Source: a bacterium (GTDB lineage Bacteria > Patescibacteriota > Saccharimonadia > CAILAD01 > BJGX01). Taken from it: a stretch of DNA of 54,825 bases. Position numbers and translations under genes: made by a program. Location of the stretch: positions 1 to 54,825 of the forward strand of contig JAKOQC010000453.1 in the NCBI GenBank assembly GCA_029778565.1, given 5' to 3'. Shown here piece after piece: positions 1-54,825 of the stretch; positions within the stretch are counted from its first letter, which is position 1, and each line of letters begins with the position of its first letter. A model generated the notes under the pieces. The model had not been told where the DNA came from, ran no database searches, and was given only the letters and a program-made list of their open reading frames with translations.

Positions 1-1
1 C

Positions 2-1369
2 ATGGCCACCATCGCCGAGTTCTACTCCAACAACCTCGGCCAAGAAGCCCGCAAGGGCATGGACGAAAAGGCCCGCCGCGGGGGCACCCCCGGCTACGCC
101 CCTTTGGGGTACCTCAACCGCACCCAGGTGGTCGACGGGCATGAGGTCAAGTCGGTGGTGGTCGACCCCGAGCGCGGACTGCACATCGCCTGGGCTTTCG
201 AGGCTTACGCCACCGGCCAGTACTCGCTGACCGACCTGGTCGATGAACTCAAGGCCCGGGGCATGGTCACCCGCCCCACCGCGACCCGGGCGGCGGTGCC
301 GCTGAGCTCTAGCCAGGTGCACCGCATCCTCACGAGCCAGTACTACAAGGGCCTGGTGGTCCACAAGGGCGTGACCTATCCGGGCAAGCACGGGCCGCTG
401 GTCGATGTGGCCACCTGGGACCGAGTCCAAGCCATCCGTTTGAGCCGCCGGATCGCTGGTGACCGCTCCTGGAAGACCGGCCACTACCTGATGGGCAGCC
501 TGTTCTGCGCCCGGTGTGGTCAACGCCTCGGCTACTCCCGTTCCACCGGCAAGAACGGCCAGCGCTATGGCTACTTCTTCTGTCTCGGACGCAACAAGAA
601 GCGCACCACCTGCCAACTGCCCTACCTGCCCGCCGAACGGGTCGAAGCTGCTGTCACCCGCCAGTGGTTCAACGAGGTCTTCAGCGAGGAGACCATCACC
701 GCCGTGAGAGGCCAGGTCAATGCCGTCATGGCCGTCCATGAAACCGAGAGCGAACGGGTCGTGGCCGCACAGACCAAACGGCTGCAGAAGCTCGAACGCA
801 CCCGCACCAAACTGGTCGACGCCTACCTCAACGACGCCATCCCCGTCGACGAGCTCAAGAAGCGCCAAGACCAATTGGCCGCCGAGATCGCCGATGCCGA
901 GCGCCAACTCGCCGCCGCCACCGCCGACGTCGACACACTCCAAGAACGGCTCGAGATCGTCCTGCGGCTCCTGCACAGCTGCGGCCTGCTCTACAAGCAC
1001 TGCGAACCACAGTCCCGGCGACTGCTCAACCAAGCCATGTACGAGCGGCTCCTCATCGACGCCGAAGACGTCACCGACACCGAGCACACCCCGCCCTTCG
1101 CCGTCGTCCGAGAACTGTCCCAGACGGCCCCAGAGGCCACCCAGGACGTTCCTCGGGCGCACACTGACCCCAACACCACCCGACGCCCCGGTACGACCTG
1201 CGGGCACCAGAAGCAGAAACCCGAGCACGTTTCTCATGCCCGGGTTTCTGCCCTGGAACTTCTGGCGGAGAGAGTGGGATTCGAACCCACGGAACCCGTG
1301 AGGGCCCACTGCTTTTCGAGAGCAGCCAGTTCAACCACTCCTGCATCTCTCCGTACTGTACTAGCATAG
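2..1369 (+). CDS. Large serine recombinase, C-terminal part (N-terminal resolvase domain presumably upstream of window); ORF reads through the antisense of tRNA-Ser
   Basis: FYSNNLGQEARKGMDEKARRGGTPGYAPLGYLN linker, recombinase domain, zinc-ribbon-like CARCGQRLGYSRS...YFFC, coiled-coil C-terminus; no upstream stop; GC-rich codons. Confidence 0.85.
   Translation: MATIAEFYSNNLGQEARKGMDEKARRGGTPGYAPLGYLNRTQVVDGHEVKSVVVDPERGLHIAWAFEAYATGQYSLTDLVDELKARGMVTRPTATRAAVPLSSSQVHRILTSQYYKGLVVHKGVTYPGKHGPLVDVATWDRVQAIRLSRRIAGDRSWKTGHYLMGSLFCARCGQRLGYSRSTGKNGQRYGYFFCLGRNKKRTTCQLPYLPAERVEAAVTRQWFNEVFSEETITAVRGQVNAVMAVHETESERVVAAQTKRLQKLERTRTKLVDAYLNDAIPVDELKKRQDQLAAEIADAERQLAAATADVDTLQERLEIVLRLLHSCGLLYKHCEPQSRRLLNQAMYERLLIDAEDVTDTEHTPPFAVVRELSQTAPEATQDVPRAHTDPNTTRRPGTTCGHQKQKPEHVSHARVSALELLAERVGFEPTEPVRAHCFSRAASSTTPASLRTVLA
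1213..1251. repeat. 11-bp perfect inverted repeat between recombinase and tRNA-Ser (GCAGAAACCCG...CGGGTTTCTGC)
   Basis: Direct base-pair inspection; 17-nt loop. Confidence 0.7.
1263..1352 (-). tRNA. tRNA-Ser(CGA), CCA encoded
   Basis: Reverse complement GGAGAGATGCAGGAGTGG...CTCTCGAAAAGCAG...GGTTCGAATCCCACTCTCTCCGCCA; class II variable arm; loop CTCGAAA. Confidence 0.93.
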
Positions 1370-1385
1370 CCGAACTACTAATAAG

Positions 1386-1406
1386 AAAAAAGACCCAATA
1401 GGGTCA
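1386..1406 (-). terminator. Rho-independent terminator downstream of tRNA-Arg
   Basis: Minus strand GACCCTATTGGGTCTTTTTT. Confidence 0.75.
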
Positions 1407-1417
1407 TATAATTACTC

Positions 1418-1494
1418 TGGTGCGCCCGGCAGGAGTCGAACCTACGACCTTCAGTACCGCAAACTGACGCTCTATCCAACTGAGCTACGGGCGC
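1418..1494 (-). tRNA. tRNA-Arg(GCG), CCA encoded
   Basis: Reverse complement GCGCCCGTAGCTCAGTTGGATAGAGCGTCAGTTTGCGGTACTGAAGGTCGTAGGTTCGACTCCTGCCGGGCGCACCA; anticodon loop TTGCGGT. Confidence 0.92.
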
Positions 1495-1567
1495 GCATAA
1501 TATTAACCTTTATTTAATTTGTTGACGGTACTTATTGCAGCAACCCATCGCGTAGTCGCAACAATAT

Positions 1568-1589
1568 ATCCCAACTGAGCTACGGGCGC
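1568..1589 (-). repeat. Partial duplication of the tRNA-Arg 5' end
   Basis: ATCCCAACTGAGCTACGGGCGC nearly identical to 1473-1494. Confidence 0.8.
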
Positions 1590-1632
1590 TTAAGACGTTT
1601 ATTATACCTGTTAATTGCAAAAAAATAAAGTA

Positions 1633-2367
1633 CTAAAACCGCAAATACCGAAATAACTTATCTATATAATCTTGGCGACTCTCGGTCTTAGGCAGCATTT
1701 GCCCTAATGTTTGCTCTACTTGGTCTATCTCGTCAACTTTTGGTGGCAAACTAACTAACGTACCAAAGCGTTTATTTGGCACCAGCTCGAGCAATGGTCT
1801 ACCATAATCTGAAATTTCATAATAACTACTAAAATCATCAAAAAGATACTTTTTATCTCCTACCATTACGCCATAGTTACTAATGTGATACTCGAGCACC
1901 CTTGGTGGTCTATTAGAGTACATCACCAGTACTATACCCATAAGTGCAAACAGCCCTACCGTAATATATTGACGCGTTAGTATAGCTAAGCCAATAAGCA
2001 CAGCAAAAAACAACACAATGCCTACGTACCATCCTGCTGGCTTATGTGTCTGTACAAACTCTGGCGCTTGCCAGCTAAGTAAGATTTGCTCGGGAACATT
2101 TGGCTTTGGAGTAGCTTCATTAGTGGTTTCGGGTTTTTTATTGCCACCAAAAAGTAGAGCAAGTGGGTTACGTTTTTTTACCGGTGCCGTATCTGCTGCT
2201 AAAGCTGCTGGCTTATCTTCGGCACGTTTACCAACCAACTCTACCCCATCATGAAGCGGTGGTGCAGCTGGTGTATCTATATGAGGCTGATCGGTAGCTT
2301 TTTCGAAGGGGTTGGGCGCTGGGCGAAATCCACTACCTGGAGATTGATTGTCTTGGGGGTTATCCAT
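1633..2367 (-). CDS. Conserved hypothetical membrane protein, two TM segments, disordered N-terminus
   Basis: ORF with hydrophobic WYVGIVLFFAVLIGLAI..VGLFALMGIVLVMY. Confidence 0.75.
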   Translation of the reverse strand: MDNPQDNQSPGSGFRPAPNPFEKATDQPHIDTPAAPPLHDGVELVGKRAEDKPAALAADTAPVKKRNPLALLFGGNKKPETTNEATPKPNVPEQILLSWQAPEFVQTHKPAGWYVGIVLFFAVLIGLAILTRQYITVGLFALMGIVLVMYSNRPPRVLEYHISNYGVMVGDKKYLFDDFSSYYEISDYGRPLLELVPNKRFGTLVSLPPKVDEIDQVEQTLGQMLPKTESRQDYIDKLFRYLRF

Positions 2368-2385
2368 AGACCTTATTATACAACA

Positions 2386-2787
2386 TTACGTATTTTTCTG
2401 TTTTTTTACTTTTTTAGAACTGGTTTTAAGATGGGTATTCTTATTTGTCATAAAGAAGTATTTTGTAATCACTAAAGCACAAAATGCCAAAACAGCCACC
2501 CCTATCTCGTATACGTTGGTATCTGGTTTTAATGCTTTTCTGGCCACTACAAAGGCAAGCAACTCTAAAACCGACTCAATACTATGAGTTACAAGCGAGC
2601 GGGCAACTTCAACGCCAATTGTTATTAACAGAATTGTAGAGATAAACTCATAAAATCGCTCGCTAGACCAGTGGATAGTAAAGAAGTTACCAAATTGCGA
2701 AATTGAAAAAGCGATAACTCCAAGTACAGCAATAACTGCTAATACAATTTCACAGTAATTTATTACAATTTGTAACCGTGTTTTCAT
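2386..2787 (-). CDS. Small multi-TM protein, PsiE-like
   Basis: Hydrophobic profile and IVINYCEIVLAVIAVLG...LLITIGVEVARSLV pattern. Confidence 0.6.
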   Translation of the reverse strand: MKTRLQIVINYCEIVLAVIAVLGVIAFSISQFGNFFTIHWSSERFYEFISTILLITIGVEVARSLVTHSIESVLELLAFVVARKALKPDTNVYEIGVAVLAFCALVITKYFFMTNKNTHLKTSSKKVKKQKNT

Positions 2788-2801
2788 TACTAGTGTACTG
2801 C

Positions 2802-3224
2802 CTAACTGTGTAGCTTAATATTATTTTTCTGCATAAATAATTCCAGATCTCGCTTGGTTAATTCGGTTAATTTATACTTATCCAAACCACCCAAACTAAC
2901 CCAATCAAAATCTTCGCCTTCACCTAGTTTCATATCAGTCTTTTTTAACTCAGACACCACATAGAATACATTGCGATACGTGTTTAGCTCGGTATTTAAA
3001 TAATCAGTTAGAGGTATTGCCTCCTCTTCTGTAATATCAATAGAAAGTTCTTCTTTTAGCTCGCGACAAAAACATTGTTTTGGTGTTTCTCCAGGCTCGC
3101 TCGTCCCACCAAAAAATGCCCAAACATTTGGATTAACCGCAGCGTGCTCATCTCGATGATGTAATAGCACTTCTTGTTTCTTGGGGTTATACAAAAACCC
3201 ACCGCTATAAAAAACTTCTTTCAT
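2802..3224 (-). CDS. NUDIX hydrolase
   Basis: NUDIX box GGTSEPGETPKQCFCRELKEELSIDI. Confidence 0.9.
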   Translation of the reverse strand: MKEVFYSGGFLYNPKKQEVLLHHRDEHAAVNPNVWAFFGGTSEPGETPKQCFCRELKEELSIDITEEEAIPLTDYLNTELNTYRNVFYVVSELKKTDMKLGEGEDFDWVSLGGLDKYKLTELTKRDLELFMQKNNIKLHS

Positions 3225-3298
3225 CGCCCTACCATAACAAAACTGTCATTTTTTTTCAATCCAGAAGCAAAAATCCGTGTATAACACAGAATCTTGCT

Positions 3299-3390
<92 letters not shown>

Positions 3391-3448
3391 AGGTGAATTT
3401 GGTTCTGATTATCAGAAATGTGTTCTGGATTATTCCAGTTCACATTTC

Positions 3449-3541
3449 TGGCGGAGAGGGAGAGATTCGAACTCTCGCGGGGGATTGCTCCCCCCTACCG
3501 GTTTAGCAAACCAGCCCCTTCAGCCACTTGGGTACCTCTCC
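3449..3541 (-). tRNA. tRNA-Ser(GCT)
   Basis: GGAGAGGTACCCAAGTGG...CTGGTTTGCTAAACCGG...CTCTCCGCCA. Confidence 0.93.
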
Positions 3542-3713
3542 ATATCTGGCTCTCAGGTATTTGGTACCGCCATATTGTACCTGATATCTGATGTTTTGCC
3601 AAGCTCAAAGAAGCTAAACTGTTGACTATATTATCGCACCCCATATCTATAATACCGAACATAATAAGAACATATTATTTTGTTTTGTCAATTCTTGTGA
3701 AAGGTACTTATTG

Positions 3714-4601
3714 TTACCTAATTGCTTCGAGGGTCTCTAACTCTGTGAGTCTGTTTTGATACAACTGTTTTTTCGCATTATCACCCAAAATAGAATAGTA
3801 CTGTACGAGCAATTTATTAAGTTCGATATTGGCTTTATCTAGCTCAGTTCCCTGTTCAGCTAGTTTAGCCGCCTCAGCAATGTTGCCTCGTGCTGCAGTA
3901 AGACGCGCCAATACTAAATAGTCATTACTGCCTTTACTATCTAAACTCATTAGTTTTTGCTCGGCCTGTTTGTAGACTTTTGCGTCAAGTAAAATATATG
4001 CTGCTTGCCTATCACTTGGTTGTGTAGCACCAATTAATTGGGTGGCTTCGGTACTGGTACCACCCAAAATAATACAACTCTTTAGTAACTTCTTGGCACT
4101 CTCACTACTAAGATCGCTCTTACTAGCCTGAAGAGCTTTGTTGCACCCGTCATCTATTTTGCCCAAGTTAAAATCGGCTGCTGCCTCGCCAGAAAGACCA
4201 TTAGCACTACTCTCTCCCCCATTGGCTTTTTTATAATATTGAAGTGCAAGAGGATAATTTTGGGCCTGCAAAGCTAGATTGCCCAAATAAACATAATTAG
4301 GGTTTTCTATACTGTTTTGATAAGTTTGTATGGCCTTATCTATATCTCCCCTACGTATCCAAAACTGGGCCAAAGCCTCTGTAGCAAGTGGGTCTTTACT
4401 ATCCAATAAATAGGCTTGCTGTAGATAGCTGTATTGAGCCTCGGCAGATTGCTCTGCTTTAGCATCTGCCAACAAAGAATCTACCTTATGCCAACGCCAA
4501 GCAGTAATCTCAGGCCAATGTAAGGCAATTACCAATGCGGCAACGAGAATTAATCCAGCAGCAATCCAGAAAAAGTTAAGTTGTTTTTTTGATTCTGGCA
4601 A
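3714..4601 (-). CDS. TPR-repeat membrane-anchored protein
   Basis: N-terminal TM helix followed by TPR-like repeats (PLATEALAQFWIRRGDIDKAIQTYQNSI). Confidence 0.7.
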   Translation of the reverse strand: MPESKKQLNFFWIAAGLILVAALVIALHWPEITAWRWHKVDSLLADAKAEQSAEAQYSYLQQAYLLDSKDPLATEALAQFWIRRGDIDKAIQTYQNSIENPNYVYLGNLALQAQNYPLALQYYKKANGGESSANGLSGEAAADFNLGKIDDGCNKALQASKSDLSSESAKKLLKSCIILGGTSTEATQLIGATQPSDRQAAYILLDAKVYKQAEQKLMSLDSKGSNDYLVLARLTAARGNIAEAAKLAEQGTELDKANIELNKLLVQYYSILGDNAKKQLYQNRLTELETLEAIR

Positions 4602-6948
4602 GTTTGGCCTCTAATTGGGTTATTTCGTGCTTGGTATGTTCTTCTTTAGCTCTCTCCCCTTCTACCAGATCTTTTGGTGCATTGACAACAAAGGCTTCAT
4701 TTTGCAATTTAGCTTGTATGAGCTGTAATAGATTTTGTTTTGCAGCCAATTCTTTTTGTAGCTTTGCAGCCATAACCTTATCGGCCTCTTTTTGTTTGGA
4801 TGCCAAAATATCAATTATTTGCAGCTCGAATTTCTTGGCTTCGGCTGTGGATGGCTTGTGGATAACTTTCGGCCAGTGTTCGGTTATCAGGTTAGAATTT
4901 GTCCACAACTGCTGCCAAATTGCTTCGGTAACAAATGGGGCAAAGGGGTGGAGAAGGCGCAAGACAGTATCGAGGCCGTAAGCAAGCATTGTCGGGTTAA
5001 GATCAGATTTAGAATATTCTATATATTTATCTGCCAGATCGTCCCAGAGAAGAGAGTAAACGGTTTGGCCGGCTTCAGAGTAGCGGTACGCTTCGATATT
5101 CTTTGTAACAGATGTAATTGCACTATTAAGTCTACCTACTAACCAGTGGTCAGCAGGAGTTTCGAGCTTAACATCGCCAAGCACAAAATCATCTGGAAGC
5201 TTAGCGGTAGTATAGCGCGCTACGTTCCATAACTTGTTACAAAAATTACGGTAGCCCTTTATTTTCTCAAGCGAGAGTTTGCCATCATTACCAGGAGTAA
5301 TACCAATAGAGAGGGCGAGACGCAGGGCATCGGTACCAAATTCTTTGGTAATTTCCATCGGGTCATCATAATTACCCTTACTTTTAGAGAGTTTTTGGCC
5401 ATGCTCATCTGTTACCAGACCCCAAAGATAGACGTCTCTAAACGGTACATCGCCAGTACGATACAGACTAAACATTATCATGCGAGTAACCCATTTATGT
5501 AAGATATCGCGGGCTGTTCCCATCAAGGTAGTAGGGAAGAAGGTGTCAAAATCTCCAGTAGACATTAGAGTGGCAAATGGCCATTGTCCAGAAGAGAACC
5601 AGGTATCGAAAATGTCGGTTTCGGCTCGATAATTACCTTTGCCGTAATAGCTTTCGGCCTCAGTCTCGTTTTTAGCAATAATGTAAGTATCTTTTTGAGG
5701 GTCGTTACTGGTTTTGTAATATACCGGTATACGAATACCCCACCAGTTTTGACGAGAGATACACCAGTCGTGTTCTTGGGCTAACCAATCGAGAGCAATC
5801 TTCTTAAACCGCTTAGGGTAAAAGACTACTTTTTCGCTCTCAATTGCTGCAATTACCGGTTTGTTAAGATCTTTAATGCGTAAAAACCACTGTTCAGAAA
5901 TAAGTGGCTCGATAACGGTTTTACACCGGTCGTGAATAGCCACGGCGTGGGTCAAAGGAGTTACCTTAACTAATTTACCAGCTGTTTCGAGCGCCTCAAT
6001 TACCAAACGGCGGGCTGTCTCTACCTCAAGACCAGCAAATTCCTCAGGCACATTTATCATTTTACCCTCGGTATCTATTACCGATATTTCTGGTAATTGG
6101 TGGCGCAAACCAATTTCGTAGTCATTAAAGTCATGTGCTGGTGTAACCTTTAGTGCACCACTACCAGATTTGGGGTCTACAAGATTATCGGCAATAATTG
6201 GAATTTCTCGATTAATAAGTGGAATAGTAGCAGTTTTACCTATTAAGTCTTTGTACCGTTTATCGTTTGGATTAACTGCAACAGCACTATCGGCAAAAAT
6301 GGTTTCTGGCCTAGTAGTAGCAATCTTTATCGAGCCATAGTCTATGGTGTACATAGCATCTTTACGCTCAACATGATCTAGCTCTATATCTGGAAATGCC
6401 GAGTTACAACTAGAGCACCAATTAACAATTCTGTTACCCCGGTATACATGGCCATCCTTGTGTAGCTTATCAAACGTGTCATACACAATCTCAACCACAT
6501 CTTCATCGAGAGTGTACTTTAGCTTACTGTAGTCGGCCGAAAACCCCATCGACTGGAATTGTGTGAGTATTCCACCTTTGTGCTTCTCTACAAATTCCCA
6601 AACTTCGTCGTAAAATTTCTCTTGACCGAGATCGAATCGAGACTTTCCCTGTTTTTGCAGCTCTCGCTCGTACACTACTTGGGTTTCGATACCGGCATGA
6701 TCAGTACCTGGCAACCAGAGAGCAGGGCGTCCTTGCATGCGCGCATACCTGGTAGCAATGTCTTCAACTACAAACATTAAATGCCCAGCATGTAATGAGC
6801 CGTTGGCATTTGGTGGCGGCATTATAATACTAAAAGGCTTACCTTTGGCATTTTTCTGCGGAGCAAACGAATTGGCCTTTTGCCAGAGTTTTAAAATATC
6901 CGGTTCGTATTTACCAGGTTCGTACGCTTTGGGGAGTTCTTTTTTCAT
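4576..6948 (-). CDS. valS: Valyl-tRNA synthetase (start placed at MKKELPK; ORF extends to 7035)
   Basis: PPPNANGSLHAGH, WLPGTDHAGIETQ, GQKLSKSKGN, C-terminal coiled coil. Confidence 0.95.
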   Translation of the reverse strand: MKKELPKAYEPGKYEPDILKLWQKANSFAPQKNAKGKPFSIIMPPPNANGSLHAGHLMFVVEDIATRYARMQGRPALWLPGTDHAGIETQVVYERELQKQGKSRFDLGQEKFYDEVWEFVEKHKGGILTQFQSMGFSADYSKLKYTLDEDVVEIVYDTFDKLHKDGHVYRGNRIVNWCSSCNSAFPDIELDHVERKDAMYTIDYGSIKIATTRPETIFADSAVAVNPNDKRYKDLIGKTATIPLINREIPIIADNLVDPKSGSGALKVTPAHDFNDYEIGLRHQLPEISVIDTEGKMINVPEEFAGLEVETARRLVIEALETAGKLVKVTPLTHAVAIHDRCKTVIEPLISEQWFLRIKDLNKPVIAAIESEKVVFYPKRFKKIALDWLAQEHDWCISRQNWWGIRIPVYYKTSNDPQKDTYIIAKNETEAESYYGKGNYRAETDIFDTWFSSGQWPFATLMSTGDFDTFFPTTLMGTARDILHKWVTRMIMFSLYRTGDVPFRDVYLWGLVTDEHGQKLSKSKGNYDDPMEITKEFGTDALRLALSIGITPGNDGKLSLEKIKGYRNFCNKLWNVARYTTAKLPDDFVLGDVKLETPADHWLVGRLNSAITSVTKNIEAYRYSEAGQTVYSLLWDDLADKYIEYSKSDLNPTMLAYGLDTVLRLLHPFAPFVTEAIWQQLWTNSNLITEHWPKVIHKPSTAEAKKFELQIIDILASKQKEADKVMAAKLQKELAAKQNLLQLIQAKLQNEAFVVNAPKDLVEGERAKEEHTKHEITQLEAKLARIKKTT

Positions 6949-7071
6949 AGGCTGAATTGTACCATTTTTCAGATGTAGTCGGCTAGAGGTAAATAAGATT
7001 TGACAATCAAGCTTATGCTTCATTACAATAAGCATAACTATTCTTTAAACTAACTGGCAGGAGAGGAACGA

Positions 7072-7938
7072 ATGATGAAAGATATTTACAGCCCGCTCGA
7101 AATTGATGAGCAATGGGATCAACGCGCAGAAATGCAAGAAGGCGACGCCGCAGCTGCACCAGCCACCACCGAATCGGCAGCTACCACGGCTACTATGGAG
7201 CCTGTTGCAGAAACCACCGAAACACAGGGTGTACCCGCTCCAGACCACGCCGAGCCTGGTTCGGTAGAACCTGCCAGTGATGACACTCCACACATTGCTT
7301 TGCATGCCGAAGACAATCAGATGGCACCAGAAGCTGATACGGCTACTGCAGGAATGAGCGATGATGAAGCAGTTGCAAAACTTGCTGGCGACGAAAAAAC
7401 CGAAGAAGCAAACACCGACCCAAGCGACAATGCAATGGAGGCGAGCACTATTAACCCTCAGTCTGGTGACACCGTTATACCAACCACTAAAATAGAGCCA
7501 ACTGAACCACGCGTTCAGCCAGATGAAAAATCAGATACTCCTATGGCTGTAGAGAGCCATGATGATGCCGTATCAACCGACAACCCAGACGCAACGAGTA
7601 ACGAACATTTTGTACTTGGTGCTCAACCCGAAGCTAGCACTGAAGCCCCAGCTGCAGATACGGTGGAAGAAGAAAAGGATGAAGCAGCAACATTAACCCC
7701 AACTGAAACCGAAGAACCAGCAGAAGAGGGAATAGACAGTACTATTGAGGCAGCTATGAGTAAGATTAAGGAAGCTGCTGAGATGCTGAAAGCCGAAAAA
7801 GAAAAGATTGCTGCCCGTATTCAAGAGCACGAACAGGCCGAAACCGAAGCCCGAACCAAAAAAGAACAAGACCAAAAAGAATTGAGCCGCATAGAAGACG
7901 AACTAGATAAGCTCGATAAATTACAACCAGCTGCTTAA
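7072..7938 (+). CDS. Acidic, Ala/Glu/Thr-rich, probably disordered protein with C-terminal coiled coil
   Basis: ORF after RBS (GGCAGGAGAGG); low-complexity composition. Confidence 0.7.
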   Translation: MMKDIYSPLEIDEQWDQRAEMQEGDAAAAPATTESAATTATMEPVAETTETQGVPAPDHAEPGSVEPASDDTPHIALHAEDNQMAPEADTATAGMSDDEAVAKLAGDEKTEEANTDPSDNAMEASTINPQSGDTVIPTTKIEPTEPRVQPDEKSDTPMAVESHDDAVSTDNPDATSNEHFVLGAQPEASTEAPAADTVEEEKDEAATLTPTETEEPAEEGIDSTIEAAMSKIKEAAEMLKAEKEKIAARIQEHEQAETEARTKKEQDQKELSRIEDELDKLDKLQPAA

Positions 7939-7959
7939 TCTAATAATCTGCAGTTATAT

Positions 7960-7985
7960 AAAAACCACTCAATTGAGTGGTTTTT
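7960..7985. terminator. Bidirectional Rho-independent terminator
   Basis: AAAAACCACTCAATTGAGTGGTTTTT between convergent genes. Confidence 0.85.
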
Positions 7986-9027
7986 ATATTGATTCCAAAC
8001 TTGAATCAGCTCGTAAATCCTCAGGCGTAACAAACATACCGTTCTGAGCCATTTGCAGCGCCAATGAGCCTATCATTGCTGCATTATCACTACAAAGCTG
8101 TGGCGGCACAAAAATTGCTTTAGGCAGCTTCTCGTGCAAGCGTAAGCGTAATTCACTATTACATGCTACACCACCACCAACTACAATGCTCTTTGGAGAG
8201 AATCGAGCGTTCGCAGCGACGGTATTCTTTACGAGTGCGTCTACTACTGCCTTCTGAAAACTGGCCGCTATATCAGCCACTACCTGTTGGTCGAGGGTGT
8301 AAGACTTTTGAGCATCAATTGCACCCGGGTTCTGGCCAGTAATTTCTTGTACTTGGCGTAAAACAGCCGTTTTTAACCCAGAAAAACTAAAGTCTAAGCT
8401 CTCTCGGCCCATATTAGCGATAGGAAAACGATATTTTGTGGCATCACCAAGTTTAGCAGCATCACTAATGGCTGGGCCTCCAGGGTAGGGTAGACCCAAT
8501 AACTTCGCAACTTTATCAAATGCTTCACCAGCAGCATCATCAAGCGTTTCACCAATAACTTCGCGACTTAAGTCTGCCTGGTAAAGCGAAAGGGCAGTAT
8601 GGCCACCCGAAACTGTGAGCGCTAAGAAGGGGAACTCTGGCACGTTCTCAGTTAAAAAGGCAGCAAAACCGTGAGCGTAGATATGATTTACACCAATTAA
8701 TGGTTTGTTTTTGGCAATTGCAAGGGTTTTGGCGGTAAGTACACCAATTAAGAGCGACCCTAATAAACCTGGTCCTTTCGTAACCGCAATGGCATCAATA
8801 TCATCCCAGCCGCATTTTGCATCATGTAGTGATTGTTCTATTACCGGTAATATTACCTCTATGTGACTGCGTGCTGCCACTTCTGGCACCACACCACCGT
8901 ATTGAGCGTGAATCTCTACCTGACTATTAATTACATTACTCAAAATCTTACCGGTGTATTTGCCGGTTTTTTCTACTACCGCTGCAGCAGTCTCATCACA
9001 ACTGGTTTCGATTGCAAGAATTCTCAT
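7984..9027 (-). CDS. tsaD: tRNA N6-adenosine threonylcarbamoyltransferase
   Basis: MRILAIETSCDETAAAVV, HAGH-like HIYAHGFA, LTVSGGHT, VVGGGVACNSELR. Confidence 0.95.
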   Translation of the reverse strand: MRILAIETSCDETAAAVVEKTGKYTGKILSNVINSQVEIHAQYGGVVPEVAARSHIEVILPVIEQSLHDAKCGWDDIDAIAVTKGPGLLGSLLIGVLTAKTLAIAKNKPLIGVNHIYAHGFAAFLTENVPEFPFLALTVSGGHTALSLYQADLSREVIGETLDDAAGEAFDKVAKLLGLPYPGGPAISDAAKLGDATKYRFPIANMGRESLDFSFSGLKTAVLRQVQEITGQNPGAIDAQKSYTLDQQVVADIAASFQKAVVDALVKNTVAANARFSPKSIVVGGGVACNSELRLRLHEKLPKAIFVPPQLCSDNAAMIGSLALQMAQNGMFVTPEDLRADSSLESI

Positions 9028-9053
9028 CTGCTATATCGTAACATAAAAAGAAA

Positions 9054-9081
9054 AACTCCCTTACCATAACGGTAAGGGAGT
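9054..9081 (-). terminator. Terminator downstream of tRNA cluster
   Basis: Minus strand CTCCCTTACCGTTATGGTAAGGGAGTTTTTC. Confidence 0.75.
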
Positions 9082-9084
9082 AAG

Positions 9085-9157
9085 TGGGGCAGGTGGGGAT
9101 CGAACCCACGACCAAGGCATTATGAGTGCCACGCTCTAACCACTGAGCTACTGCCCC
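9085..9157 (-). tRNA. tRNA with CAT anticodon (Met or lysidine-type Ile2)
   Basis: GGGGCAGTAGCTCAGTGGTTAGAGCGTGGCACTCATAATGCCTTGGTCGTGGGTTCGATCCCCACCTGCCCCA. Confidence 0.88.
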
Positions 9158-9161
9158 GATG

Positions 9162-9235
9162 CGCCGGTGGAGGGACTCGAACCCACGACCAACAGATTAG
9201 AAGTCTGCTGCTCTATCCAACTGAGCTACACCGGC
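9162..9235 (-). tRNA. tRNA-Arg(TCT)
   Basis: GCCGGTGTAGCTCAGTTGG...GCAGACTTCTAATCTGT...GGGTTCGAGTCCC. Confidence 0.9.
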
Positions 9236-9240
9236 TAACG

Positions 9241-9324
9241 TGCCCACGGTGGGATTCGAACCCACATGCTTTTGCAAGCCGGGGGGTTTAAGCCCCCTGC
9301 GTCTGCCTGTTTCGCCACGTGGGC
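9241..9324 (-). tRNA. tRNA-Leu(TAA)
   Basis: GCCCACGTGGCGAAACAGGCAGACGC...GGGGGCTTAAACCCCCC...GGTTCGAATCCCACCGTGGGCA. Confidence 0.9.
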
Positions 9325-9330
9325 AAGAAA

Positions 9331-10050
9331 TTAACATTGCGAAGCAATTGCCTCGGTCATGGCCGAAGCGTAGCCAGCATTACCGGCAGGGCTAAAGTGC
9401 AGATCGTCTGGAGCTTGCCAATCGCTGTGGCCAGCCATAGCTGCTTCCCAGTCCAGAAAATGAGCATTTAAGTAATTGGCCAGGTTGGCACGCATGGTTG
9501 CATTCATCTCTGGCCCCAGAACTTTAAGATTACGCACGGTATTGTGCTCTTGCACCCCCACCCAAATAACACAGGGTGTATCGCTCAGCGCCTGCAAAAC
9601 AGCTAGCTGATGATTACTAAAATTAATCATATGCAAAGCATGCTCGTTAGGGTTCTGAGCCAAAAATACCGGAATCAAATCATTCGTGCCGAGAGCAATA
9701 ACAATAACATCTGGGTGCTTGGTCTGGTGTACCTCACTAATAAGTGGCTCCAGCTGAACAGTAGAGCTACCAATCACACCGTGGATCTCGGGGTTTTGGT
9801 ACCTAGCAAGCTGAAATTGCAAATCACCCGTAGCGCCAAAGACAAGACTATCGCCAAAAACTGCTACCGTGCGAACTTGAACATGTGCTTTAGCAGTAGT
9901 GGGCGGAGACACAAACGGCAATGACAAAGCACTGCTCGATAAGGTTCCGCTAATAATGAGGATATTTATTCCAATAAGTATCGCGGCTAAAGAACCTAAT
10001 ACTATCAATATGTTCCTTCGCTGCACGTCCACAGCATCCACCTCTTTCAA
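9331..10050 (-). CDS. SGNH/GDSL hydrolase, membrane-anchored
   Basis: N-terminal TM; VAVFGDSLVFGATGD, VIVIALGTNDL, DDLHFSPAGNAGYA. Confidence 0.88.
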   Translation of the reverse strand: MKEVDAVDVQRRNILIVLGSLAAILIGINILIISGTLSSSALSLPFVSPPTTAKAHVQVRTVAVFGDSLVFGATGDLQFQLARYQNPEIHGVIGSSTVQLEPLISEVHQTKHPDVIVIALGTNDLIPVFLAQNPNEHALHMINFSNHQLAVLQALSDTPCVIWVGVQEHNTVRNLKVLGPEMNATMRANLANYLNAHFLDWEAAMAGHSDWQAPDDLHFSPAGNAGYASAMTEAIASQC

Positions 10051-10136
10051 CGTTCTAGAACAGCAGTATCATAGCATTTTTTTACTATTTTGTAAATACT
10101 TTTCTGGGTTGTTACCGTATTTGCTACAATAGAGGT

Positions 10137-11096
10137 ATGACAAATTTACCAGCCAACTGGGATGATCATCAACGCACACTAGGTGCCCACGTACTACAAA
10201 GTCATATTTGGACAACATTCCAGATGCAGGCTGGTCGCAAACCGTTTTACGCCTCGGGCAAAAACTTTAGCTGGGTTGGTTTTGAGAGACGAAGTCATGG
10301 CTTGCACTATCTTGCCTTGCCCTATGGCCCAACTATTCTCGAAGACCCACAAGCAGCGTATCTGTCTGTAATTAGCTCCGCTAAAAGTGCAGGTTTCGAT
10401 CTGGTAAGGGTAGAGCCGTATGGTACAGAAAATATTGAGGTTCTGCTATCGATGGGTGCACACAAAATTGCCGATGTTGAGCCACAATTTACCCAGATAA
10501 TTGACCTAAAAAAGCCCGAAGATGAGCTGCGAGCCGACTTAGCCTCGGGCCATCGCAATCGCATTAATACCGCTCCCAAACGCGGGGTAGAGGTGTACAA
10601 AACTAACTCTATAGATGAAATTGATGATTTCTTAGAGCTTATGCACGATACAGCGAAACACGCCGGTATTACCAATCACCCAGACGATTACTACCGTCAA
10701 ATGGCCGAGACCATGCTACCAAGTGGCGAGGCGAGTTTTTATGTTGCCAAAGCTGAGGGCAAAAAGGTAACTATCTCGCTTATTTATGATTATCATGGCA
10801 CCCGTTATTATGCCCACACTGGCAGTAATCAAGCCCTGAATAGGAAGTATAATGCTGGTGTATTTTTGGTCTGGCAGATGATGTTAGATGCCAAAGCCGA
10901 TGGGTTTTCGCACTTCGATCTCTGGGGTGTTGCTCCGCCAACTGCAGGCGAGAATCACAAATGGGCTGGCATAACGGCTTTTAAGCAAGGTTTTGGTGGT
11001 GATACCGTCGGTACACTTGGTACCTGGGACATTCCAATTAAAAAGGGTAAGTATCGACTCTACGGTATGTATCGCAAATTACGAGGTCGGACATGA
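10137..11096 (+). CDS. FemAB/FemX-like peptidyltransferase (GNAT fold)
   Basis: FDLWGVAPP, RRSHGLHYLALPYGP, TISLIYDYHGTRYYAHTGS. Confidence 0.85.
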   Translation: MTNLPANWDDHQRTLGAHVLQSHIWTTFQMQAGRKPFYASGKNFSWVGFERRSHGLHYLALPYGPTILEDPQAAYLSVISSAKSAGFDLVRVEPYGTENIEVLLSMGAHKIADVEPQFTQIIDLKKPEDELRADLASGHRNRINTAPKRGVEVYKTNSIDEIDDFLELMHDTAKHAGITNHPDDYYRQMAETMLPSGEASFYVAKAEGKKVTISLIYDYHGTRYYAHTGSNQALNRKYNAGVFLVWQMMLDAKADGFSHFDLWGVAPPTAGENHKWAGITAFKQGFGGDTVGTLGTWDIPIKKGKYRLYGMYRKLRGRT

Positions 11097-12163
11097 TCCG
11101 CTTTGCAAATGACGCAGAAGTAAAAGACTGGGACAGTCTAATTGCAGGCAATCCTGATGGTGGGCATATTTATCAGAGCTACGCCTGGAGCCAATTTAAG
11201 AAAACTAATGGTTGGGAACCACTCTACTGTGTTTACGAAGAACCAGGTGTAGTAGTGTATTTCACCCTTATTCGTAAATCTGCTGGTCTGCTTGGCACGG
11301 TCTACTACTGCTCGAAAGGCCCTGGAATATTCAGCAATTTTCACTCTAGTCACGATTCTCAGGCTCATTTTGCCGAGCTCTGTACACAGTTACCACACTT
11401 TATTGGCCACCACGACAAGCGAGCCATCTTAGTAAAGCTCGAACCAGAGCTTGAAGATGGTCAATTAGATCTCAGTAGGTTTGGACTTATTAAAAGCAAG
11501 GCCGATCTACAGTTTAAAGCCACTATTTTTGTCGATCTTAACCCAAGCGAAGAAGAGATTCTTGCAGGGTTTAAGCAAAAAACGCGCTACAACATTCGCC
11601 TGGCCGAGCGCAAAGGAGTAAAGACCGAATCACGTCCGATGGACAAGGAAGGGGTAGACTTAATGTTCTCGCTCATGTCTGCCACTCAAGAACGAGCCGG
11701 GTTTTTCTTACGCAAAAAAGACTATTTTGCCGGGTATTGGATGGAATTGTACCAAGCAGGCATGGCCGAATTTTTGGTAGCGACGTATAACGATGAGGTG
11801 CTCGCCGGCGTGTTTGCTACTACTTTTGCTACCAAGAGTTATTACAAAGATGGTGGGTCTTTCCCGATTCATCGCAACCTTATGGCACCGTACTTGCTAC
11901 AGTGGCGAGCCATGCAGTGGGCCAAAAAGAAAGGGGCAACAAGTTACGATATGGTAGCAGTGCCACCCAAGTCTCAGTTAGATAACCCCGAACACCATCA
12001 ATATGGGCTCTACCAATTTAAGCGTGGATTTAATGAAGAAGTAACCGAGTTTGTTGGCTGTTACGATCTGCCGATTGATTCACGCAAATTCCGTATATGG
12101 CAACGCCAAGAAAGTTATTATCTCCGCCTCTATGCCAAAATGACCAAGAACTTATTCTGGTAA
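11093..12163 (+). CDS. FemAB-like peptidyltransferase, tandem paralog
   Basis: QSYAWSQFKKTNGWEP, GFKQKTRYNIRLAERKGV, overlaps upstream stop (ACATGATC). Confidence 0.88.
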   Translation: MIRFANDAEVKDWDSLIAGNPDGGHIYQSYAWSQFKKTNGWEPLYCVYEEPGVVVYFTLIRKSAGLLGTVYYCSKGPGIFSNFHSSHDSQAHFAELCTQLPHFIGHHDKRAILVKLEPELEDGQLDLSRFGLIKSKADLQFKATIFVDLNPSEEEILAGFKQKTRYNIRLAERKGVKTESRPMDKEGVDLMFSLMSATQERAGFFLRKKDYFAGYWMELYQAGMAEFLVATYNDEVLAGVFATTFATKSYYKDGGSFPIHRNLMAPYLLQWRAMQWAKKKGATSYDMVAVPPKSQLDNPEHHQYGLYQFKRGFNEEVTEFVGCYDLPIDSRKFRIWQRQESYYLRLYAKMTKNLFW

Positions 12164-12178
12164 AATAAGCATATGAAT

Positions 12179-12242
12179 CCCGTTAAAAACCATAACAAAT
12201 TTTGGCACTTAACCCGTTACAAGGAAGGTTTCTAACGGGATG
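12179..12242 (+). promoter_or_regulatory. Leader hairpin overlapping the translation start of the hexose-P mutase gene
   Basis: CCCGTTAAAAACC (12179-12191) pairs 12/13 with GGTTTCTAACGGG (12227-12239) ending at the base before ATG. Confidence 0.65.
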
Positions 12243-13613
12243 AAGTTTGATAAAAATATCTTTAAATCCTACGACATTCGTGGGCTTAGCCCAGAAGAAC
12301 TCAGCCCCAAGGTGGCTTTTGCTATAGGGCGCGCCTTTGCCGATTTTGTGCCCAGTGGTGCTATTGCTGTCGGTAGAGATATGCGTACCGATTCTGCCGA
12401 GTTAGCCGAAGCACTCATTGCTGGGTTAGTAAAACAAGGTAGAGAAGTAATCAATTTAGGGCTGATTACTTCTGATATGATCTACTTTGCCGTTGGTTCT
12501 CTCAAGCTTGCCGGTGGCGCTATGATTACCGCTAGCCATAACCCCGGAGCCTATGATGGTATTAAGCTCACTGGGCTTGGCGTAGTACCAATAGGGGTAG
12601 ATAGTGGCTTGCTCACTATCGAGCAAGAGGTGAGCTCTGAGCACTTCAAAACCATTACTAAGGTCGGGAAGATAGAACAAAGAGAAATTACCAGCCAATG
12701 GATAGCTCACGCCTCAAAAATTGCTGGTACGATAGCGAAGCCTATAAAAGTTGGTATAGATTTCGGCAATGGTATGGCATCGATTTTTCTAAAAGACTTG
12801 CAGCAAACCACCCCTTTGCAAATAGATTACCTGTACGAAACGCTCGATGGCACATTTCCCAACCATGTAGCTAACCCTCTCTTGCCCGAAAACACCAAAG
12901 ATATTACTCAACTTGTTAAGAACAAGGGGTTAGAGTGCGGTATAGCTTTTGATGGTGACGGCGATAGGGCATTCTTGTGTGATGAGAGTGGAGCAATGCT
13001 TAGCGGCAGCGAACTAGGCGCGATATTGGCAATACATATCTTAAAAAAACACCCTGGTGCAACCATACTTTACAATGCTGTTTGCTCGCGCATAGTACCT
13101 CAAACTATCGAGGCTCACGGCGGAAAAGCTGTTCGTACCAAGGTTGGGCATAGTTTTATTAAGGCCGAGATGCGCAAACACCAAGCAGTCTTTGCCTGTG
13201 AACATTCTGGACATTTTTATTTTGCCGATAATTATAATGCCGACAGCGGCCTGATTGCTGCGTTGATGCTACTGCATATTCTCTCAATCAGTAAAGAATC
13301 ACTTTCGCAGATGGTCGCGCCACTGCGTACACAATACGTTCAATCGGGCGAAATTAATATAAGTTCAAAAGACATCCCTGCCGATTTAGAAAAAATAAAA
13401 CAAGCTTTCTCAGATGGAAAAATAGATGAGCTCGATGGCATAACCATAAATTATCCTCATTATTGGCTGAATGTACGCCCTAGCAATACTGAGCCATTTT
13501 TGCGAGTAAATATTGAGGCTGAAGACCCAATAATACTAAAAACTACCAAGCAAAAGATAGAGCATTTACTCGCCAAAAAGCCCTTGTCAGATCTGAGTTT
13601 GAGCGTACAATAA
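12240..13613 (+). CDS. Phosphomannomutase/phosphoglucomutase
   Basis: MITASHNPGAYDGIKLTG, FDGDGDRAFL, NTEPFLRVNIEA. Confidence 0.95.
   Translation: MKFDKNIFKSYDIRGLSPEELSPKVAFAIGRAFADFVPSGAIAVGRDMRTDSAELAEALIAGLVKQGREVINLGLITSDMIYFAVGSLKLAGGAMITASHNPGAYDGIKLTGLGVVPIGVDSGLLTIEQEVSSEHFKTITKVGKIEQREITSQWIAHASKIAGTIAKPIKVGIDFGNGMASIFLKDLQQTTPLQIDYLYETLDGTFPNHVANPLLPENTKDITQLVKNKGLECGIAFDGDGDRAFLCDESGAMLSGSELGAILAIHILKKHPGATILYNAVCSRIVPQTIEAHGGKAVRTKVGHSFIKAEMRKHQAVFACEHSGHFYFADNYNADSGLIAALMLLHILSISKESLSQMVAPLRTQYVQSGEINISSKDIPADLEKIKQAFSDGKIDELDGITINYPHYWLNVRPSNTEPFLRVNIEAEDPIILKTTKQKIEHLLAKKPLSDLSLSVQ
13584..13611 (+). promoter_or_regulatory. Sigma70 promoter TTGTCA-16-TACAAT in the 3' end of the mutase gene
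   Basis: TTGTCA 13584-13589; TACAAT 13606-13611. Confidence 0.55.
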
Positions 13614-13617
13614 CAAG

Positions 13618-13950
13618 TAGCACCTCTCACGTTCTGACCTAAGAGTCGCAAGGCACTCATCACGCTCCAAGCCTACCTTTCGGGCCGGAGCTCCCGCGCG
13701 CTAACCGCTCAGTACCCGCACTCGCAATGCGGCGAACACGGTCGGCTCTTAGGTCACTTTCTAGCTGGTGACACCCACCACATCCCGTCCATAGCACGTC
13801 ACCGGCGTTTCCCGGACCGACCTCTCCTCCCGCCCATGGTTGGCCGGTCTGGGAAATTCGAAAAAGGGCAGAGCACTGCACAGATACTCCTCCCTCTGTC
13901 TGTGCTCTGCACCTTTACTGCCAGCACCTAGGTTTCTAGGTGCTTTTTTA
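13618..13950 (+). ncRNA. Candidate GC-rich structured small RNA with two CUCCUCCC loops
   Basis: Helix GACCTAAGAGTCG (13636-13648)/CGGCTCTTAGGTC (13743-13755); hairpin GCTGGTGAC/GTCACCGGC; hairpin CCCGGACCG/CGGTCTGGG; hairpin GCAGAGCAC/GTGCTCTGC; own promoter and terminator; no convincing + strand ORF. Confidence 0.65.
13923..13950 (+). terminator. Rho-independent terminator
   Basis: AGCACCTAGGTTTCTAGGTGCTTTTTT. Confidence 0.85.
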
Positions 13951-13960
13951 TTATCTGCTT

Positions 13961-13989
13961 TTGCATTATCAACTTATCTGAAATAATAC
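13961..13989 (+). promoter_or_regulatory. Promoter TTGCAT-17-TAATAC
   Basis: Spacing and motifs; expected TSS just before CCCGTTA at 14001. Confidence 0.45.
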
Positions 13990-14000
13990 TATTTATGAGT

Positions 14001-14067
14001 CCCGTTAGAGTTTTAATGCGGGGCCCACAAATTTATATCATTTAAGTGAAGGAACCCTAACGGGATG
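14001..14067 (+). promoter_or_regulatory. Leader hairpin overlapping translation start, same design as at 12179-12242
   Basis: CCCGTTAGAGTT (14001-14012) pairs 11/12 with AACCCTAACGGG (14053-14064), ATG at 14065. Confidence 0.65.
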
Positions 14068-14931
14068 AGTGTCGCAGCCACAGAAAAAAAACTTCGTTCA
14101 TCAATTCTTGCTGTTATCTGTTATGGATCAGTATATGGTGTCGCCTATACCGATAGTCAAATCTTGCACTACATTCCAGTAAAGGCCAGTATTGTGGGGC
14201 TCCGTAATCATCTCGCCCGACTACAAAAGCGGGGGATAGTGTTGGTAGACAAACAGGGTCGCTACAAACTAAAGAGCTGCACCTACCCTTCACAAACCAC
14301 TCAAGAAAAAAACTGGCAAGAAATAGTCCGCTCGGCACAAAAACACACCCGGCTTTTACGTTCTATACCTTTTATTAAATCTATTGTAGTACTGCCCCAA
14401 AGTGACGAACGCAGTATTCGTATAGCTGTTATTGCCCTGCCAGCCCGTCTGCACCTTGCAAGACTCCTAGTAGAAAAGTTTTTTGCCTCGCGCAGCCTAG
14501 AAAACTCCCAAAAAAAACAGATTGAGGTAATAGACACTCTCTATTTTACGACTGCCGGGTTAAGATTCTTAGATGACTTTGGGTTTTCTGACCTAGATAG
14601 AACTATTTGTTTACTAAACGCCGAACCTATTTTTGGCAAAAAAGTTTGGCAAACAATGCTCGAAAAAAACGATTATCTTCGCTCGCAAAGCCCAAATTAT
14701 ATCTGGCCACGCAACCATACTGCTGTATATGCCAGCTCGATGCGCTTTTTAGACAGTTATGATGACAGAGCTTACAGAGCCTTTTTGCGTGCCATGGCAA
14801 ACAAAAAAGAATATCGTCATGGTGGGGCACTACTACGAATTCGGCCTGATGTTATTATTGCTGACCCCTACGCCGAGAAGAAAAAGCTATTAGCCCAGCG
14901 TTATGCTCAAACTCTACAAAAGATAAAGTAA
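14065..14931 (+). CDS. Nucleotidyltransferase-fold-like protein with apparently degenerate active site
   Basis: Resembles CPR nucleotidyltransferase proteins (PFIKSIVVL...LHLARLLVEKFF...LYFTTAGLRFLDD) but lacks GS-x-DxD. Confidence 0.5.
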   Translation: MSVAATEKKLRSSILAVICYGSVYGVAYTDSQILHYIPVKASIVGLRNHLARLQKRGIVLVDKQGRYKLKSCTYPSQTTQEKNWQEIVRSAQKHTRLLRSIPFIKSIVVLPQSDERSIRIAVIALPARLHLARLLVEKFFASRSLENSQKKQIEVIDTLYFTTAGLRFLDDFGFSDLDRTICLLNAEPIFGKKVWQTMLEKNDYLRSQSPNYIWPRNHTAVYASSMRFLDSYDDRAYRAFLRAMANKKEYRHGGALLRIRPDVIIADPYAEKKKLLAQRYAQTLQKIK

Positions 14932-14961
14932 AAAATATTATTATAAAATGGTCAAAAGTTA

Positions 14962-14990
14962 TTGACAAGTATATATGGGTGTGCTAGAAT
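14962..14990 (+). promoter_or_regulatory. Consensus sigma70 promoter TTGACA-17-TAGAAT
   Basis: TTGACA 14962-14967; TAGAAT 14985-14990. Confidence 0.8.
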
Positions 14991-14996
14991 ACTTGT

Positions 14997-15769
14997 TATC
15001 GCTTCGGGAGACCGAAGAGTGCAGCTTGACGAAGTAAAGTCTAAAGTCTTGGGACCGGCCACGTGCCACGGCAAGTGCGAAGTCTAAATGCCATGCCGAG
15101 CAGTAGTTAGCTATTGCTCGGCGGTTCGGCAGTCGTCGCCAGACTCAAGTGTGGCGGTGGCGGCCAGGTAACCAATCCTGGCGGCCACCGCCCTCGTCCC
15201 ATCCACCCACGACACAGATAAGATGTGAAGGAGGTGATTCCGCCGGACTGTTCAAGCCCCTGGCCGCAAGGTTGAGGGGTACGGGGTAAACCCGCAGCGC
15301 ACACGGATGCACACAGAACCGACCCGCCGGCTTCGAGCCGGCTTCGAGGAGATACAGCCAGGAGCGGGGGAGCAATGATCGGTTTTCTCACCAGGTAGCC
15401 TAGCTACTTAGCAGTTCTGACTCGCAGATTTCAGGGCAGAAGCCCTGGTCTCGAGCAGATAAGTAGCCGGGCACCCCTCATGGGGATGAGCTGAAACAAC
15501 GTGCTGGGAACACACAAAGGTAGAGGCCGGTGTGCGGACTTTGGAGGATGTTGGGCGATAAATCGTAACGCACCGACCACCAGAATCGACACAACGCCCA
15601 GAAAAGCCTTTGCTCAGCATTGTTACCTGATCTGTCGTCGCCGGGTGTGGCTCCCCGCCCAGGGGAGCCCACCCGGCGCGACACGACTTTTACTTCGTCG
15701 CTTTTCCAGATAGATTAATACTTAATACATCTGAAGAAGCTTACAAACACCCTATCTAGGGTGTTTTTT
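14997..15769 (+). ncRNA. Candidate large (~770 nt) structured noncoding RNA, class unrecognised
   Basis: Own promoter and terminator; closing helix 15028-15041/15685-15699; many strong hairpins (15002-15017, 15095-15122, 15153-15192, 15404-15468, 15633-15683); no plausible + strand ORF. Confidence 0.78.
15745..15769 (+). terminator. Rho-independent terminator
   Basis: AAACACCCTATCTAGGGTGTTTTTT. Confidence 0.88.
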
Positions 15770-15773
15770 GCTA

Positions 15774-15802
15774 TTGACTATATTTTCTCCTACCTTTACA
15801 CT
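15774..15802 (+). promoter_or_regulatory. groESL promoter TTGACT-17-TACACT
   Basis: Immediately upstream of CIRCE. Confidence 0.65.
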
Positions 15803-15807
15803 AAATA

Positions 15808-15834
15808 TTAGCACTCTCACTATTAGAGTGCTAA
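15808..15834 (+). promoter_or_regulatory. CIRCE operator (HrcA binding site)
   Basis: Exact TTAGCACTC-N9-GAGTGCTAA. Confidence 0.97.
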
Positions 15835-15922
15835 TGCTTTCAAATAACGAATACTGTTCGAGGCTTGTCGAGAATACGTTCTCGCTAATGCTCGAATAAT
15901 AACCAAAGAAGGAGATAGCACA

Positions 15923-17829
<1,907 letters not shown>

Positions 17830-17849
17830 CCCGCAAGCTACAACTACTA

Positions 17850-17877
17850 AAAAGACCTCTCTTACAGGGGTCTTTTT
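17850..17877 (+). terminator. Rho-independent terminator after groEL
   Basis: AAAAGACCTCTCTTACAGGGGTCTTTTT. Confidence 0.85.
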
Positions 17878-17899
17878 GTTATACAGATGTTATTTATAC

Positions 17900-17928
17900 T
17901 TGACTTTTTAAATTACTTATGCTACAAT
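17900..17928 (+). promoter_or_regulatory. Sigma70 promoter TTGACT-17-TACAAT
   Basis: Motifs and spacing. Confidence 0.75.
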
Positions 17929-17974
17929 AGCGCACGAGTCTTGAAGAGTTCACGACTAGAACAAGGGAGAAACA

Positions 17975-18265
17975 TTGGCCAACATCATCGTGGTGCAGGG
18001 CCCCAGCGGTGTGGCACACGTCGCGGAGCTGGGTGAGATCGAGGAGATCTTCGATCTGCCGGCCTACCAGGCCGACCCCCGCCTGACCGTGGTCAACGAC
18101 CCGATCGAAGAGGACGCCATCTACGGCGTCGGCTTCGACCCTCACCGCCAAAGGGTGCTCGATGAGATCTCACTCGGTGGGATCTTCCCGTGTACGGTGC
18201 GTGAGCATCATCGCGAGCTCCGCACCGATGGGCACCCGGCCCGACCCACCAAGTGGCACAAGTAG
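17975..18265 (+). CDS. GC-rich orphan small protein (96 aa, TTG start)
   Basis: RBS AAGGGAGA; near-saturated GC3; own promoter and terminator. Confidence 0.75.
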   Translation: MANIIVVQGPSGVAHVAELGEIEEIFDLPAYQADPRLTVVNDPIEEDAIYGVGFDPHRQRVLDEISLGGIFPCTVREHHRELRTDGHPARPTKWHK

Positions 18266-18304
18266 CCACTTGTTGACCAAGCAGGCGAAAGACCTGCCAA
18301 ACCA

Positions 18305-18330
18305 AGCCAGCTCCAAGTGAGCTGGCTTTT
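18305..18330 (+). terminator. Rho-independent terminator
   Basis: AGCCAGCTCCAAGTGAGCTGGCTTTT. Confidence 0.85.
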
Positions 18331-18446
18331 ACTTTATCTGGTTAACAGTTGTGAAATGTCTATATTTCTAGGCCTATTTCACGACTAGAACTATCGAAAT
18401 ATATCTGATATACTAAAAACCGTTTCGCACCTTTTTAGGAGGCTCT

Positions 18447-19244
18447 ATGAGTACTGCCCAAGAGCTCAAACAAGAGGCTGACAAGTTTCACCTAGCAGGT
18501 AGAGGCGACAAAGCCATACCGCGCTATCAGAGAGCACATCAGTTGTTTCTCGATTCTGACAGGAGTGATGAAGCTATTGAGTGTCTGCATGCTCTTGGAG
18601 TAGCCCAGGTGTTTGCTGATGATGAAATTGCGGGGATTGCTACGCTCAAATCAGCTTTAGCCCAGCATCAAGCAGCCCGACATCAAGAAGGTATAGGTCG
18701 GGTTCAGCGCGATATTGGTATTGCTTACATGATGTATCGACATTACTTTGATTCCTTAGAGTATTTACTTGCCTCGAGAGCCACATTGTCCCTTACCGAG
18801 AGCTTTGCCGAGCAAGGTATAACAGAAGCCAAGATAGGCCGTCTGTATGCTCTAGATGGCGAATATGCAGGTATTGATGAATGCTTTGATATCGCTTATC
18901 AGTTAATTAACAAGGCCGGTCATCAGGCATATCTGATGGCAGCCCAGATAGATAATGCCTTTGCTTGTCTTGAACAATCCCAGATTGGCTTTCTAGAAAA
19001 TCACCTCAATTCAGCCTGGCAGTTGTTAGTAGAAGCAGGTGAGGTTTCACTGCAGCGCCGCCGGGTTGCTCAAATATATGGTCTGCGAATTCGTTTGGCA
19101 ATAAACAAGAAGGAATGGCTGTATGCTCGTAAACTGCTACAGCAAGATCTGGCAAATGTGTTGAGTGACATTTCACCAGGTTGCCTAGCAGTATTAGAGA
19201 GAGAATTGCAGCTTAAGCAAATGCAAGAAACGCTCAATTTCTAA
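18447..19244 (+). CDS. TPR-like helical repeat protein
   Basis: RBS AGGAGG; repeats GRGDKAIPRYQRAHQLF, DEAIECLHALGVAQV. Confidence 0.8.
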   Translation: MSTAQELKQEADKFHLAGRGDKAIPRYQRAHQLFLDSDRSDEAIECLHALGVAQVFADDEIAGIATLKSALAQHQAARHQEGIGRVQRDIGIAYMMYRHYFDSLEYLLASRATLSLTESFAEQGITEAKIGRLYALDGEYAGIDECFDIAYQLINKAGHQAYLMAAQIDNAFACLEQSQIGFLENHLNSAWQLLVEAGEVSLQRRRVAQIYGLRIRLAINKKEWLYARKLLQQDLANVLSDISPGCLAVLERELQLKQMQETLNF

Positions 19245-19250
19245 TACTTA

Positions 19251-19275
19251 CCCTATCAATTTGATAGGGTTTTTT
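19251..19275 (+). terminator. Rho-independent terminator
   Basis: CCCTATCAATTTGATAGGGTTTTTT. Confidence 0.85.
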
Positions 19276-19340
19276 ATATTATATAAACACTTTTTTCTAT
19301 CTGTAAAATCAAAAATATAGGGCTTTTTTGCTAAAAAGTA

Positions 19341-19369
19341 TTGACATTTATTACAAAGTTTGCTATACT
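19341..19369 (+). promoter_or_regulatory. Sigma70 promoter TTGACA-17-TATACT
   Basis: TTGACA 19341-19346; TATACT 19364-19369. Confidence 0.8.
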
Positions 19370-19554
19370 AGGCAGCGACACTTTGAAAAGAGGTGTAGCA
19401 AATTACCAATAGTTGTTTATGACAAAGGCTTTGTAGCTCTTGCTGGCAGATGCATACGCCAGCGTGTGCTGCAAAGCCGTATAAAGATAAGATGTCTTTA
19501 TATGTGATTAACCGAAACCAAGTAGGTTAATCTGGTCCATGGAGGGCCATTGTC

Positions 19555-20427
19555 ATGACCAAGACCCAGAACACCCGTCGTTCCGCCCCGCCCGTCTCGC
19601 CCGACAAGCTCCGCGAGGAGCTCAACACCAGCATCCAGGGCTGCCTGGCTGATCCCCTCTACAACGAGGTGGTCAGCCACATCCACGCCCACGACGCCGC
19701 CATCGAGGCCGGCGGCGAGGGCAAGGCCCTGGGGTGGGTGCTCGATGCCCTGCAGACCCCGGCCGAGCAGGTCATGCGCCACAAGCGCATGATCGAGACG
19801 GCCTGCCGTGTGTTCCACGGCATCCTGCAGACCATCGGCACCGAGGCCGAGAAGGCCGCGGCCGGGCCGCAGATCGAGCTCACGCTCGAGATGGCCGCCG
19901 ACCTCGACCAGTGGGCCAACGCCGGCTGGGAGAGCCACATGCAGGGCTTCGTCCGCGAGGCCCGGGGCATGAACCCGGCGCACCTCACCGACCGCATCGG
20001 CTTCACCGCCGAGCAGGTCGAGGTGGTCGACGGCACGGCCAAGGTGTCCATCTCGGACATCGTCTTCCGGATCGTCAGCGATCCGAAGACGGTGGAGGAC
20101 AAGCGGTTCCGCCGCTTCGCCCTCAACGCGATGGCCGCGTTCTTCCGGCATGCCTTCGGGCAGACCGGGAGCACGGACACCGAGCTCCTCGACATCGCCC
20201 GGTCAATCGACGTCTCCCTGTACGGGGAGGCCAAGGTGGCCGAGCGCGAGGCCGAGCGCGGCAAGCCCGCCGTCACGCAGCCCTCGAACAACTCGAACGG
20301 CACCGGCCGCAAGAGCCCTTCCAAGCGTCGCGCCCAGGAGCGCGGCAAGAAGGAGTACGAGGACCGCATGGCCGCACCCGAGCGCAAGCGCGGGTACGAG
20401 CAGGTCGGGGGCCGCAAGGGCAAGTAG
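19555..20427 (+). CDS. GC-rich orphan protein (290 aa) with basic, probably disordered C-terminal tail
   Basis: RBS GGAGGG; near-saturated GC3; own promoter and terminator; tail GRKSPSKRRAQERGKKEYEDR..KRGYEQVGGRKGK. Confidence 0.8.
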   Translation: MTKTQNTRRSAPPVSPDKLREELNTSIQGCLADPLYNEVVSHIHAHDAAIEAGGEGKALGWVLDALQTPAEQVMRHKRMIETACRVFHGILQTIGTEAEKAAAGPQIELTLEMAADLDQWANAGWESHMQGFVREARGMNPAHLTDRIGFTAEQVEVVDGTAKVSISDIVFRIVSDPKTVEDKRFRRFALNAMAAFFRHAFGQTGSTDTELLDIARSIDVSLYGEAKVAEREAERGKPAVTQPSNNSNGTGRKSPSKRRAQERGKKEYEDRMAAPERKRGYEQVGGRKGK

Positions 20428-20429
20428 TA

Positions 20430-20612
20430 GGCTTCTACGCCTACACGGTGGTTGCTTAGAACCACTGACAACAAAAATCTAAGCACCTTCGTCCCAAGGT
20501 CTGGGGTCGGAAGCTGGCACTTCGAGTGCAAAATCTCCTACTGAGATTGCTTCCGGCCCCCTGGGGCCACACAGTCCGTAGTTTACACGAAAAAGCTACG
20601 GGCTTTTTCTTT
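20430..20612 (+). ncRNA. Structured 3' UTR or independent RNA with three-way junction plus terminator
   Basis: GGTCGGAAGC/GCTTCCGGCC enclosing GCACT-TCG-AGTGC and AATCTC-CTACT-GAGATT; then CCGTAG...CTACGGGCTTTTTC. Confidence 0.6.
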
Positions 20613-20640
20613 TACAAAAATATTGTCATTCTGAGGTACA

Positions 20641-20690
20641 TAGTTCTCACTTTGTTCGAACAATATCGTTCGAAGTAATCCGAGAACTAC
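20641..20690. repeat. REP-like palindrome upstream of GIY-YIG gene
   Basis: AGTTCTC...TTCGAAC-AATATC-GTTCGAA...GAGAACT nested inverted repeats. Confidence 0.75.
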
Positions 20691-20732
20691 TTGTGCTTGG
20701 TATTAAATAAGGTATTTGATAAGATCAGCCTG

Positions 20733-20981
20733 ATGACAACTTGGAAGTGGTTTGTTTATATAATTGAATGCAATGATGGTTTTTATTATACCGGCATGAC
20801 ATACAATTTAGAGAAACGTCTAGAACAACACAGACTTGGTAAAGGCTCAAAGTTTACAGCCAAACATGGATTCAAGCTTCTTAGATATTCAGAGGAATTT
20901 AATAATATCGAAGAAGCACGTAAGCGGGAGGTACAATTAAAAGATTTTTCGCGAAAGAAAAAAGAAGCTTTGTGGCAATAA
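20733..20981 (+). CDS. GIY-YIG endonuclease domain protein (UPF0213-like)
   Basis: WFVYIIECNDGFYYTGMTYNLEKRLEQH; start placed at MTTWKW. Confidence 0.9.
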   Translation: MTTWKWFVYIIECNDGFYYTGMTYNLEKRLEQHRLGKGSKFTAKHGFKLLRYSEEFNNIEEARKREVQLKDFSRKKKEALWQ

Positions 20982-20982
20982 T

Positions 20983-21102
20983 AGTTCTCACGTCGTTCGA
21001 ACAATAATACTTTACAGTTTAAGATAGCTTCAAAACCAAGTATTTATATTCTCTCTTCGTTTCACTCCTCGAACAATATTGTTCGAGGTAATCCGAGAAC
21101 TA
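20983..21102. repeat. Second, split copy of the REP-like palindrome
   Basis: AGTTCTCACGTCGTTCGAACAAT ... CCTCGAACAATATTGTTCGAGGTAATCCGAGAACTA. Confidence 0.7.
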
Positions 21103-22425
21103 TTGTAAGCTCTTTTGTATTTCTAGGGTTACCGCTGCAGCGGCTAAGTTGGTTGCTATTTTAGAATCGTACCCAGCCAAATAATTATTTATCATTTCAC
21201 GTAGGTTGTTATTGGTAGCATAGTTAATACCTCTATACCAATCACTTGCAGTGGCTATTTGTCTAGCAAATGGGGCCAAATCTTTATCGTTATACTGCTG
21301 AGTAATAAGATCTCTCCGTGCAGCGGGCCACAAACTGGCCTGAGAGTAGAGTAATTGTTGATTTTTGCTGCTGGCAAATCCCAGAAAATCCCAGGCAATC
21401 TCACTATTTTTACTAGTTTTGCTTACACCTTGCGTAAACACTACCCCATAATTCAGTGGGTTTTTAGGATTGGTTTGTGGCAAAGCCGACATTGCAAAGG
21501 ACAAACTTGCATTTTGCTTACGGACCGTCTTGGCCACCATTGGATAATCTATCATCATCTGTGTTTTACCAGTAGCAAAGATGGTTACACTCGAGCCGAG
21601 CGCATCACTCCAGCTATAGTTTTCTCTTGTTGGCTGCGCAAAACTCGCATAGTATTCTAGTGCCTTACTACCCGAAGAGTAACCGGTACTATCTGGCAGT
21701 TGAAATGTTGCTTTGGTAGGTGGCGAATTTGTCATGGCAGCACCGTTTTGCATCATAAACATACTTATTATATCTGGGTAATTGTGGATTGACGCCGTAC
21801 CAAGCGCAACTCCAGAACCATATAATGTCTGACCCTGCTTATTGCGTACACTACTGTTGGCCTTATCGAATTCTGGCCAGGTGCTTGGTGGGGAGCTGAT
21901 ATTCGCTTTTTTAAAAGCATCGGTATTATAAAACAAACCAAGCGTTGCAATGCCAAACGGCATACCGTAAATGGTTTTACCGCTTACGAGGTTTTTGGTA
22001 GCAAAGTCTGCAAACGTTTGGTTATACTGCTCGGATGTAATCACGCTGTCTGGTGCGGGTTGGAGTGACTTTTGATAGAGCGGGAGAGCGTCATTGCGAA
22101 ACCCAAACATATCTGGCAATGTACCTGCAGTCTGAGCCTGCAAAACCTTAGATTGATAACCAGCAGGATCTATATAGGTAATATTCACCGTCACATTGGG
22201 ATGTAGTTTTTTGTAATTGGCCAACACCGCATCGAGATTGCCAGCCTCGTCGCTAGGCAGCCAGTAGGTAAGGGTAATGGGTGTGGTGGGGTATTGTACT
22301 TTAGATTGATATTCGATATTTGGTGAAGAAAATATATTGCTACTCTGAGTAAGAATATAAATAAGCGCAGCAATAACCAAACCGCCCAAAATAAGTGCTG
22401 TTAGCTTAAGGTAGCGATGTTTCAT
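21100..22425 (-). CDS. Extracellular solute-binding protein (sugar ABC transporter type)
   Basis: N-terminal TM/signal; PITLTYWLPSDEAGNLDAVLANYKKLHPNVTVNI; GKTIYGMPFGIATLGLFYNTDAFKKANI. Confidence 0.88.
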   Translation of the reverse strand: MKHRYLKLTALILGGLVIAALIYILTQSSNIFSSPNIEYQSKVQYPTTPITLTYWLPSDEAGNLDAVLANYKKLHPNVTVNITYIDPAGYQSKVLQAQTAGTLPDMFGFRNDALPLYQKSLQPAPDSVITSEQYNQTFADFATKNLVSGKTIYGMPFGIATLGLFYNTDAFKKANISSPPSTWPEFDKANSSVRNKQGQTLYGSGVALGTASIHNYPDIISMFMMQNGAAMTNSPPTKATFQLPDSTGYSSGSKALEYYASFAQPTRENYSWSDALGSSVTIFATGKTQMMIDYPMVAKTVRKQNASLSFAMSALPQTNPKNPLNYGVVFTQGVSKTSKNSEIAWDFLGFASSKNQQLLYSQASLWPAARRDLITQQYNDKDLAPFARQIATASDWYRGINYATNNNLREMINNYLAGYDSKIATNLAAAAVTLEIQKSLQ

Positions 22426-22499
22426 ATAAATATTGTACCAGACGGCAGAGATGATATTCTCGGATTCATGGCGCTAATAGGGTATAATGTTCGAGTTAT

Positions 22500-22589
22500 G
22501 GAGAGGTCGCATAGTGGTCGAGTGCGCCACCTTGGAAAGGTGGTATAGGGGCAACTCTATCGAGGGTTCGAATCCCTCTCTCTCCGCCA
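22500..22589 (+). tRNA. tRNA-Ser(GGA), CCA encoded
   Basis: GGAGAGGTCGCATAGTGGTCGAGTGCGCCACCTTGGAAAGGTGG...GGTTCGAATCCCTCTCTCTCCGCCA. Confidence 0.94.
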
Positions 22590-22600
22590 GTATTTATATA

Positions 22601-22625
22601 GTCGGCTTGAGGCCGACTTTTTTGT
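22601..22625 (+). terminator. Terminator after tRNA-Ser
   Basis: GTCGGCTTGAGGCCGACTTTTTT. Confidence 0.8.
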
Positions 22626-22665
22626 ATTAAAAAACCGACTCACACGGTATGAGAGTCGGCAATTG

Positions 22666-23586
22666 TTACTTTGTCCAAGTACTACTTGGTACGATTGGCG
22701 CACCCAAGATCTCTTGATGTAGAGCAGATGGCTCTCTGGGTTCAGATCTGGCTTGTCTAGGCGAGTGTGGACCAGGAGGTGGCGGGATAACTCTTCGTAG
22801 AGTACCCGATTCTCCAGGAGTCCATTCAGAAGGACGATTGCTATCTGATGTCAAGCTATTATCATTGCTAGCAGGTACCTTACTTGGTCTACGGCCAATT
22901 ACCTTCACGGCATACCGATCGAAAGATTCGATAGTGCCAGGCTCAACATCGGCAATCGTCTTAACCCGAGGTGGTGGTACATCATAAGCATCAGGGATAT
23001 CACGAGAATCAATAATCTCAATTCTTTTGCGAACAATTTCGGGTGCAACAGGTGTAAATGCCACGATGGCCGTCTTAAGGCCAAGCCTACGAGCATTTTC
23101 CATAACCCTTATTGTACTATTACCGTCAGGTGTCAGAGCAAAATCGTTCGTCATAATAATCAGTACATCGCCAGCCTGTGCTTCTTCGAGAAAAGCTGCA
23201 GCCATTTTCATAAGATCATCATCAATATCATTTGACTTGTCAGAGTACTCAGTGCCTTCAGCAGGAGCCCTTACCTGAACATCCCAGCGATCTCTTTCGA
23301 GGGCAAAACGAAACTTATCTTGCCGATCAACCGACTCATCATCCCTGCCGGTCTCAGAAACCTTTTTAATAAAGATAGATTTCTGAAAATTTTCCTCTGC
23401 AATCGAGAACTTCTCGCGCAAAAATTGAGCAACAGTGTCGTAGTGCAAACCAAAATTTGACGGTCGACCATCCGGAGCGTTTTCCCATAATTCTTTAATC
23501 TTAATCATCACGTTCGGTCCGTCAACCAGTAACAAACCAAGCGGTGGATCGCTGCCTTCAGGAGACATTCCGGTGGTAGTGGTCAT
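22666..23586 (-). CDS. NYN-domain (PIN-like) putative ribonuclease with disordered C-terminus
   Basis: LGLLLVDGPNVMIKIKELW; GDVLIIMTNDFAL. Confidence 0.8.
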   Translation of the reverse strand: MTTTTGMSPEGSDPPLGLLLVDGPNVMIKIKELWENAPDGRPSNFGLHYDTVAQFLREKFSIAEENFQKSIFIKKVSETGRDDESVDRQDKFRFALERDRWDVQVRAPAEGTEYSDKSNDIDDDLMKMAAAFLEEAQAGDVLIIMTNDFALTPDGNSTIRVMENARRLGLKTAIVAFTPVAPEIVRKRIEIIDSRDIPDAYDVPPPRVKTIADVEPGTIESFDRYAVKVIGRRPSKVPASNDNSLTSDSNRPSEWTPGESGTLRRVIPPPPGPHSPRQARSEPREPSALHQEILGAPIVPSSTWTK

Positions 23587-23656
23587 CTTCCTAACCTTTT
23601 CTGTCGGGGTACTACAATCCCACTATTTATATCATATTGCTACTAATTAAGCAATA

Positions 23657-24697
23657 CTATTTGAGTTCAGCTTTTAGCTTTTGTACCTGAGGTACCTTTT
23701 CGGGATCTACGTCATTAAGTAACGCGCAATACCCTGCGGTATAGCCTGCAAGCATTACAGCATAGAGTAATTCTTGTAAGGGTGTTATGCCTGCCATCTG
23801 CATGGTATTAAACACCATGCCCTGTTCTTTAATAAGGCTGGTTGTTACCTGAATACGTTTTTTCATGGTCTTGTCTTCGAATTGCGAAACCAGCTGCAAA
23901 CCACCCATTTCTTTATGAGTCGGTATCCGCCAGCCTTCAAGTTCGTTATGATCAAGCTCAGAATAAGTGTTGTACCACGCCATTTGTTTGGCATCTTCGT
24001 TAAAACTTATCTTCCAAATGTAAGCAGCCGAGGCCAAGAGGGGGCTCGCGTAAATAATTACTGGCTTACCGGCTAGTTTTTCGGCCAGTACTTTGGCGGC
24101 ATTATCATCGTCAATATCTGGTACCAAGCGTAATTTTGCAGTATTTAAGAAATCGGCGGTATCCTCAAGCTCTCGTGCGACATCAATAGATACCAAGCCC
24201 ATGTTTTGCAAAGCACAGGTTAGTGCTCGCAGACCGGCAAAAATTGCAAACCGCGGCTGGCTACATTCGGGTAGTTCTAAAACGGTATAGTTTTCATTTC
24301 TTGCTAGTTGCAAAAGTTTACCCCCATTGGTAATTACTAATATCTGAGCATTGTTCTTTTTGGCTTCCTCATAGGCACGGAGTGTTTCAGCAGTGTCGCC
24401 CGAGTAGCTACTAATAATTACCAGGCTGTGTTCGTTAACATACCCTGGCATCTGCGAGCCACGACAAACTTCGAGTGGCGTAATCAGTCGGGTATAGAGC
24501 CAGTTTTTAAGCAAATTGCCGGCTAGAGCACTACCACCCATGCCACAAAAGACAATATTATATATACCCGTGCCATCTTCTCTCGTTAAAGCATGACGCA
24601 TATCTTCACCATATGGCAAACTCAGATGATCAGGCATAGCATCTATAGCAGAAAATATACCATTAAGCTTATCTTGGGGGATATTTGTGAGCTTCAT
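23657..24697 (-). CDS. Bifunctional phosphoglucose/phosphomannose isomerase (SIS domain)
   Basis: VFCGMGGSALAGNLL, VIISSYSGDTAETL, YNTYSELDHNELEGW. Confidence 0.9.
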   Translation of the reverse strand: MKLTNIPQDKLNGIFSAIDAMPDHLSLPYGEDMRHALTREDGTGIYNIVFCGMGGSALAGNLLKNWLYTRLITPLEVCRGSQMPGYVNEHSLVIISSYSGDTAETLRAYEEAKKNNAQILVITNGGKLLQLARNENYTVLELPECSQPRFAIFAGLRALTCALQNMGLVSIDVARELEDTADFLNTAKLRLVPDIDDDNAAKVLAEKLAGKPVIIYASPLLASAAYIWKISFNEDAKQMAWYNTYSELDHNELEGWRIPTHKEMGGLQLVSQFEDKTMKKRIQVTTSLIKEQGMVFNTMQMAGITPLQELLYAVMLAGYTAGYCALLNDVDPEKVPQVQKLKAELK

Positions 24698-24742
24698 ATT
24701 CTCTTCTAGTATACCGCACAAATTAAAAAAGCGATTGAATTT

Positions 24743-25558
24743 TCAATCGCTATTCATACTCTTGGCCACAAGTTCACCCGTCTCGTCGTAGAGCACACCA
24801 GAACGCTGCATGCTCTTGAGCTCACTAAGAATTGTACGAAGTCGCTGCTCACTCAGAGCGAGTAGGCCGTTCTCTGCCTTGTATTCTGCTGGATACCTAG
24901 ACTTGAGAAAGTTTTCGACGCCCTCGTATTGCATTATCTGCCGAATCAGCAAGACTCTTCGCTCAAACACATTCAGCTGCCCAGCAATCTCCTTTAACTG
25001 TAGGTAAGTACAGCTATGCAGTTTCTTGGTGGGATGCTCTCTACTGTAAAGGTCAAAGAACTGATTCCTGCGAACTCTTTCGTAGAGGTTACACCACCGC
25101 AGGGCTTCTCTGGCCTCATCAAGCGTTGCCGTGAGTTCATCAAACTTTCGCCCGGCCATAGCTTCTTTTTGCTGGTACTTTTTGAGTGCCGGATGAGTTA
25201 TAAGCAGCGACATATAATGCACGTCTGCCTCAGACCTTGCACCGTACCGCTTGCGCATATCAGCTTGCCAACGATCTTCCATTGGCATCAGTACGCGCCG
25301 AAAAAAATCCACCCAGAGTGATAATACACTGTCTTGTATAAAACTCTCTTCAGTATATCTCCGTACCAAGCGAATGCGTTGCTGCCAGCTATTAGAAAAC
25401 TGGGTAATAAGCGGGGTATTGTTACACACTTGCAGCACCAGACCATACAGCTCTCGGTTTTCGAGGGCATACAAATCTTCGAGACTTGTAGGGCTAATGC
25501 GAGAATGGTCGTCTGCAAAGACAACTCGCTTATGGCGTTCTTTTTTGTGGTTCGACAT
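24743..25558 (-). CDS. Hypothetical helical protein
   Basis: ORF with plausible promoter TTGACA-17-TAATGT upstream on minus strand; start at MSNHKK. Confidence 0.65.
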   Translation of the reverse strand: MSNHKKERHKRVVFADDHSRISPTSLEDLYALENRELYGLVLQVCNNTPLITQFSNSWQQRIRLVRRYTEESFIQDSVLSLWVDFFRRVLMPMEDRWQADMRKRYGARSEADVHYMSLLITHPALKKYQQKEAMAGRKFDELTATLDEAREALRWCNLYERVRRNQFFDLYSREHPTKKLHSCTYLQLKEIAGQLNVFERRVLLIRQIMQYEGVENFLKSRYPAEYKAENGLLALSEQRLRTILSELKSMQRSGVLYDETGELVAKSMNSD

Positions 25559-25656
25559 CGCTCGCCTTTCGAGTAGGGAACGCGTATGTGTATACATTAC
25601 AAGCAAAAGGTATTTGTGTCAAGTATGTAACCTTTCCTCTTGCTATTCGCTTGTGC

Positions 25657-25685
25657 AAAAAAGAGCCCAATCGGGCTCTTTTTTA
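25657..25685. terminator. Rho-independent terminator
   Basis: AAAAAAGAGCCCAATCGGGCTCTTTTTT. Confidence 0.85.
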
Positions 25686-25702
25686 TTGCTAGATTTTTGT
25701 AC

Positions 25703-26137
25703 TTAGACTGGATTAACTTTAATCTTCTTCACTTTATCTTCAGGTACTACCTTTGGAATCTCGATAGTAAGTACACCATCTTTTAAGCTCGCATTGGCTT
25801 TTTCTGATACTGTGCTGGTAGGTAAGATAACTGAGCGGCTAAAGCTTCCCCAGAAACATTCTTGCACGTAGTAATTATCTTTCTCGATAGTCTTTTCTTC
25901 TTTACGATCACCACGAATGGTTACTACGTCTTCTGAAATTGCTACATCAATATCTTCTGGTTTTACACCAGCTATAGGGGCTTTAATAACAATTGTGTCT
26001 TTGGTTTGGTAGACATCTACTGCTAGTTGACCTTCAAATTCTTCTTCACCAGCCCATTCTTCGACAGCTCCCTGACCTTCGTCTAAAAACTCATCTTCTA
26101 AAATTTCTTGTTCCACCTGATTTTTACGTCTTGCCAT
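25703..26137 (-). CDS. Small heat shock protein, Hsp20/alpha-crystallin
   Basis: VDVYQTKDTIVIKAPIAGVKPEDIDVAISEDVVTIRGDRK...GVLTIEIPKV. Confidence 0.95.
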   Translation of the reverse strand: MARRKNQVEQEILEDEFLDEGQGAVEEWAGEEEFEGQLAVDVYQTKDTIVIKAPIAGVKPEDIDVAISEDVVTIRGDRKEEKTIEKDNYYVQECFWGSFSRSVILPTSTVSEKANASLKDGVLTIEIPKVVPEDKVKKIKVNPV

Positions 26138-26211
26138 AAAAAATTACTCCTTATGTTTGCTCTTTTTTCTGTTACTTCTTATTATAATCAGATAACGTAT
26201 AGGTTTGCAAG

Positions 26212-26877
26212 ATGAGTTTGGTAGAAAGTCTTATTCAAATAATTGCCCCCTCTAGCTGTAAAGTCTGCAATCGTGAGGGCAGCGTACTCTGCACAGACTG
26301 TATGGCCACTCATATTCCCATAAGAAAACCAGCCTGTTTTTGGTGTAACAGCCTTACCACTCGAGGGCAAACCTGCGCTCGCTGCAAGCTCAAAACCTCG
26401 CTAGCTGGCGCGAGCATTCCATTCCGCTACCAAGAAACTGTTCGAGATCTGATTTATGCCCTTAAATATGATGGCAATAGAGAAGTGGCTCGAATCTTTG
26501 CGAGCTACTTAAGTACCTGTGTCGATACTACCAAGTTTGATATGGTAAGCTTCGTACCAACCACCGGAGCCTCGCAGCGCAAGAGAGGGTACAATCAGGC
26601 ACAATTAATTGCCGCAGAAATTAGTAGTATTACTGGGCTTAGACTTACCAATACGCTACTAAGAACCAAACATATCGACCAGATTGGCCTAAACCGCGCG
26701 CAGCGACTAGCGGCGGTAAAGAATATTTTTACTACCACCTCTCATACAGTAGAGAATAAGAAAATACTATTGGTAGATGATGTTATTACCACCGGAGCTA
26801 CCATAGACGAATGTGCCGCAGTACTCAAACAAGCTGGGGCAACACAGGTTTGGGGCTTAGCTATTGCCAAGAAGTAG
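26212..26877 (+). CDS. ComF family phosphoribosyltransferase
   Basis: Cys pairs CKVCNREGSVLCTDC...CFWC..CARCK; KRGYNQAQLIA; ILLVDDVITTGATIDECA. Confidence 0.92.
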   Translation: MSLVESLIQIIAPSSCKVCNREGSVLCTDCMATHIPIRKPACFWCNSLTTRGQTCARCKLKTSLAGASIPFRYQETVRDLIYALKYDGNREVARIFASYLSTCVDTTKFDMVSFVPTTGASQRKRGYNQAQLIAAEISSITGLRLTNTLLRTKHIDQIGLNRAQRLAAVKNIFTTTSHTVENKKILLVDDVITTGATIDECAAVLKQAGATQVWGLAIAKK

Positions 26878-26902
26878 GCCATTTTCATATACAATACAAA
26901 CT

Positions 26903-27736
26903 ATGCAATCACGTAACAGCCTCGACATATTTTTACAAAAGCTTTACAGCTTTTACCATAAAAATGGGCGCCATGATATGCGCTGGCGTAAAGACACCAG
27001 AGCCTACTATATTTTTCTCAGCGAAGTAATGCTACAACAAACCCAAGTAGAGAGGGTAAAAGAAAAGTTTGCTGAGTTTATTCGCAAGTTTCCCGACTGG
27101 CAAAGTCTTGCCGGCGCAAAGCAAAGCGCGGTGGTGCTTGCCTGGCAGGGTCTTGGGTATAATCGTAGAGCACTATATTTGCAGCGCGGTGCCCAAGCTG
27201 TAGTAAAAGATTATGCTGGCAGCTTACCAAAAGATGTTAGTCTACTGCAAAAGCTACCTGGCATTGGCCCGAATACTGCCGGGGCGATTATGGCATTTGC
27301 CTACGACCAACCAGTAGTGTTTATCGAGACCAATATTCGTCGAGTATTGTTGCACGAGTTTTTTGCCGGCAAAGAAAACGTAGCCGATAACGAAATAATA
27401 CCCATTCTCGAAGAAATTATCTCACTATTGTCGAAGTCGCAATTTACCCCAAGAACATTTTACTGGGCAATGATGGATTATGGAACATTCTTAAAACAAC
27501 AGGTACCCAACCCAAATAGACGCAGCAAACATTACAGCAAACAAAGCCAGTTTGAGGGCTCTGATAGGCAGCTACGCGGAAAAATCTTACGAGAATTAAT
27601 AAATACACCTTTGCAAAAAACTACACTACAGACAGCTGTTAGTGTACAAGACAAAGAAAAGTTTGAGTTAATCTTAACTGGCCTCACAAAAGAAGGGTTT
27701 ATTATTCAAAAGGGCGAGAGGATACAACTAAAATGA
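26903..27736 (+). CDS. mutY: A/G-specific adenine glycosylase-like protein, no visible Fe-S Cys motif
   Basis: SEVMLQQTQVERV, LPGIGPNTAGAIMAFAYDQPVVFIETNIRRV. Confidence 0.88.
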   Translation: MQSRNSLDIFLQKLYSFYHKNGRHDMRWRKDTRAYYIFLSEVMLQQTQVERVKEKFAEFIRKFPDWQSLAGAKQSAVVLAWQGLGYNRRALYLQRGAQAVVKDYAGSLPKDVSLLQKLPGIGPNTAGAIMAFAYDQPVVFIETNIRRVLLHEFFAGKENVADNEIIPILEEIISLLSKSQFTPRTFYWAMMDYGTFLKQQVPNPNRRSKHYSKQSQFEGSDRQLRGKILRELINTPLQKTTLQTAVSVQDKEKFELILTGLTKEGFIIQKGERIQLK

Positions 27737-28251
27737 TTATGATATTTACTCTCATAGTGATTTTTCTGCTGTTGCTGGCAATTTGTATTATTGCTTGGGA
27801 TAAAATTATTGTTGGTAAGGTACCGTTTATTTCGCTACCCAATGAGATTATCACGCAAGTGCTCGCTCATATTACAATTCGACCCGATACAACTGTGTAC
27901 GATCTGGGCTGTGGCGATGGACGTGTGCTTATACAGGCTGCTCAAAAACAGCCTCGGGCTACATATATTGGTATAGAACGAGCCTTTTGGCCATATCTAT
28001 TAGCAAAATACAAAACTCGAAACATTCCGCAAATTACTATTCTACGCGGCGATATTACTAAGATAGCATTAAAAAAATCGGCCTTGGTTATCTGTTATTT
28101 ATTACCCGAACTGCTGGCCAAAATTCCGTATAGTGGCCAGAGTGTGATAAGTGTGGAGTATCAAATACCAGGCCGCAAGCCCAACAAAAAGGTTGTACTA
28201 AAAAAACATTCCCGACTTGTCTCGAAAATGTTTTTTTATAACGCTAATTAA
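27733..28251 (+). CDS. Membrane-anchored class I SAM methyltransferase-like protein
   Basis: TTVYDLGCGDGRVLIQAAQ; N-terminal TM helix. Confidence 0.85.
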   Translation: MIMIFTLIVIFLLLLAICIIAWDKIIVGKVPFISLPNEIITQVLAHITIRPDTTVYDLGCGDGRVLIQAAQKQPRATYIGIERAFWPYLLAKYKTRNIPQITILRGDITKIALKKSALVICYLLPELLAKIPYSGQSVISVEYQIPGRKPNKKVVLKKHSRLVSKMFFYNAN

Positions 28252-28631
28252 ACCTTAAAGATACCAAGTACAAAGTTAACAATAACAAAAGAGAGTATCG
28301 CTACAATCAAACCAATCACCGAGTAGAGAATAGTATCTTTGGCGGCTCGTACGGCATTTTCGTCACCATTAGACAAAGTATAGCGAAAACCACCAATAAT
28401 TATCATAATTACCGATACAATGCCAATTGCTACCAAGAGGAAGTTAACAATAATCGACACGTAGCCACCAGAGCCCGTAACACTACCCTTGGCCAATCCA
28501 TTTGCGCTACCTGCAGCATTTACGCCTGCCTGCAAGCCACCAGATACATCGTCAGCAAATGCAGTTGGGACTGCCAAGAAGGTAGCACCAAGTACAGTAG
28601 CAGTAGTAATTGTTTTGAGTGTGTTTTTCAT
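28248..28631 (-). CDS. T4SS pilin-like protein (TrbC/VirB2 type), paralog 1
   Basis: Signal peptide and two TM; GGFRYTLSNGDENAVRAAKDTILYSVIGLIVAILSFVIVNFV. Confidence 0.8.
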   Translation of the reverse strand: MKNTLKTITTATVLGATFLAVPTAFADDVSGGLQAGVNAAGSANGLAKGSVTGSGGYVSIIVNFLLVAIGIVSVIMIIIGGFRYTLSNGDENAVRAAKDTILYSVIGLIVAILSFVIVNFVLGIFKV

Positions 28632-28650
28632 TTTAGAAAAGAATTCTATA

Positions 28651-29019
28651 TTAAACACCAAATCTGGCAAGAACAAAGTTGACGATAGCAAAGCTAAGCA
28701 ACGCAACCACAATACCAATTACGGCATAGAGAATAGTATCTTTAGCGCCAGAAACGGATTTTTCGTTACCGTTAGAGAGTACGTAACGAAAACCACCAAC
28801 AATAAGCATAATTACGGCAACAATGCCAATAACAATAAGCATTACGTTAATAATATTCTTAATGTTTTCTTGCAAGGTACCACTAGCAGCGTTAGATGGT
28901 TGTACGGCATCTACTGCACCAGTAATACTTTCGTCGGCACGAGCAGCTACTGGTAAAAGTGCTACTGCTGTACCACCACTTACAATTGCGAGTTTCTTTA
29001 GTTTATCTTGGCTTAACAT
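28651..29019 (-). CDS. T4SS pilin-like protein, paralog 2
   Basis: GGFRYVLSNGNEKSVSGAKDTILYAVIGIVVALLSFAIVNFVLARF. Confidence 0.8.
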   Translation of the reverse strand: MLSQDKLKKLAIVSGGTAVALLPVAARADESITGAVDAVQPSNAASGTLQENIKNIINVMLIVIGIVAVIMLIVGGFRYVLSNGNEKSVSGAKDTILYAVIGIVVALLSFAIVNFVLARFGV

Positions 29020-29140
29020 TTTTTGTCTTTCTCCTTTGGTTGACTAACGTTATTTTATTACCTTGTATTATGGCTTATATTCTACCAGAAAACAAGCAAA
29101 AAGAAAAAAGCCCATGCTTTTTTATGTTGGTTGGTATTTT

Positions 29141-29431
29141 TTACTTAAATACCGAGATAACAAAGTTAACAATTACAAACGCAAGTATGGTTACTATTAA
29201 CCCAATTACCGCATTGGTAATGGTGCTTTTGGCAGTACGGGTTTTGTCTTCGCTACCACCAGAGGTAGAGTATTGTATACCACCAACAATTATAAATATT
29301 ACGGCTACTGCACCGGCAACAAAAAGCAAAATATTAGTAACTCTACTAATTAGAACGGTAAAATCTGATGGCCCAGGCACGCCACCAGGAACTGTAAAAG
29401 TGTCTGATAAAAGGAATTTTATATAGTTCAT
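29141..29431 (-). CDS. T4SS pilin-like protein, paralog 3
   Basis: GGIQYSTSGGSEDKTRTAKSTITNAVIGLIVTILAFVIVNFVISVF. Confidence 0.8.
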   Translation of the reverse strand: MNYIKFLLSDTFTVPGGVPGPSDFTVLISRVTNILLFVAGAVAVIFIIVGGIQYSTSGGSEDKTRTAKSTITNAVIGLIVTILAFVIVNFVISVFK

Positions 29432-29473
29432 ATTAAATAAAGTATAGATTTTTTATGGTATAAAAAGCAAGCT

Positions 29474-30109
29474 CTACTTAACAAATGCATTTAACAGACT
29501 AATAACAATACCTACCGACATCGACATTATCAAACCAATAATTGCGTAGGTAATGGTAGTTTTTGCTTTACTTACTTTGTTGGAGTCGCCAGCCGAAGTT
29601 GTGTATTGTATACCACCAATAATAATGAATATCACAGCCAATGCACCTACTGCGGTAAGTAATACACTAATGACGTTATTCCCAAGCTTGGTTATATCAT
29701 CCAGGCTTGTACCACTAATACCGGCAAAAATTCTTGTATTTAATAAATTGAAAATTGCATTAAAAGAAATTAGAAATCCAAGACTAACAGCTGCTTGTAC
29801 TAATCTATCCTTGGCAGACTTTATTCTATCTGGGCTACCGCCAGAAGTAACATACTGTATGGCAGAAACTAATATTACAATAGTGAGTATCATACCAATA
29901 ATACCAGTTAACCAAAGAACAATGTTTCCAATCACAATACTTAACCCATTAGTACCCGAAACTGAGCCTTGTCCTGCACAAAATATTTTCCTGCCAGCTT
30001 CACTCAAATTATTACAATCTAGATCTGCAGCTAATGCCGGAATACCGAAGAGTGTAGTAGTTAAAACAGCAGTAATTAGCGAAAATAAAATTTTTCTTGT
30101 TCGAGCCAT
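29474..30109 (-). CDS. Duplicated-domain T4SS pilin-like protein, paralog 4
   Basis: Two internal copies: SAIQYVTSGGSPDRIKSAKDRLVQAAVSL and GGIQYTTSAGDSNKVSKAKTTITYAIIGL. Confidence 0.78.
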   Translation of the reverse strand: MARTRKILFSLITAVLTTTLFGIPALAADLDCNNLSEAGRKIFCAGQGSVSGTNGLSIVIGNIVLWLTGIIGMILTIVILVSAIQYVTSGGSPDRIKSAKDRLVQAAVSLGFLISFNAIFNLLNTRIFAGISGTSLDDITKLGNNVISVLLTAVGALAVIFIIIGGIQYTTSAGDSNKVSKAKTTITYAIIGLIMSMSVGIVISLLNAFVK

Positions 30110-30141
30110 TTGTCTATTATTTTAGCGTGTATTTAGTTTTT

Positions 30142-30170
30142 TTGCTATTACGAGCACAGATATCTATAAT
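30142..30170 (+). promoter_or_regulatory. Promoter TTGCTA-17-TATAAT
   Basis: TATAAT 30165-30170; very short leader to ATG 30188. Confidence 0.65.
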
Positions 30171-30187
30171 ATTAAGCACAAGCGCTT

Positions 30188-32518
30188 ATGAAAAAGATCC
30201 TCCAAATCCTCAGCGTGTTTCTATTGTCATGTCTGGCAGTAGTGCTTTTTGGTACTGTTAATCAGCAAAAAGCTTTTGCTGTAGATGCCTTAACAGGTCA
30301 GTGTCACTGGAAGGATTCAGGTCATATATATTGCGGTGAAAATGTACAAGCTGTTGACTATTACTTTAATTCCGCAGCTACAAAATCTTATGGTCAAAAT
30401 CAGTATGCCGTTTTTCTAGATGGCAAAGACAGTAACCCAGTACTGTTTGTAGATATGAAAGGTGATGGCAAAAGCGCTTTTCTTACAGACAAAGTAGAAA
30501 GTATACCTAATGGCGCACAAAACGGTCTAATTGACAATAGTAACTATAACAATGTGCCTGCAGATAATAGCTGTTCTATTCATTCTCCTACTAACTGTGA
30601 TGAACATCTTGACGAACCCTTCAAATCAGATTCGAGATTCAATGCGCGCTGGGGAGGTGATCTGCCCTTTCCCGCAGATGTCCAAGCAAAATTTGTTAAT
30701 CAAACCCTAGCAAGTGCAGCATCTGCTGATCAAGGTTGTGAAAAACTAATCGATAACCCTTTAAGCTTCTTTTTGTGTCCTCTTGGGAACGCAATGGCAA
30801 AGACATTAGATGGTATTACTAATTTTATACTAGATCAACTTAATATAAAGGCTCTGCCAACACAAGACAGTGCAGCTGGCGGAGGTATATCTGGTGGACT
30901 TACTAACTTCCGCAATGTTGCAAACTCTTTATATGTACTAATATTTTTATTTATTATTCTAGCCAATTTTATTGCTATACCTGGTCTGGATAATTACACA
31001 ATAAAGAAATTACTGCCAAGGCTTATTACCTGCGTAATTATCACACAATTTGCTTACCTAGTATGTACCTTAGCAATTGATCTATCTAATGTTTTGTTAA
31101 ACACTGTGCCATCGTTAGTCACTGGGAATACAGACTGCCTAACTAAAGCTAGCGGTTCCGTTTTAGAATGTTCTAGTATTGGTGGTGCTCAAAAAGATAT
31201 CTTCTATAGCATGATTAATGGCAACGCCCTTCAAGACACTTCACTAAAAACAGCTGTGGGTACCTTACAGGGCGCATTGGCAGGTATAGGTTTCTTCATT
31301 CTGACTCTGATATTAATCGTTATAGCACTCATAGTCTTAATTATTGCATTGGCCTACATTGCTTTTCGTAATGTGGCACTTATTATTTTGGTATTTATAA
31401 GCCCTCTAGCGATAGCAGCATGGGTACTACCAAATACTGAGACATATGCCAAGAAATGGGCAAGTTGGTTTGTTAAATTATTAATAATGGGTCCTATAGT
31501 AGGTCTGATACTTGCTTCTTCAGTACTGGTTTCAAAAGTGCTTGCCGGTTCAGGAAATGCCTTTATGCAATTTTTAGCACCATTTATTGCTATATTTGCA
31601 TTTATTCTGATTCCAAAATCCTTTAAGTGGAGTGGCGACTTAATGCATGCAACAGGTAAGATGATAGCAGACTCTAAAGTTGGTAAGGCTGGTAAAGAAA
31701 GTTTTGAAAAAGGTAAAGCTGGCGAATATACTGGTAAGGCTGTTAGCGCGATAGGTGGTAAGGTCCCTGGATTTGGTACGGCTGCCACCAAATATGGTGC
31801 TAAAAAACAGGCTGCATACAAAGCAGCTCAAAAAGAGAACTTTGGGGCATTTGGTACAGATGATCTTGTTAAACTTAGTACAGCAAAGGGTGCTAATGGT
31901 GATAACGCACGAAGAGCCTTGGCATCAAAACGCTCCGAACTAGCCTATGAACTCTCTAGAAATGCCAACAATGGTATTGCACCTTCGTTAGCTCAACTTA
32001 AAGATCTACGTAAAATGAATGAAGCACTTGGGAATACCGAATTAGGCGATAAGGCTCAACCGGCAATATTACCCAACATACCAGCAGGAACTACATTACC
32101 TCCTGACCCAGATAACCAAGGTTGGCAAGATACAGTTACTATTTTGCCGAATACACAAAGCCCCAATTCTCAAACAAATCCTCCTGCGACAAACCCAGCA
32201 GCTCCATCACGGGCTGGGGGTGGTGGAGGTGGTAGTACAAATGGAGGTGGAAATGCTGGCAATACAAATACCGGTCAGCCCGGCACACCAACCGCAAATC
32301 CTAACACAACACGCACAAGACCTCCTTCTACTACCGGTTGGCAACAAAGACCTTCTGGTTTATTTACTCCTCCAAATAGTTCAGGAAACTCAGGGGGTAA
32401 TGGGGGTAGTACCAATATTCCACCGCTTACTGGTCCAAATGGACAACCGTTTACACCTCCCGCGCCCAGTGGCCCAACATCACAAGTCCCTCCACCAAGG
32501 AACGGAAATAACCCTTGA
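30188..32518 (+). CDS. VirB6/TrbL-like polytopic T4SS membrane protein with Pro/Gly/Asn-rich tail
   Basis: Signal peptide; CEKLIDNPLSFFLCPLGNAM; multiple TM; paralogous to 32732-34696. Confidence 0.75.
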   Translation: MKKILQILSVFLLSCLAVVLFGTVNQQKAFAVDALTGQCHWKDSGHIYCGENVQAVDYYFNSAATKSYGQNQYAVFLDGKDSNPVLFVDMKGDGKSAFLTDKVESIPNGAQNGLIDNSNYNNVPADNSCSIHSPTNCDEHLDEPFKSDSRFNARWGGDLPFPADVQAKFVNQTLASAASADQGCEKLIDNPLSFFLCPLGNAMAKTLDGITNFILDQLNIKALPTQDSAAGGGISGGLTNFRNVANSLYVLIFLFIILANFIAIPGLDNYTIKKLLPRLITCVIITQFAYLVCTLAIDLSNVLLNTVPSLVTGNTDCLTKASGSVLECSSIGGAQKDIFYSMINGNALQDTSLKTAVGTLQGALAGIGFFILTLILIVIALIVLIIALAYIAFRNVALIILVFISPLAIAAWVLPNTETYAKKWASWFVKLLIMGPIVGLILASSVLVSKVLAGSGNAFMQFLAPFIAIFAFILIPKSFKWSGDLMHATGKMIADSKVGKAGKESFEKGKAGEYTGKAVSAIGGKVPGFGTAATKYGAKKQAAYKAAQKENFGAFGTDDLVKLSTAKGANGDNARRALASKRSELAYELSRNANNGIAPSLAQLKDLRKMNEALGNTELGDKAQPAILPNIPAGTTLPPDPDNQGWQDTVTILPNTQSPNSQTNPPATNPAAPSRAGGGGGGSTNGGGNAGNTNTGQPGTPTANPNTTRTRPPSTTGWQQRPSGLFTPPNSSGNSGGNGGSTNIPPLTGPNGQPFTPPAPSGPTSQVPPPRNGNNP

Positions 32519-32542
32519 CCCCGCCAGGGCCACCTGGACCAT

Positions 32543-32572
32543 AAAAACCCTATCAAAATCGATAGGGTTTTT
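32543..32572 (+). terminator. Rho-independent terminator
   Basis: AAAAACCCTATCAAAATCGATAGGGTTTTT. Confidence 0.85.
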
Positions 32573-32600
32573 CCTTACTAATTATCCTTCTGCAAAAACA

Positions 32601-32629
32601 TTTACTTTTTACAAAGTAGCTGATATAAT
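32601..32629 (+). promoter_or_regulatory. Promoter TTTACT-17-TATAAT for T4SS operon
   Basis: TATAAT 32624-32629; followed by TTAACTCTC...GAGAGTTAA leader hairpin. Confidence 0.7.
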
Positions 32630-32731
32630 TACTCATTAACTCTCCAGATAGAGTCTCGGTTAGAAATTCGAGAGTTAATATCTGAAAGATAACAGCCAAA
32701 TGGCTACATAAGAGTTAGTGAGTACTATTTA

Positions 32732-34696
32732 ATGGCAAACAAATCTACCAAATTTGCCCGTATATTCTCTGCGCGAAAATTTATTATTGTCGCGTCGCTT
32801 TTGGCATTGCTAACCTCGGTGTTTTTGCCGGCAACAGCTTTGGCTGCGCCAACCACAACCAGTACTAGCACTTCTACCACTCAAGCAGTTAACTCGGTAC
32901 AACCAACCACTCCAACTACCGTTACCCAGACTACAGTGCCAGACAATCCAGACGAAATGAATACCTGCGAGCAAGCTGCCGGACCGCTCAGCTTCTTCTT
33001 GTGTCCGCTTTACGCCATGATAATGAAGGGTATTAATTGGCTAGCTGGCCCAGACGACAGTATCTTGGTGCAGATGCTACACGTTCCACCTCTGCAGTTT
33101 ACGAAAGACGTCGGCCTCAGCCGTGCCTATGGTAATATTCTGGCCTTTGTAAATAGCTTATTCATACTGGTTTTTCTCGTAATAATTATTCTTAGTCTAG
33201 TAAAAGACTTTAGTTTTTTAGAAAATTATCACCTAAAGCAAACTTTGCCGCGGCTTATTGCCGCAATTATTCTGGCGCAATTTGGTTACCTTATCTGTGC
33301 AGCCCTAGTAGATATTGGTAATATTTTGGGTACCCTTGCGCCACAAACTATTGCTACCGGGGTACTTGGTACTAACGCAAAACTACCAGGTTTGGCCGAT
33401 AGTATTGTGGGCTTACTAGCTTTTGGTAATGCAAAGGCAGTTGGTACCGGCACTGCGGTGGTTACCAACGTACTCTTTGGTGGCGGAACAGGGATTGTGT
33501 TTATCTTAATGTTCTTAATGGCTATAGCAGTGCTATTTGCCCTTGTAATTGCATTTATCTATATGGTGGCGCGTAATTTAATTATTGTATTGCTCGTACT
33601 AGCAGCACCGCTAGCTTTCTTAGCCTGGGTATTGCCTGGCACACAAAACTTCTTTTATAGATGGGGTAAAAACCTTATTAAACTCATAATGATGTACCCA
33701 CTCGTAGTGATTGTTATTACTACGGCAGAGATCTTAGCCTTTCTGCTGCAACACCCAAGCCTCGACCCAAACGTCTATACCGACGATAGATTAAAACTAC
33801 TAATCGGTGGGTTAATTCCATTTGTCGCACTTTTAATGATTCCAAAGCTGCTTAAACTTTCTGGAGATATTATGGAAGTTACCGGTGGTGCAATTGCTGG
33901 TTTTGTGGCCGGTAAGGTTGCTAGCAAAGGTATGGAAGGTGGCAAAAACGCCCATGCCGGTGCAAGAGATAGACTTGCACAATCAAAATTTGGCCAAGAA
34001 AATCGTTTTGGTAGAGCTATTGCTGGCGGTGGGGTAATGGCAATTGCCTCACCAAACAATACTAAGTCTATTAAGCGTCTTGGTGAAGCTCGCAAACGTG
34101 CCAATGCCGAATACGAAAGTGCTGCCAACCTAGGTACTGATGACGAGCTAAAAGCAATGCTTGGGCACAAAGATACAGTGGCACGCCAAAACGCTATTAT
34201 TGGTTTGGCTAAACGTGGCAAGCGCGACATTATTGCCGAAGCTCTCCAGTCTGGTCAAATCCGTCCTATCGATATGACTGCGCTTAAGGCAGCAAAATTC
34301 GATAGTATGGATTCTATGCCAGACCTACGAAGCTGGGAATTCGAAACTGATCCTACCAAAGGAACTCCTGGCATACCAAACTCATTCTATACCAGCCTGA
34401 ATGCTGGTGTTTGGTCGAGTGCGAGTGGTGCAACTCAGCAAGATTGGACAATGAACCGTGTCTTTAACCAGGCGAAAAATAAGTATGAATATGTTGGCTA
34501 TTCTGCCCAGAAGATTCAACGATTTAAAGCTAGTCAGCTAGAGTCTATTTTGCAAGACAAAGAAGTTCGTAAGAAAATGGACGAAACTGTTCGACAAGAA
34601 CTCTTTAATTACGCACAAGCCAATGGTGGTATTCATGGCAATGACCACGCCAAGGCTATTATGAATAATATGACCAATACTGGCTCGTGGTCGTAA
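32732..34696 (+). CDS. VirB6/TrbL-like polytopic T4SS membrane protein
   Basis: CEQAAGPLSFFLCPLYAMIMKGINWLAG; YHLKQTLPRLIAAIILAQFGYLICAALVDIGNI. Confidence 0.78.
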   Translation: MANKSTKFARIFSARKFIIVASLLALLTSVFLPATALAAPTTTSTSTSTTQAVNSVQPTTPTTVTQTTVPDNPDEMNTCEQAAGPLSFFLCPLYAMIMKGINWLAGPDDSILVQMLHVPPLQFTKDVGLSRAYGNILAFVNSLFILVFLVIIILSLVKDFSFLENYHLKQTLPRLIAAIILAQFGYLICAALVDIGNILGTLAPQTIATGVLGTNAKLPGLADSIVGLLAFGNAKAVGTGTAVVTNVLFGGGTGIVFILMFLMAIAVLFALVIAFIYMVARNLIIVLLVLAAPLAFLAWVLPGTQNFFYRWGKNLIKLIMMYPLVVIVITTAEILAFLLQHPSLDPNVYTDDRLKLLIGGLIPFVALLMIPKLLKLSGDIMEVTGGAIAGFVAGKVASKGMEGGKNAHAGARDRLAQSKFGQENRFGRAIAGGGVMAIASPNNTKSIKRLGEARKRANAEYESAANLGTDDELKAMLGHKDTVARQNAIIGLAKRGKRDIIAEALQSGQIRPIDMTALKAAKFDSMDSMPDLRSWEFETDPTKGTPGIPNSFYTSLNAGVWSSASGATQQDWTMNRVFNQAKNKYEYVGYSAQKIQRFKASQLESILQDKEVRKKMDETVRQELFNYAQANGGIHGNDHAKAIMNNMTNTGSWS

Positions 34697-34758
34697 GATA
34701 GAGGTAAAGCATAAGTCTCATCTTGTCACTCAAGGCATAATACGGCATACTTATAGAT

Positions 34759-35580
34759 ATGGGTCAATACAAAGTTCCTCAAGACGTCGAAACCGAAGAT
34801 AAAATCTTAGGGCCACTTTCTGTTAAGCAATTTATCTATGTAATTATTGGTGTGCTTTGGGCATTTTTAATGTGGCGATTGTTTAGTTGGTTCTTGCCAC
34901 TCGCTGCAATCTTAGCTCTACCAGTAACTGGTTTTATGTTACTACTTGGTTTTGGTCAGCGCGAAGGTGTGCCGTTTGAGGACTATGTGGTGGCGTTTAT
35001 TCGCTTTTTAGTCTTACCACGTAAATTAGAGTGGCAAAAAGATGATACAAAAGAAACTATTACCAAAGATTTGACCCCTAAAGAATCTAACGAGCCAACT
35101 CAAAAGAACGTTACCAAAGGTCAATTAAAGCAGTTAGCGAGTATTATAGATACCCGTGGTGGTGGTAAAGACTCAAGCATTCAATTACAAGAAAATGATA
35201 CCGCAGCCGAATATGCCTCGCGCGTTATTGGCCCTCAATCGGCCGGCCCCAGTGGTGCTGTAGTAACAGTACAGAATCAATTTGCCACTCCAAAAGATGA
35301 TATTTTTGAAGACACCCAACAGGCACAGGGTGTAGGACAGCTTTTACAGAATGCTGAGGTCGATGTCCGCCAACAAGCAGTTGCCCAAGTACAGACAGTA
35401 TTGGCTAACCCAGCTGCCGCTACCCCATCACCACAACCAGCACCCCCACCAAGTCCAGTTGCATCATTGCTGGCACGTAAAAACAGTAATTTACCCGTTG
35501 CTACCGTGGCCAGACGCGCAGCCGAGCAGCAACTTAATCCTGGTGAGGCAGTGCAGCTAAGACAGAGTAGTGCACAATAA
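34759..35580 (+). CDS. PrgI family protein
   Basis: YKVPQDVETEDKILGPLSVKQFIYVIIGVLWAF..FEDYVVAFIRFLVLPRKLEW. Confidence 0.88.
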   Translation: MGQYKVPQDVETEDKILGPLSVKQFIYVIIGVLWAFLMWRLFSWFLPLAAILALPVTGFMLLLGFGQREGVPFEDYVVAFIRFLVLPRKLEWQKDDTKETITKDLTPKESNEPTQKNVTKGQLKQLASIIDTRGGGKDSSIQLQENDTAAEYASRVIGPQSAGPSGAVVTVQNQFATPKDDIFEDTQQAQGVGQLLQNAEVDVRQQAVAQVQTVLANPAAATPSPQPAPPPSPVASLLARKNSNLPVATVARRAAEQQLNPGEAVQLRQSSAQ

Positions 35581-35629
35581 CAGACCGTCTGTAAAACTCT
35601 CGTGTTTTCTTATATAATAAAAGATTACT

Positions 35630-36493
35630 ATGGCAGAAAATCAACAACCCCAACTAACTCCTGGCCAGCGTGAATACGTTCAGTCGGTAACGCCACCCAA
35701 AAAAGCCAAAAATAAGCAATTAAGCACACAGGCTCATTTGCAGTTTTCGGAAATAAAAGATGGAGTGGTCATTATGCGTGATGGCAGTCTGCGGATGGTA
35801 ATTCTATGTAGTCCAACCAATTTCGACCTCAAAAGCCCTGCAGAAAAAGATGCTGTAGAGTTTGCTTTTCAGGGATTTTTAAATGGCTTGCACTTTCCTA
35901 TTCAAATCGTTGTACAATCACGCCGAATTGACCTCGATGGATATTTAGAAAAGCTTGAGAAAATTCAAAGTGACCAGCCCAACCCATTACTTTCTAGCCT
36001 TATGGAAGACTATATCTTTAATATCCGTGGTCTCTTAGAAGAAGTAAATATTATGGAAAAACGTTTTTATGTGGTTGTGCCATACTATGTAGCGGCAGTA
36101 AGTAAAGAAAATATCCTTACTAAATTAAAAGGGGTTTTCTCTAACGAAGAAGCTACTCAGACCGTGGGCGAATACGAAAAACGTAAAAACGAGCTAGTGC
36201 AACGAGCTAATTTAGTGGCTCAAGGTCTTGCTCAAGTAGGGGTGCGTTCGGTTATTTTAAACACCCAAGAAGTTATCGAGCTGTTTTATAACTCATATAA
36301 TATTGATGAGTCGCAAACTCAATCACTGGCTGATGTTTCACAAATTAATGCTCCGGCAGTAACACGTAAGGGTGGTCCAGCCACACTGCACCCACCAACA
36401 CCTCAAGAAGCTGTACCAGACGATCTGTTTTCTGCCGCCCAAAAACAAGCCACGCAAAATCAGAACCCACAGAATCAAGGAGTTGTACAATAA
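35630..36493 (+). CDS. TraC/VirB4 N-terminal-domain-like protein
   Basis: FSEIKDGVVIMRDGSLRMVILCSPTNFDLKS...AFQGFLNGLHFPIQIVVQSRRID. Confidence 0.82.
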   Translation: MAENQQPQLTPGQREYVQSVTPPKKAKNKQLSTQAHLQFSEIKDGVVIMRDGSLRMVILCSPTNFDLKSPAEKDAVEFAFQGFLNGLHFPIQIVVQSRRIDLDGYLEKLEKIQSDQPNPLLSSLMEDYIFNIRGLLEEVNIMEKRFYVVVPYYVAAVSKENILTKLKGVFSNEEATQTVGEYEKRKNELVQRANLVAQGLAQVGVRSVILNTQEVIELFYNSYNIDESQTQSLADVSQINAPAVTRKGGPATLHPPTPQEAVPDDLFSAAQKQATQNQNPQNQGVVQ

Positions 36494-38367
36494 TGGCCTT
36501 TAAAAAATCTCCTCAACCCAAACTTACTCCAGCCCAACAAGCCCAAATGGCTCGCCAAGAACAGGCCGAGCAAATTTATCGCCAAGGCGTTGTTACCTTG
36601 CGCGACGTCATTGCTCCAAGCTCGATTGAGGTTGAAGCAAACTTTATAAAGATTGGTACTCGCTATGCCCGTACATTGTTTGTCTATGCCTATCCACGTA
36701 GCCTATTTACCGGCTGGCTTAGCCCAGTAATAAATATTGATGAAGTAGTAGATATTAGTCTGAATATCGAGCCGGTAGAAAGTCGGGTAGTGTTAGAAAA
36801 TCTTAAGAAAAAAGTCGGTCAACTAGAAGCCAACTATTCTATTAATGCCGAAAAAGGCAAGGTACGCGACCCTGGGCTAGAAGCCGCTATTTCTGACGCC
36901 GAAGAACTACGCGATAAACTACAAGTTGGCGAAGACAGATTCTTTCGACTGGGTGTGTATTTAACCGTCTATGGCAAAGACTTAGACGATCTCGATCAAA
37001 TTGTAAAGAAGATTGAATCTATTTTGGGTACAGAGCTCATTTATACCAAACCAAGTACTATTCAAATGGAGCAAGGGTTTAACTCTACCTTACCAATTGG
37101 TCTCGATCAGCTAGGCATTAGTCGTAATATGGATACCGGTGCAATAGGTACGAGTTTTCCATTTACTACAGCCAATCTTAGTAACGAAGAGGGGATTTTA
37201 TATGGTATTAACCGCCACAACAATGGCCTGGTATTGTTCGATCGCTTTAGTCTAGAAAACGCCAATATGGTAGTCTTTGCCAAGTCTGGTGCTGGTAAGT
37301 CTTTTGCGGTAAAGCTTGAGGCTCTCAGAAGTCTAATGTTTGGTACCGAGATAATTATTGTCGACCCCGAAAATGAATATAAGAGCCTATGTGAAGCAGT
37401 GGGTGGTAGCTTCTTACAACTGAGCCTTACAAGTAACACACACGTTAATCCATTTGAGTTACCGCGAACGGTTGACCCAGAAGAAGCCGATAATGCCCTG
37501 CGGGCAAACATTATTATGCTGCATGGTCTTTTGCGTCTAATGATGGGTGATATGAGTGCCGCCGAAGAATCAGACCTCGATGTAGCCCTAATTGCTACCT
37601 ATGCCCAAAAAGGCATCACCAACGATCCGCTCACGCATACTGCCGAACCCCCAGTTATGGGAGATTTGTATAATACGCTTAATACTACGGGTGGTAACGG
37701 GCCAGCTCTGGCAGCTCGCTTACGTCGTTACACAGAAGGAACTTTTTCGGGCATATTTTCTCAACAAAGCAATGTAGATCTTAACAATCCTTTTGTTGTC
37801 TTTAATATTCGTGACCTCGAAGACGAGTTGCGACCAATTGGTATGTATATTGTACTGAATTATATCTGGAACAAAGTAAAGTCAGAAAAGAAAAAACGAA
37901 TTCTGATTGTTGATGAAGCCTGGCAACTTATGCAGTACCAAGATTCGGCCATGTTTATGTTCTCTATTGCCAAGCGCTGCCGTAAATACTATCTTGGCCT
38001 CACCACAATTAGCCAAGATGTAGAAGACTTTTTAAGCACCCGACTAGGCCGCGCAATTGTAAACAACTCTTCTCTTCAGCTCTTACTCAAACAAAACCCG
38101 GCCGCGGTTGATATTGTTGCCGATACATTTAAATTAACTTCTGAAGAAAAGAAACGATTAAGCCAATTCCCTGTAGGTGAGGGTCTTTTCTTTGCTGGAC
38201 TTAGTCATATTATTATGCGTATTATTGCTAGCCCAACCGAAGAACAGCTTATTACTACCAATCCAAAAGATCTTTTAGAGGCTGGTAAGATAGCTGAGGC
38301 AGAAGCAGCGCAGATTGCCGAACAGTCGGCCAACCAACGTTCTACCGAAGTTGATAGCGCAGCATAG
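36493..38367 (+). CDS. virB4: VirB4-family T4SS ATPase
   Basis: Walker A AKSGAGKSFAVK; DPENEYKSLCEAVGG; Walker B RILIVDEAWQLM. Confidence 0.95.
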   Translation: MAFKKSPQPKLTPAQQAQMARQEQAEQIYRQGVVTLRDVIAPSSIEVEANFIKIGTRYARTLFVYAYPRSLFTGWLSPVINIDEVVDISLNIEPVESRVVLENLKKKVGQLEANYSINAEKGKVRDPGLEAAISDAEELRDKLQVGEDRFFRLGVYLTVYGKDLDDLDQIVKKIESILGTELIYTKPSTIQMEQGFNSTLPIGLDQLGISRNMDTGAIGTSFPFTTANLSNEEGILYGINRHNNGLVLFDRFSLENANMVVFAKSGAGKSFAVKLEALRSLMFGTEIIIVDPENEYKSLCEAVGGSFLQLSLTSNTHVNPFELPRTVDPEEADNALRANIIMLHGLLRLMMGDMSAAEESDLDVALIATYAQKGITNDPLTHTAEPPVMGDLYNTLNTTGGNGPALAARLRRYTEGTFSGIFSQQSNVDLNNPFVVFNIRDLEDELRPIGMYIVLNYIWNKVKSEKKKRILIVDEAWQLMQYQDSAMFMFSIAKRCRKYYLGLTTISQDVEDFLSTRLGRAIVNNSSLQLLLKQNPAAVDIVADTFKLTSEEKKRLSQFPVGEGLFFAGLSHIIMRIIASPTEEQLITTNPKDLLEAGKIAEAEAAQIAEQSANQRSTEVDSAA

Positions 38368-38433
38368 TAAAACCTCTCATACATCTGGTACAATAATACA
38401 TAGTCTTATTAACCATAAGAGTTTTGTTTTGCA

Positions 38434-41400
38434 ATGGCAGATAGTTTTGGACCAGATAATTTACCAGATGAAGAGGTAAGTAAAAAGGCATCTTCGGATT
38501 CCGGTTTTAGCTCGCCTGGAGATTTTGGCGACTTACCAGTCTCGCCGGTAGGTAATAAATCGAGCGGTAATCAAAAAAGCCGCATGGGATACAATGCCGA
38601 TTCCCTGCCAGGAAACGATAAAATTCCTGGTGGTTATGGCAATCTTGCGAATGCTGCGAGTGGCGAGGGAAGTGCCAGCGATAAAGCTCAAGAAGCTGGT
38701 AGACAGGCACTAAAATCTGCCGCCAGCGGTGGAGAAGGTGGTTTACCTGGTGGCAAAGGTTTGCCTGGTGGATCTGGACCAATTACCAAAGGTGATAAAG
38801 AAGCCGAGGCTAAAAAGGGTAATACCGAAAAGAATGTAGATGCTGCCGCCGTAGCCGCGGCAAGTTACTTTGGCACGCCTGCTGCCGGTGCGGCAGTTGA
38901 GAAACTTGGTGGTGTACGTGGCATTGCCAAAAAAGCTGGAATCATATCCTTAATAGCCTTAGTACCATTTATTCTTTTTGGGTTTTTTATTGCCTATATT
39001 ATTAGTAATCCATGGGAAGCATTACAACATGTGCTGCTCGATAAAAAAACTCGAGAATTTACCTTAAATGTCGCAGATAATTGGTCGCAAAACAACGGAA
39101 TGTTAAATGCAGCCGTAAAAGCTGCCAAGGCTGCAAACAGTTTTACTATAAATCCAGATGGTTCTCATGTTGTTGCTGCTAATCAACCTACCAAACCAGA
39201 GCCAGGCTCAATAGAAGAAAAGTTAGAAAAAATTGATTGGTCAAAGTCTCAGTTTCAAACCTTGCCAAAGGACGATTGCCGTTACGATCTTGAGCTGCAA
39301 CAGGTAATAGGAAGTGATGGAAAGCCACGCAGCATTCCAAAATCGGTTGTTGACAAACAGACCGGCCAAAAAACCCCTGTAGATCAGCTAAATGGTAATA
39401 CTGAGGCCGGGTATTGTGTGGCACAAAAATATCCTATCTTTAACTTAATGTGGCGCCAACCCATGGCTAGAGATCTTAATCATAAAGCAGATCTCTACTT
39501 AAGCTATGCTGCCGCTAAGGACGCGAAAGAAGTAAATGGTAGTACTACAGAAGTCGATAAATATGTCTATGATAAAACTCTTAAGCGCATTACAAGTGAG
39601 CCAAAGACGGGTGTTGATCTAACTACATATAAACCATTACTTGATCAAATAGCACAACAATATGCCTATAATGTAAGCGTCTATAATCAGCAACATCCCT
39701 CCGACCCGGTACCACCACCTGACCCAGCAAAACAAGATATTGTTAATAATTTACCAAAAATGTACCAAGCTATGGCCGAAGGAACAAGCCCATACTCTCA
39801 AGAAATGTCGGTTAACAAATATTTTAATATCCCTAATATGGAGACGCCTAAATATAATGATGCTATTAGTACAGATGTAGCAGGCACAGGTATCGCGCAA
39901 GCTATCTGCCCATTAATTTATTCATTTGCCGATGTTGGACTTGGTACATTTGACGCTGAGGCTGGCGCAAAAAATGCTCGAGCCGCTATAGAAAGTCGAT
40001 TAACCGGAGCAGAGCGAGGTAGTGCAAAAAGCCTTACCCTTACCGATACCCGCAAAGCCAATGCACTAAACACCAATGAGAGTAATGCTACTATTCAGCA
40101 AAACGATAATTGGGCTTCATCTACTGCATACCAAATAGATGTATATAATCAGCTCCGTGGTGTACAAATGAACCCTGAAGGAACACATAACAGAGCCTAC
40201 AACGTGCAACAACAGCTCTTTTATAGTAATGATGTTGATCCTAATTCTCCCTTACATCGCATACGGGGTGCTTGTTATGTGATCGGAGTTCGTGGAGGAA
40301 TTATTCAGGGTGGACCAGAAAAGGATCAGCCTGTAGATGCTGATAGAGGTCATAAAGCAAATGCTGACATGGTAGTGGCATTTCAAGATCTAAAAAAACA
40401 AATTCTTGCACAATCACCTGGAACATTTAATTCTCCTCAAGATTTTGGCATAGAACAGGTGATGACTGGTTATATACGTACCGGTTCTATTACCGCAGTA
40501 AGTGGCTTAGAACCAGGTCCTGATAATTATAATCGCCAGAGTATGGGGGTTCGTCAGCTTATTAATGACTATAACCTGGGCATCGGTGCAAGATTTTTAT
40601 CTGACACTGAGGCTAAAGATTTGGCAATTCGAGCCGATAACATAGATAGGCTACAGCAAAAAAATAATGGCATAGCCTACCGGTTGTTTAATACTGCTAA
40701 CATACACTCTCTAGCAAGCACCATCTTACAGAATATGACATCACCTAATACCGCCAAAACTGCTATGATTGGTAACTTTAAATCTATCTTATCGCCCTTA
40801 TATTCCCTAGCAAGCATACATAGTAATCTATCTTTTTATCTTACTGGAATACAAAATAGGGCATTTGCTGCAGATATTACTGGTGACCAATATTTTAAAA
40901 TCGATACATCTGGTTTTACTCCGCAAGAACTTGCATTAGACCCAATTGATAATGCCCATATCATAGAGGCAATAAAAAAAGGGAATGACGAAAATACAAA
41001 AAGAACTCTTTCTCATTACGATGAATGCTTTAAAGCTAAAATACCTAGTACTCTATATTTTGAAGTATCAGAAGTTGAAATTCGAGATGATAAAAACAAT
41101 TTAACTGGCTATAAACGATATTTTACCTATTATCCAGACAAGTCTATAGATCTTAATACAAGTAAGCAGGTGGTAAATGATTCTCCCGATTCTGAGTTTA
41201 ATAAATTTATGGATTGTAAATTCTTACTAGAAGATGCTAAGGATTTAAATAATCCTAGCCAGTTACTTGCTATACGGTATAGACTCTATACCTACTACAA
41301 TACACAATTGGATTATTTAGGAAAACTCAGTAGCGATGCGAGTGATACAAGTATCTATGCTGGGAGCTCGGGTGGAGGTGGTTCGCTAGAAAATAATGGA

Positions 41401-41832
41401 CAAACATCTGCGAATTTTATTTGGCCAGTAGAAGAGCCATATGGAATTAGTCGCTGTACTAAAGGCCATGGTTTTCCTGCAGTAGATATTTATTTCTCAG
41501 GAAAAGAAACGGCAAAAATTTATGCAGTTGCTGATGGTGAGGTTGCAGCTATTCGACCAGAAGGGCAAAGTGGTGGGTATGGTAATTTCGTTATTCTAAA
41601 ACACGACAATGGTTTATATACCGCTTATGCCCACAATAAAGAAATACTTGTTCAGAATGTTGGGGATAAAGTGAAACAAGGGGATGTGATATCAATTGGA
41701 GATAGTACTGGTCAGTCTACCGGGCCTCACCTTCACTTTGAAGTACGAAAAGACGGCGTAGATGGAGCAAAGCAGAATCCTGGTGATTATCTGCCCGATA
41801 AAGCAAATATTAAGAGTATATGCAGCCAATAA
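38434..41832 (+). CDS. Large T4SS-associated membrane protein with C-terminal M23 peptidase domain
   Basis: TM at ~residue 165-190; C-terminal GYGNFVILKHDNGLYTAYAHN...STGPHLHFEVRKDG. Confidence 0.85.
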   Translation: MADSFGPDNLPDEEVSKKASSDSGFSSPGDFGDLPVSPVGNKSSGNQKSRMGYNADSLPGNDKIPGGYGNLANAASGEGSASDKAQEAGRQALKSAASGGEGGLPGGKGLPGGSGPITKGDKEAEAKKGNTEKNVDAAAVAAASYFGTPAAGAAVEKLGGVRGIAKKAGIISLIALVPFILFGFFIAYIISNPWEALQHVLLDKKTREFTLNVADNWSQNNGMLNAAVKAAKAANSFTINPDGSHVVAANQPTKPEPGSIEEKLEKIDWSKSQFQTLPKDDCRYDLELQQVIGSDGKPRSIPKSVVDKQTGQKTPVDQLNGNTEAGYCVAQKYPIFNLMWRQPMARDLNHKADLYLSYAAAKDAKEVNGSTTEVDKYVYDKTLKRITSEPKTGVDLTTYKPLLDQIAQQYAYNVSVYNQQHPSDPVPPPDPAKQDIVNNLPKMYQAMAEGTSPYSQEMSVNKYFNIPNMETPKYNDAISTDVAGTGIAQAICPLIYSFADVGLGTFDAEAGAKNARAAIESRLTGAERGSAKSLTLTDTRKANALNTNESNATIQQNDNWASSTAYQIDVYNQLRGVQMNPEGTHNRAYNVQQQLFYSNDVDPNSPLHRIRGACYVIGVRGGIIQGGPEKDQPVDADRGHKANADMVVAFQDLKKQILAQSPGTFNSPQDFGIEQVMTGYIRTGSITAVSGLEPGPDNYNRQSMGVRQLINDYNLGIGARFLSDTEAKDLAIRADNIDRLQQKNNGIAYRLFNTANIHSLASTILQNMTSPNTAKTAMIGNFKSILSPLYSLASIHSNLSFYLTGIQNRAFAADITGDQYFKIDTSGFTPQELALDPIDNAHIIEAIKKGNDENTKRTLSHYDECFKAKIPSTLYFEVSEVEIRDDKNNLTGYKRYFTYYPDKSIDLNTSKQVVNDSPDSEFNKFMDCKFLLEDAKDLNNPSQLLAIRYRLYTYYNTQLDYLGKLSSDASDTSIYAGSSGGGGSLENNGQTSANFIWPVEEPYGISRCTKGHGFPAVDIYFSGKETAKIYAVADGEVAAIRPEGQSGGYGNFVILKHDNGLYTAYAHNKEILVQNVGDKVKQGDVISIGDSTGQSTGPHLHFEVRKDGVDGAKQNPGDYLPDKANIKSICSQ

Positions 41833-42815
41833 TGAAAAATCGAACAATACTATTTGGAATAATCGCTTTTGTAGGACTACTGTTGTTTGGTTTAGTAATT
41901 ACTATTTATTTGTCTTTTCAATCTCTCCCTACACTTAATCCTGAACTCATAACACAAAATCCGGGCATAATTAATGTCATAAATAACCAACCGTATCTTA
42001 TTAATAACACTAAACTGTATAAAATAGATAATTCATCTCTAGTGTTACAAAAAGAATTTAGTAATGACAGTCAAATCGAACTAAATCCTTTTGGTAAATA
42101 TGTAACCGAAAAACGACCTAATATTAAAACAGTGTATAGTTTGGATAATTTTCAACCTATTCAGCAAGTTGCTGGTAGATTTTTTGCTTGGCTTAACACA
42201 GATAGCTACCTTATAACTAATTCTACTAACCAATCTGAAGGGACAGATGCTGGTGATCTTAATGAGACGGCATATCAATCTAGTATTACATCAAATCAGA
42301 AACAAACCCTTTTTACTGGTCAGTTTATTACCTACATGTTACTAGCCGAGAATAGCTATATTAATCTAGCTCAGCGACCAAACACCGATAATTTCGATAC
42401 CATAGCTATTAATCAATTTACAAAAGATAAAGGTTTACAACCAATTACCACTAAGCAGAACTTTGGGTATAAGCCATTTATTCCATTAGGTTTTAGTCTT
42501 ATTCAAGAAAACACTTCTAGTAAGCCAATATTTTTACTAAAAGACAAACAACTTACTCAATTAAAACTATCTAGCCTCAATATTCAATCTATTGCCGCTA
42601 TTAACAATTCTTCTCTCATTTACTTTAATAAAGATACCGAAAAGAATAGTACTTTCTTATATATTTATGATCTTAATAACCAAACTTCAAAACCTGTAGC
42701 AAAACTACCCGTCGAATTTCAGCAGATTACCAGTTTAGCTGTCAATACAGATTATATTTATATTAATTCCGAAAAGGGAATCTATAAATTCAGTTTAGAA
42801 GGATTGAAATGGTAA
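41820..42815 (+). CDS. Membrane-anchored extracytoplasmic protein, possible beta-propeller
   Basis: Overlaps upstream stop; one N-terminal TM; repetitive beta-rich pattern. Confidence 0.7.
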   Translation: MQPIMKNRTILFGIIAFVGLLLFGLVITIYLSFQSLPTLNPELITQNPGIINVINNQPYLINNTKLYKIDNSSLVLQKEFSNDSQIELNPFGKYVTEKRPNIKTVYSLDNFQPIQQVAGRFFAWLNTDSYLITNSTNQSEGTDAGDLNETAYQSSITSNQKQTLFTGQFITYMLLAENSYINLAQRPNTDNFDTIAINQFTKDKGLQPITTKQNFGYKPFIPLGFSLIQENTSSKPIFLLKDKQLTQLKLSSLNIQSIAAINNSSLIYFNKDTEKNSTFLYIYDLNNQTSKPVAKLPVEFQQITSLAVNTDYIYINSEKGIYKFSLEGLKW

Positions 42816-45271
42816 AAAAGCGATTCATTATTAATATTATTATTTTGCTAATTGCTTTATTGATACCCTTGCAAGCATTCGCTTTTACCCCTCAGCAGAG
42901 ATTTGAAATAGAAAGAACACCACACTATGATCCAACTGATGTACCTTGTGGTGAAACCTCTATTACATCTTCTATTAGTTCTACTTTGCCTAACGACTTA
43001 CCCGAGCCAGTACGAACCATGGTAACCAAGGCAGCTAATAGCCAACAAACAGATCCGCTCGCCTTGATGTCGCTATTTATGGTAGAAAATGGTATTCAAG
43101 ACTATAAGAAAGCTAACATTAAGGGTTCTAACGTAGAAGATTATAATAAAGGCTGGCCAACAAGTAGTGCTGGCGCACAGGGTCCGTTTCAATTTCTACC
43201 TAGTTCGTTTCCAAAAGACGCAGGAGATATTAATAATTTCCAGGACGCCGCCAATGCTGCTGCTAAAGTGTTTTTAAAAGATCTCGCTCAAATACCAGCC
43301 AGTGGAGCCAAAGAGGGGGACTTAGCGGCTAAAGAAAAAGGTACTCTTAGTTATTTATTTGGCGCATATAATGGCGGTCCTGGTTATAGTCCAGGTAGTG
43401 TGCAAGGCTACGTTACAACTGCACTTAAGCACTATAAAGAACTACAAGCAGGTAGCTCGGGGAGTGGTGGAGCAGGTAGCGGTACTGCCCCAGCCCCAAC
43501 TACCCGCAACAATAACCCCTTGCTTCCTGTGGCACTTGCCGAGGACACCCAGCCAACTACGGTAGATAGTAAGCCAACGCCTGGTAAAGTCTTTGTAATT
43601 GGTGATTCAATCACATTCCAATCAAAAGCAAATATTATTGCCAAATTTGCAGCTGTTGGATATACCGATGTAGATGTGGATGGTTTAAGTAGTAGAGGAT
43701 TAACTGGTGGAGGACCAAGCCCGACAGGTTTAGAAGTGATTAATTCGAGTACAGAAAAAATTAAAGCCTCTAAGGCGGTTGTTATTGCGCTTGGAACAAA
43801 TGCTTATGACGTAGCTACATTCGGAAACGATATTAAAACTGCAATCACTGCGGTTAAAGCCGCTAATCCAGAAGCTAAAATTTATTGGGTAGATGTGGCG
43901 GGAAGGTTCCAGGATAAGCCATCTTTAGCCGGTACGTATCAAAGTATTAATAAGGCAATTTATGATAATAAAACAGAGGGATATTCAGTTATTTCTTGGT
44001 TTAAGACTGTCTACCCTCAAGGCGATCCAATAAATATTAAGCCAGACTTAGTAGATACAAATAATCTTATTTCTAACTCAGATGGTCTTGCTGTTCACCC
44101 AACTAGCCCAGCTGGTCAAGATGCATTTGGAGATGTAATTGCCCAAAATGTTGCAAATGGCGGTGGTAGTGCAGTAGGTGTACAAAAATCAAACAACTGT
44201 AATAAGAATGGTGCGCAAGGTGTTGGTACCTGTGTGGATGATGGTAGATTATTTACAATTAATGTTAGTGATGAAGAACTTGGTAAGGTTATAGATGACT
44301 ATGCAAAGTCTAAAGGCCTTGGAGATGCGCCATTAGCTAACCTAGGAGCAAAATTTGTTTCGGGTGCTAAGCGTGCTGGTGTTAATCCATTCTTACTTGT
44401 ACAGATAGCAATTCAAGAATCTAGCTATGGTAAAGCTATACCGGATAATAGCTATAATTCATTTGGTAGAACTGCAACAGCATCACAACCTAATGTCACT
44501 ACTAATGGTCGCCTTTGGTACAAGTATGATTCGTTTGCTGATAGCTTAGATGGTGGTGGAACTAAGGATGATCAACCAACCTATGTTAAAAAAGTATATT
44601 TAGACGAAGGTAAGATTACTATTCGGGATATTATTATGAAGTATGCTCCTCCCGGGGATGGTGGTAATAATCCAGATGAATATATAGCTGGCATTAAGAA
44701 AACGATTCAAGAGCTCGTAACTGCGTCGGGCGATAAAATTACCTGTGGAAGTGGTGGTGCTGGTACTTTATCTACCGCTGAATTAGTTAAGTCATTTGAT
44801 GGTCAACAAATTACACCTACAACAATTATCATCCATTACACTGTAGGACACTCAAATACCCCACAAGATTTTGTGAATCTTATTAAAAGTAATAAGAGCT
44901 GTGGCCCGCAAGGTTGCTCTGTACAATTATGGGCAGATGCAAATGGTAAAATGTTTCAATTAGTTGATCCAATTAATACTTATACCGAACATGTTTTAGC
45001 ATTTAATAAACATTCTATTGGTATTGAAATAGATGGTAGAACAGAAGAAGATATACTTGGTAATGATGCACAATATCAGGCGGTACTCAAAACTGTTAAG
45101 GAGCTTATGCAGAAGTTTAATATCAAAAATGAAAAGGTATGTGCTGAGCCAAATAGTAAGGGTATATTTGGTCATTTTGAAGCGAATATTTGTATGTTTG
45201 GTTCACCATCGGGTAGATCTGACCCAGGACAAAGATATATGGATAAATTAAGGGCGGATTTAGGTAGCTAA
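42809..45271 (+). CDS. Multidomain secreted peptidoglycan hydrolase (lytic transglycosylase-like, SGNH hydrolase, glucosaminidase-like, amidase)
   Basis: MSLFMVENG..AQGPFQFLPSSF; VFVIGDSITFQSKAN..VIALGTNAYD; FVSGAKRAGVNPFLLVQIAIQESSYG; TTIIIHYTVGHS..HSIGIEIDG. Confidence 0.85.
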   Translation: MVKKRFIINIIILLIALLIPLQAFAFTPQQRFEIERTPHYDPTDVPCGETSITSSISSTLPNDLPEPVRTMVTKAANSQQTDPLALMSLFMVENGIQDYKKANIKGSNVEDYNKGWPTSSAGAQGPFQFLPSSFPKDAGDINNFQDAANAAAKVFLKDLAQIPASGAKEGDLAAKEKGTLSYLFGAYNGGPGYSPGSVQGYVTTALKHYKELQAGSSGSGGAGSGTAPAPTTRNNNPLLPVALAEDTQPTTVDSKPTPGKVFVIGDSITFQSKANIIAKFAAVGYTDVDVDGLSSRGLTGGGPSPTGLEVINSSTEKIKASKAVVIALGTNAYDVATFGNDIKTAITAVKAANPEAKIYWVDVAGRFQDKPSLAGTYQSINKAIYDNKTEGYSVISWFKTVYPQGDPINIKPDLVDTNNLISNSDGLAVHPTSPAGQDAFGDVIAQNVANGGGSAVGVQKSNNCNKNGAQGVGTCVDDGRLFTINVSDEELGKVIDDYAKSKGLGDAPLANLGAKFVSGAKRAGVNPFLLVQIAIQESSYGKAIPDNSYNSFGRTATASQPNVTTNGRLWYKYDSFADSLDGGGTKDDQPTYVKKVYLDEGKITIRDIIMKYAPPGDGGNNPDEYIAGIKKTIQELVTASGDKITCGSGGAGTLSTAELVKSFDGQQITPTTIIIHYTVGHSNTPQDFVNLIKSNKSCGPQGCSVQLWADANGKMFQLVDPINTYTEHVLAFNKHSIGIEIDGRTEEDILGNDAQYQAVLKTVKELMQKFNIKNEKVCAEPNSKGIFGHFEANICMFGSPSGRSDPGQRYMDKLRADLGS

Positions 45272-46290
45272 TGTTTACTAGACGAAATATTTTAATAGCT
45301 TTAGTTGTAGTTATCTTTGTAGGTATTCTTTATATAATAACAGTGTTTAGCTTTAATACAGAAAAACAACCTCAACTCATCTCTAAAGATAAAATAGATA
45401 ATAACCAAAATATTATTACATATAATAATTTAGTTTATTATATTTCAACAGATGGGTTATTAAAACAAATTTCAGATAGTACTGTTAATACTATTGGTTC
45501 GATTAATACTGATTTTTCACCAAGCATTAGTTATGACGGAACAAATGTAAGTTATATTAACCCAAACACGAGAGAACTGACCGTCTTTAAAACCAATCAA
45601 CAAGGTTCTGGTAGTAGCCCAATTATTAAAGCTAATGGTGTGGCCTTTGCCGCCTGGCAAGATGAGGTTAATTTAATATATCTACAATATCAGGATATTA
45701 ATAATAAATATGACACTTTTTACGACCCAGAAGATACCCAACCAAATATTAAAGGGACTATTTATAGTGTTAATATAAATACAAAAACAATTACTCCTAT
45801 AGGGAATGTAAATATACAAAACCTCTTACTAGCTAACCCAAAATATCTTATTTATTCTTACCGTGAATCAGCAAATACTTTTACAATAAACAAATATGAT
45901 TTAAACACTAAAAAGACATCCTTAATCGCAAAGAAAAATCTAAGTCACTATAAAGTATTAAATAATAATAATCTATTAATAGAATCACCTACCGAAGATT
46001 ATCCTTACCTAATAAAAAATGCTGAGTTAATACAATTAAAAATTCCTACAAGTGTCTACCTAATAAGTAGCAGGAATAATACAGATATTAAATCTACCTT
46101 TAATATAGTAAAGAAAAAAGATATTAATGAATTTAGTAAAACAACTATAGATACAAATAATACTGAAATTATTACCGATTTAGATAAAATTATTACCAAC
46201 CCAATTAATTTAGCAGTTTTAGAAAAACAGTTAATTGTGTTTACCCAAGATGGTGTTTATTTGATTAATAGTGATAAGGTGAAAGAATGA
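45271..46290 (+). CDS. Membrane-anchored TolB/propeller-like protein
   Basis: N-terminal TM; DFSPSISYDGTNVSYINPNTRELTVFK. Confidence 0.7.
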   Translation: MFTRRNILIALVVVIFVGILYIITVFSFNTEKQPQLISKDKIDNNQNIITYNNLVYYISTDGLLKQISDSTVNTIGSINTDFSPSISYDGTNVSYINPNTRELTVFKTNQQGSGSSPIIKANGVAFAAWQDEVNLIYLQYQDINNKYDTFYDPEDTQPNIKGTIYSVNINTKTITPIGNVNIQNLLLANPKYLIYSYRESANTFTINKYDLNTKKTSLIAKKNLSHYKVLNNNNLLIESPTEDYPYLIKNAELIQLKIPTSVYLISSRNNTDIKSTFNIVKKKDINEFSKTTIDTNNTEIITDLDKIITNPINLAVLEKQLIVFTQDGVYLINSDKVKE

Positions 46291-46913
46291 AGAAATTACT
46301 TCTACTTATCATTATTTTTATAGTTATAAGTATTATTGGATTTAGCTTGTACTTACTAATTAGTAATAACAGAAAAGCCAGTGATCAGTCATTTAAATTA
46401 GTGAGTGTTAGTCCGAATAACTACAGTCAAGACGTTAATGTAGACACCGAAATTAAATTTGAGTTCTCTAAAACATTATCCAGGAAAGAAACTTCAAACA
46501 CATTAGAAGTTATCCCGGCTAGTTATTTAACAAAAGACATTGTAGATAACGAAATAATTTTTAAACCCAATACTAACCTAAAAGAAAATACTCAGTATAC
46601 TATTAAACTTTCTAATATCGAATCTATTAATGGGGAACAGATTAGCCCTATCACGTTAATTTTTACAACCGGAAAAGATAACTCACTAAGAGCTCAATTT
46701 ATTAAATCATTACCTATTCAAGGAGATGGGTTCTATATTAAATATGATGAAACTATCAATACCTTCATAGTAACTATACAAAAGAATCCATATGATAAAT
46801 ATAAGCAAAATGCGATAGATTACTTAACTTCAAAAGGAATAAATACAAATTCAGAAAAAATTAAGTATGAGCAGTTACGGTATTTACAAGGTAATGGAGC
46901 CCCTCCGGGTTAA
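46287..46913 (+). CDS. Membrane-anchored protein with bacterial Ig-like (Big_5-type) domain
   Basis: LVSVSPNNYSQDVNVDTEIKFEFSKTL...IIFKPNTNLKENTQYTIKL...ITLIFTT. Confidence 0.75.
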   Translation: MKKLLLLIIIFIVISIIGFSLYLLISNNRKASDQSFKLVSVSPNNYSQDVNVDTEIKFEFSKTLSRKETSNTLEVIPASYLTKDIVDNEIIFKPNTNLKENTQYTIKLSNIESINGEQISPITLIFTTGKDNSLRAQFIKSLPIQGDGFYIKYDETINTFIVTIQKNPYDKYKQNAIDYLTSKGINTNSEKIKYEQLRYLQGNGAPPG

Positions 46914-46916
46914 AAA

Positions 46917-47180
46917 TTAGCTAATAGTAATACTAAGTTGAGTAATCTTATACTGTGCTAATTCTTTTAGTAGAGTAGACTTAGTAAGCTGTAATTCACT
47001 TGCTGCTGAAGCGCTCGAAGTAGAAATGATTAAATGTGGTGGTTGATATTTTTTTATTGTAACTTTAATATGTGTCGTTTTTAGTATACTACTCTGAATT
47101 TGTAAGATTATTTTTTGAGTATCTAATAAATCTTGATGTTTACTAAATTGATATTTTTTTATAGGCTCTAAATCATTCAT
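46917..47180 (-). CDS. Small DUF721/DciA-like protein
   Basis: Position next to recF and sequence pattern; short. Confidence 0.55.
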   Translation of the reverse strand: MNDLEPIKKYQFSKHQDLLDTQKIILQIQSSILKTTHIKVTIKKYQPPHLIISTSSASAASELQLTKSTLLKELAQYKITQLSITIS

Positions 47181-48223
47181 ACCAACTCTATATGTTGAAA
47201 ATCTTTAATAATATTACTGGGGATATTTGTACTGGTAATTATCGTCTGAAACGATTTGGTGTTTTTAATAAGGAGTTTTTGACGGGTTTCATCCAGCTCA
47301 CTAAAAACATCATCGAGTAATAATATGGGTGGTTCGCTCGATCTAGCAAAGAGATCTAACTCAGTAAACTTAAATGCTAGCAATAGAGAGCGAATCTCTC
47401 CACGGGAAGCAAAATTCTTAACTGGTTCATTATTAAACAACACAACAAAATCCTCGCGATGTGGCCCTATTAGGGTAAGTCCTACCGAACTATCAATACC
47501 CCAATTACTTTGGATTTTTTCTAATAAATCTTCTTCTGAGGTATTAGAAGCTATAAATTTTGTTTGAATTTTTTTATTATCCAAAGAAACTTTTGTATAA
47601 AATTCTTGAAGAGAGGGAGTAATTTTTTTAAGAAACTCACTCCGTTTACGGGTAATATACGCACCGGCCGCTGCGAGCTGAATATTATAAATAGACATCT
47701 GTTCATCTAACTTTGGTTTTACACCGAGTTGTTTGTATTTTTTTAGTAATGCATTTCTCTGTCGGAGAGTTTTATTATACGTAATACTATTTTGTACATA
47801 CTCAGGATCGAGTTGATATAGGAGTGTGTCGAAATACTTACGTCTAATACTGGGGCTCAGGGAAAATAATAGTATAGAGTTAGGCTCAAACAAAACTACC
47901 GGGTATTTACCAATACTTTCTTTTAAAGTGATTATTTTATTATTATGCTTGATAGTCTTTTTTCTTTTAGGGATTAGGGTATAGTAATACAAAAGTTGAT
48001 TTTTATAAAAAGATAACTCAATTCTAAAAAAATCATTATTTGTAGAGATAAGCTGATTATCGTGTGCTCGAAATGATTTAGTAAATAATCCTACATAAAT
48101 AGATTCAAGAATATTTGTTTTACCAATAGCATTTTTCCCTGTAATAATTGTGGTTGGGTGGGTAAAAGAAACTGTTTTTTCAGGATAGTTACGAAAGTTA
48201 GTAAGTTTTACACTTTCTAACAT
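47177..48223 (-). CDS. recF: DNA replication and repair protein RecF
   Basis: LTNFRNYPEKTVSF..TIITGKNAIGKTNILESI; ILLLDDVFSELDETRQ. Confidence 0.95.
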   Translation of the reverse strand: MLESVKLTNFRNYPEKTVSFTHPTTIITGKNAIGKTNILESIYVGLFTKSFRAHDNQLISTNNDFFRIELSFYKNQLLYYYTLIPKRKKTIKHNNKIITLKESIGKYPVVLFEPNSILLFSLSPSIRRKYFDTLLYQLDPEYVQNSITYNKTLRQRNALLKKYKQLGVKPKLDEQMSIYNIQLAAAGAYITRKRSEFLKKITPSLQEFYTKVSLDNKKIQTKFIASNTSEEDLLEKIQSNWGIDSSVGLTLIGPHREDFVVLFNNEPVKNFASRGEIRSLLLAFKFTELDLFARSSEPPILLLDDVFSELDETRQKLLIKNTKSFQTIITSTNIPSNIIKDFQHIELV

Positions 48224-48224
48224 T

Positions 48225-49325
48225 CTAGCTACGTAAAGGCATTATTATATGAATATATTCTGAATGATATTTACCTTCAGGTTTTACTACACATGGCTCT
48301 AACTTATCAGTAAATGATAGTTGTAGGGTGTCTTTTTTAATCGCATTAGCAGCATCTAATAAATAGCGGGCATTTACATTAATAGAAATAGGGTTTCCAG
48401 ATACTTTAGCTGGTATCTTAGACGAATTTGTTCCAATATCACTAGCCTTAGAATTAATAACCAATTCTTTTGCATCAACTACCAATTCTATACTATGGGC
48501 ATTTTCTCGTGAGAAGAGGGAGGCAATCTTAATTGCTCGAATTAATTCTTTCTTTTCGAGCACAACATGTGTAGTTGAGGATTCTGGAATGATCTTTTTA
48601 TAGTCTGGGTATTGACCTTCTATAAGTTGGCTAATAATTTGAGCTTGTCCGAGTTCGAAAATAATTTCTGTTTCACTTAGTTGTATAGTAACTTCTTCAG
48701 GGGACAAAATCGAAGCTACCCGAATTACTTCTGAAAGAGTAGAGGCAGGCACGATTACTGATATATCCTCGCTCGACTTAATAGGTAGAGTATTCTGAGC
48801 TAATCGATAACTATCGGTGCCAGCTAGAAGCAGCTGTTGGTTAGTTATATTCACTAAAACACCGGCTAAAATTGGGCGTGATTCATCTATACTGACGGCG
48901 GGTAGAATTTCTTCAACTGAGCTAACAAATACTTCTAAGGGGAGAGTAATGGTATTTTTTGTGGTAATCTGTGGAATTTGCGGAAAATCACTCGCATTTA
49001 GCCCATTCATTTCGGCTTCAAAACCATCAGTTCGTAAGATTATATTATCTTTATTAGAAGTAAGTTGAATCTTATCTTCATTTAATGAATGAATAATATC
49101 AAAAAATAAGCGAGCGGGGAGAGAACAGCTACCTTCTTCTTCTACCTTTGCAGGTAAGTTATAGCGCACCGAAAGCTCGAGATTTGTAGCTTGGAGTTCT
49201 ACCATACCTTTTTTTGCTAATACAAGAATATTACCAAGTATTGGTAGACTATTAGTAGGCTGGACAATTCGAGAGGTTATCGAAAGACCTGTATCTATGT
49301 TTTGTTGTAATAAAGAAACCCTCAT
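48225..49325 (-). CDS. dnaN: DNA polymerase III beta subunit
   Basis: SLPILGNILVLAKKGMVELQATNLELSVRY; SIDESRPILAGVLV. Confidence 0.96.
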   Translation of the reverse strand: MRVSLLQQNIDTGLSITSRIVQPTNSLPILGNILVLAKKGMVELQATNLELSVRYNLPAKVEEEGSCSLPARLFFDIIHSLNEDKIQLTSNKDNIILRTDGFEAEMNGLNASDFPQIPQITTKNTITLPLEVFVSSVEEILPAVSIDESRPILAGVLVNITNQQLLLAGTDSYRLAQNTLPIKSSEDISVIVPASTLSEVIRVASILSPEEVTIQLSETEIIFELGQAQIISQLIEGQYPDYKKIIPESSTTHVVLEKKELIRAIKIASLFSRENAHSIELVVDAKELVINSKASDIGTNSSKIPAKVSGNPISINVNARYLLDAANAIKKDTLQLSFTDKLEPCVVKPEGKYHSEYIHIIMPLRS

Positions 49326-49328
49326 AAC

Positions 49329-49602
49329 TAATATTGTACTAGATTAAATAAGTGATAGTAGTAATAGGGCCTGTGGAATTTGTGGATAATAGTATTTTTG
49401 GCTTTTATTACGGTTAAAATGACCATTTCTCTATTGTGGCTAAATTGTGAATTACATAAGGAAAAATTGTGTGCAAGTGGCGAGTTATACAGAGGGGTAA
49501 GTTTAGACTGAGTTTGTCTGTGTAAAAATATACCTTTTCTACACAAATCTTGCACAAGACTTACACACAATTCCCACAACTTATACACATACTTTTCCAC
49601 AA
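49329..49602. other. oriC: Candidate replication origin (oriC), dnaA-dnaN intergenic region
   Basis: DnaA boxes TGTGGATAA 49381-49389, TTATACACA 49581-49589, TTTTCCACA 49593-49601 and further near-matches; AT-rich. Confidence 0.82.
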
Positions 49603-50961
49603 TTAGAATATCTCAGCCTTTAGTTTATTTATATCTGCAGCTAAATCTGTGTCTGTAGGTATTGTTTTTTCGAGTTTTTTCACCCCGTGCATAATAGTTG
49701 TATGATCTCTCCCGCCTAACTTAGAAGCAATAATAGGGAAACTAAGGTGGAGTTCGGTACGCATAAAATACATTGCTACCTGACGAGGTAAAACAATTTC
49801 TTTATTTCGGCGAGTGCCAGTAATTTCGTCATAAGAGATGTTGTAGTAACTGGCAGTTTTTTGCAGTATATCCTTTACCTCCACCCGTTTTTTTTGTTTA
49901 TTCTGCTCACCAAGTGCTATTTCGGCTACCTCAAAAGTTAATTCTGTATTATGGGCAAGGCAATATCCTAATACTTTTGTGAGTGCACCTTCTAATTCTC
50001 GAATATTCATTTCTGCAGAACGGGCAATTAAGTCTGCTACTGATTCATCGAGTGTAATACCCTTATCTTGAGCTTTTTGCATAACAATAGCAATTCGTGT
50101 TTCTAAATCTGGTGGTTGAATATCTGCCACCATTCCCCACTCAAATCGAGATCGTAATCGTTCTTCCAGGGTAGGAATTTCTTTTGGAGGTCTATCAGAG
50201 CACAGTACTATCTGTTTATTATTCTGATGAAGGCTATTAAAGGTATGAAAGAACTCTTCTTGGGTTTTTTCGGCACCAGCAATAAATTGCATATCATCAA
50301 CTAACAGAACGTCTACCTCTCGATACTTATTGGTAAATTTTTCTCCTTTGCGTATTGCTTGTACAAACTCACTTATTATCTGCTCACTAGTTACATACAC
50401 CGTTCTCGTGTCTGGATTAAGTTTGAGGATTTCTGTATTAATAGCCCACATAAGGTGTGTCTTTCCAACCCCAGCAGGACCATAAAGAAAGAGAGGGTTA
50501 TAGGCGGTACCAGGCTTCTCTACTACTAATTGCGCAGCTGAGAAGGCTAGTCGATTGCCTGAGCCAACAATAAAGTTAGAAAAGTTATATTTACTCTGAA
50601 AAGGTGTATTTGAACTAGATGGTTGAGTTTCGTTAGTTGGTAAAGGTGATTCTTGAGTATTTTTGTCTTTATTATTACTAGGTTGAGGAGTTGGTGATTG
50701 AGGTTTACTAATTTTACCTATACTAAATATTAGTTTTTCTACTGGGTGATCAATATTTGCAAAAGCATCAAGTATATCTTGGTAAAACTTAGTTTCTAGA
50801 TAATGTTTTGTCATGTAGTTTGGCACCCGAACATGGGCTGTATTTTTTGTAATTGACTCAACCTGAGTTGGTGCAATCCAAGTAGAGAAGTTAGCCGAAG
50901 AGAGTGATAATTGTAAATTACCACGCACTAATTCCCATAGCTTAGCTTCTGAGTTTTTCAC
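49603..50961 (-). CDS. dnaA: Chromosomal replication initiator DnaA (GTG start VKNSEAKLWE proposed; ORF extends to 51018)
   Basis: NPLFLYGPAGVGKTHLMWAI; DVLLVDDMQFIAG; RDHTTIMHGVKKLE. Confidence 0.97.
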   Translation of the reverse strand: MKNSEAKLWELVRGNLQLSLSSANFSTWIAPTQVESITKNTAHVRVPNYMTKHYLETKFYQDILDAFANIDHPVEKLIFSIGKISKPQSPTPQPSNNKDKNTQESPLPTNETQPSSSNTPFQSKYNFSNFIVGSGNRLAFSAAQLVVEKPGTAYNPLFLYGPAGVGKTHLMWAINTEILKLNPDTRTVYVTSEQIISEFVQAIRKGEKFTNKYREVDVLLVDDMQFIAGAEKTQEEFFHTFNSLHQNNKQIVLCSDRPPKEIPTLEERLRSRFEWGMVADIQPPDLETRIAIVMQKAQDKGITLDESVADLIARSAEMNIRELEGALTKVLGYCLAHNTELTFEVAEIALGEQNKQKKRVEVKDILQKTASYYNISYDEITGTRRNKEIVLPRQVAMYFMRTELHLSFPIIASKLGGRDHTTIMHGVKKLEKTIPTDTDLAADINKLKAEIF

Positions 50962-51008
50962 TCTTTTTCTCACCCCTTCTTTACTCTCTATAATAATCGC
51001 AAAAAAAG

Positions 51009-51065
51009 TTTTCCACAACCAAACAAAAACCAGAAATAAATATTTAACCGAGAGCTTGTGGAAAA
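51009..51065. promoter_or_regulatory. Inverted pair of DnaA-box-like sites upstream of dnaA
   Basis: TTTTCCACAA 51009-51018 and TTGTGGAAAA 51056-51065. Confidence 0.6.
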
Positions 51066-51120
51066 AATAGTGTATTTACATTGACTAATAGAAAAAAAAT
51101 CTGTAGTATATATAAGACCT

Positions 51121-51258
51121 ATGAGTAAAAAAACCTACCAACCAAAGAAACGCTATCGATCTCGAGTACATGGCTTTTTTGCAAGAATGAGCACACGTCA
51201 AGGTCGGGCAGTACTAAAACGTCGTAAACTAAAAGGCCGAAAAAAGATTTCTGCCTAA
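51121..51258 (+). CDS. rpmH: 50S ribosomal protein L34 (missing from ORF track)
   Basis: [45 protein letters not shown]. Confidence 0.97.
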
Positions 51259-51265
51259 TATTTTG

Positions 51266-51601
51266 ATGGAACCACTCCGAAAAAAGGTAGAATTTGCAAA
51301 AACCTATCGGCTTGGTAAATCTATTCGAACACCTGATTTTACAATTAAAGTACTAAAAGTAAAAGAACCAGTTATTAAGCTTGGTATTGTTGTACCTAAG
51401 AAGGTGAGTAAGAAAGCAGTGGTACGAAACCGGGCTCGCAGAAGGGTACGAGAAATTATTAGAAAAAACATTTCATTGGCGACACCTGGTTTTTTCGTTA
51501 TAGTAAATATATACAACGATCTTACTGGTCTTAATCATAATGATCTAGAAAGGAATATTATTCAAAGTTTAGTAAGTCTTAAGGTATTTAGAACTAAATG
51601 A
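51266..51601 (+). CDS. rnpA: Ribonuclease P protein component
   Basis: LGIVVPKKVSKKAVVRNRARRRVREIIRKN; synteny rpmH-rnpA. Confidence 0.95.
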   Translation: MEPLRKKVEFAKTYRLGKSIRTPDFTIKVLKVKEPVIKLGIVVPKKVSKKAVVRNRARRRVREIIRKNISLATPGFFVIVNIYNDLTGLNHNDLERNIIQSLVSLKVFRTK

Positions 51602-51849
51602 AACCAATTATTATCTCATCAATCAATCTTTACCAAAAAACCCTTTCACCAGACCATGGTCTATTAAAATCGCGTTATCCTTATGGCTTTTGTCGTCATT
51701 ACCCTAGCTGTAGTGAATACACTAAACAAGCCTTTATTCACCAACCACTCTTAAAAGCTGTTGGTTTGAGTACAAAACGAATACTTAGCTGTAATCCGTT
51801 TGCCAAGCCCCGTGTTGATATGAGTTATTTACCTAAGGAGATGCAATGA
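51598..51849 (+). CDS. yidD: Membrane protein insertion efficiency factor
   Basis: LYQKTLSPDHG..YGFCRHYPSCSEYTKQAF. Confidence 0.93.
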   Translation: MKPIIISSINLYQKTLSPDHGLLKSRYPYGFCRHYPSCSEYTKQAFIHQPLLKAVGLSTKRILSCNPFAKPRVDMSYLPKEMQ

Positions 51850-52670
51850 GTCCAATTTTTCATTTATTACAAGTAATTTTTCTACAACCACTATTAAACC
51901 TACTCTTTTTAATCTATGGACTCATTCCTGGGCACGACTTCGGGGTAAGTGTTATTATTCTTACACTTATTATTCGTTTTGCGCTTTGGCCACTTACATC
52001 TAAACAACTAAGAAGCCAAAAGAAAATGCAATCCTTACAACCAGAAATTGCTAAGCTTAAGCAAAAAGCTAATGGTGATAAGGCTCTCGAATCTCAAATG
52101 CTTATGGAGCTTTATAAAGAAAAAGAAATTTCTCCATTCTCGGCCTGTTTACCAGTATTACTACAATTTCCTTTTCTTATCGCTTTATACTTTGTTTTTC
52201 GTGCTGCTACGCAAAACACTGCCGAGTTATCTCAATTACTCTACCTACCAATCCAACATCTCTCAGCAGTACAATCAATTATTCAAGATCCAGCAAGTTT
52301 TCACCCTACATTGTTTGGTGTAATTTCAATGTCAAACCCAAGTATCCCACTTGCCATTCTCGCTGGTGTTACACAGTTCTTGCAAGTACAAATGATAACA
52401 CCCAAACAAACTGATAAATCAGACCCAACCGCTGCTGCGACCAGAATGATGAACTATGTATTCCCGCTTATTACTATCTTTATAGCCTGGAAACTCCCAG
52501 CTGCCCTGCCACTATACTGGCTAACCGCTAATTTAGTTTCTATATTACAACAGAAAGTTGTTATGGGTGAGGAAGTAGAAGAGATGGAAGAAGTAACGGT
52601 GGTGAAAAAGATTGCCGAGCCAAGGAAGCAGAAAACTAAAAGTTCTGCAAAGCGTCGTGGTGGAAAGTAA
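51846..52670 (+). CDS. yidC: Membrane protein insertase YidC/Oxa1
   Basis: IPGHDFGVSVIILTLIIRFALWPLTSKQLRSQKKMQSLQPEI. Confidence 0.95.
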   Translation: MSPIFHLLQVIFLQPLLNLLFLIYGLIPGHDFGVSVIILTLIIRFALWPLTSKQLRSQKKMQSLQPEIAKLKQKANGDKALESQMLMELYKEKEISPFSACLPVLLQFPFLIALYFVFRAATQNTAELSQLLYLPIQHLSAVQSIIQDPASFHPTLFGVISMSNPSIPLAILAGVTQFLQVQMITPKQTDKSDPTAAATRMMNYVFPLITIFIAWKLPAALPLYWLTANLVSILQQKVVMGEEVEEMEEVTVVKKIAEPRKQKTKSSAKRRGGK

Positions 52671-53097
52671 GACACTTGCTAAAGAAGTAGTAGGTGATAT
52701 TCTTGAACGTTTAGGAGTAAGTTATACAATTACTGATTCTGAAGAAAATGAGATTACGATTGATAGTCCAGATCATGCATTATTAATAGGTAAAAAAGGT
52801 GACAATCTCCGTTCTTTGCAACATCTTGTAAATAGTATTATGAAACGTCAAGATCCTAATACGGAATGGTGTGTAATAGACGTGGCTGGATATAAGAAAG
52901 AGCGTATCGAAAAGCTTCGATCTATTGCCGAAAGTATTGCTAAAGAAGTTGTTATAAGCGGTAGACCAAAGCGTTTGCCTGCCATGAATTCTTTCGAGCG
53001 TAGAGCAATTCATACCTACTTAGCCGAAAACCAAGATGTTACAACCGAGAGTGAAGGCCAAGAACCAAACCGATCAATCGTTGTTAAAAAAGCCTAA
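52654..53097 (+). CDS. jag: Jag/KhpB-like KH-R3H RNA-binding protein (start uncertain; ORF opens at 52612)
   Basis: HALLIGKKGDNLRSLQHLVN; R3H-like RPKRLPAMNSFERRAIH. Confidence 0.9.
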   Translation, partial: VVVESKTLAKEVVGDILERLGVSYTITDSEENEITIDSPDHALLIGKKGDNLRSLQHLVNSIMKRQDPNTEWCVIDVAGYKKERIEKLRSIAESIAKEVVISGRPKRLPAMNSFERRAIHTYLAENQDVTTESEGQEPNRSIVVKKA

Positions 53098-53100
53098 ATT

Positions 53101-54486
53101 TTGTTCGGTAAAAACATGATAGATTCTAATGAACAAACAATTGCAGCTTTAGCTACACCCGCCGGATCTGGTGCGTTAGCGATTATTCGTGTATCTGGTA
53201 ATCGATCAAAGGAAGTACTTACGAAGTTTTTTAAACCACTTAGCGGCAAAAAATTACAACCACGTGTGCTTCAACTTGGCTGGTTACATGATGGAGAAAA
53301 TACTTTAGACCAGGCTATGGCGGTATATATGCCAAATCCAAATAGTTATACAGGTGAAGATGTTGTAGAGCTCCATTTACATGGTTCTCCAGCAATTACC
53401 CAGACAGTATTAACCAAGATTATTCACTTACCTGGAATTCGACAGGCAGAACCAGGAGAGTTTACTCGGCGAGCTTTTTTAAGTGGAAAAATGGATCTTG
53501 TTCAGGCAGAGGCAGTGGCTGAGTTAATTGGTGCGCAAAATCAACGTTCTGCTAAGCAAGCTAGTAGTATATTAAACGGCGAACTTTCAAACCGTATTGA
53601 AGAATTAAAAAATCAAATTATTTCTCTGAGTGCTTATTACATTGCTAACCTTGATTTTTCAGAAGAAGATATCCCGGCGATATCGAATGAGCAGGCAATA
53701 CAAACAGTAAGTGAGGTTCAGCAACAAATAGAGACTATTATTAATAATAGTAAATACCAAACAATTCTGAGAGAAGGTTTTAGGGTAGCTCTGGTGGGAT
53801 TACCAAATGCAGGTAAAAGTACTTTGCTTAATACCCTTCTAGGCTATAACAGAGCACTTGTTACTGATATAGCTGGAACCACACGTGATATTATCTCAGA
53901 ATCTATCACTATTAATGATATGCAATTTGTTCTTACAGATACCGCCGGTCTTCATGTAAGCCAAGACACTGTTGAACAACTGGGTATAGAGAGAACAAAA
54001 CAAGAGATTAGTAAAAGTGATATTGTATTGTTATTAATCGAGCCAGGTAAACAAGCAGAAACCCAGAAATATTTAGAAGATAATAATCTACTTACCCCTC
54101 TTAAACAAAGTAAAGTCTTGGTAGTATTTACTAAATCTGATATTACCACCGAGCCGATTAGTACGTTCTTTTCTGGGTTTACTGCTATTACAATTAGCTC
54201 GCAAGATAGTCAGTTAGTAAAGAAACTTACAGATGTACTCACAGGCCTTACAGAAGATATTCATATCGAGAGTGTTCAGCTACTTACAAATAGACAATTA
54301 GCATTGTTTAAAAAAGCATCCAAGCAACTGAGATATATTCAAACCTTACTAACAGATCAACAGAGTGATGATATTATTCTTGTAGAGCTACAAAATCTTG
54401 TTGAGATATTTAATTCACTCAGTGGTAAACAAACTTCCAGTGAGATGATAAATGAAGTCTTTAGTAACTTTTGTATTGGTAAATAA
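53101..54486 (+). CDS. mnmE: tRNA modification GTPase MnmE (TTG start or ATG at 53116)
   Basis: ATPAGSGALAIIRVSG; GLPNAGKSTLLNTLLG; C-terminal CIGK. Confidence 0.97.
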   Translation: MFGKNMIDSNEQTIAALATPAGSGALAIIRVSGNRSKEVLTKFFKPLSGKKLQPRVLQLGWLHDGENTLDQAMAVYMPNPNSYTGEDVVELHLHGSPAITQTVLTKIIHLPGIRQAEPGEFTRRAFLSGKMDLVQAEAVAELIGAQNQRSAKQASSILNGELSNRIEELKNQIISLSAYYIANLDFSEEDIPAISNEQAIQTVSEVQQQIETIINNSKYQTILREGFRVALVGLPNAGKSTLLNTLLGYNRALVTDIAGTTRDIISESITINDMQFVLTDTAGLHVSQDTVEQLGIERTKQEISKSDIVLLLIEPGKQAETQKYLEDNNLLTPLKQSKVLVVFTKSDITTEPISTFFSGFTAITISSQDSQLVKKLTDVLTGLTEDIHIESVQLLTNRQLALFKKASKQLRYIQTLLTDQQSDDIILVELQNLVEIFNSLSGKQTSSEMINEVFSNFCIGK

Positions 54487-54825
54487 CTAATCAGTTATTG
54501 GGAAATCGAGTGAGCTTTGGTAGTACGTATGTACAGTATCGGTTTTTATTACTTTACCATTTAGGTCTAATACATCACGGTAAAATACTGTATGTGAGGG
54601 GATAGTTGGGTCAGAATTACCACTTACAAATTCTGGCCCGCGGATAACTCCTGATTTAGTCTTTGTGCCATAGAAATCAAACTTTAAGGTTGTGCCATAC
54701 ATTTGTGTTTGAATAAGAATATAATGGCCGGTGTCATTTAAAAACTTCATATCTACTTGTGGATAGTAGATAGTAGCATCCACCCCCGGGACGCCGTAAG
54801 GGGCGGTGTAGTAGCTAATTGCAAA
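54487..54825 (-). CDS. VanW-family protein, C-terminal part (truncated at window edge)
   Basis: Minus-strand frame open to edge: FAISYYTAPYGVPGVDATIYYPQVDMKFLNDTGHYILIQTQMYG. Confidence 0.85.
   Translation of the reverse strand, partial: FAISYYTAPYGVPGVDATIYYPQVDMKFLNDTGHYILIQTQMYGTTLKFDFYGTKTKSGVIRGPEFVSGNSDPTIPSHTVFYRDVLDLNGKVIKTDTVHTYYQSSLDFPITD

Follow-up and report, generated by a model that had tools for sequence, protein, structure and literature searches.

A folded noncoding RNA candidate upstream of groES shares covarying ends with orphan-gene units of the same bacterial class

Positions 14997-15769 of the window (the whole 54,825-nt stretch of DNA analysed here) hold a noncoding, GC-rich and strongly folded unit whose ends belong to a structural frame that encloses mostly single orphan protein genes in related genomes. 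The frame consists of a 5' terminal hairpin, a long-range closing helix and a 3' hairpin. Membership of the unit in this family, together with its noncoding nature, is very probable. The fuller reading, to which we give a slight preference, is that the unit encodes a noncoding RNA of about 750 nt, transcribed on its own, and that this RNA belongs to a new family of accessory transcripts with clamped ends; the clamp would stabilise the molecule, and its core would act as RNA.

The unit has a GC content of about 60% versus 42% for the whole window. It is flanked by a wHTH gene (14065-14931) and by groES-groEL (15923-17829), a phosphomannomutase gene is the other neighbour close by, and the nearest tRNAs are 5.7 kb away. 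An earlier reading of this DNA, made from the sequence only, had placed a TTGACA-17-TAGAAT promoter and a terminator around the RNA, and we recovered both on the + strand, on which all features of the unit given below also lie. The promoter is found at 14962-14990, matches 11 of 12 consensus positions, has a TG preceding the second hexamer and aligns with promoters in two relatives (G010 and G117). The intrinsic terminator, AAACACCC-TATC-TAGGGTGTTTTTT, is found at 15745-15769. Outside the RNA itself, positions 15774-15834 (+ strand) contain a separate groES promoter (15774-15802) and a CIRCE-type operator, TTAGCACTC-N9-GAGTGCTAA; therefore, the unit should be transcribed separately. In order to be a regulatory leader or thermosensor of the groES-groEL operon, the RNA would be expected directly upstream of groES, which is where it is found in two genera. 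However, the RNA has its own terminator, and it is not a groES leader because the promoter and operator of groES come after it. Moreover, the gap between the wHTH gene and groES in seven other relatives is only about 180-280 nt and has no such RNA. We therefore regard the leader explanation as scarcely credible.

Pfam gave no match for the wHTH gene of the window. More distant relatives have a nucleotidyltransferase-like YGN..(S)DID motif in this gene, and the motif has been lost from it in the window, G010, G002 and G005. The assembly of the window genome (G000) has 2.25 Mb in 633 contigs, relatives having mostly 0.4-1.2 Mb, and the bin may be mixed.

The minimum free energy of the unit is -351.5, compared to -275.6 +/- 8.1 for its dinucleotide shuffles (z -9.4). 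Since the opposite strand folds equally well (z -9.7), the strand was not chosen by folding energy alone; it is set by the promoter, the terminator and the G-U pairs in relatives. A 5' terminal hairpin, CTTCGG-gaga-CCGAAG (15002-15017), begins about 5 nt past the expected start, and relatives have hairpins of other sequence in the same place. The two closing strands named by the sequence-only reading, GACGAAGTAAAGTC at 15028-15041 and GACTTTTACTTCGTC at 15685-15699, are present and pair at 12 of 13 positions. All inner helices that it had named were likewise found both in the sequence and in the predicted fold. Inside the closing helix is a P2/P3 domain (15048-15149), in which CUUGGG (15048-15053) pairs with CUCAAG (15144-15149) and GGC-C-ACG (15057-15063) pairs with CGU-C-GCC (15134-15140). 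It is followed by a GC-rich hairpin at 15153-15192 (15 of 16 pairs, from sequence and fold) and by the hairpin CAGGGC-AGAA-GCCCTG at 15432-15447, and G010 and G002 likewise show an AGAA loop at the equivalent position. The 3' half contains a long imperfect hairpin (15520-15600), which is probably common to the G002 RNA, and a block conserved in the alignment with G010, CACAACGCCCAGAAAAGCCTTTGCTCAG (15590-15617). A further GC-rich hairpin (15633-15683) directly precedes the 3' closing strand, and G010 folds a hairpin of entirely different sequence there. The 3' frame hairpin, CTTTTCCAGAT ... ATCTGAAGAAG, with the inner stem ATTAA/TTAAT, occupies 15701-15739. The three frames of the interior contain 6, 6 and 11 stops, which is the random expectation at the same GC content, in agreement with the earlier claim that there is no plausible sense ORF. 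A match to the complement of the 16S 3' end inside the RNA, AAGGAGGTGAT, was taken as chance; it has no ORF after it and no counterpart in G010.

Comparison with Rfam gave no match at the gathering score and only noise up to E = 10, so the class remains unrecognised, as had been suggested. RNase P was rejected, with no Rfam match at the unit and an RNase P gene elsewhere in the genome, as were tmRNA (none by Rfam at the unit, none by ARAGORN in the window) and HEARO (no Rfam covariance-model match). BLAST against phage and plasmid collections returned either nothing or a 28-nt Rhizobium match. GOLLD, ROOL and OLE are bacterial noncoding RNAs of large size, elaborate fold and closed architecture, and no function is known for ROOL and GOLLD (PMC12286853). 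The window RNA resembles them in being large, elaborate and closed, with many strong helices, and it could be imagined as an ornate RNA of this kind that self-assembles into a cage or dimer. The earlier suggestion of such a likeness did not hold up, however: there is no covariance-model match even at E 10, no adjoining tRNA island or phage gene, and no match in phage records. GOLLD and ROOL are marked by a phage or prophage setting, frequently with tRNA islands close by. In addition, the outer frame of the window RNA is shared with coding units, so that we consider this explanation very improbable. To our knowledge, an outer frame common to protein-coding units has not been described for GOLLD, ROOL or OLE.

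Homologues of the unit were sought at the same place in relatives. In G010, which belongs to a second genus, the same order is found (wHTH gene, an RNA of about 540 nt, groES and groEL), and G010 is the only true match by DNA similarity over 61 relatives; a match in G003 was dropped as it falls inside a protein gene. The closing helix keeps its pairing in G010, where GACGAAG/CTTCGTC becomes GATGAAG/CTTCATC with a compensatory change from C-G to U-A, and P2/P3 (CUUGGG/CUCAAG and GGCCACG/CGUCGCC) folds as in the window. Interior blocks and the P2/P3 domain are kept between G000 and G010 despite high overall divergence. Alignment of interior sequences was mostly uninformative. G002, from a third genus, has a GC-rich noncoding unit between the wHTH gene and groES. 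Alignment of the 3' half of this unit to the window RNA scores 19, versus a shuffle maximum of 17.5 (0/400 shuffles), and the unit has a domain analogous to P2/P3; the frame is absent in G002. On this moderate evidence from alignment, the G002 unit is a probable homologue of the window core. The unit is patchy in its presence, since the interval from the wHTH match to the groES match measures only about 180-280 nt in the seven relatives mentioned above.

The frame is not confined to this locus. A covariance model of the 3' part (R2) matched G117 with 30.8 bits (E 8e-6), where the same promoter, a 5' hairpin, the closing strands TTGACAGAGTAGCA/TGCTACTCTGTCA and a 3' hairpin enclose a GC-rich protein gene. 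A model built from three sequences (R3) was then run over 393 genomes of the class and, together with local searches, gave the 3' frame part in 18 units, spread over 14 genomes of this class, which the sequence-only reading took to be Saccharibacteria. For 14 of the 18 units we could also place the 5' closing strand, the other four being known from the 3' part alone. Weak R2 or R3 matches in G157, G165, G081, G110, G256, G099, G381 and G004 were left out of the member count. Near-exact matches to the 3' pattern in the 393 genomes were attributed to chance and lie inside genes, except for the one in G359.

Covariation across relatives, which had been put forward as a check on the RNA, was found in both the closing helix and the 3' hairpin. 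Over the 14 units, the closing helix has on average 11.6 of 13 positions paired, compared to 9.4 +/- 0.3 with shuffled partners (0/5000). Helix positions 2-9 have changes on both sides, and in G044 all 13 positions pair, including two G-U pairs. In the 18 members, the 3' hairpin is 94.8% paired versus 75.9% +/- 1.4 after shuffling, with both-side changes at 11 of 16 pairs, in an alignment that was fitted to the model structure, that contains the three rows from which the model was built, and whose related rows inflate such tests and can exceed shuffles. The closing helix and 3' hairpin are beyond chance because both recur with compensatory changes in related genomes. The 5' hairpin varies freely in sequence among members, and there are hairpins at both ends. 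Positions 14962-15739 of the window have these family features: a sigma-70-type promoter, a 5' hairpin, the GAC.../...GTC helix and a 3' hairpin. In the latter, which reads CCA...CTGA, the CCA pairs with TG-A less strictly than in the CCA...TGG of other members.

What the frame encloses differs among members. Twelve of the 14 units enclose a single GC-rich ORF of 85-204 codons, with GC3 mostly 0.6-0.8 (surroundings about 0.4-0.6), while the window and G010 have no such ORF and are the only two of the 14 with noncoding cargo. The single GC-rich orphan ORF was thus treated as a variable, not a defining, feature of the family. None of the 10 scanned cargo proteins reaches the Pfam cut-off, and none of the 9 scanned against PHROG has a match. 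The cargo proteins of G117 and G083 are 49% identical, with changes of 0.41/0.26/0.58 at the three codon positions; judged from these changes, the two cargo genes are real coding sequences under protein selection. G045 and G388 are close relatives with a unit at the same locus, between the same neighbours. Conservation there covers about 150 nt at the promoter end and also the 3' end, and the approximately 480 nt in between cannot be aligned. The frame is therefore constant, with its cargo replaced or evolving extremely fast. The original description of the window unit as a large, closed, structured noncoding RNA is supported. It is one noncoding member of a cassette-like family rather than a stand-alone ornate RNA, since its closing helix is part of a frame that encloses mostly coding orphan genes in relatives.

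Given these coding relatives, the window copy might be a decayed cassette, in which an orphan gene has eroded and left a non-functional GC-rich interior that persists by chance between ends that still function. Every other framed interior that we examined is indeed coding, and the G000 interior (GC 0.60) is as GC-rich as these. However, the noncoding state is common to G010, and probably to G002, and the blocks and P2/P3 domain of the interior have been conserved between G000 and G010 at high divergence. The two noncoding interiors also fold strongly (z -5.5 and -7.5), that of G000 having the highest folding density of the set, and no ORF remnant is recognisable in either. Decay is thus distinctly unlikely as an explanation.

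The main rival to an RNA clamp is that the frame acts as DNA. On this view the unit would be a cassette that moves or can be exchanged, similar to integron cassettes or to IS200/IS605 or PATE elements; its closing strands would serve as terminal inverted repeats, its hairpins would be recombination signals in single-stranded DNA, and RNA pairing would be a by-product. The patchy presence of the units, the swapping of cargo within a constant frame and the TGACAG...CTGTCA ends common to most members all agree with this, as does the occurrence of two or more units in one region in each of G083 and G192. So does insertion at short intergenic hot spots such as dprA-topA. In genus g39 (L239-L258, L235 and L236), that of G045 and G388, this interval is an integration hot spot, empty or almost empty in most genomes, with prepilin-like genes in some and GC-rich cassettes in three. 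The GAC/GTC at the helix end and the CCA/TGG in the 3' hairpin are nearly invariant in sequence, and a DNA-level recognition site would also be expected to give such near-constant motifs. Against these points, the promoter and the 5' and 3' hairpins lie outside the inverted repeat and yet belong to the conserved unit, helix positions vary, and G-U pairs are present. The window unit has no recombinase gene, and we saw no target duplication by eye at dprA-topA. A transposon with terminal inverted repeats or a MITE was rejected for the same conservation outside the repeats and the same lack of a duplication. A PATE derived from IS200/IS605 would have similar hairpins at its two ends for recognition by a Y1 transposase; the units here do have hairpins at both ends, but the one on the 5' side differs freely in sequence among members. 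The conserved 3' columns, which read CTGTCRCTTCACCA-hairpin-TGGTGAAG, contain no attC core (GTTRRRY/RYYYAAC). Pattern scans of viral contigs for the 3' frame gave 51 chance matches and then none. We consider the recombination explanation rather unlikely on the whole, and it should be added that RNA clamp and DNA signal could both be true at once.

Known kinds of element share some of these properties. Integron gene cassettes are similar to the framed units in having mostly orphan ORFs, foreign base composition, one gene per unit and a foldable 3' site. They differ from the framed units, which have their own promoter and a conserved element at both ends, and visual inspection of the ORF lists for the framed loci revealed no integrase gene. 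Phage morons and accessory autonomous transcription units are also single genes of foreign composition with their own promoter between conserved genes. However, the frame was seen in no viral contig and the cargo proteins scanned gave no PHROG match, and we know of no shared covarying end-to-end RNA frame in morons. As in tmRNA and other paired-end RNAs, the ends are paired over a long interior with a possible ORF inside. Unlike in tmRNA, the interior is exchangeable, and neither ARAGORN nor Rfam gave a tmRNA match. None of the known kinds compared here combines an end-to-end RNA frame that covaries with cargo, coding or noncoding, that can be exchanged. In the literature searched, which lay largely outside the subscription journals, no such RNAs or cassettes are described from these bacteria.

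Returning to the RNA clamp, a 5'-end hairpin, a 10-13 bp end-to-end helix and a 3' hairpin form a constant frame holding exchangeable GC-rich cargo, which is mostly one orphan protein gene and, in the window lineage, a folded noncoding core. From what is generally known of bacterial RNA decay, these three elements are expected for an RNA protected from end-dependent decay. The clamp may hide both ends from 5'- and 3'-dependent RNases and may fold the cargo into one closed domain, resulting in a long-lived RNA. With noncoding cargo, the folded core itself would be the product and would act as RNA. That the clamp serves RNA stability is a tentative proposal, with somewhat less than an even chance. 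A more speculative variant is that these supposedly epibiotic bacteria deliver the GC-rich clamped transcripts, both coding and noncoding ones, into GC-rich host cells as RNA cargo; closed ends would keep the RNA alive in the host and the base composition would suit it. We give this variant hardly any weight.

The same covarying RNA clamp around unrelated orphan genes and a large noncoding RNA occurs in streamlined bacteria whose biology is largely unexplained. It offers a concrete signature by which a hidden pool of accessory genes can be searched for, and a clean example of an RNA frame that is retained as its cargo is replaced, and end-to-end RNA pairing gains a testable role.

Other structured RNAs and cassettes were observed nearby. 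A second GC-rich structured RNA (RNA-A) lies after the phosphomannomutase gene at 13614-13944 of the window. It is closed by the helix GACCTAAGAG/CTCTTAGGTC, contains several strong hairpins whose loops are C-rich, and has a terminator and a G010 homologue with compensatory changes. The RNA-A model (R1) matched no genome beyond G010 among the 61. On the minus strand of L005 (G010), positions 2734-2876 between the phosphomannomutase and wHTH genes contain a third RNA with its own promoter. Its match to the RNA-A model is weak (26.6 bits, E 0.00045), and on this basis it is probably a paralogue of RNA-A. After groEL, at positions 17900-18328 of the window, a GC-rich 96-codon orphan gene has a promoter and a terminator to itself and a 14-nt direct repeat, TTCACGACTAGAAC, on both sides (about 17951 and 18379); it looks like a cassette with a different frame. 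In L226 (G192), several GC-rich orphan ORFs follow one another at positions 1868-5673, where the 3' frame is matched two or three times; this looks like an array of framed units. L016 and L017 (G015 and G016) have GC-rich orphan genes on the wHTH side of the wHTH-groES interval behind a common leader, TTAATA.GCTATAGGTATCGAAA.TCCCGTTTCGCC, which would be another kind of framed cassette at this hot spot.
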